Source: a virus. Taken from it: a DNA stretch of 40,062 nt. The stretch lies in IMG/VR virus record IMGVR_UViG_3300048916_000014, positions 1-40,062 of that record, one strand, 5' to 3'. Shown here piece after piece: positions 1-40,062 of the stretch; position 1 is the first letter of the stretch; every line of letters begins with the position of its first letter. The translations under genes were made by a program, and so were the position numbers. The notes beneath the pieces are model-generated. The model did no database searches and had not been told where the DNA came from. It saw only the letters and a list, made by a program, of their open reading frames with translations.

Positions 1-7
1 GTAAGTG

Positions 8-463
8 ATGAAAGTAACAGATGCGGAAATTCTGAAAGCTATTTGGCGCGAACAAATCAAGAAAACAGCGCATGGGGTAATTGATAATTACATCGGCGGA
101 ACCAAGTCGGTTTCTTATGGCCAATTCCGCCAGGGGTATGCGCAAAACCTCTACATGATAAGTCGTCAGCAGCTGGGCCTGCCGCTGAGTAAAGGTCATC
201 TGGGTCGACGCCTGAAGGCTTTGATCAGTTCCGGTGGTCCATTGCAGTGGGATGGCAGGGAAGGTAATGCATACCACTTCAAGTGCAAGGCCAGTGATGA
301 TGTGTATGCCGCCGCCCGTGAGTGGTGGGCAGGTAAGGGCGTGCCGACAGGGTTTGATGAAGAGAACAAACGCACACGTACGGCCCTCGTCGACGACTTC
401 GACGGCAAGGTCGCGCAGCTTCAGCAGGACCTGCTGTCCAAGTTCGGGAGCATGCAGCCATGA
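8..463 (+). CDS. hypothetical early phage protein
   Basis: Encodes about 151 residues that I do not recognise. The ATG at 8 is chosen over an in-frame GTG at 5; the window begins too close upstream to judge the ribosome binding site. The protein is mixed in charge and soluble, with no membrane segment or signal peptide. Its middle is basic (KGHLGRRLKAL), which could fit a winged-helix or nucleic-acid-binding protein, but no motif is decisive. It is translationally coupled (ATGA) to the next small gene and lies upstream of a VRR-NUC nuclease, so it probably belongs to the tail of the rightward replication/early operon. Function unknown. Confidence 0.75.
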   Translation: MKVTDAEILKAIWREQIKKTAHGVIDNYIGGTKSVSYGQFRQGYAQNLYMISRQQLGLPLSKGHLGRRLKALISSGGPLQWDGREGNAYHFKCKASDDVYAAAREWWAGKGVPTGFDEENKRTRTALVDDFDGKVAQLQQDLLSKFGSMQP

Positions 464-606
464 TGGATACGACTGAGCTGAAGAAGGCCGCAGAGGCTGC
501 AACACAAGGCGATTGGCACCACTATAAACATGGCGTCATCAAGGGCGGCCCGGTCGTCCAGTTCGTCAATGGCTTCGAGAGGGATTGCGCATGTCTTCAG
601 GCGTAA
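460..606 (+). CDS. small hypothetical protein, 48 aa
   Basis: A short open frame beginning at the ATG that overlaps the stop of the preceding gene (ATGATGG) and ending TAA at 604-606. The product is about 48 residues: an N-terminal lysine/alanine-rich helix (TELKKAAEAATQ), then a W-H-H-Y segment and a short hydrophobic C-terminus. Its end overlaps the first codons of the VRR-NUC gene, and that gene's ribosome binding site (GAGAGGG) lies inside it. This tight packing supports a real gene. The function is not recognisable. Confidence 0.6.
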   Translation: MMDTTELKKAAEAATQGDWHHYKHGVIKGGPVVQFVNGFERDCACLQA

Positions 607-1019
607 CCGCAAGGAAGCCCAAGGCGATCGCCCTGCCGGTGCCGACGGAGCATGTCGAACAGGTGAAAGTTGTGACGTGGTTTCGCCTGCAATACCCAGC
701 GATCAAGGAGTTGCTGATTGCGATCCCGAATGGCGCACATCTGGCCGGGACGCCGATCCAGCGAGCCAAGAAGATTCAGCGCATGAAGGCCGAAGGGTTC
801 ACCACTGGGGTGGCGGACCTGTTCCTGATGAAGCCGTCTTTCGGGTATTCCGGCCTATGGATCGAAATGAAGCGACTCAAGTATTCGCCATCCGACGTGA
901 GCGACGACCAGAAGGCGTTCCAGGTGAGAGCGCTGGATAACGGGTATCAGGCAGTGGTGTGCGGCGGCTTCGAGGCTGCGCGGGAAGCGATCAAGGCATA
1001 TTTGCAGGGGGTGGTATGA
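591..1019 (+). CDS. VRR-NUC family endonuclease
   Basis: A 142-residue protein with the PD-(D/E)XK layout of the VRR-NUC family, a small nuclease common in phage nin-like regions. Visible residues are Asp76 in GVADLFL, the Glu92-x-Lys94 pair in WIEMKR and a Gln near 107 (DDQKAF), with an IPNGA motif before them. Members act as structure-specific nucleases, for example on Holliday junctions or flaps; in phages they probably resolve branched DNA before packaging. ATG 591 is chosen over TTG 585 because GAGAGGG sits eight bases upstream. The stop overlaps the next start (ATGA). The family call is firm; the substrate is inferred. Confidence 0.88.
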   Translation: MSSGVTARKPKAIALPVPTEHVEQVKVVTWFRLQYPAIKELLIAIPNGAHLAGTPIQRAKKIQRMKAEGFTTGVADLFLMKPSFGYSGLWIEMKRLKYSPSDVSDDQKAFQVRALDNGYQAVVCGGFEAAREAIKAYLQGVV

Positions 1020-1225
1020 GCAAGTGGGTGGCGCGGGTCCGCTGCAAATGCGGTCATGCATATTCAGGGGAAATATTCAGTGCATCTGACTTTCGGATAA
1101 TCCAAGTATGCCCAACCTGCGGGAGCAAGGAGGAATGGCGCGACACGGTAGAGCGCTGGGTATCAACCTCGAGGTGGAATAGTCCGCGCACATGGGGTAC
1201 TGGCTATTGGGAGGTTAAGGCATGA
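1016..1225 (+). CDS. small zinc-ribbon-like protein
   Basis: A 69-residue protein with two cysteine knuckles, a CxC near the N-terminus (RCKCGHAY) and a CPTCG near residue 35. These could together hold one zinc ion in a ribbon fold. The rest is rich in Trp, Ser and Arg. It overlaps the nuclease stop by ATGA and the next gene by four bases, so it is made from the same message. Such proteins in phage early operons often bind nucleic acid or a host protein, but no specific role can be read here. Confidence 0.72.
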   Translation: MSKWVARVRCKCGHAYSGEIFSASDFRIIQVCPTCGSKEEWRDTVERWVSTSRWNSPRTWGTGYWEVKA

Positions 1226-1761
1226 AATATCTAAACATCGTCACAGCAGTGGTCCGGGCACTATCGACCGACAACATGGGCGGCGGCATGAGCTTCGAGC
1301 CTCGGGTGCAGGATACGAAACTGAAGGGCGAGATCACCGGGAAGGATGACCAGCTGCTGCACGACAGTATGATCCGGGCTCGCCTGCATGCCACACTGGC
1401 CCCGGAGCACTGGGAGATCCTGAAGGCCAAGTTCAGCCCAGACCTGGACCACAAGCGCGAATCCATCCGGGCGGTGCGTACCAGGGTGAAGACTCCGGCT
1501 CCGGAACGGTTCCGTGATGCCGCGGTGCTGACCTGGGCGATGCCGAAGCTGCCAGGCAAGGACGGGAAGCGGTCGAACTCTACGCTGCCGGATCATTGGT
1601 ATTCGATGGACTCATGGACTGATGATCCGGTGCCGGTCAGAACTCAGCAGCACTGGAGACGACAAATCACCAAGGGGCTGGAGGATGAAGTGAACAAGGC
1701 GCTGGCCATCGCTCAGGAGGCTCTGGAGCCGCTGGGTCTGTTCGCGGAGCGGGTGGCATGA
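1222..1761 (+). CDS. hypothetical protein, candidate late-gene regulator
   Basis: A 179-residue protein I cannot place in a family by motif. It is soluble, basic in the centre (KRESIRAVRTRVKT) and ends in a helical segment rich in Ala, Glu and Leu. It is the last gene of the rightward early operon and ends 20 bases before a strong promoter that is followed by a long leader, an intrinsic terminator and then lysis and head genes. Lambda-like phages encode the antiterminator Q at exactly this place. I therefore infer, from position only, a late transcription regulator. Start ATG 1222 overlaps the previous stop; the upstream GGGAGGTTAAGG gives a good ribosome binding site. Confidence 0.7.
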   Translation: MKYLNIVTAVVRALSTDNMGGGMSFEPRVQDTKLKGEITGKDDQLLHDSMIRARLHATLAPEHWEILKAKFSPDLDHKRESIRAVRTRVKTPAPERFRDAAVLTWAMPKLPGKDGKRSNSTLPDHWYSMDSWTDDPVPVRTQQHWRRQITKGLEDEVNKALAIAQEALEPLGLFAERVA

Positions 1762-1780
1762 AATTATTTCTGATGGCCTA

Positions 1781-1809
1781 TTGTCATTCCTTGCGCACTT
1801 GCGTATATT
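1781..1809 (+). promoter_or_regulatory. sigma70-type late promoter
   Basis: TTGTCA at 1781-1786 and TATATT at 1804-1809 are separated by exactly 17 bases. Each hexamer matches the sigma70 consensus at five of six positions. Transcription should start near 1816. It lies just after the candidate late regulator and reads toward the lysis and head genes, as lambda pR' does. Confidence 0.75.
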
Positions 1810-2066
1810 TTCCCCATCCTGTCGTTTCTGCGTTCAGGGCTTGAATATATAGAGTCCTTAATCAGGGACTTCAACAAAGCAGTAATCAGCGGCCAGAGTT
1901 GCCCGACTAGTTCCCTCCTTCGAGTCGGGGTATCTGGATACGGTTTAGCCGGTTCGTACCGTAACATCGCAAAACACCGGCAGCCTGCGAGCCCTACAAA
2001 CGCTTACTCTGGGGGTTGTGCAGGCGGACTGATGGAAAGACATCAGGAATCAACCAACGCCAAGTG
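1810..2066 (+). other. long structured leader of late transcript
   Basis: About 250 noncoding bases between the late promoter and an intrinsic terminator. I see no convincing gene. Inverted repeats are AGTCC 1853-1857 with GGACT 1866-1870; CCCGACT 1902-1908 with AGTCGGG 1923-1929; TACGGT 1939-1944 with ACCGTA 1958-1963; and GCCTGC 1983-1988 with GCAGGC 2020-2025. The set resembles a folded leader RNA through which an antiterminator would act. It does not fold as a tRNA by eye. The function is inferred from the layout. Confidence 0.5.
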
Positions 2067-2090
2067 GCCGCAGACGCGGCAATCCTTTTT
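2067..2090 (+). terminator. intrinsic terminator in late leader (tR'-like)
   Basis: A stem of GCCGC (2067-2071) and GCGGC (2076-2080) closes a four-base loop and is followed by AATCCTTTTT. It lies about 250 bases after the late promoter and 30 bases before the first late gene. Unregulated transcripts would stop here, which suggests antitermination control. Confidence 0.65.
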
Positions 2091-2121
2091 CCCGAAACAA
2101 ACAACCTGAGAGGGATGTCAC

Positions 2122-2433
2122 ATGCGACGACTCACCACGTACCTCGGGCTTGCGTTCGCCGCATGCCTCGCCTGCTTCTCGATGACCGCAATGGCCGAGC
2201 CACTGCGAACCTTCGCGCACTACATGGTTGCAATGGATGAGCCGCAAGGCGTCTCCATGAAGCGACTGGAGCTGACTCTCGCCCAATGGCGAACGGGAAG
2301 CGAAGGCGATGACAAAGCTTTGAGTGCCAATCTGCGCGCATCCAGCAATCACTTCGTGATGACCTCGACCAAGCCTGAAGCTACCGGCGTCGGTGCTGGC
2401 ATTGGCATTGATGAGGTCCGAATGGACTGCTGA
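2122..2433 (+). CDS. small exported protein of unknown function
   Basis: A 103-residue protein with a classical Sec signal peptide: a basic start (MRRL), a hydrophobic core and a probable cleavage site at AMA-EP near residue 25. The mature part is about 78 residues with no transmembrane segment and ends in Cys. I do not recognise a family. The ribosome binding site is GAGAGGGA. It is the first gene after the late leader and is flanked by two intrinsic terminators, so it is a self-contained unit in front of the holin. It could act in the periplasm on lysis timing or superinfection, but that is inference from location. Confidence 0.72.
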   Translation: MRRLTTYLGLAFAACLACFSMTAMAEPLRTFAHYMVAMDEPQGVSMKRLELTLAQWRTGSEGDDKALSANLRASSNHFVMTSTKPEATGVGAGIGIDEVRMDC

Positions 2434-2451
2434 AGCAACTCTGAAGAAATG

Positions 2452-2482
2452 AAAAAAGCCCGTACATGCTGCGGGCTTTTTT
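2452..2482 (+). terminator. strong intrinsic terminator, possibly bidirectional
   Basis: A GCCCG...CGGGC stem is flanked by AAAAAA before and TTTTTT after, so the hairpin can extend and works in either direction. It follows the exported-protein gene by about 20 bases and precedes the holin. The 165 bases from here to the holin start show no convincing gene. Confidence 0.8.
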
Positions 2483-2647
2483 GTACCTCCGAGGAAAGCC
2501 GCTACCCAAGTGGACGCTTTCCCGGATGTATCTGATCCAATCATTTCGACACCCGCGCAACCGTCCTTGCCCCGAGCGGACGCGATATGCGCGGAGTGCC
2601 GGACCTATTTCCGCTCCGCTCATGGGGCATTCACCGGATGCTCAATC

Positions 2648-2962
2648 ATGCCAGACAGACCTGAGAGCTGGGCCAAGTTCTGGGATGCGTTGACCAATCC
2701 GCTCATCCAAGGCGCGATCATGGCGATTCTCATTTCCTTCCTTCGCGTCCTGTACGACTCCAAAGAAACCAACAAGTGTCGGATCTTCTCCGAGGCGATG
2801 ATCTGCGGCGGCCTGAGTTTATCGGCCAGCAGCATTATCTCGTGGATGGCCTGGCCGGAGAATCTGTCGGTCGCTGCCGGTGGGGCCATTGGCTTCCTCG
2901 GCGTGACCGCGATCCGCGAGATTCTGGTCAAGTTCCTTGGCAGAAAGGCGGACACCCTATGA
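2648..2962 (+). CDS. holin, lambda-type family
   Basis: A 104-residue membrane protein with about three hydrophobic segments (near residues 17-33, 50-66 and 72-86) and a charged C-terminus (FLGRKADTL). The pattern of PxxWAxF near the start, FLRxLYDxKE after the first segment and GGAIGFLGV near the end matches the lambda-type holin family of phage proteins. It would form the inner-membrane lesion that sets lysis time. ATG 2648 is the family-typical start, though its ribosome binding site is weak and an in-frame GTG at 2510 exists. It overlaps the Rz gene by ATGA. The matching endolysin is not adjacent; it lies at 25365. Confidence 0.85.
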   Translation: MPDRPESWAKFWDALTNPLIQGAIMAILISFLRVLYDSKETNKCRIFSEAMICGGLSLSASSIISWMAWPENLSVAAGGAIGFLGVTAIREILVKFLGRKADTL

Positions 2963-3333
2963 GAGCCTTCGTAGTCGCCGCCATCATCGCCCTGGTGGCC
3001 TGCCTACTCATCGGTATCCAGCAGTATCGCGTCGTCCTCCTGCGCGGTGAGATGCAGATCGAAACCAAGAGCAAGGAAGACGCCATCGCGGCGAACGCTG
3101 AAAGCCAGGCGACGATCACCACCCTGCAAGCCGAAGCCAAACGCAACGCGGCCTACAGCGCCGACCTGGCCAAACGCATCAAGGCCAGCGAAGACAAAGC
3201 CAAAAAGGCGAGGAAAGACTTTGAAGAACTCAAGCGCAACAGCAAGCCTGTTCGTGATTGGGCTGCTCAGCCTCTGCCTGACGGCCTGCGCACCAAACCC
3301 AGTGGTGACCAAGGCCAGCGCAATACGAATTGA
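2959..3333 (+). CDS. Rz: i-spanin Rz
   Basis: A 124-residue protein with an N-terminal membrane anchor (about residues 3-27), a long alanine/lysine/glutamate coiled coil and a PVRDWAAQPLPDGLR tail, the usual signature of phage Rz proteins. Inner-membrane Rz joins outer-membrane Rz1 across the periplasm and fuses the membranes at the end of lysis. Start ATG 2959 overlaps the holin stop. A second reading frame nested in its 3' part encodes Rz1. The assignment rests on topology, tail motif and gene arrangement. Confidence 0.9.
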   Translation: MRAFVVAAIIALVACLLIGIQQYRVVLLRGEMQIETKSKEDAIAANAESQATITTLQAEAKRNAAYSADLAKRIKASEDKAKKARKDFEELKRNSKPVRDWAAQPLPDGLRTKPSGDQGQRNTN

Positions 3334-3487
3334 AGCGCCCGAGCTGATCCCTTGCGAACGGATAGGTGATGACACCGACCTGACCGACAACGGCTCACTG
3401 TGGGATCTGAAAGACCAAGCCATCAAGCTGCTCGATACCTGCGCCGACCAAGTGGACGCCCAGATCTTGCGCAGCCAGAGCAAGTGA
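3221..3487 (+). CDS. Rz1: o-spanin Rz1 lipoprotein, nested in Rz
   Basis: Read in the +1 frame relative to Rz. A TTG at 3221 preceded by GAGGAAAG gives an 88-residue protein with a lipoprotein signal: Lys2, a hydrophobic core and the lipobox LTAC at residues 20-23. The mature protein would be anchored to the outer membrane through Cys23. A GTG at 3254 is an alternative but would leave almost no n-region, so TTG is preferred. It overlaps the Rz 3' end and runs past it, the common overlapped spanin arrangement. The mature part is longer than many Rz1 proteins. Confidence 0.85.
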   Translation: MKNSSATASLFVIGLLSLCLTACAPNPVVTKASAIRIEAPELIPCERIGDDTDLTDNGSLWDLKDQAIKLLDTCADQVDAQILRSQSK

Positions 3488-3497
3488 GGACCGCACC

Positions 3498-3713
3498 ATG
3501 CAACTGATCGACAACGCAAGCGGTTGGCACAAGCTCTGGTCTGTGCGCGTAGCTCTGGCCGGTTCGGTCCTGAATGCCATGGTCATTGGCTGGACCGTCT
3601 TCCAAGGCTCGGTAAACCCGTTGCTCTACGCCGCCATCAACATGGGACTTGGTGTCTGCGTGGCGGTGGTGCGTGTGCTGCCTCAGGGCAAGCCTGATGA
3701 CAGTGCACAGTGA
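3498..3713 (+). CDS. small two-helix membrane protein (holin-like)
   Basis: A 71-residue protein with a HKLWSVRVA start and two hydrophobic stretches (about residues 17-35 and 42-60), ending in a polar tail. Small proteins with this HxLWSVRxA opening are common in lysis cassettes of Pseudomonas and Burkholderia phages and are often annotated as holin-like or DUF7940. It may be an antiholin or second holin. The ribosome binding site is TGAGGACC. It closes the lysis cassette. Confidence 0.75.
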   Translation: MQLIDNASGWHKLWSVRVALAGSVLNAMVIGWTVFQGSVNPLLYAAINMGLGVCVAVVRVLPQGKPDDSAQ

Positions 3714-3735
3714 GCCAACCTGCTGACCAATTATC

Positions 3736-3774
3736 CCGCGCAACGAAATCAATCAAGCGTGAAACGTAGCGCGG
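3736..3774. repeat. imperfect inverted repeat between lysis and head genes
   Basis: CCGCGC-a-ACG at 3736-3745 pairs with CGT-a-GCGCGG at 3765-3774, giving nine base pairs with one A-A mismatch around a 19-base AT-richer loop. It ends 13 bases before the portal start. It could be an RNA hairpin that affects portal translation, a processing site or a protein-binding site. There is no T-tract, so it is not a typical terminator. Confidence 0.45.
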
Positions 3775-3787
3775 AATAGGAAAGAAT

Positions 3788-5200
3788 ATGGCCGAGTCAA
3801 AACCGCGAATTCAAGTCCAAGATGGAAAGATTGTCTCGACTGATAGCCTGTCCAACCTGGTCGCCAACATCGGAACCGGTCGCGACAAGCGCACGCACAA
3901 CAGCTTCGGTTATGAATACGTCAACCAGATGGAGCTGGAAGCGGCCTATCAGTCCAACTGGATCGCCCGTCGCATCGTCGACAAGCCGAACGAAGACGCG
4001 CTGCGTGAATGGCGCACCTTCAACGGCAAGCAGGCCAAGCTGATCGAAACCGAAGAGCGCCGCCTCGGTGTGCAGCAACACTACCTCGACACCTGCTGCT
4101 GGGCCGACCTGTACGGTGGCGCGGCATTGCTGATGGTGACTGACCAGGATCTGGGCAAGCAGCTTGACCTGAAGAAGATCAAGAAGGGCAGCCTGAAGAA
4201 CCTGGTGGTCCTCGATCGCTGGGACATCCAGCCGACCGACTTCAACCTGACCGACCCGCTCCAGCCGAACTGGATGCAGCCGAACTACTACATGATGGTC
4301 AACGGCACGCAGCCGATCCACTACAGCCACATCATCCGCCGCACCGGGGCTCGCCTGCCTCGGCGCATGCGCATGTTCGAACAGGGCTGGGGTGACAGTC
4401 GCCTACGCCGCTGCATGTCTGACCTGCGCGACGTGGTGGCCACCAAGGGCGGTATTGCCTCTCTGGTGCTGGAAGCCAACGTCGACACAATCGGCGTCAA
4501 GGGCCTGCAAGCGGCCCTGGCCAGTGCGCAGAGCAATCAGGTCACCGAGCGTTACCGCCTGTTCGGCATGCTCAAGTCGATCGTGAACCTCGGCCTGCTC
4601 GATCAGGATAACGAGAAATACGAACGCAACAGCATCAGCTTCAGCGGCCTCAGTCAGATCATGGAGCAGTTCATGGTGTGGACGGCGGGCGCTGCTGAAA
4701 TGCCGGTTACCGAGTTGTGGGGCCAATCGGCTGCTGGGCTCAGTGCTACCGGTGAAGGCGACCGCAAGACCTACGAGGGCACGATCAAGGGCAAGCAGGA
4801 CGGCCAGATGCGTCTGGACCTCGAACTGCTGGACCAAGTATTGATCCGCTCGGCGCTGGGCACTTACCCGGAAGGCATTGAGTTCGAGTGGAATCCGCTG
4901 TCGCTGCCAACCGGTGTCGAGCAGGCCCAGGAAGGTCTGGCCGATGCGCAGGCTGATGGTATCTACCTCGAAACCGGGGTGATTCGCCCAAGCCATGCCA
5001 TGCGCCGCGCTCAAGCGAAAGGCACCTACGCCATCACCGACGAGCAGATCGCCGCCCAAGAGGCACTGGAGAAGGATCAGGACAATGCAGCCTTCGACAA
5101 AGACGACGGCGCCGACCTCCCCGGTTTCTCCCTCGGCGGCCCTGACGGCGATAAACCAGACGCTCCTGGCAAAACGAAAGAAGAAGCCGCGGGCGCCTAA
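3788..5200 (+). CDS. portal protein, DUF1073 family
   Basis: A 470-residue protein that matches the DUF1073 class of phage portals: an N-terminal stretch with AARRIVDKPxEDALREWR-like sequence (about residues 60-80), a central aromatic-rich region (WGDSRLRR) and MPVTELWGQSAAGLSATGEGD (split here around residues 305-325), the best signature of the family. The acidic C-terminus is probably disordered. Portals form the twelve-subunit ring through which DNA enters the head. AGGAAAG precedes the ATG. The next gene encodes a Mu F-like protein, the usual partner. The same family carries an anti-CBASS Acb1 name in some databases, but here length and context indicate the portal. Confidence 0.92.
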   Translation: MAESKPRIQVQDGKIVSTDSLSNLVANIGTGRDKRTHNSFGYEYVNQMELEAAYQSNWIARRIVDKPNEDALREWRTFNGKQAKLIETEERRLGVQQHYLDTCCWADLYGGAALLMVTDQDLGKQLDLKKIKKGSLKNLVVLDRWDIQPTDFNLTDPLQPNWMQPNYYMMVNGTQPIHYSHIIRRTGARLPRRMRMFEQGWGDSRLRRCMSDLRDVVATKGGIASLVLEANVDTIGVKGLQAALASAQSNQVTERYRLFGMLKSIVNLGLLDQDNEKYERNSISFSGLSQIMEQFMVWTAGAAEMPVTELWGQSAAGLSATGEGDRKTYEGTIKGKQDGQMRLDLELLDQVLIRSALGTYPEGIEFEWNPLSLPTGVEQAQEGLADAQADGIYLETGVIRPSHAMRRAQAKGTYAITDEQIAAQEALEKDQDNAAFDKDDGADLPGFSLGGPDGDKPDAPGKTKEEAAGA

Positions 5201-5207
5201 GCCGGTG

Positions 5208-6056
5208 ATGCCCAGCAAGGAGGCTGAGCTGTACTACCACCGGCAGCTGCGGTCACTGGTGCAGGCGATGGCTTCCGAGCTGGCTGCCTCCATCGTGCCC
5301 GAGCTGAAGCGGCTGAAGCCTGACTACATCGCCGATGCAATGGTGACACTGGACGGCTGGACGGATCAGATCCTTGCCGCCATCCGCCGCGTGTCGCAGC
5401 GCTATACCTCGACCCTGTTCGACGTGCAGGCAGCCCGCGTGGCAGCTGGCACCATCAGTCGCGCCGAGGCCGACAACGCCGAAGATTTCCGCGACTCGAT
5501 CAACAAGGCCGTGGGCATCGACTTCCAGCTGATTACCAAGCCCAAGGGCATGGTCGACTATCTGGAGGCCTCGACCGCCGAGAACGTCAACCTGATCAAG
5601 TCGATCCCGGCTGACTACTTCAAGCAGGTCGAGACGATCGTACTGGGCGGCATGAAGAGCGGTCTTGCCCCTACGGCCATCGCCAAGCAGATTCAGGAAG
5701 AGACGGGTGTCACCGCGCGAAGGGCCAAGCTGATTGCCCGCGACCAGGTGTCGAAGCTCAACTCCGACCTGACCCGCCAGCGCCAGACGGCAGCCGGGAT
5801 CGAGTTCTATCAGGCCAAGGATGCAGGCGACGTGCGTGTATCGGGCAACCCGGCCGGCAAGTATCCGAACGCCAAGATCAGCTGCTGGGATATCGCCCGC
5901 CAAGACATCGGTTACGGCCCTGGCGTGTACAAGGTCGCTGACGGTGCTAGCTGGAAAGGCGAAACCGGCCTCCATCCCGGGAAGCATCACGTGCTTTGCC
6001 GCTGCGTTGGAATCGCCATGATCCCCGGCGTGAACTACTTCCCCGACAAGGGCTGA
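5208..6056 (+). CDS. Mu F-like minor head protein
   Basis: A 282-residue protein whose C-terminal half carries the Mu gpF-like domain: TGVTARRAKLIARDQ followed by a closing HHVLCRC near the end, close to the family's RARxIARTE...HPxCRC pattern. These minor head proteins associate with the portal and may be ejected or help head assembly. ATG 5208 is chosen. The frame stays open upstream across a lysine-rich stretch (KRKKKPRAPKPV) overlapping the portal 3' end, so an earlier non-ATG start is possible; no strong ribosome binding site decides this. Confidence 0.88.
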   Translation: MPSKEAELYYHRQLRSLVQAMASELAASIVPELKRLKPDYIADAMVTLDGWTDQILAAIRRVSQRYTSTLFDVQAARVAAGTISRAEADNAEDFRDSINKAVGIDFQLITKPKGMVDYLEASTAENVNLIKSIPADYFKQVETIVLGGMKSGLAPTAIAKQIQEETGVTARRAKLIARDQVSKLNSDLTRQRQTAAGIEFYQAKDAGDVRVSGNPAGKYPNAKISCWDIARQDIGYGPGVYKVADGASWKGETGLHPGKHHVLCRCVGIAMIPGVNYFPDKG

Positions 6057-6058
6057 CC

Positions 6059-7165
6059 ATGAAAAGAATGACCATCGACGAGGCCTTCAAGCCTACGTCG
6101 CGAACACTCACGCCCGAGGGATTCCTCTGCGTGAAAGGGGTTGCAGCGCGCACCGGGGTTTATCAGTACCTGTCGAGCGAGCTGGACCTCGACGGCCCCG
6201 AGCGGATCGTCAACGTCTACCGACCGCCCGCCCAGGTGTTCGACCCCGAGTCGATGGCGACCTTCGCCGACAAGGATGTGACCAACGACCACCCGGACGA
6301 TCTGGTCGACTCAACCACCTTCAAGGAGGTGTCAGTCGGCCATGTGCGCGGCGTCGAGCAGGACGGCGACAACCTGGTGGTGGACCTGATCATCAAGGAC
6401 CAGACGGCCATCGACGACATCGACTCCGGCAAGGCCGAACTCTCCCCCGGCTACCTGGCCGAGTACGTCGAAGCCCCCGGCATCGCCCCCGACGGCACCG
6501 CCTACGAATACGAGCAGCGTGACATCCAGATCAACCACGTCGCCGTTGTAGAAGCAGCGCGAGGCGGCAAGGTCGCCCGCATTTTTGACCACAAACCGAA
6601 AGGTGTACCAATGGCACAACGGAAAGTCTTTTTAGACTCCAAGAAAAGCCGCTCCATCATTCTCGACGAAGAGGCAGCTTCGGTAGTCGAAGACGCCGTT
6701 GCAGCGCTTCAGAAGTTCGCGGATGAAGAGTCGGATCGCGCAGACAAGGCCGAAGCCACCAAGGACGAAGCCGAAGAGAAACTGGAAGAGGCCAAGAAGG
6801 AAACTTCTGACGCCGCGATCGGCGCCAAAGTCAAAGCCACCCTCGACACCATCGCCCTCGCCTCCAAGGTTGTGAAAGCCTTCGACGCCAAAGGCCTGGT
6901 CTCCCCGCTCGAAATCAAGCGTGCCGCCATGGCGCAGCTGAAGCCGACCCGCGACTGGGCTGGCAAGTCCGAAGCTTACGTGCTGGCTGCCTTCGACGCC
7001 GCTGCTGATGAGGCGAAGGAAACCGAGGACGAGGATGACGACGAGGACAAGTCGAAAACCAACGACAGCCTGGCGCGCTTCGCCGCAGACGCCGCCAAGC
7101 GTGGCCTGAAGCCGACCACTGACGGTTCGGACGCCTACAACACATTCCTGCGAGGTGGCAAGTAA
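6059..7165 (+). CDS. DUF2213 prohead protease with scaffold C-terminus
   Basis: A 368-residue protein. The N-terminal half has a DUF2213 pattern: TNDHPDD near residue 80, ELSPGY near 128 and INHVAVVEAARGG near 163, in line with the His/Ser/His arrangement of herpes-type prohead proteases. The C-terminal half (from about residue 185) is an acidic coiled coil with runs of Asp/Glu near the end, as in scaffolding domains. It probably guides capsid assembly and then digests the scaffold. It overlaps the next gene by one base (TAATG). The protease inference rests on family knowledge plus these conserved residues. Confidence 0.85.
   Translation: MKRMTIDEAFKPTSRTLTPEGFLCVKGVAARTGVYQYLSSELDLDGPERIVNVYRPPAQVFDPESMATFADKDVTNDHPDDLVDSTTFKEVSVGHVRGVEQDGDNLVVDLIIKDQTAIDDIDSGKAELSPGYLAEYVEAPGIAPDGTAYEYEQRDIQINHVAVVEAARGGKVARIFDHKPKGVPMAQRKVFLDSKKSRSIILDEEAASVVEDAVAALQKFADEESDRADKAEATKDEAEEKLEEAKKETSDAAIGAKVKATLDTIALASKVVKAFDAKGLVSPLEIKRAAMAQLKPTRDWAGKSEAYVLAAFDAAADEAKETEDEDDDEDKSKTNDSLARFAADAAKRGLKPTTDGSDAYNTFLRGGK
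6611..7165 (+). CDS. possible nested in-frame scaffolding protein
   Basis: Inside the DUF2213 gene an in-frame ATG at 6611 is preceded by AAAGGTG at a good distance (about six bases). It falls exactly at the boundary between the protease half and the coiled-coil half. The 184-residue product would be the scaffold alone, as lambda Nu3 is made from within gene C. The boundary and ribosome binding site are seen directly; use of this start is inferred. Confidence 0.5.
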   Translation: MAQRKVFLDSKKSRSIILDEEAASVVEDAVAALQKFADEESDRADKAEATKDEAEEKLEEAKKETSDAAIGAKVKATLDTIALASKVVKAFDAKGLVSPLEIKRAAMAQLKPTRDWAGKSEAYVLAAFDAAADEAKETEDEDDDEDKSKTNDSLARFAADAAKRGLKPTTDGSDAYNTFLRGGK

Positions 7166-7674
7166 TGGGTACTGCAGTCGATACCTTTGGCCAGTACGCT
7201 GGCAAGGCCTACGAAGGTCAGGTCAATGACCTGTCGATGGCCGACATCACCACCGCCGTGGTAACGCTCGCTGTTCCGTTCGGTCGCGCCGTGGTGTCCG
7301 ACACTGCGGATCGCTCGGGCAAGCTGCCTGCCGCCGGTGCCGGTTTCTTCCTCGGCGTCTCGGCCCGCAACGTGGTCGGTGTCAGTGGCACCTACCAGAC
7401 CGGTCAGTCCTCGGACAATGGCAACGTGGTCGGCGGCTACCGCTCCGGTCAAGAAGCCAGCCTGGTCGCACACGGTCGCATCTGGGTCAAAACCCTGGGC
7501 GGTGCCGTCAAGGGTGCGCAGGTCTACGCCCTGCCAACCACTGGCGAGATCACCAACGCTGCGACCGCCGGCAACCACGTTCTGGCCGGCTGCACGTTCC
7601 TGACCGCCGCTGCCGCTGGTGAATTGGTGCTGGTACAGATCAAAGCCATCGCGCCTACCACCATCGCCGCATAA
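7165..7674 (+). CDS. capsid-associated structural protein (cement-like)
   Basis: A 169-residue protein rich in Gly, Ala, Val and Thr with alternating beta-strand character and very few charged residues near its C-terminus. It sits between the protease/scaffold and the major capsid gene, where this class of phages encodes a head decoration or stabilising protein (DUF2190-like). The sequence GAGFFLGVSARNVVG and the A/G-rich tail fit such a protein but do not prove it. The ribosome binding site GAGGTGG overlaps the end of the upstream gene. Confidence 0.75.
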   Translation: MGTAVDTFGQYAGKAYEGQVNDLSMADITTAVVTLAVPFGRAVVSDTADRSGKLPAAGAGFFLGVSARNVVGVSGTYQTGQSSDNGNVVGGYRSGQEASLVAHGRIWVKTLGGAVKGAQVYALPTTGEITNAATAGNHVLAGCTFLTAAAAGELVLVQIKAIAPTTIAA

Positions 7675-7684
7675 GGACTGACCA

Positions 7685-8662
7685 ATGCGAACTTTTGACG
7701 CAGCTGCCCAGGCTCAACTGGGCTTCCTCATTGGTCAATTGACCTATGTCGAGCAGGAGGTATTGCGCCAGCCGTACCCCGAAATCAAATACCCGTCGAT
7801 CCTGACGGTGGACACCTCGGCCCCGGATTACACCGAGTCGATCGCCTTCAAGGTGCTCGACTACAAGGGTGAGCCGGCGCCAATCGGCGACACCTCCCAC
7901 GACTTCCCGTTGGCCGAGATTGCCGCCAAGATGGGTGGCGTGGACGTGGTGCAGGCTGGTCTGGGCTATGCCTACAGCCAGATCGAAGTCGGCAAGGCCA
8001 TGGAAATGGCGAACGCGCAAGGCTTCGGTGGTGCAATCAACTACCTGGCCGAGAAGCCGATCGCCGTCCGTACCCTGACCGAACAGTGGTTGGATCGTGT
8101 GGCAATGGTCGGTGATGCACGCTGGCCTTCGCTGGCCACCGGTGGCCTGCTGAAGTATCCAGGTGTTCCTGTGCTGGCTACCGGCACCTTGCTCGGCGGT
8201 TCGAACAAGACCTTCGCGCAGATCTTGGCGCAAGCACCGGACACCGCTGCCAGCGACATGCTGACCCTGTTGAACAACTTCATCCTTCAGGTCTACTCGG
8301 TACAGACCAACAGCATCTTCCGCCCAACGCACATCCTGCTGCCGCTGACTCAGTACGGCCAGTTGATCACCTTCCGCATCCCGAACACTGCGGAAACCTT
8401 GATCGGCTACCTGCAGCGCGTGCTGAACGTCATCTTCGAGCCGATTCTTCAGCTCAAGGGTGCGGGTGCTGGCAGCACTGACCGGATGATGGCTTACACC
8501 AAGAACGTTCAGTTCGCCAAGTTTCACCTTCCATTGCCGTTCAATTTGAACGCACCGATCCCGTCGCACGGCGGCCTGAAGTTCGAGGCTGCTGGTGTTG
8601 TGCGCACTGCTGGTACCGAGCTGCGCGTTCCGCAAAGTCACGCGTACTGCGACGGCATCTAA
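7685..8662 (+). CDS. major capsid protein, DUF2184 family
   Basis: A 325-residue protein matching the DUF2184 class of major capsid proteins used by DUF1073/DUF2213 phages: FLIGQLTYVEQEV at the start, WLDRVAMVGD near residue 135, and a beta-rich C-terminus ending GTELRVPQSHAYCDGI. It should adopt the HK97 fold and form the icosahedral shell. The gene follows the scaffold/protease and cement genes, with AAGGACTGACC before the ATG. A 606-codon antisense open frame lies across it and is only a shadow of GC-rich codon bias. Confidence 0.9.
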   Translation: MRTFDAAAQAQLGFLIGQLTYVEQEVLRQPYPEIKYPSILTVDTSAPDYTESIAFKVLDYKGEPAPIGDTSHDFPLAEIAAKMGGVDVVQAGLGYAYSQIEVGKAMEMANAQGFGGAINYLAEKPIAVRTLTEQWLDRVAMVGDARWPSLATGGLLKYPGVPVLATGTLLGGSNKTFAQILAQAPDTAASDMLTLLNNFILQVYSVQTNSIFRPTHILLPLTQYGQLITFRIPNTAETLIGYLQRVLNVIFEPILQLKGAGAGSTDRMMAYTKNVQFAKFHLPLPFNLNAPIPSHGGLKFEAAGVVRTAGTELRVPQSHAYCDGI

Positions 8663-8671
8663 GGGGGTCAC

Positions 8672-9016
8672 ATGGCTCGCAAACAAGGCAAGGCAGACGA
8701 GGCCGCTTCGGCGGACCTCATTGTCTGGACCAACGTCAGCCGGAACCCAGTAGTCCTGGATGATGGCAGCACGGTGAATCCAGGCGAAAGCACCACTCCC
8801 GAGCAGGCCGAGTTCGCTGAAGGCTCGTTCTGGGAAGAGCACGGCGTGTTGGTGTCCGGCTCGCCGGTGCTGACCGACGACGGCGCTGGCCAGATCGAAG
8901 CGCTGCGTGCCGAGATCGAAGGCCTGCGCGACCAGCTGGTCGTCGCGAGTGGCGAGAAAGATGCGCTGCTGGCTGAGATCGAAGCGCTGAAGAAACAGAT
9001 CCCTCCGAAAGAGTGA
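8672..9016 (+). CDS. hypothetical head protein with C-terminal coiled coil
   Basis: A 114-residue acidic protein. Residues 15-70 look like a small beta domain (VWTNVSRNPVVLDDGS); residues 75-110 form a leucine-heptad coiled coil (IEALRAEIEGLRDQL). It lies between the major capsid gene and a DUF4054 connector gene and is followed by a hairpin. Proteins at this position are usually minor head components. No specific role is visible. Confidence 0.75.
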   Translation: MARKQGKADEAASADLIVWTNVSRNPVVLDDGSTVNPGESTTPEQAEFAEGSFWEEHGVLVSGSPVLTDDGAGQIEALRAEIEGLRDQLVVASGEKDALLAEIEALKKQIPPKE

Positions 9017-9034
9017 TCTGAGCAAAACCAAAAT

Positions 9035-9064
9035 AGCCCCTCCTAACCCGAGGGGCTGTTTCAT
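9035..9064 (+). terminator. intrinsic hairpin inside late operon
   Basis: AGCCCCTC at 9035-9042 pairs with GAGGGGCT at 9050-9057, an eight-base-pair stem with a seven-base loop followed by GTTTCATT. The T-tract is short, so termination would be partial. It separates capsid from connector genes and could lower expression of downstream genes relative to the capsid protein. Confidence 0.6.
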
Positions 9065-9079
9065 TCTGGAGTCTGACCC

Positions 9080-9514
9080 GTGGCTGAACTGACCATTGAA
9101 GTGACGCCGGCGATCATTACCGACTTCCGAGCGTTCTACGAAGAATTTTCCGACAGTGCCGCCTGGTCCGATGCTCGCATCACCAAGGCGCTGTATATCG
9201 CACGCGGCGAGCTTGATGCCTGCCGCTGGGGCGACTACAAGCCCTACTCGTTCCTGCAGCGTGGCTGGTTCGCCTTGGCAGCGCACTACCTGACCTGGAA
9301 CAAGGCGACGACCGACGCCACTACGGCAGACGGCAGCGCCTCGACACCCTTCGCGCAGGCCAGCAAGTCCGTGCGTGACGAATCGGTGTCCTACGCCATC
9401 CCGGCCGCCATGGCCAACCTGACGACGTGGGAATCGGCTCTGGCCCTGACCCCCTACGGCAACGAATACCTGCACCTGCGTGATCGGGCCGGCATGGGCG
9501 CGGTCTGCGTATGA
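9080..9514 (+). CDS. head-tail connector, DUF4054 family
   Basis: A 144-residue protein with the DUF4054 pattern: FRAFYEEFSD near the start, WSDARITKAL, a Trp/Tyr-rich middle (WFALAAHYLTW) and TPYGNEYLHLRD near the end. The family corresponds to head-completion adaptors that bind the portal ring. It begins with GTG, preceded by CTGGAG in the hairpin's 3' flank. It overlaps the next gene by ATGA, and the group of four connector genes after it is translationally coupled. Confidence 0.85.
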   Translation: MAELTIEVTPAIITDFRAFYEEFSDSAAWSDARITKALYIARGELDACRWGDYKPYSFLQRGWFALAAHYLTWNKATTDATTADGSASTPFAQASKSVRDESVSYAIPAAMANLTTWESALALTPYGNEYLHLRDRAGMGAVCV

Positions 9515-10014
9515 TCGAGCCGACGCTCAGCCTGATCGGCAAGCAGCAGGTCGAGGAAGCGCTGAAGGATCTGGCCAAGAAGCTGGAAGGCGAAACCCGC
9601 GTGCTCGTTGGCGTGCCTGTGGGCGCTGGCTCAAACGACGGATTGACCATCGCCACCTATGCGGCGGTCAACGAATTCGGCTCGGCTGACGGCCATATCC
9701 CGGCTCGTCCGTTCCTGCGGCCCGGCGTCGAGAATGGAACTCTCTTGTATCTGAAGACTGCCGAGCTAGGCATTCCCAAGGTGCTGAGCGGCCAGATGAC
9801 CATGCGAATGGTACTGGAACAGATTGGCAACATGGCCCAAGTCAGCGTCCAAACGGCCATCCACGACAAGACAGACCCGCCCAACGCCGCATCAACCATT
9901 GCTGCCAAGGGTTCATCCCATCCGCTCATCGATCACGGCAACCAAGGTGGCTTGCTGGGCGCGATCCGCTACGTCATCGACGACAACAACGAACCAATCG
10001 AAGAGGGGTTGTGA
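9511..10014 (+). CDS. head-tail joining / minor structural protein
   Basis: A 167-residue protein with VLVGVPVGA, YAAVNEFGS and GHIPARPFLRPG, a pattern found in phage virion-morphogenesis and HK97 gp10-like tail-completion proteins (the NEFG...IPARPF core). These proteins sit at the neck or tail terminator and join head to tail. The gene overlaps both neighbours. The class is recognised by motif; its exact position in this virion is inferred from gene order. Confidence 0.8.
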   Translation: MIEPTLSLIGKQQVEEALKDLAKKLEGETRVLVGVPVGAGSNDGLTIATYAAVNEFGSADGHIPARPFLRPGVENGTLLYLKTAELGIPKVLSGQMTMRMVLEQIGNMAQVSVQTAIHDKTDPPNAASTIAAKGSSHPLIDHGNQGGLLGAIRYVIDDNNEPIEEGL

Positions 10015-10508
10015 TGGGCCTGAACATGCGCGGCCACGTCAGCGGCCCCTTCGTCACGCACAAGGGTGTGATCCTCAATCGCTACACATCCGAGGTCGTC
10101 GACTTCGAGCCGGCCCTGACGCTGAGCTACACCGACAGCTTCGATGCCAATGTGCAGCCGGTCAGTGACAAGGAGATTGAGTTTCTACAGATCGGCGCCG
10201 AGCGCATCAACGACGTGCGGGTGATTCACCGTAACGACGGCAAATGCATCGAGGTTTCGACCCCCGGCAAGCTGGCCGACATCCTGGTGTTCGCCGAGAC
10301 GCCTGACAAGGAGCCGACCTGGTGGAAGTCCATCGCGACCGACTTCAGACCCTGGCACAACTTCTGCCGCGCCGTGGTGGCCAAGCTGGACCAGTCCGAG
10401 ATTGACCGACTGGATCTGAATATTCTGGTCACTGCCATCGAGCCGGTCGCCCAAGACACCTACGACTACGCCAACACCACACTGCCCGAGGACGTAGGAC
10501 ATGCTTGA
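10014..10508 (+). CDS. hypothetical neck/tail structural protein
   Basis: A 164-residue protein I do not assign to a family. ATG 10014 shares its first base with the previous stop (TGATG) and has GAGGGG upstream; GTG 10011 is an alternative. It is mixed alpha/beta with a Trp-rich stretch (TWWKSIATDF). Its last residues, YDYANTTLPED, closely resemble the C-terminus of the DUF2612 baseplate protein at 19033-19692 (YDYANVTLPGD). Gene order places it among head-tail connectors, next to a gp12-like neck protein. Confidence 0.75.
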   Translation: MGLNMRGHVSGPFVTHKGVILNRYTSEVVDFEPALTLSYTDSFDANVQPVSDKEIEFLQIGAERINDVRVIHRNDGKCIEVSTPGKLADILVFAETPDKEPTWWKSIATDFRPWHNFCRAVVAKLDQSEIDRLDLNILVTAIEPVAQDTYDYANTTLPEDVGHA

Positions 10509-11058
10509 CGACCTCGAAATGACCAAGGCCGTGTGCAGGATCGTCGTAGCGGCCACTGGACTGCCGGCGAACAAGGTCATCATTGGCGACCCCGGCACCT
10601 CCGCTCCCACAGACAGTTACTGCGCTGTGCGCCTGGACAATCCATCCCAGTACGGCCAGGCGCTCAACTCGCAGACCAACGTCGTCGCGACGGATGACCC
10701 GCAATACGAGGACATCCTCGCCAAGGTCGCCACCCAGTTCACCCTGGGCTTCAGCCTCAACTTCTACCGAGCGGGCGCCAAGCGTTACGCCGCCGCGATC
10801 TGCGAGGCGAACAAGCGCGAGCCGATTGCGGCCATCCTGCGCGCCGCCAAGCTCGGCTGGTCCCGTGTGTCACCGATCAACAACCTGACCGGCCTCTACC
10901 AGGCGGCCATGGAAGAACGCGCACAACTCACCCTGTACCTGTATGGCGAATCGATCGCCGAAGACCGCGTTCAGCGGATCTATCGCGCGGAATTCTCCGT
11001 GCAAACCGAACAATCTGGCGCCATTGCGCAAGGGGAAGTAAATGGCTTATCAGGCTGA
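10501..11058 (+). CDS. neck terminator protein, gp12-like (LIC_12616 family)
   Basis: A 185-residue protein. The VGRxSPINNLTGLYQAAMEERAQ-type stretch (here about residues 120-142) and the C-terminal alternation of beta strands (LTLYLYGE, YRAEFSVQTEQ) fit the phage neck-terminator gp12-like family that caps contractile tails. It immediately precedes the sheath gene, which it overlaps by 17 bases; the sheath ribosome binding site (AAGGGGAAG) lies within its 3' end. Confidence 0.75.
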   Translation: MLDDLEMTKAVCRIVVAATGLPANKVIIGDPGTSAPTDSYCAVRLDNPSQYGQALNSQTNVVATDDPQYEDILAKVATQFTLGFSLNFYRAGAKRYAAAICEANKREPIAAILRAAKLGWSRVSPINNLTGLYQAAMEERAQLTLYLYGESIAEDRVQRIYRAEFSVQTEQSGAIAQGEVNGLSG

Positions 11059-12172
11059 AGAAATTATCAACATCACCACGCTGATCAACTCGGCCGGGCT
11101 GGGCACTTCCAACTTTGGCGCAGGCATGTTCTTTGCTGACTTCGATTCGTCGAGTGATGTGACCTTTGTGACTGGCACCTACCGCGACTATGGCTCCCTT
11201 TCTCAGGTGGCGGCCAACTTCAACATCGCCTCCGACCCCTACGCAGCTGCACTGGCGTGGTTCTCGGCCGTGCCGAAGCCGAAGAGCCTGCGCATCTACC
11301 TGCGCATCGAAGAAGACACTCCAGTCGATTCGCATAACGATGCGATCAACAAAGGGATCTGGTTCTACTGGTTCGATTTCGAGACTTCCATTCGCGCCGT
11401 TGACGCTGACGTGCTGGCCCTGGCCGCAGCCGCCGATGCTGCTGGCAAGTTCTTCGCCTACACCTCGAACCAGGCGACCATCCGCGATCCGGCCGTCACG
11501 ACCGACATTGTGACAAAGGCCGTGACTCAGGGATCGCGCCGTATGTTCGTGGCTAGCCATGCGACCGAACTGTATGAAGGCTTCGAGATTGCCGCGGTGT
11601 TCAGTCGTGTCAACTTCGACGCAGCGAACAGCACCATCACCGGTGAATACAAGAAGCTGCCGGGCATCGACGCTGAAAGCCTGACCCCGACCGCTTACGG
11701 CGCGATGAAGTCGAAAGGCGCGGTGTTCTACACCGTCGTGGAAACCGGTGGCGAGAAGGACAGCGGCCGAATCATCAACTCGAAGACCACGTCGACCTTC
11801 GGAGAGTACATCGACGATGTATTCAACCTGGACGCCTTCGTCAACTTCATGACGGTCGCCCTGTACAACGCGCTGACTAAAGTGCCGACCAAGCTGCGGC
11901 AGACCCCGGCCGGTCAGCAAGTCCTGATCGATGCGGCTGCACAGGTCGGCGAGAAGTTCATCGGCAACGGCTACCTGGGCGAGCGCCTGTACACCGACGA
12001 CCAGACCGGCGAAGAGAAGACCAGCCGCGGCTACGAGATCCTGACCAAAGCCGAAGATATTCTGTTGATCTCCGACGCCGAGCGTGCTGCCCGTGGCTCC
12101 GCTCCGATCCGCATGCGCATCTTCCGTGCAGGCGCCATCCACACCGTCGACCTGACGGCCAACGTAGAATAA
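11042..12172 (+). CDS. tail sheath protein, DUF3383 family
   Basis: A 376-residue protein matching the DUF3383 sheath family: an N-terminal strand region (VNI/IINITTLI), FFADFDSSSDV, the YAAALAWFSAVPKPKSL segment near residues 68-85 and a C-terminal beta domain (PIRMRIFRAGAIHTVDL) expected to exchange strands between subunits. It is shorter than T4 gp18, typical of small contractile tails such as Pam3-like phages. Its presence defines this as a myovirus. The tube gene follows 13 bases later. Confidence 0.9.
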   Translation: MAYQAEEIINITTLINSAGLGTSNFGAGMFFADFDSSSDVTFVTGTYRDYGSLSQVAANFNIASDPYAAALAWFSAVPKPKSLRIYLRIEEDTPVDSHNDAINKGIWFYWFDFETSIRAVDADVLALAAAADAAGKFFAYTSNQATIRDPAVTTDIVTKAVTQGSRRMFVASHATELYEGFEIAAVFSRVNFDAANSTITGEYKKLPGIDAESLTPTAYGAMKSKGAVFYTVVETGGEKDSGRIINSKTTSTFGEYIDDVFNLDAFVNFMTVALYNALTKVPTKLRQTPAGQQVLIDAAAQVGEKFIGNGYLGERLYTDDQTGEEKTSRGYEILTKAEDILLISDAERAARGSAPIRMRIFRAGAIHTVDLTANVE

Positions 12173-12185
12173 GGGGCGCTGACTC

Positions 12186-12590
12186 ATGTCTTTAGCTGAT
12201 CTTTCTGTAGAAAACACCATCATCGTGATCACCGGCGTCGGCCAGATCAATGACTGGGGCAAGACCGACCCACCCTTCACCATTGAGCCGATCGACGACA
12301 AGTCGACGCTGATTCGTGGCCTGGGTGGTCGCGCCGTCAAGTTCACCCGGATCAACCCGGGCCAGCGCCTCACCCTGAACCTGCTGGCCGGCAGTCCTCA
12401 GGCCGTCGGCTTGCAGGCACTGATCAATGCAGGCACCGAAGTGTCCGGCTCCTACGCCTCGATCGCCGGCCTTGAAGGCGCGATCTTCTCGGAAGGCGTC
12501 GGCACCAAGGGTAAATCCATGGCGCGCGGCGGCCCCGGCATGAACGACGCAACCTTCATCTTTGAATTCAACGCAGGTATCGCGCAATGA
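12186..12590 (+). CDS. tail tube protein, DUF3277 family
   Basis: A 134-residue protein with the small beta-barrel pattern of contractile-tail tubes: GQINDWGKTDPPFTIEP near residue 20, a central GGRAVKFTRINPGQRLTL and a closing FIFEFNAGIAQ. Gene position directly after the sheath is diagnostic. It forms the rigid tube through which DNA passes. AAGGGGC precedes the ATG, and the stop overlaps the next start. Confidence 0.87.
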   Translation: MSLADLSVENTIIVITGVGQINDWGKTDPPFTIEPIDDKSTLIRGLGGRAVKFTRINPGQRLTLNLLAGSPQAVGLQALINAGTEVSGSYASIAGLEGAIFSEGVGTKGKSMARGGPGMNDATFIFEFNAGIAQ

Positions 12591-13072
12591 GTTTGGCCGA
12601 AGCCTACATTCGCACCATTGAGCATGACGGCGTGACCTACCGCTTCGGCATGCCTTCTGCCGAGAAGCAGCGGGCCGTGCTGTTCCGCCTCGGCAAGTAC
12701 GGGGTCGAGCCGATGATTCGCGGCCTGGCCCTGGCCGAGCTTGGGCAGGCATCTGAATTCATGGTTGCGGGCGGCATCGTCGGCACCATGCTCGCGCGCA
12801 TGCCAGAAGACGACTTCAACTTCGTCTGCGACTCCATGCTGGGCAAGCTGTTCAAGGAAGGCTCGACCACTCCGCTGACCATGGAAGACTTCTCGGGCCG
12901 CCTGAAGACCTACTTCACGCTGGTGGTGATGGCCCTCGGCAGCGTATTCGAGGATTTTTCGCAACTCCTGACCCTCTTCCAGAAATCTACCGATTCAGCA
13001 AAGGCGGCGGATTCGAGTCAGGAGAACGCCTCAACCCAGCCGTCGACTGGGAGCTCTGGAGACCCTGCGTAG
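12587..13072 (+). CDS. tail assembly chaperone, short form
   Basis: A 161-residue, mostly helical protein ending in a Ser/Gln/Thr-rich tail. It lies between the tube and tape-measure genes, where phages encode the chaperone that coats the tape measure (lambda gpG analogue). Residues 1-130 are the conserved part (YIRTIEHDGVTYRFGMPSAEKQ at the start). The -1 frame stays open across its 3' end and continues to a stop at 13216-13218, giving the longer G-T-like product. Confidence 0.85.
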   Translation: MSLAEAYIRTIEHDGVTYRFGMPSAEKQRAVLFRLGKYGVEPMIRGLALAELGQASEFMVAGGIVGTMLARMPEDDFNFVCDSMLGKLFKEGSTTPLTMEDFSGRLKTYFTLVVMALGSVFEDFSQLLTLFQKSTDSAKAADSSQENASTQPSTGSSGDPA

Positions 13073-13218
13073 GGATTCCGGGCCTGTGCCCGCCCCTGTG
13101 CACCTACAAAGACCTTACGGACGGCACCTATTCTCTCGGCTGGGTCAAGCGGGCGAACCTGGTCATGGATGAAATGATCTACGCCCGACATCTGGCCGAG
13201 GCCAATCGCCCTAAATAG
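13000..13218 (+). CDS. -1 frameshift extension of tail assembly chaperone
   Basis: In the -1 frame relative to the chaperone, the codons from here to TAG 13216-13218 encode about 72 residues with no usable start before VMDEMI. The stretch contains WELWRPCVGIPGLCPPL, a pattern I associate with the T-part of chaperone pairs in this phage class. A plausible slip is at A-AAG (13000-13003), where tRNA-Lys can re-pair on AAA; a T5 run at 12955-12959 is an alternative. The fused product would bind tape measure and tube. The slip position is inferred. Confidence 0.65.
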   Translation, partial: KGGGFESGERLNPAVDWELWRPCVGIPGLCPPLCTYKDLTDGTYSLGWVKRANLVMDEMIYARHLAEANRPK

Positions 13219-13245
13219 CCCTGCACTTTCGGGGCTTTTTGTTTT
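13217..13245 (+). terminator. intrinsic terminator overlapping frameshift stop
   Basis: AGCCC (13217-13221) pairs with GGGCT (13232-13236), followed by TTTTTGTTTT. The stem begins within the stop codon of the chaperone extension and ends just before the tape-measure ribosome binding site (AAGGAG, 13247-13252). It may reduce tape-measure transcript levels. Confidence 0.65.
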
Positions 13246-13259
13246 CAAGGAGCCGGCCT

Positions 13260-14879
13260 GTGAAGGTGCTCGAAAGTTTCATGATCGCCCTCGGGCTCAA
13301 GGTCGACAAAAAATCCTTCGAGTCGGGCGAGGCGGCATTCAGCGGCCTGACCAAAACTGCGCTGCAACTGGGCGCGGTACTGGCCAGCAAATTGGCCATC
13401 GACAAGGTGGTGGGCGATTTTAAAAGCGCCGGCACCGAACTGAACAACTTCAACAAACTGACCGGGCTCAGCACGCAGAACGTGCAGGCTCTCGGTCAGG
13501 CGATCAAAGCGCAGGGCGGCGATGCAGCGGCAGCCTTCTCCGACCTGAAGAAGATTCAAGACCTGATGGCCTCCCCGATCACCGGCAACACCGGCTGGTT
13601 CGGCGATGTGGCCAAGCTCGGGCTGAACCCGAACGCGATCATCGGCGCCAAGGACACCGCTGACGCGCTGGTCAACATCGCTGCTGAGTTCGAGCACATG
13701 ACTCCGCTCAATCAGCGCCTGGCTGGTCAAGCGCTGGGCCTGGATGATTCGACCGTGCGGCTACTGATGCGCGGACGCGATGAGGTCGAGAAGCAACTCG
13801 ACTCGCGCGGCAAGCTCGCCATCATGACGGGCAAGCAGATCGAAGACTCTGCGCGACTAACCAAGGCGACCAGCGAACTGGATCAGGTCTTCACCAGCAT
13901 GGGCAACACCATCGCTGGCAAGCTTACCCCGGCCTTCACCGAAATGGCCGAAGACTTCGTGAAGTTCTACCGCAACAACAAGGATCTGATCGACTCAGGC
14001 CTTGGAAAGTTCTTTGGTGGTGTGGCCGACAACATCCAGCTAGTGGCGGCTGCGATGGCTCTCATGGGTGGCTCTGCCACGCTTAAAGGCTTGGCATCAC
14101 TGAGGGCCATTATTGGCTTGGGTGGAGCAGCTGGAGTTGCTGGGTTGACCGCCGAGCAAGCTGCTGCTGTAGCCGCTGCACAGCGCGCAGCGGGTATGTC
14201 TGGCGCGGCCATTTTGCGAACTGGTGGTGTCGGTGCGGCCGCCCTGCTGTACTCCAGCAACCTCAACGAAGGCGAAGATACCGAATTGCTGAACAGCCGC
14301 CTGAAGCGCGGCGGTGGCGAAGCGGTCGGCGCGACGGTCGACTTCTTCATGAAGAAAGGCTGGACTCGCGAACAGGCAGAGGGCATTGCGGCGAATCTGG
14401 AGCAGGAAAGCGGCTTTAACGCTGGCGCCGAGGGTGATGGCGGAAATGCATACGGGTTGGCCCAGTGGCACAAAGACCGGCAGGACGATTTTGCCAAGCG
14501 GTACGGCAAGGACATCCGTAAGTCGACCGCTGCCGAGCAGCTTGAGTTTGTCAACCATGAGCTGACCAGCGGCAATGAGAAAGCTGCCGGCAATAGTCTG
14601 AGCACCGCAAACAGCGCCTATGACGCCGCCGGGATAGTTTCCAGGCAGTACGAGCGTCCAGGCCTTGACGACATGGCGAAGGATCGCGAGGCCGCCAGCC
14701 GCGGTGATCGCGCCGACGGCTATAGCGCGCAAGGCGGCAACTCCGGCCCCTCCTACACCGACAACCGCCAGTTCCACATCCACGGTGCCGACACCGACAA
14801 GGTCAAGCAGGTGCTCAACGAGCAAATGAGCGGGCTGACAGAAAAGACCATGCAGGATTTTCGGAGCCCTGAAAAATGA
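13260..14879 (+). CDS. tail tape measure with phage lysozyme domain
   Basis: A 539-residue protein starting at GTG 13260 with AAGGAG eight bases upstream. Residues 1-260 are helical tape-measure sequence; about 265-310 is hydrophobic, Ala/Gly-rich and may be membrane-active. Residues about 360-480 form a phage tail lysozyme domain (WTREQAEGIAANLEQESGF...YGLAQWH...LEFVNHEL) that would cut peptidoglycan during injection. The C-terminus carries QFHIHGAD. Its small size for a tape measure predicts a short contractile tail. The following baseplate genes overlap by ATGA. Confidence 0.88.
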   Translation: MKVLESFMIALGLKVDKKSFESGEAAFSGLTKTALQLGAVLASKLAIDKVVGDFKSAGTELNNFNKLTGLSTQNVQALGQAIKAQGGDAAAAFSDLKKIQDLMASPITGNTGWFGDVAKLGLNPNAIIGAKDTADALVNIAAEFEHMTPLNQRLAGQALGLDDSTVRLLMRGRDEVEKQLDSRGKLAIMTGKQIEDSARLTKATSELDQVFTSMGNTIAGKLTPAFTEMAEDFVKFYRNNKDLIDSGLGKFFGGVADNIQLVAAAMALMGGSATLKGLASLRAIIGLGGAAGVAGLTAEQAAAVAAAQRAAGMSGAAILRTGGVGAAALLYSSNLNEGEDTELLNSRLKRGGGEAVGATVDFFMKKGWTREQAEGIAANLEQESGFNAGAEGDGGNAYGLAQWHKDRQDDFAKRYGKDIRKSTAAEQLEFVNHELTSGNEKAAGNSLSTANSAYDAAGIVSRQYERPGLDDMAKDREAASRGDRADGYSAQGGNSGPSYTDNRQFHIHGADTDKVKQVLNEQMSGLTEKTMQDFRSPEK

Positions 14880-15496
14880 GCACCATGAGCATCTTTGCCA
14901 AGACTCTGCCGAAGATTGGCCCGTTGGAATTCGACGCCAAACTGGAAGGCTCGACCAACAAAAGCGTCTACCTCACCCAGTTCCCGGTCGAGTTCGGCGC
15001 CAACACGAACGACCACGCCATCCTTCTGCCGAATCGTTACCTGCTGACCGGGGCTGTGTCGAATAGCCCGCTCGGCCTGGACCTGAGCGACATCGGCATG
15101 ATGGGCGTGGGTGCGGTGGCAACGGCTGTCGGTGGTGTCGGCGGGGCGGCGATCAGCGCTGTCTCGGCCTATCTGCTGTCCGGCAGCGACAAAACCCGTG
15201 CCGCCACGGCCTGGGCCTCACTGACCGCCATTCTGGAAGCGCGCGCCAAGTTCGATCTGGACACCGGCATGGAAATCATGCGCGACATGATGCTGGTTCG
15301 CCTGGATCAGCGTACCCGTCCAGAGGGCGAAGACGGCTTGATATTCATCGCCGAGTTGCAGCAGGTGCGCATCGTCAAGTCGAAGGTCGGCAAGGGTGTT
15401 ACCTCGGCGGACCAGTTGATGAAGAACGATACCGTCACCACGCAAGGGGCGCCCATGGTCGATAACGGTGACACGTCGGTCGAGGTGATCCAATGA
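14876..15496 (+). CDS. Dit-like baseplate protein
   Basis: A 206-residue protein. The N-terminal 45 residues (VYLTQFPVEFGANTNDHAI) are followed by a Gly/Ala/Val-rich hydrophobic region (about residues 70-105) and a C-terminal beta domain (FIAELQQVRIVKSKV). It resembles the Dit-like phage tail protein found between tape measure and baseplate plug in Pam3-type tails. It likely forms a ring at the tube end. Overlaps both neighbours by ATGA-type junctions. Confidence 0.72.
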   Translation: MSTMSIFAKTLPKIGPLEFDAKLEGSTNKSVYLTQFPVEFGANTNDHAILLPNRYLLTGAVSNSPLGLDLSDIGMMGVGAVATAVGGVGGAAISAVSAYLLSGSDKTRAATAWASLTAILEARAKFDLDTGMEIMRDMMLVRLDQRTRPEGEDGLIFIAELQQVRIVKSKVGKGVTSADQLMKNDTVTTQGAPMVDNGDTSVEVIQ

Positions 15497-15795
15497 GCCG
15501 CTACAAGGTCGCCATGCAGGCCCTGCCCGCGCAGACGTTCAGCGCGCGACTGGGCAAGAATACCGTGACCATTCAGCTGCAATGGATGGCTCGGCTGGAA
15601 GTGTTCCGCGTCAACATCCTGACTTCGGCCGGGGCGATCCTGACCGCTGGACGCTTCCTGCAGCCTGGCTCCGACCTGCTCGCCGGCCTCTACCCGCCAC
15701 CGAAGAACACCTATGGCTCCCTGATTCTGGAGGGCGAACAACCAACCCCGGACAACCTGGGGGTCACCAACCTGCTGGTATGGTCCGATGAGTGA
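15493..15795 (+). CDS. baseplate plug protein
   Basis: A 100-residue beta-rich protein with FSARLGKNTVTIQLQWM and a closing DNLGVTNLLVWSDE. Its size, pattern and place before the gp27-like hub match the small plug protein of simple contractile baseplates such as cyanophage Pam3. It would seal the hub around the spike. Coupled to both neighbours. Confidence 0.75.
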   Translation: MSRYKVAMQALPAQTFSARLGKNTVTIQLQWMARLEVFRVNILTSAGAILTAGRFLQPGSDLLAGLYPPPKNTYGSLILEGEQPTPDNLGVTNLLVWSDE

Positions 15796-16741
15796 TGAAC
15801 TGTTCCTGCGCAGCTACCGGCTGAAACTGGGTCGCGGCAGCGGATCGAAGATCTACCAGATGCGCGTGGGCGAGATCATTCCCGGCGACAACGACGGTCT
15901 GCGCATCACCTTCCAGGCCACCCACTTCGCCGGCGGCGCGTTCAGCGTGGCCGAGATCACCATCTTCAATGTGTCGCAGGGCAGCACCAACCAGATGCTC
16001 GGTGACGGCTACGAGAAGCGGTACGAGTTCATTTCGTTGGAAGCGGGTTACGCCGACCTGTTCGGTGCGGTGTTCGTCGGGCAGATCACCAACGTGCAGC
16101 GTGTACTGGAGGACGGTGGCGCCACCAAGGGTATTCGCTTCTTCTGCAAGTCGTCGGCCAAGGAGCGCGACGAGAACCTGATCAACCTGACCCTGTCACC
16201 GGAGACCGATCCGGTGCAGATCATCGAGGCCTGCGCTGAGCCATTTGGTGCAGAGATCCAGTTCTACGGCGACTTCTCTGGCCTCCAGCGGCGCTCGCGC
16301 GGCACCGTTCTGCAAGGCAGCCCCACCGCCTGCATGAACGAACTGAGTGAGACATTCCAGTTTGACTGGATGGTCGAGAACGGCGCAATCAAGATTATCA
16401 AAAGAGATTCCGCTCTGGACAATTCTGTCTACGTGATAAGCGCCAGCACCGGGATGATCGGCTCGCCCGTGGTCACGGATACCGAAGTCGGCATTCGCTA
16501 CACCCTCAACCCCAAGATCAAGTTGGGCGACACCATCAAGCTGGAATCGATGGCGCCGCGCTTCGAGTTCTCCGGGGCGTTCTTCTACGACATCCCGCGC
16601 ACGATTGGCGAGGGTTATTACAAGGTCAACTCACGGGTGTTTGCCGGGGATTCCCACGGCGACCAGTGGGAGGTCCAACTCAGCTGCCTGCGTCTAAGCG
16701 CAGCGGCACAGGCCGGCATTTCCGACAGGGCAACCCGATGA
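15788..16741 (+). CDS. baseplate hub, gp27-like
   Basis: A 317-residue protein with duplicated beta-barrel character: an N-terminal LRITFQATHFAGGAFSVAEI block, a middle segment (IIEACAEPFG) and a C-terminal strand set (YYKVNSRVFAGDSHGDQWEV). This is the pattern of gp27/Mu gp44-like hub proteins that join tube to spike. Gene order (Dit, plug, hub, spike, wedge) supports it. Its stop overlaps the spike start (ATGA). Confidence 0.82.
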   Translation: MSDELFLRSYRLKLGRGSGSKIYQMRVGEIIPGDNDGLRITFQATHFAGGAFSVAEITIFNVSQGSTNQMLGDGYEKRYEFISLEAGYADLFGAVFVGQITNVQRVLEDGGATKGIRFFCKSSAKERDENLINLTLSPETDPVQIIEACAEPFGAEIQFYGDFSGLQRRSRGTVLQGSPTACMNELSETFQFDWMVENGAIKIIKRDSALDNSVYVISASTGMIGSPVVTDTEVGIRYTLNPKIKLGDTIKLESMAPRFEFSGAFFYDIPRTIGEGYYKVNSRVFAGDSHGDQWEVQLSCLRLSAAAQAGISDRATR

Positions 16742-17415
16742 GTAGTGATCCGCTTGCCTCGCGTACCCAGGCCCAGTTTTCCAAAATGCTGCGCGATGCG
16801 TTCGGCGAATACCTCAAAAGCAACATGCGCACCAGCGTGCCCGGCCACGTCCTGAGCTTTGACTCGTCAAGCCAGCAGGCCGAAGTGCAGATTGGGTTGA
16901 TGCTTGAGGACCGTCAAGGCAATCAGGCTGAGCGCCGGCCGATCATCTGCGTCCCTGTGCAGTTTTGGGGCGCCTCGGGCGGAACCCTTGAATGTCGCGT
17001 GGGAGCGGGCACTGAGGGCGTGTTGTTCTTCAGCCAGGAATGCATTGACTCCTGGGTCGACCAGGGCGGCGTGGCGGTCAAATCCGAGCCGCGGCGCTTC
17101 TCGATCAACGACGCCTACTTCGTCCCCGGCATTCGCTCCAAGCCTGGCGCGATCACCGACTTTGCCAACGACGGCCTTCGCCTGCGCAGCAATGACGGCT
17201 CGGCCTACTTCTGGATTCACGACGACAAGACGCTTGAGATTGGCGGGGTGTCGCTCGACGTCAAGTGTCCGGCCAATTTTGAGCAGCCGGTCAACTTTGA
17301 ACTGGCCGTGACCACCGAGACGACCATCACTAATCACGGCGTGAGCATCGGCTTCGAGCACACCCACAACGGCGTGCAGTCGGGCAGCGGCAATTCTGGA
17401 GTGGTCAACCCATGA
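16738..17415 (+). CDS. membrane-puncturing spike, gp138-like
   Basis: A 225-residue protein with an OB-like N-terminal domain (TSVPGHVLSFDSSSQQAEVQ) and a C-terminal triple beta-helix. It ends in HTHNGVQSGSGNSG, the HxH-containing tip seen in gp138/P2 gpV-type spikes, where histidines hold an iron ion. It would pierce the outer membrane when the sheath contracts. Directly follows the hub gene. Confidence 0.87.
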   Translation: MSSDPLASRTQAQFSKMLRDAFGEYLKSNMRTSVPGHVLSFDSSSQQAEVQIGLMLEDRQGNQAERRPIICVPVQFWGASGGTLECRVGAGTEGVLFFSQECIDSWVDQGGVAVKSEPRRFSINDAYFVPGIRSKPGAITDFANDGLRLRSNDGSAYFWIHDDKTLEIGGVSLDVKCPANFEQPVNFELAVTTETTITNHGVSIGFEHTHNGVQSGSGNSGVVNP

Positions 17416-17777
17416 CGGTACGAAAACTGGACGCTGACGGCGATCTGGCGCTGGGCAAGGAAGAATTCCTGACCGGCTACAGCGCCGAAGAGGTTGCGCA
17501 AAACGTCGTGACCCGCCTCAAGTTCTTCTTGGGTGAATGGTTCCTAAACACCACCGACGGCACCGACTGGTTCGGCAGCGTGCTCGGCAAGGGCTCGGCC
17601 CTGGCCTCCCGCGAGTCGGTGATCCGTCGCCGCATCCTGCTGACGCCTGGCTGCGCCGGCATGACCGCCTTCAGCGTGACCTCGGATGCTCTAACCCGAG
17701 AATTGACGGTCAGCGCCTCCATTGTCAGCACCTCCGGCGAAACCGCCGACATCAATTTTGTCCAGGCGATCATCTAA
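17412..17777 (+). CDS. baseplate wedge, gp25-like
   Basis: A 121-residue protein with the gp25/W pattern: NVVTRLKFFLGEWFLN near residue 30, a GTDWFG motif, and a closing run of beta strands (LTVSASIVSTSGETADI). gp25-like proteins start sheath assembly on the baseplate. It shares its terminal A with the baseplate J gene start (TAATG). Confidence 0.87.
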   Translation: MTVRKLDADGDLALGKEEFLTGYSAEEVAQNVVTRLKFFLGEWFLNTTDGTDWFGSVLGKGSALASRESVIRRRILLTPGCAGMTAFSVTSDALTRELTVSASIVSTSGETADINFVQAII

Positions 17778-19036
17778 TGGCTGAAATCACCGAACAAGGA
17801 ATTACCGGGCGCTCGCTCAACGAGTACCTGAGCGATATCGAAACACGGACGCTGGCGATCGATCCTGACTGGAACATCGACGCCGACTCTCCGGACGGTC
17901 AACGCATCGGTATCGACTCCGAGCTGCTGGCCAACCTGGACGAGGCAGTAGTCGCCGTCTACCGCAGCAAAGATCCAGACAGCGCCACCGGTGAAGCCTT
18001 GCGCGATATCGGCAAGATTTCCGGCGTACCGATCCGCGAGGCGACCTACTCCATTGCACCAATCACTGTGGTCGGCGCGGCTGGAACAGCCATACCGGCG
18101 AACTCGCAAGTGCGCAGTCGCATCGACAACAGTGTCTGGCTGACCACCGCCATTATCGTCATCGGCCTCAGCGAGACGGCCACCGGTTTCGCTACCTGCG
18201 CCACTCCGGGCCGTGTGCTGGCCTCGGCCGGTGAGCTGACCGTCATCGGCACGCCCTACCCTGGCTGGGCAACGGTCACCAATGGCGAGGCGGCTGCTGG
18301 CGAAAACGCGGAAACCGATACCGATTTCCGCAAGCGCCGCAATGAATCCGTGGCTCGCGCAGGCAGCAACATGCGCGACAACATGGTGGCCAACCTCGCC
18401 AGCGTGCCTGGCGTGACCGATGTCAAGGTGTTGGAGAACAGCAGCGACGACCCGTTCGATGTCGACGGCGTTCCCTATTGCGGCATCGCCATCATCGTTA
18501 ACGGTGGCAGCGATGCGGACGTGGGGCTGGCGATCTACCAGAAGCACAACCCAGGCACACCAATGCTGCCACGGTACAGCGCCAAGACTGACACCTGGAT
18601 CGATCCGCAAGGGGCGAATGGCGTCAAGGTCGAAGTGACCTCACCCGTCACCGGCAACAAGGACACCGTGACCTTCCAGCGCGCCACCGGCCTGCCGATC
18701 TTCGTGCACGTCACCTACCAAAAGGAAGGCGACCTGCCGAGCGACATCGACACGCAGCTCAAGAACGCCATCGTCGCCGACTCGACCCGCCAGCTGTTCG
18801 ACGGCGAAACCACCACCGGTTTCAACAAGGGCGGTTATGACATCGGCGAGAAGGTTGTGCCGGGTCGCCTGTACACGCCGGTGAACAAGGTGCTAGGTAA
18901 GTACGGCGACAGCTACGTCACCGCGCTGACCATCGGCCTTAACGCTATCAGTCAAGGCCTGACCCCGATCCAGCCGACCATCGCCCAGATCGCCACCTTT
19001 GACGCCGACAACATCGCGGTTACGGTGATCCCATGA
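17777..19036 (+). CDS. baseplate J-like wedge protein
   Basis: A 419-residue protein of the baseplate J / gp6-like family: ADSPDGQRIGIDSELLANL near residue 40, a Gly/Ala-rich middle and ETDTDFRKRRNESVARAGSN near residue 180-200, the best family marker. It is the main wedge subunit surrounding the hub. ATG 17777 gives the family-typical N-terminus; an open frame continues upstream but only inside the gp25-like gene. Confidence 0.9.
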   Translation: MAEITEQGITGRSLNEYLSDIETRTLAIDPDWNIDADSPDGQRIGIDSELLANLDEAVVAVYRSKDPDSATGEALRDIGKISGVPIREATYSIAPITVVGAAGTAIPANSQVRSRIDNSVWLTTAIIVIGLSETATGFATCATPGRVLASAGELTVIGTPYPGWATVTNGEAAAGENAETDTDFRKRRNESVARAGSNMRDNMVANLASVPGVTDVKVLENSSDDPFDVDGVPYCGIAIIVNGGSDADVGLAIYQKHNPGTPMLPRYSAKTDTWIDPQGANGVKVEVTSPVTGNKDTVTFQRATGLPIFVHVTYQKEGDLPSDIDTQLKNAIVADSTRQLFDGETTTGFNKGGYDIGEKVVPGRLYTPVNKVLGKYGDSYVTALTIGLNAISQGLTPIQPTIAQIATFDADNIAVTVIP

Positions 19037-19692
19037 TTATGGACCACGTCGCGCGCGCCAAGTCGCGCATCATCAACAAATACCGCGACAAGCAGCGCAT
19101 GATGCGCTGGCTGACCATTACGCCCGAGATTGCCAATCAGTATCTGGAAGCGCCGCTGGATACGCTCTATGGCAGCTACGACGTCGACACCGTGACCGGC
19201 GACATGCTGGACATCATCGGCATCATCGTCGGGGTGCGCCGGCCAATCCTGCGCGGTACGGCGTTCGACGTCTTCGGCTATGCGGGTAACGACAGCTACA
19301 CCAACTACAACATCGCGCCCTACATCGGTGAGGGCGGCATCATTGATGCGCCGCTGAACAACGACCTGTATCGCAAGATGATCAAGGCGAAGATCGCCCG
19401 CAACATCAGCGACGGCACGGCCGACAGCATCATCCAGCTGGTGGAAATCATCATCGGCGTGAAGGTCACGGCGCTGATCTGCAACGGCGACAAGTCCTTC
19501 GACATCGGTATCGCCTCGGAACTGGACAACACCACGCTGTACCTGATCGAGAATTTCGACCTGATCCCGCGCCCGCAAGGCACGCGCATTGGCGAGATTT
19601 TCATCCTGCCGCCGAACATCACCGACATCGAATCGTCGTCGGAGCACATCTACGACTACGCCAACGTAACCCTTCCCGGAGATATAGCCTGA
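19033..19692 (+). CDS. baseplate protein, DUF2612 family
   Basis: A 219-residue protein with LDTLYGSYDVDTVTGDMLDIIG (about residues 40-60), the DUF2612 hallmark, and YRKMIKAKIARNISDGT near 115. It links wedge to tail fibres in simple contractile tails. The C-terminus YDYANVTLPGD nearly repeats the C-terminus of the unrelated connector gene at 10014-10508. It overlaps the collar-fibre gene start by one base. Confidence 0.85.
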   Translation: MIMDHVARAKSRIINKYRDKQRMMRWLTITPEIANQYLEAPLDTLYGSYDVDTVTGDMLDIIGIIVGVRRPILRGTAFDVFGYAGNDSYTNYNIAPYIGEGGIIDAPLNNDLYRKMIKAKIARNISDGTADSIIQLVEIIIGVKVTALICNGDKSFDIGIASELDNTTLYLIENFDLIPRPQGTRIGEIFILPPNITDIESSSEHIYDYANVTLPGDIA

Positions 19693-20531
19693 TGGCACGA
19701 CAGCCTTTTAATACGCGCTGGGCTCAGGGCGTGGAAACCGAGGACAACCTGAACAGCTTCAAGCTTCCCGGGGATGTGCGTATTTCCACCGGCTGGGAAG
19801 GTGGACAGGACAAGGATGCCCCTCCGGCCGGGCAGGAAAACTGGTGGCATAACCGGGTCGACACGGCGCTGCAGGACATCGAGCGTCAAGGGGTGATGAC
19901 CTGGCACGCCCAGGCGATTTACGGCCTTGGCGCGCCCTGCTACGCCACTGACGGTTATTACTACGAGTCGCTGACCACCGCCAACACCAACAACAACCCG
20001 CTGACCAGCCCACTCTACTGGCGGCAGATCGGCCAGACGCTGTACGCGAGTTTCAGCATTGCCGAATACAAGGACGTGGCACACAACGGCGCTCCCGATA
20101 ATGGCTGGCTGAAGTGCGTTGGCGCCGTCCTGCTGCGAGCGTCCTATCCGAAGCTGTTTGCCGTCATCGGCACGACCTACAACACCGGTGGCGAGCTGAG
20201 CACGCAATTCCGCCTGCCGGATTGGCGCGGTGTATTCCCTCGTTTTCTGGACGATGGTCGCGGCATCAACACCGGTCGAACCCTCAGCAACATCATCGAG
20301 CCCAGCCAGAACCTGGCACACGGCCACGGCGTGAATGACCCAAGCCACACGCACGGGTACGGCTCGGCCACGTTTGGTACGGAAATGATGGGTGGCGGCA
20401 GTAACAACTACGCCAAACCGGTCTTCGGCCAGACTAGCAACGCCACTACAGGCATCAGCATCCAGTCTGCCGGTGGCGCTGAAGCTCGCCCCTCCAACCT
20501 CGCGCAAGTTCGTTGGATTCGATACCTATGA
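19692..20531 (+). CDS. tail fibre with tail-collar domain
   Basis: A 279-residue protein. The N-terminus (FNTRWAQGVETEDN) is a baseplate attachment segment; residues about 120-200 form a phage tail collar domain (GWLKCVGAVLLRASYPKLFAVIG...FRLPDWRGVFPRFLD). The C-terminus has His-rich HGHGVNDPSHTHGYG and a GAEARPSNLA motif common at fibre tips. It is short for a fibre and may be an adaptor or secondary receptor-binding protein beside the larger tailspike. Confidence 0.85.
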   Translation: MARQPFNTRWAQGVETEDNLNSFKLPGDVRISTGWEGGQDKDAPPAGQENWWHNRVDTALQDIERQGVMTWHAQAIYGLGAPCYATDGYYYESLTTANTNNNPLTSPLYWRQIGQTLYASFSIAEYKDVAHNGAPDNGWLKCVGAVLLRASYPKLFAVIGTTYNTGGELSTQFRLPDWRGVFPRFLDDGRGINTGRTLSNIIEPSQNLAHGHGVNDPSHTHGYGSATFGTEMMGGGSNNYAKPVFGQTSNATTGISIQSAGGAEARPSNLAQVRWIRYL

Positions 20532-20725
20532 GCCAGAAGACCGTTTACCAATACGACGCCAACGGCTGGTACGTGGGCGAAACGCTGGCCGATGCCGATC
20601 CGGTCGTGATCGGTAGTTGGCTGATCCCGGCCGGCTGCGTCGACGTCAAACCACCACTCTTTACCGCCGGCAAGATCCCCAAATGGGTCGGCTATAAGTG
20701 GAAACTCATAACCCCGCAGGTGTGA
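20528..20725 (+). CDS. small tail-fibre assembly-like protein
   Basis: A 65-residue protein starting KTVYQYDANGWYVGETLADADP, a pattern common at the start of phage tail-fibre assembly or fibre-associated proteins, and continuing WLIPAGCVDVKPP. It may be a truncated or minimal fibre chaperone for the upstream collar fibre, with which it overlaps (ATGA). Function inferred from motif and neighbour. Confidence 0.75.
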   Translation: MSQKTVYQYDANGWYVGETLADADPVVIGSWLIPAGCVDVKPPLFTAGKIPKWVGYKWKLITPQV

Positions 20726-20727
20726 AT

Positions 20728-21177
20728 ATGGAAAGGCCGAGAAAGCGTCGTTTCACCGACAAGATGGAGGCGTTCTGCCTCGCCTACATCGAAACCAACA
20801 ACGCTTCCGAGGCCTACCGTCGCACCTACAACGTCGCCAACATGGCCGAAAAGACCATGCAGCGCGAGGGCTGGAACCTGTTTCAGCGGCCGCAGGTGCA
20901 GGAGCGGCTGGCTGAGCTAAGGGAAAAGGTCATGGACAGGCATAACATCACCGTCGATACGCTGCTGGCCGAACTGGAAGAGGCACGCCAGAAGGCCATG
21001 AATGCCGAGACACCTCAAGCCTCGGCCGCCGTCTCGGCCACCATGGGCAAGGCCAAGCTGCTAGGCCTGGACAAGAAGATTGTCGAAATCACCGGCAAGA
21101 ACGGCGGCGACATCAAGACCAGTTCCACCGTGACCGTGTCCGAGAAGGTCATGAACTCCATCATTGATCGCCTATGA
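20728..21177 (+). CDS. terS: terminase small subunit
   Basis: A 149-residue protein with an N-terminal DNA-binding helix-turn-helix (FTDKMEAFCLAYIETNNASEAYRRTY, read in pieces around residues 8-33) and AEKTMQREGWNLFQRPQVQERL after it, the classic Terminase_2 pattern. It recognises the packaging start on phage DNA and presents it to TerL. ATG 20728 is preferred over GTG/ATG starts upstream. Its position after tail-fibre genes, rather than before the portal, is unusual. Confidence 0.88.
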   Translation: MERPRKRRFTDKMEAFCLAYIETNNASEAYRRTYNVANMAEKTMQREGWNLFQRPQVQERLAELREKVMDRHNITVDTLLAELEEARQKAMNAETPQASAAVSATMGKAKLLGLDKKIVEITGKNGGDIKTSSTVTVSEKVMNSIIDRL

Positions 21178-22784
21178 GCGCCCTGCTCGATTGGGACTCA
21201 ATGGATGACGCGGAAAAGCAGGCGGTCAAGATTATTGGCGAGCATTCGCCGCTGTCCTTCATGCGCGTCTTTTTCCAGTTGAACCAGGGCATGAAGATGC
21301 TCTGCAACTGGCACCACCGCTACATGGATCACACCGCGCTCAAGGTATTGTCGGGCGAGCTGAAGAACGTCGTGTTCAACATGCCGCCGGGCGGTACCAA
21401 GACCGAATACTGGTCGATTCACCTGCCCGCCTACGCCATGACCGTGCTCGACCGCACGCGTACGCTCAACGTCTCCTATTCGAAATCCCTGGTCGAAGAG
21501 AACTCGAACCGCATCAAGTCGATTATCACCAGCGACGAATATCAAGGCCTATGGCCGTGTGCGCTGGGCAAGGCTGATGTGGCCAACTGGGTCGTTACCG
21601 ATGATCGCGGGCGCAACAAACACCAGATCTTCAGCCGCTCCACGGGCGGGCAGATCACCGGTGTGCGTGGCGGCTATATCTCCGAGGGCTTCACCGGGTT
21701 CATCAACCTGGACGACCCGGAGAAGGCCGACAGCGCGTTCAGCGCGACCATGCGGGCCAAGGCACAGCGAATCGTCACCAACACCCTGCGTAGCCGTAGG
21801 GCGTCTCCGGATACACCGGTCATCTGCACCCAGCAGCGCCTGCACACGGATGACGTGTCGGGCTTTCTGCTCAAGGGTGGCATGGGTCTGGACTTCACGC
21901 ACATCAAGGTGCCGGCGTTGGTCACGCGCGAGTACATCGCCAGCCTTCCGGATGAGATCCGCGAACACGCCGAGCGGGACGTTTTTAGCAGTCCATCAAT
22001 CGTCCGTGGCGGTGTCGAATACTGGTCCTACTGGCCCGCCAAGGAAACCGTTGCCGACCTGATGGCGCTGTGGGATCGCGACCCGTACACGATGGTTAGC
22101 CAGTACCAGCAGGAGCCTGTAGCCCTGAGCGGCGGCATGATCGATGCCGACTGGTTCAAGACCTATCAGCAACTGCCTTTTCTGGTTTGGCGCGGCGTTT
22201 ACGTCGACACCGCGCAGAAGACCGGCGAGCAGCACGACTACTCGGTCTTCAGTCATTGCGGCCTGGGCGTCGACGGCAACCTGTACATCATCGAGATCCA
22301 TCGCGGCAAGTACGACGCTGGCGACCTTGAGACGACCGCCCTGCGCCTATGGCAGCAATGGAAGACCTGGGACCAATACCGCCCGGCCGCGCTGCGCTAC
22401 ATGCGCGTCGAGGACAAGTCGAGCGGCACCGGCCTGATTCAGACCATCAGCAAAAAGGGTTCGATTCCGATCGAGGCGCAACCGCGCGGCCCGGCCGCCA
22501 ACAAGGTCACGCGCTGCATGGACGCCGTGCCATGGCTCAAGTCGGGCCGGGTATTCGTGCCGGCGATCTACGACGATCAAGGCCGCAAGCTTGAGCACGT
22601 CAAGGATCACCGCGGCGAGATCGTCGCCTCGACGGACTGGGTGACGCCCTTCCTCACCGAAGCCTCGGCCTTCACCGCCGACGACAGCCACGACTTCGAC
22701 GATCAGGTCGACACCATCTTCGACGCGGTGGCCGACATGCTGATCAGCAATAACGGCGAATTCTTCTCCGGCAACTGGCTGTAA
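21174..22784 (+). CDS. terL: terminase large subunit
   Basis: A 536-residue packaging motor. The ATPase half shows a Walker A-like PPGGTKTE (about residues 71-78), a Walker B LDDP (179-182) and a coupling motif CTQQRLHTDD near 218. The RNase H-like nuclease half has Asp345 (VDTAQKTGEQHDYS), Glu413 (VEDKSSG) and an Asp near 510-513 (DDQVDTIFDA), as expected for headful or site-specific cutters. The P-loop lacks the classic GKS/T, having GTKT, which this subfamily tolerates as far as I recall. Translationally coupled to TerS. Confidence 0.93.
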   Translation: MSALLDWDSMDDAEKQAVKIIGEHSPLSFMRVFFQLNQGMKMLCNWHHRYMDHTALKVLSGELKNVVFNMPPGGTKTEYWSIHLPAYAMTVLDRTRTLNVSYSKSLVEENSNRIKSIITSDEYQGLWPCALGKADVANWVVTDDRGRNKHQIFSRSTGGQITGVRGGYISEGFTGFINLDDPEKADSAFSATMRAKAQRIVTNTLRSRRASPDTPVICTQQRLHTDDVSGFLLKGGMGLDFTHIKVPALVTREYIASLPDEIREHAERDVFSSPSIVRGGVEYWSYWPAKETVADLMALWDRDPYTMVSQYQQEPVALSGGMIDADWFKTYQQLPFLVWRGVYVDTAQKTGEQHDYSVFSHCGLGVDGNLYIIEIHRGKYDAGDLETTALRLWQQWKTWDQYRPAALRYMRVEDKSSGTGLIQTISKKGSIPIEAQPRGPAANKVTRCMDAVPWLKSGRVFVPAIYDDQGRKLEHVKDHRGEIVASTDWVTPFLTEASAFTADDSHDFDDQVDTIFDAVADMLISNNGEFFSGNWL

Positions 22785-22837
22785 CCCTACCGACCTTCTC
22801 GGGTCGCACTCATTAAATTCGCCCCAAGGAAATACGC

Positions 22838-25303
22838 ATGGCCAACCAGACCCAGCGGCTTGAACTCGCCACGGTTAACGCAGAACTCGGCAGCCACATT
22901 CTTTTCCGGTTCGCCAATGACGCCGTTGGCGCCGCCCTGATTCCGACCGACTCGGGCGACATCAAGAACCTGAAGCAGGTCGTCGTCGACATCCAGGCAG
23001 ACGGTGCGGAAAAGATCAGCTTCGCCACCACGATCTATCCGACCACGGCGGCGGGCATTGCGGCGACCACGGATGGTGCGATCTTTCTGGTGAAGTCGTC
23101 CGATCCAGACGAGATCTATGCCGTCTACAGCAATACGGCTGGCGTGGCGGTGGACACCGGGAAGCGGGCGCTGTCAGCGACAGCCATTCAGGCGGCAATG
23201 GATGCGGCGAATGCGTCGGCTGATGCCGCCGAGTCCTCTGCCGATGACGCCGCCCTGCGTGTCGCGCCGTTCCTTGGAACCTTCGCTACTGCTCCTACTC
23301 TACGCAATGATGGCTCTGCACTGCAGATCGGAGACCGCTACTTCAATAGTGGCGACGACACTGAATACCTCTACAGGTCGGCAGGCTGGGAGCCGAGCAA
23401 TGTCGACTGGGATGATCTAGCGACCGCCACTGGGCTCGTTTCCGTGTCGGCCATGCGCGCCATCAGCACCATTTTTTTCACTCGCGCCGAGACGCTGGGG
23501 TATACCAGCGCCGGGGACGGCGGCCACGGAAAGTATTATTTTATTCTTGATGCAACCCCGCCAACCGATAACGGCCTTACAGTCATCCACTCTGACGACG
23601 GTCGCGGCTATTGGGTGCTAATCCATAGCGGAACAATCGACGTTAAGCAGGCTGGCGCACGGGCAGGGATTGATTGCTCGACGGCTTTTTCCAAGGTTGC
23701 CGCCGCTGTTGTTGCGAGCAACGGCGCGATTGCGCGTGTAGTGTTCTCAGCTGTGAGCGGCGGACAATACACCGTCGGCAGCCAGGTGCTGCTCAACTGC
23801 AGCCAGGTGACTTACGAGTTCCATGCAGATGTGGTCAATACATCCACTGCATACACCACACCGCTGGTCTTTGCGCACGACATCAATGCTCAGCCGCTGG
23901 CGGCGCTGTCCAACGTAACCATTGTCGGTAACGGTTATAAATGGGACGGAAACGGCGCGGCTATTCTGGCGGTAATGGGGCTAGGGGCGGGGGTTCTGCC
24001 ATCTACCTTTCCGGCACCGATGTTTAACTACATCGACAACCTCAAGATTCATGAGGTCGACTTTGCTAACGGCGTGTATGACAGCCTCAATCTAAGGCAA
24101 TGCCGTAACCACAAGATCAGCAAGTGCATTTTTCGTGATGCTACGCAGTACCTGGCCAACGGCCTGAACATCACCACTAACTGGGCGACGTATATTCGTG
24201 GAGATTACCGCACCTACAGTCACGGAGTGGTTGAAGATTGCGTGGCTTACAATAACTCATCGATGGGGATGACCTATTACCACTGTAGCGGTGGTACATT
24301 CAGAGGGTGTATTGCGCATAATAATGGCCTTAACAATGGGTCCGGCGGGTCAGGAAGCGGCTTCAGCTACGAGTCACCATCGGGCTCGGTATCGATAAAA
24401 TATGCAGATGGCCGATTTGAAAACTGCCACGCTAACAATAACGGAATCAATGGATACTACATCAACACGCCGGGGGTGACAGTCGATGCAGACTGCACTT
24501 CGATGGGTAACGGCGTACTAGGCCTAACCAACGATGTCAGCGGCTTGCAGATGTGCGGGGTAGTGGTTTCTGGCGCCGATCAGGTCACCGTACTCGGAAT
24601 CCATACGCTCAACGCGCGTCATGGGGTTTCCTTCCTCGGCGCGACCGGCTTGCTCCCAACCTGGAACTGCGGCGGCGAGTACAGCGACAATGCCGGCTGC
24701 GGTATCGCGATCCAGAGCATTCATCGCGGCGGCATAAACCCAGGGACCAAGCTTTTCAGGAACGGTCGAACCCTTATTGGTGGGCAGAACCTACCAGCGC
24801 TCAGCGTGTCGAACTCGGCCTACAACAACATGGGCGGCTCATTCACGGCGGTTGGCCTGGAGTTTGACAGCAACGGCGCCCGAGATATCAACGTCGCGAA
24901 CGTGCGCACGGTTGAGGTCGGCAACTGCAAATCTTTCAACACCAATGATGTGCGCGGTTCTACTGGCGGCACAGGGTACAACTTCGGCGCGATCACAGCG
25001 CTGTTATTGCACGATAACTTCCTGGATGTATCCGGCAATGGATGGACTACGAACGGCTATATCGTCAACAATGACGTTTCCGTTTGCTACCAGAAGAGTA
25101 ACAAGTCCAATCAGGCGTCCGGAACGGTCATGACCAATAATGCCAGCACTAAGTTCGGCATTTCTAACGCCGCACGAATGACGACAAGCACTCATACAAC
25201 CCTTACATCCCTTCCCGCAACCTCTTCAGCAACTCTCGCTAACGTTGCAGATTCCTTGGCTACGCTGATTGAATCACTGAAGGATGGCGTTATGCAGGGT
25301 TGA
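22838..25303 (+). CDS. tailspike with beta-helix, possible depolymerase
   Basis: An 821-residue receptor-binding protein. Residues 1-120 are a virion adaptor; about 120-200 is a helical Ala-rich linker then a fibre domain (IGDRYFNSGDD); from about 265 (DVKQAGARAGIDCSTAF) a right-handed beta-helix of the pectate-lyase superfamily runs with many Asn/Gly/Cys turns, ending in a serine/threonine-rich tail. Such spikes often degrade capsule, O-antigen or exopolysaccharide. Catalytic residues cannot be named by eye. The beta-helix part looks more AT-rich than flanking structural genes, consistent with exchange of host-range modules. Confidence 0.88.
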   Translation: MANQTQRLELATVNAELGSHILFRFANDAVGAALIPTDSGDIKNLKQVVVDIQADGAEKISFATTIYPTTAAGIAATTDGAIFLVKSSDPDEIYAVYSNTAGVAVDTGKRALSATAIQAAMDAANASADAAESSADDAALRVAPFLGTFATAPTLRNDGSALQIGDRYFNSGDDTEYLYRSAGWEPSNVDWDDLATATGLVSVSAMRAISTIFFTRAETLGYTSAGDGGHGKYYFILDATPPTDNGLTVIHSDDGRGYWVLIHSGTIDVKQAGARAGIDCSTAFSKVAAAVVASNGAIARVVFSAVSGGQYTVGSQVLLNCSQVTYEFHADVVNTSTAYTTPLVFAHDINAQPLAALSNVTIVGNGYKWDGNGAAILAVMGLGAGVLPSTFPAPMFNYIDNLKIHEVDFANGVYDSLNLRQCRNHKISKCIFRDATQYLANGLNITTNWATYIRGDYRTYSHGVVEDCVAYNNSSMGMTYYHCSGGTFRGCIAHNNGLNNGSGGSGSGFSYESPSGSVSIKYADGRFENCHANNNGINGYYINTPGVTVDADCTSMGNGVLGLTNDVSGLQMCGVVVSGADQVTVLGIHTLNARHGVSFLGATGLLPTWNCGGEYSDNAGCGIAIQSIHRGGINPGTKLFRNGRTLIGGQNLPALSVSNSAYNNMGGSFTAVGLEFDSNGARDINVANVRTVEVGNCKSFNTNDVRGSTGGTGYNFGAITALLLHDNFLDVSGNGWTTNGYIVNNDVSVCYQKSNKSNQASGTVMTNNASTKFGISNAARMTTSTHTTLTSLPATSSATLANVADSLATLIESLKDGVMQG

Positions 25304-25323
25304 CGCATCATCAACAAAATATC

Positions 25324-25350
25324 GCCCGCCCCAGTGCGGGCCATCTTTCC
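25324..25350 (+). terminator. hairpin between tailspike and endolysin
   Basis: GCCCGC (25324-25329) pairs with GCGGGC (25336-25341) around a six-base loop, followed by CATCTTTCC. The T-tract is poor, so at most partial termination is expected. It may tune endolysin level relative to the tailspike. Confidence 0.5.
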
Positions 25351-25364
25351 ACCGGGAGAACCCT

Positions 25365-25976
25365 ATGCCCATCACCCCGCAGCAACTGCTGCAGATCCTC
25401 CCGAGCGCCGGCCCAGTTGCCGGCGTTTTTGCGACTGCGCTGAATGAGGCGATGGCGCGCTTCAAGATTGATACGCCATTGCGTGTGGCAGCGTTCATCG
25501 CCCAAGTCGGCCATGAGTCCGGCCAGTTGCGCACGCTGGTCGAAAACCTGAACTACAGCGCTGAGGCCTTGCTCCGCACCTGGCCGAAGCGCTTCACTCC
25601 GCAGACGGCTTCCGCAGTCGCGCGCAAGCCTGAGCAGATCGCCAACATTGTCTATGCCTCGCGCATGGGTAACGGGCCTGCGGTTACTGGTGACGGCTGG
25701 AAGTATCGTGGGCGTGGACTGATCCAGGTCACTGGCTGGGTGAATTATCAGGCCTGTGGTCAGGCCCTGAGCCTCGACCTGCTGACCAGGCCTGAACTGC
25801 TGGAGCAGCCCGTCTATGCCGCCCTGTCCGCTGCATGGTTCTGGTCGAGCAATGGCCTAAATGAACTTGCGGATGCTGAGCGGTTTTCAGCAATTACTCA
25901 GCGCATCAATGGCGGCCAAAACGGCGCAGCTGATCGACTGGAGATCTATCAGCGCGCCCTGAAGGTGCTGGCATAG
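25365..25976 (+). CDS. endolysin, GH19 chitinase-like lysozyme
   Basis: A 203-residue muralytic enzyme of the GH19 family. VAAFIAQVGHESGQ places the catalytic Glu at residue 51, with a second candidate Glu60; the core YRGRGLIQVTGWVNY and SAAWFWSSNGLNELAD are typical of phage members. It cleaves peptidoglycan glycan strands. No signal peptide or anchor is visible, so it needs the holin (2648) for release. ATG 25365 has GGGAGAA upstream. It ends the late operon, two bases from the convergent stop of the first leftward gene. Confidence 0.92.
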   Translation: MPITPQQLLQILPSAGPVAGVFATALNEAMARFKIDTPLRVAAFIAQVGHESGQLRTLVENLNYSAEALLRTWPKRFTPQTASAVARKPEQIANIVYASRMGNGPAVTGDGWKYRGRGLIQVTGWVNYQACGQALSLDLLTRPELLEQPVYAALSAAWFWSSNGLNELADAERFSAITQRINGGQNGAADRLEIYQRALKVLA

Positions 25977-25978
25977 GG

Positions 25979-26371
25979 TTATTGATTCAGCTCCTTGACC
26001 TTGTCGATGGCATTATTCCATCCTTCTGCGTAGGCAACTTCATCAATGTTCGTGTTGTATAACTCAGTTTCCGGAACATGCTCGCGCTCTGGCAGCACCA
26101 CCGATACCGGCGCTGGCGGTGAGGTGTACGAAAGAGATTTCAATTCATACCCTGAGCCTTCGCCGGCCCATGATGGCTTCCCGTAAAACAGTCCGGGCTT
26201 GACGCCATTACCCGAAACTTCCCAAGCTACCACTTGGCGCTCGACGACCTTCCCCGCTTCCTGAGCTAGAGCGGCGCGGAGATCAGCATAAAGCTGCGAA
26301 GGCTGCGGTTCATCGTTGGCCTTGATGCAACGCTCCAGAAGCTCCCGCTTCACCAGCAAATATTCGCTCAT
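25979..26371 (-). CDS. Ea22-like hypothetical protein
   Basis: A 130-residue protein, the last gene of the leftward transcript. It has a polar N-terminus (LLVKRELLERCIKAN), a Pro/Ser/Tyr-rich middle and a YAEGWNNAIDKVKEL tail that is common in phage Ead/Ea22-type accessory proteins. Role unknown. Start overlaps the MazG-like stop (ATGA). Stop lies two bases from the endolysin stop on the other strand. Confidence 0.75.
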   Translation of the reverse strand: MSEYLLVKRELLERCIKANDEPQPSQLYADLRAALAQEAGKVVERQVVAWEVSGNGVKPGLFYGKPSWAGEGSGYELKSLSYTSPPAPVSVVLPEREHVPETELYNTNIDEVAYAEGWNNAIDKVKELNQ

Positions 26372-26931
26372 TTCCTCGATACTCCTTCGTCTAGGCGCAG
26401 CTCGCTACCGACGCGAATTGAGACTTCGTTGAATTTTGCTGCGACTGCCAAGCCAAGATCGATACCGAATCGAGCGGCTAGAAGGTCGGCATATGTGACG
26501 ACGTCGGCCAGCTCTTTTGCCAAGGCCGCTACACGCTCATCAGTGAGGCCGTCGCGGTCGATCTTTTTCACGACGTTGCAAGCTTCGCCACACTCGCCTG
26601 CCATGGCGTTACCCCACCATGGCCCATCCTTGGATTCGAGCGGGAAGAAAGCGCCGTTGCAGCGCTCAATGTTTTTTGCTCGTAGTTCTTTGAAAGAAAG
26701 CTGCGAGCGCTTCGGACCATAGCGCATGTCTTGCTGCCGTTGCTGGTCTTGCCAGATGGCCAGGTCTTCACAGTCCGGAACATAAAACGGCTCGCAGATT
26801 AACGTACTGCCGCCCATACACTGATCGCCGTACCAGCCGCCCGCGTGACGCCCGGTAAGCTTCGCAAGTGCTGTAGAGCCGCCACCGTAACGGACGATAT
26901 CACCTACTTTAGGATCGCTGAGGGTTCTCAT
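26368..26931 (-). CDS. MazG-like nucleotide pyrophosphohydrolase
   Basis: A 187-residue protein. Residues about 80-187 contain an ECGEACNVVKK...KELADVVTYADLLA pattern, with Glu113, Glu116, Glu140 and Asp143 fitting the ExxE...ExxD metal site of the all-alpha NTP pyrophosphatase (MazG) fold. Such phage enzymes hydrolyse dNTPs or lower (p)ppGpp-type alarmones. The N-terminal 75 residues are a separate beta-rich segment (VGDIVRYGGGSTA). ATG 26931 has GAGG upstream and overlaps the previous stop. Confidence 0.85.
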   Translation of the reverse strand: MRTLSDPKVGDIVRYGGGSTALAKLTGRHAGGWYGDQCMGGSTLICEPFYVPDCEDLAIWQDQQRQQDMRYGPKRSQLSFKELRAKNIERCNGAFFPLESKDGPWWGNAMAGECGEACNVVKKIDRDGLTDERVAALAKELADVVTYADLLAARFGIDLGLAVAAKFNEVSIRVGSELRLDEGVSRK

Positions 26932-27443
26932 GACTTGGCCTCTTCGGGTTTGTTGTGTGGGCATTCAGCGCAGTGACCGCCAAGGCCGCATATTCCGCCG
27001 TCTGACTTGCAGGCTTCGGGTTTGTTGAGGGCGGCGTTTATTTTCTTGCCGTGATCGCAGGCCGCATAAGCGCTCTTGCGCATCGGCTCTGATGTAAGCT
27101 GATCCTCTCGGCTCAAGGTCAGGATAATTCCAGTAAGCACGCTATAGTGACCGCATGTCTCGCGCAGCAGATTGACCAGCACCGCATTCCGCCGCTCGGC
27201 GTCCGCAAGGCGCTGCTGAAGGTCGTCGCCGTGATCAATCATGCGATCTAAGTGGCGACGGTCAATTGCGCAAGAATCCTGAAGGCCGGCCAGCTCTTCC
27301 CGCAAAGCAGCGAGCTGGTCTGTGAGCCGCTTATCTCGGTTCGCAGCATCCGCCGCAAGAACCCAAGATCCATTCGGGTCTACGGAAAGATTTCCGGAGA
27401 AGTCGCGGCTGTATCTGGTTATTAATTTCTGAACTTCACTCAT
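26928..27443 (-). CDS. Ead/Ea22-like coiled-coil protein
   Basis: A 171-residue protein starting MSEVQKLITRYS, with a coiled coil over about residues 35-90 (LTDQLAALREELAGLQD; DDLQQRLADAERR) and a cysteine-rich C-terminus (CGLGGHCAECPHN) that could bind zinc. The N-terminus resembles that of the gene at 33137 (MSDVQKFFSDD). Both fit the Ead/Ea22 class of early phage proteins, function unknown. GAGGGAG precedes the ATG. Confidence 0.78.
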   Translation of the reverse strand: MSEVQKLITRYSRDFSGNLSVDPNGSWVLAADAANRDKRLTDQLAALREELAGLQDSCAIDRRHLDRMIDHGDDLQQRLADAERRNAVLVNLLRETCGHYSVLTGIILTLSREDQLTSEPMRKSAYAACDHGKKINAALNKPEACKSDGGICGLGGHCAECPHNKPEEAKS

Positions 27444-27494
27444 TCCAAAATCTCCCTCATTCGATAATCGACCCGGTGCCGGAGTGGCTGTGGG

Positions 27495-27656
27495 TCACAC
27501 CTGAGCAGCCATCTTTACCCGCTGCGCCTTGTCCCAGCCCATCTGCCAGCGCTCCCGCGAAAACGGCGCTGCATCCTTGTCAAACGGATTCTGCTTGGCG
27601 GACAATCCCTTCAGAAATGCCGCATACCCTTGCTCGAACGCCATCAGCTTTTGCAT
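27495..27656 (-). CDS. RMF/CrpP-like mini-protein
   Basis: A 53-residue protein behind a near-perfect ribosome binding site (GGAGGTGACC). Its pattern FEQGYAAFLKG...NPF...RERWQMGWDKA follows ribosome modulation factor: Gly10-Tyr11, Gly17, Asn23-Pro24-Phe25 and Trp37 then Gly40-Trp41. RMF drives ribosomes into inactive dimers; phage and plasmid CrpP-like relatives are also known. It could tune translation during infection, but small size and only partial motif match keep this tentative. Confidence 0.65.
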   Translation of the reverse strand: MQKLMAFEQGYAAFLKGLSAKQNPFDKDAAPFSRERWQMGWDKAQRVKMAAQV

Positions 27657-27691
27657 GGTCACCTCCTGGTGATCGTTGTGGGATTGATCGC

Positions 27692-28297
27692 TTATTGGCA
27701 CGGCTCCCAGCCAGGAACGCTAAGTCGAACCAAAGTTCTGGCTGTATCCATAGGCACTGGCAGTGATTCGTGAATCATCGTCACGTTGCCGGCATAGGCC
27801 ACTCCAGCGAGCAGGCGAACCTCGGAGAGCTGCGACAAATCCATCATCGAGCAGTCTCCACCCTCTCCTGGCATTTCATAGAACTCGCCGATCAATGCGC
27901 GGGATGCGCTGACATCTGAAGCAAGAATCAAGGCTTCCGGCGCAGAAAAGTCGCACTGCGACCAGCCTGGGCTTGGATTCTGCCATTTTCCAGCATGGCC
28001 TCCACCTCCACCATGTCGGCCTTTAGCAGCGATCCAATACCCGTCAATATGGGCGCCGGGGCGCCGGTGCGAAGCATTCGCCCTAACTACGCCTTGATCC
28101 ACCATTAGATAGATTGGGCCATCAGTATCCACGCCGACAAGCATCTGGTTGACAGTTTCCTGCCAGCGAGACAAGTCCGACGGCAGGCCTGTTTCAAGCC
28201 GGAATTCGCGCATGTAGATGCGCTCCGCCAGGAACGACGGAAACTCAACCTTGCCAATTTCAGTAACGCGACTGACATTCTTGTTTGTGTAAGTCAT
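27692..28297 (-). CDS. possible 2OG-Fe(II) oxygenase-like protein
   Basis: A 201-residue protein of unassigned family. It has His83-x-Asp85 (GAHIDGYW), a Gly-rich loop (95-103), His176 (MIHESLPV) and Arg187 or Arg191 (ARTLVRLSVP). That order and the His-to-Arg spacing match the HxD...H...R iron and 2-oxoglutarate site of the double-stranded beta-helix oxygenases. If correct it might hydroxylate a nucleobase or protein. No experimental family is recognised, so this is a motif-based proposal. It overlaps the serine recombinase stop by ATGA. Confidence 0.6.
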   Translation of the reverse strand: MTYTNKNVSRVTEIGKVEFPSFLAERIYMREFRLETGLPSDLSRWQETVNQMLVGVDTDGPIYLMVDQGVVRANASHRRPGAHIDGYWIAAKGRHGGGGGHAGKWQNPSPGWSQCDFSAPEALILASDVSASRALIGEFYEMPGEGGDCSMMDLSQLSEVRLLAGVAYAGNVTMIHESLPVPMDTARTLVRLSVPGWEPCQ

Positions 28298-28914
28298 TTC
28301 GGATCCTCGTCAATTTGTTTATCGCGAATCTTGGCTACTGTGGTCGGGCTGCACTCGGCCAATTCGGCCACCCGCTTCACCGATAGCGTCTTGTCGGTCA
28401 TCAGCGCCTTCACCCGTGCGTGCAGCAGCACGTCAACCGGCCTGCCCTTGTACTTCCCGGCCTTCTTGCTTTCTGCGATCCCTTGAGCCTGTCGGGTAGC
28501 TCGCGTCTCCCAGTCATCACGCGCCATCTGCATGGCAACCTTGAGCAGCATGTCCTGCACTGCATCGAGGATGATCCGGGCCATTCCGCCGGCCTGAATG
28601 TCGGACAGGTCGACAATCCCCGGCACCACTAGCTTCGCCCCCTTCCCTTTGATCGCCGCAATGATCGCTTCTGCCTCTGGCAATGGCGCCCGCGTGATGC
28701 GATCCATCTTCTCTGCGATCACCACGTCACCCGGCTGCAAATCGGCAATCATCCGATTCAGTGCAGGCCGGTCAGCGCTGGTGCCGCTCATCTTGTCCTC
28801 GTAAATCCCCGCAATGTAATAGCCTTCATCCATCGCCTTTCCTACCAATGCCCGCTGCCGCTCAAGATCCTGTTCGGCTGTGCTGACGCGCAGGTACACC
28901 CTGGCATTCTTCAT
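28294..28914 (-). CDS. small serine recombinase (resolvase/invertase)
   Basis: A 206-residue serine recombinase. YLRVSTAEQDLERQR supplies Arg9 and nucleophile Ser11; GTSADRPALNRM and EKMDRITR (about 44-55 and 68-75) complete the catalytic set, followed by the long E helix and a C-terminal helix-turn-helix (LSVKRVAELAECSPTTVAKI). Its size is that of resolvases and DNA invertases, not large serine integrases. In a phage it could invert a fibre segment, resolve multimers, or be a captured mobile-element gene. An AT-rich intergenic region with a promoter and hairpin lies upstream and is a candidate recombination site. Confidence 0.9.
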   Translation of the reverse strand: MKNARVYLRVSTAEQDLERQRALVGKAMDEGYYIAGIYEDKMSGTSADRPALNRMIADLQPGDVVIAEKMDRITRAPLPEAEAIIAAIKGKGAKLVVPGIVDLSDIQAGGMARIILDAVQDMLLKVAMQMARDDWETRATRQAQGIAESKKAGKYKGRPVDVLLHARVKALMTDKTLSVKRVAELAECSPTTVAKIRDKQIDEDPK

Positions 28915-28943
28915 AACCTGCTCACTCGTTGTTTTGAGTAGCC

Positions 28944-28973
28944 AGTAAATCAGAACACATTTAGGATCGTCAA
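28944..28973 (-). promoter_or_regulatory. candidate promoter for serine recombinase
   Basis: On the minus strand TTGACG (28973-28968) and TTTACT (28949-28944) are 18 bases apart. The -35 matches well, the -10 in four of six positions. The start codon lies 30 bases downstream. The region is AT-rich and contains CAATATAAATATTTG, a near-palindrome that could be a recombinase binding site. Confidence 0.45.
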
Positions 28974-29011
28974 TATAAATATTTGCCTATTGGAAACATT
29001 GGGCCGGGAAT

Positions 29012-29027
29012 CGCCTCGGCTGAGGCG
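29012..29027. repeat. perfect 6-bp stem hairpin upstream of recombinase
   Basis: CGCCTC and GAGGCG flank the four-base loop GGCT. It lies between the stop of the 62-residue gene and the recombinase promoter. There is no T-tract, so it may be a weak terminator, operator or part of a recombination site. Confidence 0.45.
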
Positions 29028-29046
29028 TACCCAAAGTGAGAGGGGC

Positions 29047-29235
29047 CTACAGCAACCCCGCAAAGTCTTCCAGTAGGCCATCGCGATCTTCCCGCAACCC
29101 ATCCCGCTCCTTGCTCAGCGCCTCAAACTTGCGATGCACATAGCGCGCTGTCGTCTCACCCGGCAGCATGTCAGCAGGGATAGCGGCGCCTCTCAGCACG
29201 GCTTCCCATTCGTGGACGGTCAGTTGTTCGGTCAT
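29047..29235 (-). CDS. small hypothetical protein with coiled-coil tail
   Basis: A 62-residue protein. The N-terminus is polar (TEQLTVHEWEAVL); the last 25 residues form a short heptad region with an internal repeat (ERDGLREDRDGLLEDFAGLL). GGAG precedes the ATG. It is the last gene of the block that includes the DpdA-like gene. Function unknown. Confidence 0.7.
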   Translation of the reverse strand: MTEQLTVHEWEAVLRGAAIPADMLPGETTARYVHRKFEALSKERDGLREDRDGLLEDFAGLL

Positions 29236-29264
29236 GGTGATGCTCCGTGCTTTGGCGGTTGTGG

Positions 29265-29990
29265 TTAGATGGCCATTTCGGCCTGTGTTTCTCGCAGCCA
29301 GATGGGAGAGCTGTTGTGTGATTCGATCCTATCTGCGATCACATTGGCACGCTGGCCTGCCGTTGGCGGAACGTACATCCCGTAGCGCTTGATGCTGCCT
29401 CCGTTGACCGTTGCATTTGTAGAGTCAGCCGAAGTCAGCGGCAGGTGCTGGAAGATCTCCGGGTTAAGCATGCGCAAACCATGCAGTCGACAGATCGGCC
29501 GTCCGTGCTCATCGCAGATTTCATTCATCGCCGCGCCTATGCGCTTCCACCATGGCTTTGTGCCTGGCGATGACCACTGGCCCGAACTACCGATTGCAAC
29601 TGTCGGCCATTCAGTGGCCAGACGCTGAAGACGCTCAAGCGATTCGTGCAAATGCCAGACCGGAACGCCGCGAAACTCCTTTGGCCACTCTGCCAACAGC
29701 GCGTCATTCGCCGCCTCGTTACCGTCGATCACGTCAGGGATAAGTGCCCAATCGAAGCCTGGATGCCTATGCCACTGTTCAACCCAGCGGGTATACCCGT
29801 CGACGTCCATTGGCACGCCCTTCGTCCAGGCCGAGAACGCACCGTTATCAAAAACAAATGACTGGCAGGCCTCGGCAACGATGCCCATGTCATCCTGGCG
29901 TGGGAACGGCACTAATGCATGGCGCCCCATGAGAAAGCTGGCCTTGCAGTTGAGCGTCCCACCGACTGGCGTACCGTGGTAATGGATCAT
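29265..29990 (-). CDS. TGT/DpdA-like base-exchange enzyme
   Basis: A 241-residue protein resembling the phage DpdA branch of tRNA-guanine transglycosylases, which insert 7-deazaguanines into DNA. Visible motifs are FVFDNGAFS (Asp48, compare DSGGFQ in TGT), ALIPDVIDG (82-90), WHLHES (112-117), GSSGQW (134-139), LHGLRML (169-175) and TSADSTN (186-192, a candidate nucleophile Asp189). No precursor-synthesis genes (queC/D/E-like) are seen here, so the host would have to supply preQ0 or a related base. The likely role is masking phage DNA from restriction. The assignment is from motif memory, not a search. Confidence 0.62.
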   Translation of the reverse strand: MIHYHGTPVGGTLNCKASFLMGRHALVPFPRQDDMGIVAEACQSFVFDNGAFSAWTKGVPMDVDGYTRWVEQWHRHPGFDWALIPDVIDGNEAANDALLAEWPKEFRGVPVWHLHESLERLQRLATEWPTVAIGSSGQWSSPGTKPWWKRIGAAMNEICDEHGRPICRLHGLRMLNPEIFQHLPLTSADSTNATVNGGSIKRYGMYVPPTAGQRANVIADRIESHNSSPIWLRETQAEMAI

Positions 29991-30232
29991 GCCGCCAGCC
30001 TTACCGTTTCAATCTCTACACCTTGGTGCGTGGCCGTTATCGTTTGATCTCCGCCCAGCGCCTCGGCCAGTCGATCAGCGATCTGCTCGTGCCATCCTTT
30101 CTTGATCAGTGCAGTGGCCGCCTTGATGTGCTCGACATGAATCATCGCCAGCGCCCTGATCTCAAGTCGATAGATGATCGCTTCTCCGTCGGACGGGCAG
30201 ACAGCTGTAAAAGTGTGCCGGTAAGTATTCAT
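29987..30232 (-). CDS. hypothetical protein, 81 aa
   Basis: An 81-residue soluble protein: a beta strand pair (YRHTFTAVCPSDGEAIIYRLEI), then a helix (MIHVEHIKAATALIKKGWHEQIADRL) and a short strand tail (GVEIETVRLAA). Its start has AAGGAATTCCC upstream and its stop overlaps the DpdA-like start by ATGA, so the two are translated together. No family recognised. Confidence 0.72.
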   Translation of the reverse strand: MNTYRHTFTAVCPSDGEAIIYRLEIRALAMIHVEHIKAATALIKKGWHEQIADRLAEALGGDQTITATHQGVEIETVRLAA

Positions 30233-30271
30233 GGGAATTCCTTGCCCATAGCGGGCCGCTTGATTGATTGG

Positions 30272-30439
30272 TTATGCCGCAGGGGATCGCAGCCCATCCC
30301 GCTCAGCCCGCACAATCGCATGGCGAATTCCTCGGCCAAGGTAGCGCTCGATCAGGTGCCAGGTGACGCCATCGGTGTGCAGCTCGTAGGCGAGCACGAG
30401 GGTTTCGCGGGTATGCTTGAATTGGGCGCCGGGCTTCAT
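30272..30439 (-). CDS. small putative helix-turn-helix protein
   Basis: A 55-residue basic protein starting at ATG 30439, overlapping the upstream cupin gene stop (ATGA). The stretch TWHLIERYLGRGIRHAIVRAERDGL has the look of a compact helix-turn-helix, and the composition suits DNA binding. The ribosome binding site (GAGACG) is moderate. Could be a small regulator; no family match by eye. Confidence 0.6.
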   Translation of the reverse strand: MKPGAQFKHTRETLVLAYELHTDGVTWHLIERYLGRGIRHAIVRAERDGLRSPAA

Positions 30440-30981
30440 GGCTTCGTCTCGCCGGTATAGGTTCGCCACGGCATATTGCGGCCGCTGACCATGAAGCCCC
30501 AGTCGCCACGCCACTTGCTGGTGATGAACAGAGTGAATGCGCCTTCTGGCTGCACGTAGTCGATGCGGTGGTACTCGCCGAACGTCAGTGTCGCGGTATC
30601 ACCCGAACGGCGGATGATTCGCACTCGTCGCGTTACCGACAGGATCGATCTGGTTCCTTGGCGAATGGCTGGCCGCTCTTCGGTGTACCCGCCGCGCAGG
30701 ATGATGGTGCGCGCATTCCACGGGTGCGAGTGCAGGTCGCGGTCAGCATCCGGCCGCATGATGTGGTGAATTCGGATCGACCACGGGAACCACCAGAATT
30801 TCGCCTTGTGCGTCTCGCGGCTGTACGGGTTGAACAGCCACCAGCGGCCCATGTACATGTCGGAACCGTCGGCGGACATGATGTGCTGGTACGGGGTGCG
30901 CTGGGCTCGGGCGATGAGCCAGTTGGCGATGGCTGGGCGGGCAAGCAGCTTGGCGAGCAGGCGCCAGAAGAGATTGATCAT
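30436..30981 (-). CDS. cupin-like protein
   Basis: A 181-residue protein with an N-terminal amphipathic segment (FWRLLAKLLARPAIANWLI) and a cupin core: LHSHPW (His84, His86), GGYTEE (Glu101/102) and EYHRI (His138), a plausible metal site. The first 25 residues could associate with the membrane. Cupin-like proteins recur in phage accessory regions; their substrates are unknown. ATG 30981 overlaps the NinX-like stop. Confidence 0.75.
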   Translation of the reverse strand: MINLFWRLLAKLLARPAIANWLIARAQRTPYQHIMSADGSDMYMGRWWLFNPYSRETHKAKFWWFPWSIRIHHIMRPDADRDLHSHPWNARTIILRGGYTEERPAIRQGTRSILSVTRRVRIIRRSGDTATLTFGEYHRIDYVQPEGAFTLFITSKWRGDWGFMVSGRNMPWRTYTGETKP

Positions 30982-31337
30982 GATTTCACCAGTTCGGCAG
31001 GGACGCGCACGGTGTCGCCCAGCTTGTTGGCGACGATGGCGCGGCAGGCAGCAATGATCGGTGTTTCTGCATGCCATGCCGCCGTTGAATCTGTCCAAGC
31101 GCATGGGTTGCAGGCTTCATCGGAGTAGATGATGCTGACGCGATACCTAGCGATAAGCGGGCCGCACTGGTGCCAGTTGAACGATGGCATCCAAGGGGAT
31201 TGCAGGCCAGGACACACGTTTATGCGCAACTCCTTGCCGAGAGAATCGTCAATCACGATTTCGCAGGCCAATGCCACTGCCCAATCCAGCGCCGGGCCAA
31301 TCAGTTCAGCCGTCTTCACTTCGGTCGTCTTATCCAT
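30978..31337 (-). CDS. NinX-like (DUF2591) protein
   Basis: A 119-residue protein with LIGPALDWAVALACE near residue 14, FNWHQCGPLIARYRV near 55 and AETPIIAACRAIVANKLGDTV near the end, the DUF2591/NinX pattern of lambdoid phages. Function unknown; members lie in nin or early regions. ATG 31337 with AGGAGG upstream is preferred to GTG 31340. It shares one base with the previous stop. Confidence 0.85.
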   Translation of the reverse strand: MDKTTEVKTAELIGPALDWAVALACEIVIDDSLGKELRINVCPGLQSPWMPSFNWHQCGPLIARYRVSIIYSDEACNPCAWTDSTAAWHAETPIIAACRAIVANKLGDTVRVPAELVKS

Positions 31338-31513
31338 CACTCACCCTCCTTCTGTGCCGCCCGGTACGCCCGGACGATCTTGTAAATAGCCGCCTTGCTC
31401 AACTTGAATCGCTTGGCGGCCTCGTCGGCGCTGTACGTCTGGTAGCACTCGATAATCTTGGCGTTGCGTGCTGCGTTCTTTCCCGGTTTCGGCCCGGACT
31501 TGTGAGTTTTCAT
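31337..31513 (-). CDS. small helix-turn-helix protein, 58 aa
   Basis: A basic 58-residue protein starting MKTHKSGPKPGKNAARN, then a helix-turn-helix (SADEAAKRFKLSKAAIYKIVRAY), similar to the DNA-binding tail of serine recombinases and small Hin-like HTH proteins. GGAG lies upstream. It starts directly after the pentapeptide gene stop and shares its TGATG stop with the NinX-like start. It may be a small regulator. It is too short for many gene callers. Confidence 0.72.
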   Translation of the reverse strand: MKTHKSGPKPGKNAARNAKIIECYQTYSADEAAKRFKLSKAAIYKIVRAYRAAQKEGE

Positions 31514-32092
31514 TCAGTCGGCTCCTTTCTCGGGCGCCTCATAAGGAACGGCAGGCGATGCTTCGATGATGGTTTTCAGAATCGGTTTCCAGATCGACCA
31601 CCAGGCTGATGCGCGCGAATCCATTTCCTGAATTTCTTCATCGCCGAACGCCCACCACTCAGTCAATGCATGGAACTGGCAACCGATCTGCATCTTGTCC
31701 GCTGTGTACGTCACCGGCCAGAGATCGCACTGCACAGACTTGACCTGCGACAGGTTGCCGAAAGCGCCCCATATCGAAGCGGCGTAGCGCAGGTCGGCGT
31801 AGCGCAGGTCGGCGTAGCTCAGGTCGGCGGAGCTCAGGCTGGCGTAGCGCAGGTCGGCGTAGCGCAGGTCGGCGGAGCTCAGGTTGGCGGAGCGCAGGCT
31901 GGCGTAGCGCAGGTCGGCGTAGCGCAGGTCGGCGGAGCGCAGGCTGGCGTAGCGCAGGTCGGCGTAGCGCAGGTCGGCGGAGCTCAGGTTGGCGGAGCTC
32001 AGGTTGGCGCGTTCGCCGCCCTCTTCATCGTTTAGCCATGCGCGGTGCTTCCGAATGATCTCGTCAAGTTGTTCAGTGGTGAAAGTTCGCAT
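31514..32092 (-). CDS. pentapeptide-repeat protein
   Basis: A 192-residue protein. Residues 1-28 are a helical head ([14 protein letters not shown]); residues 29-103 are fifteen pentapeptides of A(D/N/S)L(R/S)(Y/S) type that should wind a right-handed quadrilateral beta-helix; the last 90 residues carry [18 protein letters not shown] and [12 protein letters not shown], a tail common to phage pentapeptide proteins. Some pentapeptide proteins mimic DNA and block gyrase, but no specific target is visible. It directly follows phaZ with no terminator between, so it may be co-transcribed from the phaZ promoter. GGAGTAAG precedes the ATG. Confidence 0.88.
31784..32008. repeat. 225-bp tandem array of 15-bp units
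   Basis: The DNA coding the pentapeptides is made of near-identical 15-base units such as GGCGTAGCGCAGGTC (plus strand), also grouped as 45-base triplets ([17 protein letters not shown]). Because the unit is a multiple of three, unit gain or loss keeps the frame. It is not a CRISPR array: there are no unique spacers. Confidence 0.85.
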
Positions 32093-32120
32093 TGGTCTTA
32101 CTCCATTGATTTATGTTTGG

Positions 32121-33011
32121 TTAAAGTGCTGCGAGGGTCCGCTCATACAGGTCATCATGCTCGGCGGACATCGGTGATTTGGTGTTCTGGCGCTCGGCGA
32201 CTAGCACGCCGCCCGACAGGAAGCCGGTGACGATCGGTGCGACGGTCTTGGCCTGCGTCACCAGAAACAGGTGGCCGTCGTTGATCACGTGCAGCTGCGA
32301 GCGCGGAATCAGGTTGGCCATCATGCGCATGTTGACCAGCGGAATCAGTGGGTCGTCATTGCCGGCCAGTACCAGCGTCGGCTGCTTGATCTTGTGCAGC
32401 CAGTGCGCTGAGGTCCATGCCCAAACCGCCATGGCTTGATAGTAATAACCGCGCCCGCTGGGCGATTTCATCTTGCTGGTGTGCGCGGTGGCCAGCGACT
32501 TGTCGTAACGGAACGCGCCGCCGTAGATGTCCGGGGCGATGCGTGCACCGTGCTCGGGGTCGGTGTAGCGGCGTGGCGAGGCCATCAGGCTCAGCACCTT
32601 GAGTGATGGGGGCACCATGGCGACCCCGCAGGAGGTGGCAGCAAGGATAAGTCGTCTGCACCGGTGCGGCTGGTCATAGGCGAACTGCTGGGCCAGAAAG
32701 CCTCCCCACGACACGCCGATCACGTTGACTTGGTCATAGCCCATCACGTCCAGCATCGTGGCGACGGTCTTGGCCATGCCGCGAAAGGTGTACGGCAGCA
32801 GCGGAGCCGGCGAACCTCCGACACCGGGCACGTCGAAAGCGATGATTTCTTGGTCAGGGTCCAGCTCATTGGTGAACGGGATGACCAAGTCCAGCGATGC
32901 GCCGATGCCGTTGAACACCACCAGCGGGGTCAGGTGCGATTTACCTGGGCGAACCGCCGTCCTGATTGACAGCCCATCCACTTGAACAGTGCGGAAAACA
33001 AAAGCCTTCAT
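32121..33011 (-). CDS. phaZ: PHA depolymerase PhaZ-like alpha/beta hydrolase
   Basis: A 296-residue alpha/beta hydrolase closely resembling intracellular medium-chain-length PHA depolymerase PhaZ of Pseudomonas. The nucleophile elbow GVSWGG gives Ser101; NDDPLIP supplies Asp220 and DGHLFLV His247. This is the PhaZ triad (Ser102/Asp221/His248 in P. putida, from memory) shifted by one. Other family blocks are IRTAVRPGK, FNGIGA, FDVPGVGG, MASPRRY, IYGG and WLHKIKQPTLVLAG. It would hydrolyse stored 3-hydroxyalkanoate polymer on granules. The C-terminal 30 residues differ from what I recall of chromosomal PhaZ. ATG 33011 (GGAG upstream) is chosen since an upstream in-frame start would overlap the promoter. 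Confidence 0.9.
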   Translation of the reverse strand: MKAFVFRTVQVDGLSIRTAVRPGKSHLTPLVVFNGIGASLDLVIPFTNELDPDQEIIAFDVPGVGGSPAPLLPYTFRGMAKTVATMLDVMGYDQVNVIGVSWGGFLAQQFAYDQPHRCRRLILAATSCGVAMVPPSLKVLSLMASPRRYTDPEHGARIAPDIYGGAFRYDKSLATAHTSKMKSPSGRGYYYQAMAVWAWTSAHWLHKIKQPTLVLAGNDDPLIPLVNMRMMANLIPRSQLHVINDGHLFLVTQAKTVAPIVTGFLSGGVLVAERQNTKSPMSAEHDDLYERTLAAL

Positions 33012-33047
33012 TTCGTCGTGCTCCGGTTGGTCCTTATTGATGGACTC

Positions 33048-33076
33048 ACTATGCGCTGACAATCCGGTTAGGTCAA
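33048..33076 (-). promoter_or_regulatory. sigma70-type promoter for phaZ
   Basis: On the minus strand TTGACC (33076-33071) and CATAGT (33053-33048) are exactly 17 bases apart. The -35 matches five of six and the -10 four of six. A transcript would start near 33041, about 30 bases before the phaZ ATG. Confidence 0.68.
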
Positions 33077-33096
33077 CAAACAAGTCAACGATTTAT

Positions 33097-33121
33097 GCAA
33101 AAAGAAACCCGGCGAACCGGG
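33097..33121 (-). terminator. intrinsic terminator with UUCG tetraloop
   Basis: On the minus strand CCCGG-TTCG-CCGGG is followed by TTTCTTTTT. The UUCG loop is unusually stable. It ends the upstream leftward transcript (dcm and its neighbours) and insulates phaZ. Confidence 0.85.
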
Positions 33122-33136
33122 CGATGTTTGTAGTCG

Positions 33137-33433
33137 TCAGATCGAAAGAAGATCGGTCTTACGGTAGCACTCAGCCGGAAACCCGTACTCGGCACAGCTG
33201 CACGCCTCGCCGCAGCGCTCATCGCGCGATTCAATGCGCATCAAGCCATGCTTGACGGCCATGTCTTGGATGTCGCCGCCGTCAAAGCTGCCGCCCTCGA
33301 AGGCGGCGCTGATCATTTCGTTGGCGAAGTCCTGTAACGCGTACAGACTGGCAGTTACTCGGTCGAAGTCTTCGGCGCGGACGCATTTGACACCGCGAGC
33401 ATCATCCGAAAAGAATTTCTGAACATCACTCAT
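33137..33433 (-). CDS. hypothetical early protein, 98 aa
   Basis: A 98-residue protein with MSDVQKFFSDDARGVKCVR at the start, a helix (FDRVTASLYALQDFANEMI) and a cysteine-containing end (CGEACSCAEYGFPAECY). The N-terminus resembles the Ea22-like gene at 26928. AGAGGGAT gives the start at 33433; a longer frame begins upstream inside the small zinc-finger-like gene but is not needed. Function unknown. A strong terminator follows. Confidence 0.75.
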   Translation of the reverse strand: MSDVQKFFSDDARGVKCVRAEDFDRVTASLYALQDFANEMISAAFEGGSFDGGDIQDMAVKHGLMRIESRDERCGEACSCAEYGFPAECYRKTDLLSI

Positions 33434-33582
33434 CACTGATCCCTCTGGTATTTGGCCTGTCGCATCTTGGAGCAGGCCGAGTGGTTGCCGGATGCGCGGA
33501 CCTTTCCGCACACGTCACAGCAGTTTGATATGGCAAGGCGCGGCATGGGTGGGCGCTGGTTGCGGCGCCTGCGTGGGGTCAT
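33433..33582 (-). CDS. small zinc-finger-like protein, 49 aa
   Basis: A 49-residue basic protein starting MTPRRRRNQRPP with a Cys cluster CCDVCGK and a later HSACS, fitting a small zinc finger. GGAGGT lies just before the ATG. It overlaps the dcm stop (ATGA) and shares bases with the next start (TGATG), so it is sandwiched in the operon. It is short and easily missed. Possible nucleic-acid binder. Confidence 0.7.
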   Translation of the reverse strand: MTPRRRRNQRPPMPRLAISNCCDVCGKVRASGNHSACSKMRQAKYQRDQ

Positions 33583-35066
33583 GCGACCTCCTGGTCTCCG
33601 ATTTCTTTAAGCAGTCGTCGGCCAATCCAGCGAACTACGGGAACGGCTTTGCTATTTCCGATCGCCTTGTAGCGGGGGCCGTCCGGGCACTCGCTTGCTG
33701 GCTTGCCGCGCCAGGGGATGAGGGTGTAATCGTCGGCCATACCCTGTAGGCGTTCGCACTCGACTGGAGTGAGGCGGCGCACAGAGCTCGTATGCGACAC
33801 AATGTTGGGGCCCAGAGCTGAGTCCGTGTTGTCGACCTGTTTGCCGTAGTTGCAGGTCAGCGTCTGGGCCACTTCTCGACATGCAACAATCGGCTGACCG
33901 CGCCCGGTGCCATCCTCGCTGCCGTCGAAACCCTCAGCCTTCAGCGTGTGGGTGATTTCTCCAGTGATGCACACAGCTACCTGGCCGCCGGCGTTTGCAT
34001 GGCTGCCTGAGTGATTCATTGCCCGCAGAGTGGGTGCAATTACCCCGGCATCGGCGCCGTGATCCTTGCAGGAGAAAGCCAGCACTGCATTTTCCTGGCC
34101 GTTGTTTCTGCCCAGAGCGTGCGCTTGGTCAATGCTTACACAGGGGTCTTGCGTACCGTGTACTACAAAGGCTTCGCTTTCGAAGTCCATCCTTCCGCTG
34201 GCGCTGGCGCACGCATTGCGTGCTGGAGCCACCTCAATTGGGCCGCTGGTGTTGTTCCCCCCGAACACCAGAAGGGATTCTCTCGACTCATGGTCACCAT
34301 ATGGGTTGGTCGTTAAAGCTGCAGTTACGTGAGGGATGTCGTCGGTGCTGTATCCGCCGTTCTTTCGAGCGCCGCCAGTAAGGGTGCCGGCAACATCTTT
34401 CCCCTGGCCTCGGCGCGGCGCAGTATCCCGGCGCACGCCTTCGCGCTCAAAAAGTACCTCGGTGGGATCGAACCCGTCTCGAGCACTTGCGACAACGAAC
34501 ACACGACGGCGTCGTTGGGCCAGGCCGAAATATTGGGCGTCCAAGATCCGCCATGCGATTGTTCTTTGGGGTCCATACACACAACCAGCGTCCGGCCACC
34601 TTTTCCCTGAAGGCTGCAGTTCGCAGTCTTCCCCAGCAAGCGCGCCAAGAAAGCATCCGAAGGCGTTGCCTTTGTCGGAAAGGACGCCGGGGACGTTTTC
34701 CCAGACAACGACAGAGGCTGGCAGTCCTCGACTGGCTCGAACATAGTCATTTGCATCTGCAAGCTCCACGTATTTGATGGTGAGGGCGCCGCGGGGGTCG
34801 GCAAGTCCTTCGCGCATGCCGGCCACACTGAATGCCTGGCAGGGGGTTCCGCCGACCAGAACGTCCGGCGCCTCGATCTTCCCAGCAAGGACCATGGTCG
34901 CAAGCCGTGTCATGTCGCCCAGGTTCGGCGTTTGCGGGTAGTGGTGCGCCAGTACGGCGCTGGGGAATGGATCGATTTCAGCGAACCATGCGGCCTTCAT
35001 TCCGAGCGGGTGCCAAGCTACCGTAGCAGCCTCTATTCCACTGCAAATGCTTCCGTAGGTGATCAT
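33579..35066 (-). CDS. dcm: DNA cytosine-5 methyltransferase
   Basis: A 495-residue Dcm-type C5 methyltransferase. Motif I is GSICSGIEAA (5-14), motif IV GGTPCQAFSVAG with catalytic Cys76, motif VI WENVPG (122-127), motif VIII QRRRRVF (184-190), and motifs IX-X near RRLTPVECERLQG and GNSKAVPVV at the end. Between motifs VIII and IX about 240 residues, larger than usual, form the target-recognition region. No cognate restriction endonuclease is adjacent, so it is probably an orphan that protects phage DNA. Coupled by ATGA to the next small gene. Confidence 0.93.
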   Translation of the reverse strand: MITYGSICSGIEAATVAWHPLGMKAAWFAEIDPFPSAVLAHHYPQTPNLGDMTRLATMVLAGKIEAPDVLVGGTPCQAFSVAGMREGLADPRGALTIKYVELADANDYVRASRGLPASVVVWENVPGVLSDKGNAFGCFLGALAGEDCELQPSGKRWPDAGCVYGPQRTIAWRILDAQYFGLAQRRRRVFVVASARDGFDPTEVLFEREGVRRDTAPRRGQGKDVAGTLTGGARKNGGYSTDDIPHVTAALTTNPYGDHESRESLLVFGGNNTSGPIEVAPARNACASASGRMDFESEAFVVHGTQDPCVSIDQAHALGRNNGQENAVLAFSCKDHGADAGVIAPTLRAMNHSGSHANAGGQVAVCITGEITHTLKAEGFDGSEDGTGRGQPIVACREVAQTLTCNYGKQVDNTDSALGPNIVSHTSSVRRLTPVECERLQGMADDYTLIPWRGKPASECPDGPRYKAIGNSKAVPVVRWIGRRLLKEIGDQEVA

Positions 35067-35089
35067 GGGGTCATCCAGTAAAAGAGGGG

Positions 35090-35425
35090 TTATTGCGACA
35101 GCGGCGCTAACTGCGAATCGCTCGGATTCTTCAGCAGCTCTCGGCGCGATTCGTTCTCGAAGCGACGCGCTACGGATTCGCTGATTCGTATTTTGTGGCG
35201 CGGCGGGCGAAGGAACTCAACCAGTTCGGCGTCGGTCATGGCGTCCATCTTGAGGATGGCCAGCTGGATGACTTCGCTGATCTCTGGTGTGCTCGACCGC
35301 TCACGGATTCGATCCATTGCCGCCTCGATGCCTGGCCGTACCTTATGTCGAAGTTCCTTTTCTGCGAGCTTGCCACGCTTGGCTGCGGCCTTCTGGCTGC
35401 GCTGCTGGGTTGTCATTGCGGTCAT
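35090..35425 (-). CDS. hypothetical protein, 111 aa
   Basis: A basic 111-residue helical protein (MTTQQRSQKAAAKRGKLAEKELRHKVRPG then IEAAMDRIRERS and AELVEFLRPPRHKI). It overlaps the previous gene by ATGA. The composition suggests nucleic-acid binding, but no motif decides it. It lies between a regulator-like gene and dcm. Confidence 0.72.
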   Translation of the reverse strand: MTAMTTQQRSQKAAAKRGKLAEKELRHKVRPGIEAAMDRIRERSSTPEISEVIQLAILKMDAMTDAELVEFLRPPRHKIRISESVARRFENESRRELLKNPSDSQLAPLSQ

Positions 35426-35709
35426 TTCTTCTTCCTTTTCTTCGGGGTGCCACGGCCATGAGCCAGCCAGCCGGCGCCGATCACCTGGTCACCGACTTCC
35501 TTGATCAGTTCGTCCACGCGTTCATTGACGGCCGGCACCAGGTCGAACATCAGGGCGCTGGGTATCGTCATGGCGTGAACCGTCTTTTCACCGGATGGAA
35601 GGGTTAACCACACGCTGACTTCCCAGCGAATGGGCTTCGAGGGTCGCGTACCCTTCGGCAGCGTGTGCCCGCCGTTCGGGCCGATGGTGTGCAGCACTGT
35701 CATCGTCAT
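35422..35709 (-). CDS. hypothetical protein, 95 aa
   Basis: A 95-residue protein with LHTIGPNGGHTLPKG, a beta-rich middle and a very basic C-terminus (GTPKKRKKK). ATG 35709 is chosen; an in-frame TTG at 35763 would add 18 Pro/Ser-rich residues and cannot be excluded. Role unknown. The downstream gene overlaps by ATGA. Confidence 0.68.
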   Translation of the reverse strand: MTMTVLHTIGPNGGHTLPKGTRPSKPIRWEVSVWLTLPSGEKTVHAMTIPSALMFDLVPAVNERVDELIKEVGDQVIGAGWLAHGRGTPKKRKKK

Positions 35710-35781
35710 GGGATAGCCCGCTCGGGGTGATGTTGATGTGGGATTGCCGGCGTCGTGCGGCAACCCTTGAACTGATGCGCT

Positions 35782-36267
35782 TCACTTCTTGAATTCGATC
35801 CCGTAGGTGGCGATCAATCGTTTCGCCTTGTGATGGCCGATACCGATGTGGTTGGCGGCGAGGGTCTTTTTAATACCGACCCCGGCCAGCGCCTTGAGTC
35901 GTTCGGCCAGCTTGGCGTCCTCGACCGGATCGATAACGCAGGAGCCACGGCTTTTCTGGTTTTTACCGGTACCGGAAACGCACTTGATGCCATTGTCCCG
36001 GCAGGTCCGGTTGATCCTGTCGAGCGACACGCCCAGACGCATGACCATCTGCGTCTTGCTCATCGTCTTGCCCATTTCGCGGACTTGCTCGACGAATGCG
36101 CGGCGATCGCGTTCTTCCTGCGAGATAAGCGGCTCGATGCGCGGCGGTTTGGGCTGGTCCTGGTACGCCTCGATTTCCTCGACCTTGCCGCCTGAGCGGA
36201 AAAATGCTGCCTGTGCGGCGGCCAGCGCTGATCTGTCGACCTGTCTGATGTCGTTGTATTGGTTCAT
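35782..36267 (-). CDS. putative helix-turn-helix regulatory protein
   Basis: A 161-residue protein with MSKTQMVMRLGVSLDRINRTCRDNGI (about residues 72-97), a likely helix-turn-helix, and a second C-terminal helical segment (IKKTLAANHIGIGHHKAKRLI) of similar style. It may be an early regulator or replication-region protein. ATG 36267 is chosen because the longer frame from 36294 starts inside an intrinsic terminator. Confidence 0.7.
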   Translation of the reverse strand: MNQYNDIRQVDRSALAAAQAAFFRSGGKVEEIEAYQDQPKPPRIEPLISQEERDRRAFVEQVREMGKTMSKTQMVMRLGVSLDRINRTCRDNGIKCVSGTGKNQKSRGSCVIDPVEDAKLAERLKALAGVGIKKTLAANHIGIGHHKAKRLIATYGIEFKK

Positions 36268-36277
36268 ATGGCACCCA

Positions 36278-36302
36278 AAAGAAAGGGCGCTCATTGGCGC
36301 CC
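36278..36302 (-). terminator. intrinsic terminator after exonuclease gene
   Basis: On the minus strand GGGCGC-CAATGA-GCGCCC is followed by TTTCTTTT. It ends the recombination-gene transcript 20 bases after the exonuclease stop and just before the helix-turn-helix gene start. Confidence 0.8.
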
Positions 36303-36321
36303 AGTTGGTTTGATTGGTTGG

Positions 36322-37002
36322 TTACTTCTTCAGCGCCTTGACCAGGTACGGGTCGACGTCAGCCTGGCGCAGCAGCCATAACTTGTAATCGGCAGGGATG
36401 TCGGCGATTTTCGATCCGGCGTGCTTGCCGAAGCGGATCACAGTCGGAATTCGCGCCTCTTCTGAGATTTCCCACAACCTTTCCCAGCTTCCCACTTCCT
36501 GGCCAGGCTCAAAGATCAGACGATTGACGATCGCGATCAGCAGACGGCGGCAGTTGTGCACGTCGTCGAGTGCGGCGTGAGCGTTCTTTAGCAGCTCGCG
36601 CGCCTGGTCCCGGTAGTGCAGGTAGATCATCGCCGATTGGCTGTGCGAGTCGGCATCCGGCCAGAGCGAACGGCTCAGCGCCTGGGTGCAGATGCGTTTC
36701 ACGTCAGGCTGACCGATCACGCTCCAGTCATAGTCGACGTTGTGGCCGATGATGTAGGTGGTGCCGGCGGGAAGTGCGAACTCGGTGTGCGGCGGGCAGT
36801 CGACCAGATCTTCGTCGAGGATATGTGCGGTAGCCAGGGCGCTAAGCTCAATCGGCTTGTTTGGCTTGTAGCGCTGAAGGAATTGCTCAGCGACCGTCAG
36901 CGTCTGGATGCTTTCCAGTCGAAGCCATGCCGCCTCAGTTGGCTGCGGCTCTTTCAGGCCGGTTGTTTCGAAATCGAGAATAATTGCTGTCATGTAGGTC
37001 AT
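36322..37002 (-). CDS. DEDDh 3'-5' exonuclease with DUF3820-like tail
   Basis: A 226-residue protein. Exo motif I is ILDFETTG (Asp10, Glu12), motif II GHNVDYDW (Asp92) and motif III HAALDD (His142, Asp147), so it is DnaQ-like DEDDh. The C-terminus carries FGKHAGSKIADIPADYKLWLL, a DUF3820-type module. It resembles exodeoxyribonuclease X-type enzymes and probably trims DNA for annealing with the neighbouring SSB and Sak4-like proteins. ATG 37002 or 36993 could start it. Confidence 0.87.
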   Translation of the reverse strand: MTYMTAIILDFETTGLKEPQPTEAAWLRLESIQTLTVAEQFLQRYKPNKPIELSALATAHILDEDLVDCPPHTEFALPAGTTYIIGHNVDYDWSVIGQPDVKRICTQALSRSLWPDADSHSQSAMIYLHYRDQARELLKNAHAALDDVHNCRRLLIAIVNRLIFEPGQEVGSWERLWEISEEARIPTVIRFGKHAGSKIADIPADYKLWLLRQADVDPYLVKALKK

Positions 37003-37025
37003 CCGTTTTCAGGTGTGGTGGGTTG

Positions 37026-37047
37026 CCGGCAGCTGGGGCGCTGCCGG
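37026..37047. repeat. strong 8-bp stem hairpin between ssb and exonuclease
   Basis: CCGGCAGC and GCTGCCGG flank a six-base loop. No T-tract follows, so it is not a clear intrinsic terminator. It may attenuate or protect the transcript between ssb and the exonuclease gene. Confidence 0.5.
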
Positions 37048-37071
37048 GTATTGCTCGGGGCGGATTATCGA

Positions 37072-37716
37072 TCAATCAAATGGAATGTCATCGAAGTCCG
37101 GCGCGTCGTCCATTGGGCCGGTCTGGTAGTTCGTCGACTGGACCTGTTGGTTGCGCAGCTTGCGTACCGGGTTCTTCGCAATGAACGCCATAAAGCCGCC
37201 GAGCGACGAAGGCTTGGTCTGTTTGGACAGGATTTCAGCGGCCATCAGTTCGGTGCTGTACTCGAACGGGGCGGCAATGATCATTCTCTCGCCGATTTCA
37301 CCACTCTGCTTCTGGTATTCCTCCTGCTGGAGAACCAGGCCGAGCTTCTTTCCTTTCAGCTCAATGGCGCACTCTTTCTGCTTGGGCACCATGATCTTCT
37401 GGTCGTAGTCGTAAAGCTCGATGGTTTCCTGTTTCCAGTTCAGCGACTTTACCTTGGCGCAAGTCATCAGCGCATTGAGCTGCTTGTACCCGGCCAGGGT
37501 TTCCCCGCTGCCGTTGTGCGTGTACAGGTTGAGTGGCCCGCATTCCTGGCCGTTGTCACCGATAAACATCAGGTTCACGCTTTCGGTGCCTTTCGGGTTT
37601 TTCTCGTAGAACGCCGCAGTAACGGTGCCCATGTACTTGCCGGTTTCCGTGATGCGCTTGCCGCCAGTGTTCGCTTCTTTAGCTGCCTGGGTGTCAAGGT
37701 TGTATGCGCGTGCCAT
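37072..37716 (-). CDS. ssb: SSB-like single-stranded DNA-binding protein
   Basis: A 214-residue protein with beta-rich body and an acidic C-terminal tip DAPDFDDIPFD, the hallmark of SSB tails that recruit partner proteins. The body (VNLMFIGDNGQECGPLNLYTHN) does not look like classic bacterial SSB, so it is a divergent phage version. It follows the Sak4-like gene in the same operon; Sak4 annealing proteins are known to work with an SSB. GGAGG precedes the ATG. Confidence 0.78.
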   Translation of the reverse strand: MARAYNLDTQAAKEANTGGKRITETGKYMGTVTAAFYEKNPKGTESVNLMFIGDNGQECGPLNLYTHNGSGETLAGYKQLNALMTCAKVKSLNWKQETIELYDYDQKIMVPKQKECAIELKGKKLGLVLQQEEYQKQSGEIGERMIIAAPFEYSTELMAAEILSKQTKPSSLGGFMAFIAKNPVRKLRNQQVQSTNYQTGPMDDAPDFDDIPFD

Positions 37717-37797
37717 ATAGTGCCTCCAAGGGCCTTAGTTTCGGTTGTGTTGGTGCTGCTGGGTTGGCTCGACCCATTAACTGTGTCGGGCGGTGAC

Positions 37798-38448
37798 TCA
37801 GGCCTGAACAGTTAGGCCGTAAAACTCGCTTATCGCCTCATCGACCTTCGCCAGGTCATTGTCAATACTTCTGTCTTCGAACATGCCAATTGGGCTCTTG
37901 CAGCAGTCCTGGCCGTTCGTTTGCGTGCTGAACTGGTAATCGCCACTGGTGACCTCAGTCCTGAGTACGATCGTAAAGAACCCCTCAGGCACCAGCGTAC
38001 TGTCGACGAGCTTGCCTACCGTTTTCATTCGGACATTCCCAAAGTCGTCGGTCTGCGTGTGGGCCAGGATGTAAACCCGGCGATGGTCTGCCAGGTCACC
38101 AGCTGCGTTGAAGATGTTCCAAGCGTTTTTGCCGATGTCGGAGAACTTCGTGTAGCCAGTTTCACTGCTCCGGGTCATCAGCTCATTGACCATCACCGCT
38201 TGGTAGTCATCGATCACGACCACATCATGGGGTGAGTTGCGCATGATCTTCTCAATCATGGCCGGGTTGTCGGTTCGGATGACGTTGCCCGCATCCTTCA
38301 TGGTTGCTCGGACCTTCCAGCCTGGCGCCTTGAACGGCAATGGCTTCTTGATGCACTGGATGACCAGGGTTTTCTTCGGATCAAGGTTCCGAAGGCTCGT
38401 TGATTTACCGCTGCCAGAGTTGCCTAAAATCAGAGTCGCGATGCTCAT
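37798..38448 (-). CDS. Sak4-like annealing ATPase
   Basis: A 216-residue RecA-core-like ATPase. Walker A is GNSGSGKS (9-16) and Walker B VVVIDD (76-81), followed by VYILAHTQTDD. This single-domain architecture next to an SSB gene fits the Sak4 class of phage recombinases that anneal or pair ssDNA. A generic AAA/ATP-binding annotation is the alternative. It closely follows a 47-residue gene and overlaps no neighbour. Confidence 0.8.
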   Translation of the reverse strand: MSIATLILGNSGSGKSTSLRNLDPKKTLVIQCIKKPLPFKAPGWKVRATMKDAGNVIRTDNPAMIEKIMRNSPHDVVVIDDYQAVMVNELMTRSSETGYTKFSDIGKNAWNIFNAAGDLADHRRVYILAHTQTDDFGNVRMKTVGKLVDSTLVPEGFFTIVLRTEVTSGDYQFSTQTNGQDCCKSPIGMFEDRSIDNDLAKVDEAISEFYGLTVQA

Positions 38449-38457
38449 TTGTCTGCC

Positions 38458-38601
38458 TCAGATTGGTTGCCTATCCCATTCCCGCTCAATGCGGGCGGCT
38501 TCGTCTTCATATTCCCGGCGCTGCTCACCCGTGAACTGCTCGGGCGAGAAGGCGCCGACCGTGGCCCAGTCGAGCTGGGCGGTCATGCGTGGCGAGTTCA
38601 T
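38458..38601 (-). CDS. small hypothetical protein, 47 aa
   Basis: A 47-residue acidic helical protein (FSPEQFTGEQRREYEDEAARIEREWDRQPI), too short for many gene callers. The ribosome binding site GAGG overlaps the previous gene's TGA stop. It lies between the coiled-coil protein and the Sak4-like ATPase, so it may be a small partner of the recombination module. Confidence 0.65.
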   Translation of the reverse strand: MNSPRMTAQLDWATVGAFSPEQFTGEQRREYEDEAARIEREWDRQPI

Positions 38602-38609
38602 GCTGAGCC

Positions 38610-39719
38610 TCAGTAGGCGATGGTCACGCCGGGGATGACGCGGCTTGCGATCAGAACGACTGCCTGCTTTGCACAGGCCTCAGTCATACCGCCCTTGATG
38701 AATGCCTCCATGGCCTCCCGGTTGATCTTGCCCCGGTGGGCTTTGTCGGCTTCGCGCAGGTTCTGCTGGCGAATGATTTCGTCGGCTGCGGCCTGTTGGC
38801 GGTCCACTTCATCCTGTTTGGCCTTCTCAACTGCCGCTTTCTGGCTTTCGATAGCGGCCAGTCGGTCGCGCTCGGCCTTCTGCTCTGCCTCTACCTTTTC
38901 GCGCTTTGCCAGTTCGGCTTTTCGCTCGGATTCGGCGGCGACCAGCTTCAGGTCGTTCTCGCGCTTCTCGGCAGCAGCTTGCTCGTCCTTGACACGCTGA
39001 GCTTCTGCATCACGTTCACGCTGAGCCTTTTCTTCAGCTTCACGGGTGGCGCGTTCGGCTGCCTCGCGGGCAATGCGGTCTTCGTGGTCCTTCTTGTCAC
39101 GGTCTTCCTTCTCTTTGCGAAGGCGTGCCAGCTCCAGCTGCTCAGCTTCGTACTGCTGGCGCGTGGTCAATGCGGCGTTCAATGTTACCAGCGCTGATTC
39201 CTTGGCCAGCGCGGCGTCAACCTGGAACTCTGCCCACTTGTCCGCGATGATTACCCACTCAGCCGAAGCGATGCGGGATTCAAGTTCCGCAACCGTCAGC
39301 CCATCCAAGTCCGCGGCCAACGCTGCAATCTTGGCGATGTCGTCCTTGATGGACGCAATCCGTCGTTCTTCCGCCGCCTCCCAGTCGTCCAACGGCTTGC
39401 GAACTTCCTTCTGCCACAGCTCCAGGGTGTCCCACACGCGCTTACGCTCGGCGTCGATGCGCTTCGGCACTTCCTTCTGCTGGGCCGACAGCTCCTTGCC
39501 CACGGCATCCAGCGCCGTCTTCGACTTGGCGACCTTGTGGGCCATTGAGGCGTACAGGTCGCGACCCTTCTTGGTGGTCAGGTCCGGCAGCACCGACAGG
39601 AATTTGTCGACCTCGGCGCGGATCTGGCCCAGCCACGGGTCAAGCCCGTTCGCAGCGCTGTACACGGTCAGGGCGGTTTCTTTCGGCGGGACGGCCGCCA
39701 GTTCAGTAGTTGCAGACAT
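38610..39719 (-). CDS. large coiled-coil early protein (DUF1351-like)
   Basis: A 369-residue protein. Residues about 200-320 form a long charged coiled coil (ELARLRKEKEDRDKK, QRERDAEAQRVKDEQ). The C-terminal 40 residues (FIKGGMTEACAKQAVVLIA... IPGVTIAY) match the closing domain of phage coiled-coil proteins found beside recombination genes. The N-terminal part starts ALTVYSAANGLDPWL. It may act as scaffold for the annealing proteins. GGGAGA precedes the ATG. Confidence 0.8.
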   Translation of the reverse strand: MSATTELAAVPPKETALTVYSAANGLDPWLGQIRAEVDKFLSVLPDLTTKKGRDLYASMAHKVAKSKTALDAVGKELSAQQKEVPKRIDAERKRVWDTLELWQKEVRKPLDDWEAAEERRIASIKDDIAKIAALAADLDGLTVAELESRIASAEWVIIADKWAEFQVDAALAKESALVTLNAALTTRQQYEAEQLELARLRKEKEDRDKKDHEDRIAREAAERATREAEEKAQRERDAEAQRVKDEQAAAEKRENDLKLVAAESERKAELAKREKVEAEQKAERDRLAAIESQKAAVEKAKQDEVDRQQAAADEIIRQQNLREADKAHRGKINREAMEAFIKGGMTEACAKQAVVLIASRVIPGVTIAY

Positions 39720-39780
39720 GCGTGTATCTCCCGCGCCATCCGGGACCGGGGCGCTGCTTGAGTTAGTTGGGTGGAGGGGG

Positions 39781-40038
39781 TTACTTGGCGGCTTTCTTGA
39801 GCGCTTGAGTCAGCATTCGGTAGTAGCGTGCGAACCGCTCCGGCTGTTCATCCTCGAATCGCCAGCCAGGATCTCGGCACCAACCACATTCTTCCTCTGA
39901 GCAATCGTGCGCAGGTTCGTCCCGGATATGCTTCTTGATGATCGCCCGTGCCTCGGCATTGATCGCTGCGGGCTTCGTGAGGAATCGCCGTCGAGCTGTA
40001 GGAGCGAAGTAGACCTTCGCCTGCTGGGTGGCAATCAT
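39781..40038 (-). CDS. hypothetical protein, 85 aa
   Basis: An 85-residue basic protein with a CSEEECGWCRDPGW knuckle that might hold a metal, and a helical C-terminus (RFARYYRMLTQALKKAAK). ATG 40038 is preferred over TTG 40053 because GGGGAG lies seven bases upstream. It is the most upstream leftward gene seen whole. Function unknown. Confidence 0.72.
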   Translation of the reverse strand: MIATQQAKVYFAPTARRRFLTKPAAINAEARAIIKKHIRDEPAHDCSEEECGWCRDPGWRFEDEQPERFARYYRMLTQALKKAAK

Positions 40039-40062
40039 GGTCAGTCTCCCCAATATGACCAG

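Follow-up and report, generated by a model that had tools for sequence, protein, structure and literature searches.

A compact DpdA-family gene and an overlapping QueF-like gene in a phage contig: a candidate two-gene cassette for 7-deazaguanine in DNA

Introduction

The locus described here raises the question of what a phage would do with a DpdA-like gene when no genes for preQ0 synthesis are found with it, and where the modified base would come from. The window, i.e. the whole stretch of DNA that was analysed, is the 40,062-nt record IMGVR_UViG_3300048916_000014. FolE, QueD, QueC and YhhQ families are absent from this record, which is a linear IMG/VR contig and may not include every gene of the phage.

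Singleton phage DpdAs have been a puzzle since 2019, as no precursor genes were visible in 76 phages and the modification status could not be predicted. Hutinet et al. described these 76 phages with DpdA and without preQ0 genes, so that singletons of this type were already known, and placed the gamma-proteobacterial singletons in a separate similarity cluster (PMC6884629). The DNA of Salmonella phage 7-11 contains dADG at about 50 per 10^6 nt (PMC6884629), which by arithmetic corresponds to about 9 per 89.9-kb genome. The features of the window that bear on the question are collected in Table 1.

Table 1. Coordinates of the features discussed, in positions of the window
Feature	Position	Strand	Properties and evidence
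Compact DpdA/TGT-family gene	29265..29990	(-)	241 aa, ATG start; phrog_887, DpdA homology, AlphaFold2 TIM barrel, conserved catalytic residues
D48 codon (DNGAF)	29847..29849	(-)	Aligned with the TGT DSGGF aspartate; D in 97/98 compact sequences
D189 codon (SADST)	29424..29426	(-)	Aligned with the TGT/DpdA nucleophile position; D in 94/98 compact sequences
QueF-like (T-fold) companion, phrog_37496 ('unknown function')	29987..30232	(-)	81 aa; AlphaFold2, Foldseek, profile match, linkage
Companion C12 codon (CP motif)	30197..30199	(-)	Aligned with the thioimide-forming Cys of QueF/QueF-L
Companion E49 codon (HE motif)	30086..30088	(-)	Invariant; aligned with QueF FHE and QueF-L LHE
Dcm-type C5-cytosine methyltransferase	33579..35066	(-)	PF00145, E=1e-34; phrog_116

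The DpdA/TGT-family gene

The 241-aa open reading frame is a real gene for an enzyme of the DpdA/TGT family, the activity itself being predicted from homology and from the modelled structure. It matches phrog_887, annotated 'queuine tRNA-ribosyltransferase', at E=1.5e-70. No match was obtained with Pfam, NCBIfam or PADLOC models, including the PADLOC DpdA model, and sequence searches of the PDB with the protein and with its profile returned chance matches only. In GenBank, 156 phages have a match at E<1e-5, the closest being Pseudomonas phage Epa33 (73%), followed by Vibrio phage Athena1, Lederbergvirus BTP1, SPN3UB, SfI and others at 40-49%. At a looser cut-off, tblastn reached the DpdAs of Salmonella phage 7-11 (36% identity, E=1e-22), Enterobacter phage EC151 (7e-7) and Escherichia phage 9g (2e-4), and a profile of the compact clade matched the DpdA of CAjan at 1e-20, which is the E-value of a single comparison.

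The structure predicted by AlphaFold2 with 61 homologues is an eight-strand TIM barrel (pLDDT 92, pTM 0.89), and a Foldseek search of viral models with it returned many phage queuine tRNA-ribosyltransferases. The sequence-only reading had assigned the gene to this family by the motifs FVFDNGAFS and TSADSTN; both are present and hold D48 and D189, and the homology and the predicted barrel, in which the two catalytic aspartates are kept, bear the assignment out. Among 102 non-redundant relatives, D48, G50, A51, H113, G134 and H170 are 99% conserved and D189 is 96% conserved. Position 173, in contrast, separates the compact DpdAs, where it is Arg in 96 of 98 (HxLR), from the pathway-linked ones, where it is Gly in all four (HG(F/L)G). 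The equivalent position in TGT presumably lies near the base pocket, so that the substrate preference of the compact clade could differ.

It is very improbable that the gene is a moron whose TGT-fold product is inactive or exapted and has no transglycosylase activity. This reading would fit the Mycobacterium hosts of singleton-DpdA phages, which offer no precursor supply, and Mycobacterium phage Orion, whose DNA contains no modified base in spite of a singleton dpdA (PMC6884629), but the catalytic residues are almost invariant over several phyla, precursor genes are linked to dpdA repeatedly (see below), and a dN of about 0.1-0.2 against saturated dS indicates strong purifying selection on the gene.

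Size and distribution of the clade

Compact dpdA loci number at least 591 in IMG/VR and 114 in GTDB genomes, the latter in Pseudomonas, Burkholderiales, Enterobacterales, Hymenobacter, Acidobacteriota and Planctomycetota. The carriers include temperate and lytic phages of hosts in many phyla. Compactness had at first appeared to be the mark of a special branch; this was rejected, as nearly all of the 371 relatives that were extracted are 220-280 aa long and the size is thus that of the entire clade. Pathway-linked DpdAs have about 290-317 aa. In a quick tree those of 9g, CAjan, BcepGomr, RHEph04 and Rinkes were found on a long branch and the DpdA of 7-11 grouped with the compact sequences; the placement of the root is unsure because long branches meet there. 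A 1719-bp GenBank record, OR850331.1, named Staphylococcus phage SA 1298 Kay, contains a Salmonella-type dpdA and is probably misassigned.

The QueF-like companion

The sequence-only reading saw none of the biosynthetic genes that often accompany DpdA, and as to a lack of accompanying genes it has to be corrected. Directly upstream of dpdA lies a gene for an 81-aa protein, and the 4 nt ATGA (29987-29990) hold both its stop and the start codon of dpdA; with this overlap the two genes are probably translationally coupled. The AlphaFold2 model of the companion (pLDDT 97) has the order beta-beta-alpha-alpha-beta-beta of a T-fold. When the PDB was searched with this model using Foldseek, ranks 1-13 were all chains of the archaeosine synthase QueF-Like (5jyx, 5k0p), with TM up to 0.79, and other T-folds, e.g. 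GTP cyclohydrolase I, came below. A profile of 29 companion homologues, compared with 177,635 PDB sequences, also gave 5jyx as the top match (E=0.006; runner-up 0.14), and this alignment brings the Cys, the Glu and the HE into register, with C12 on Cys21 of QueF-L. The alignment by hhalign with QueF from host genomes gave E=4e-4 at a probability of 34%, and the controls (QueD, QueE, ASCH, YhhQ and DpdA) gave E of 0.097 or worse. These similarities of sequence and modelled fold suggest that phrog_37496 is a QueF-like family.

Both QueF and QueF-L have a Cys, which reacts with preQ0 to a thioimide, and an Asp, which serves as general acid/base; the substrate of QueF-L is preQ0 already inserted in tRNA, and ammonium is used (PMC5485725). 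In the companion, C12, P13, Y21, E34, E49 and H69 are invariant among the 29 aligned homologues, down to 22% identity, and 120 of 122 sequences have the CP motif. The position of the general acid/base, Cys+7, is Ile in all 86 sequences of the window's companion group; the Asp is kept in some other companion groups and also in two copies linked to phrog_15826 (in loci L489 and L490). The NADPH motif of QueF, E(S/L)KSxKxY, is absent from the companion, which has VEHIKAATA where host QueF has VELKSLKLY. Because the Cys is kept and the Asp at Cys+7 is gone in the window's group, the companion is named QueF-like here and is not filed as a proven QueF-L, and the final base is accordingly uncertain.

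Linkage of dpdA and the companion

The association of the two genes was counted from both sides. Of the 118 loci counted from the dpdA side, 112 have the companion within 150 bp, and in none is it on the opposite strand. On the companion side, where IMG/VR was queried with single companion proteins alone, a TGT-like gene is adjacent or nearby in 85 of 85 loci, although these are not independent, 80 of them being close relatives (77-100%). The TGT-like gene is a compact DpdA in 82 of these loci, within 150 bp in 79. The association is also found in Microcystis phage Mae-JY30 and in Rhizobium phage RHph_X2_30, where a DUF165 transporter and a small ORF precede the companion and dpdA. Pseudomonas phage Epa33 is an isolated phage that carries both genes, its DpdA being 73% and its companion 72% identical to those of the window.

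In the remaining three loci of the companion-side count the companion adjoins a gene of a second mini-TGT family of about 200 aa (L489:2408-3004, L490:2191-2820 and L491:2384-2989) with the motifs DN, PD(I/V)V, GG(S/T)T and DS(A/V)DG. Two of the three proteins, those of L489 and L490, were searched, and both match phrog_15826 ('unknown function'), which suggests that this family is a second mini-TGT. Downstream in L489 and L491 there is a YhhQ-type gene as well.

The companion is not a general attribute of DpdA. It was not found in BTP1, SfI, AB3P2, 7-11, 9g or CAjan, the first four of which are examples of the many compact DpdAs that lack it, and the DNA of 7-11 has dADG all the same. DpdA might therefore act alone with host preQ0 or preQ1 to give dPreQ0, dADG or dPreQ1, the 81-aa protein being a subunit for binding or targeting whose T-fold is dead, which would agree with the loss of the general-acid Asp in the window's copy. 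We consider this unlikely, though deserving of some weight: the invariance of Cys-Pro, E34, E49 and H69 in such distant homologues suggests that the companion is catalytic, and its linkage to TGT-like genes is strict.

Precursor genes near dpdA and in the hosts

The 371 dpdA loci were clustered at 65% identity into 52 groups for the study of their neighbours. Vut_1/YhhQ (PF02592), the preQ0 transporter family, is a neighbour in 18 groups, QueD (PF01242) in 16 and a QueE-like radical SAM protein in 7, and at least one of YhhQ, QueD and QueE occurs near dpdA in 30 of the 52. All copies of these genes are on the dpdA strand (YhhQ 35/35, QueD 24/24, QueE-like 10/10), mostly within 150 bp. In three Pseudomonas-type relatives of the window with 75-76% identity (L068, L075 and L081), YhhQ is directly upstream.

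YhhQ homologues are rare in phages, being present in 21 of 50,697 GenBank phage records. Seven of the 21 belong, by name, to one mEp/MagusPhagus lineage, of which the two inspected have another gene beside YhhQ; in those of the remaining records that were inspected, dpdA adjoins YhhQ. In Escherichia phage mEp554 (L387) and MagusPhagus (L390) the YhhQ homologue is followed not by DpdA but by a protein for which the MagusPhagus annotation is DNA methyltransferase. In the 2019 survey YhhQ did not correlate with any group of phages (PMC6884629).

QueC was above the cut-off in 46 of the 50 genomes of relatives' hosts that contain a compact dpdA, a weak test since queuosine-type supply genes are common anyway. 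The four genomes without QueC are two of Hymenobacter with YhhQ and TGT, an Actinomycetota MAG with a weak YhhQ and TGT, and a Geobacter MAG with TGT and no YhhQ. No preQ1 riboswitch was found upstream of dpdA with Rfam. Supply of the precursor by the host is plausible, as the sequence-only reading had proposed in pointing to host preQ0 or preQ1 pools, and the 7-deazaguanine context that it assumed is reflected in the neighbours of more than half of the groups.

A further family, which includes the ASCH-domain neighbour of dpdA in Epa33, is found within six genes of compact dpdA in 25 loci of four groups (L009, L012, L014, L082 and others). This ASCH-type family may comprise readers or erasers of modified bases.

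The target of the enzyme

Foldseek comparison of the DpdA model with the PDB placed Cap10 (9ntn) first at E=3e-4, followed by the tRNA-guanine transglycosylase 7a3x at 1e-3 and, below it, generic TIM barrels. The top match is the complex Cap10-CdnD, and Cap10 demonstrates that a TGT fold is able to bind a deazaguanylated protein N-terminus (PMC11996544). The target could thus be something other than DNA, either a protein, deazaguanylated in a Cap10-like manner, or tRNA, e.g. for interference with host defence or translation. Among targets other than DNA a protein is the leading candidate, which structure supports but sequence and gene neighbourhood do not. Sequence homology connects the window's enzyme with phage DpdAs and is not detectable with Cap10, and when the flanks of the relatives were clustered, neither CD-NTase nor Cap9 emerged as a recurrent neighbour. 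The C-terminal zinc motif of tRNA TGT (CxCxxC...H) is absent from all 367 compact sequences, and dADG is present in the DNA of 7-11, a phage with a member of the clade. A target other than DNA is therefore quite improbable.

Proposed mechanism

We favour, with a probability of roughly 0.6, the reading that the window carries a phage DpdA system in which the partner is a minimal QueF-like protein and the precursor is supplied by the host, the two genes forming a cassette that would mark the phage DNA with 7-deazaguanine. The scheme starts from the observed fold, residues, operon overlap and linkage. PreQ0 would come from the host queuosine pathway or through a host preQ0 importer, the genes for which are seen in the hosts of relatives. 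The 241-aa DpdA would then exchange guanine in DNA for preQ0 by means of its catalytic aspartates, by analogy with characterised DpdAs. Cys12 of the companion would attack the preQ0 nitrile to give dG+ or a related base, probably once preQ0 is in the DNA, just as archaeal QueF-L works on preQ0 that tRNA already contains. The modified base could finally block host restriction or other DNA-reading defences. A Dcm gene, which the sequence-only reading had named as part of a possible layered masking of DNA, is indeed present (Table 1), and the methyltransferase is a possible second masking layer.

A bolder version, which we hold to be speculative and unlikely, would make phrog_37496 a new, Asp-less QueF-like branch that acts on DNA-borne preQ0 to yield a product other than dPreQ0, dPreQ1, dADG or dG+, in a two-gene hypermodification cassette present in hundreds of phages and fed by host queuosine metabolism.

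For the singleton DpdAs in general, the linkage with the QueF-like companion, YhhQ, QueD and QueE indicates the source of the substrate, and it predicts that some of these phages contain a processed base and not dPreQ0.

Other genes of the window

The gene at 30436-31104 (-), upstream of dpdA, matches phrog_4786 ('cysteine dioxygenase', E=7e-44) and has no Pfam support. Other genes encode a pentapeptide-repeat protein, possibly a DNA mimic (31514-32092 (-), PF00805, E=3e-21), and, in the minus-strand early region, an alpha/beta-hydrolase (32121-33083 (-), PF00561, E=6e-34, with an esterase/lipase phrog). Near the end of the late genes there is a serine recombinase/invertase (28294-28914 (-), PF00239); an invertible tail-fibre segment was considered for it and rejected, since only weak, imperfect pairs of inverted repeats occur in 22.5-29.1 kb. 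The 821-aa protein encoded at 22838-25303 (+) has no PHROG match and is probably a tail fibre by its position. A Proteo-phage-1 RNA (RF03044, 55.9 bits) is located at 1887-1985 (+).

Comparison with known systems

The companion resembles the archaeosine synthase QueF-Like of Pyrobaculum calidifontis (5jyx/5k0p) in its T-fold, catalytic Cys-Pro, conserved Glu and HE, and in the absence of the NADPH (reductase) motif. It is shorter (81 aa against 109 aa), has no Asp at Cys+7 in the window's group, and, in phages, goes with a TGT of the DNA type.

Cap10 of type IV CBASS (9ntn) has the TGT-family fold in common with the window's DpdA. It differs in binding a deazaguanylated protein N-terminus and in its partners, Cap9 and a CD-NTase, and no sequence similarity was detected; the family of the QueC-like Cap9 (PF06508) is absent from the window record. 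The DpdA of bacterial Dpd islands is a TGT-fold protein that modifies DNA with preQ0-derived bases, as is predicted here for that of the window. The bacterial DpdA is part of a large modification-restriction island.

The pathway-linked DpdAs of Escherichia phages 9g and CAjan are direct homologues with the same motifs, DxGAF, HG(L/F)x and SxDS. They are longer than the window's protein, at about 306-317 aa, have a C-terminal extension, and are encoded alongside the preQ0 pathway. The singleton phage DpdAs (PMC6884629), like that of the window, are DpdA homologues without FolE, QueD, QueE and QueC for which host preQ0 has been presumed. The window differs from them in having the overlapping QueF-like gene, and its wider clade in being linked to YhhQ, QueD and QueE.
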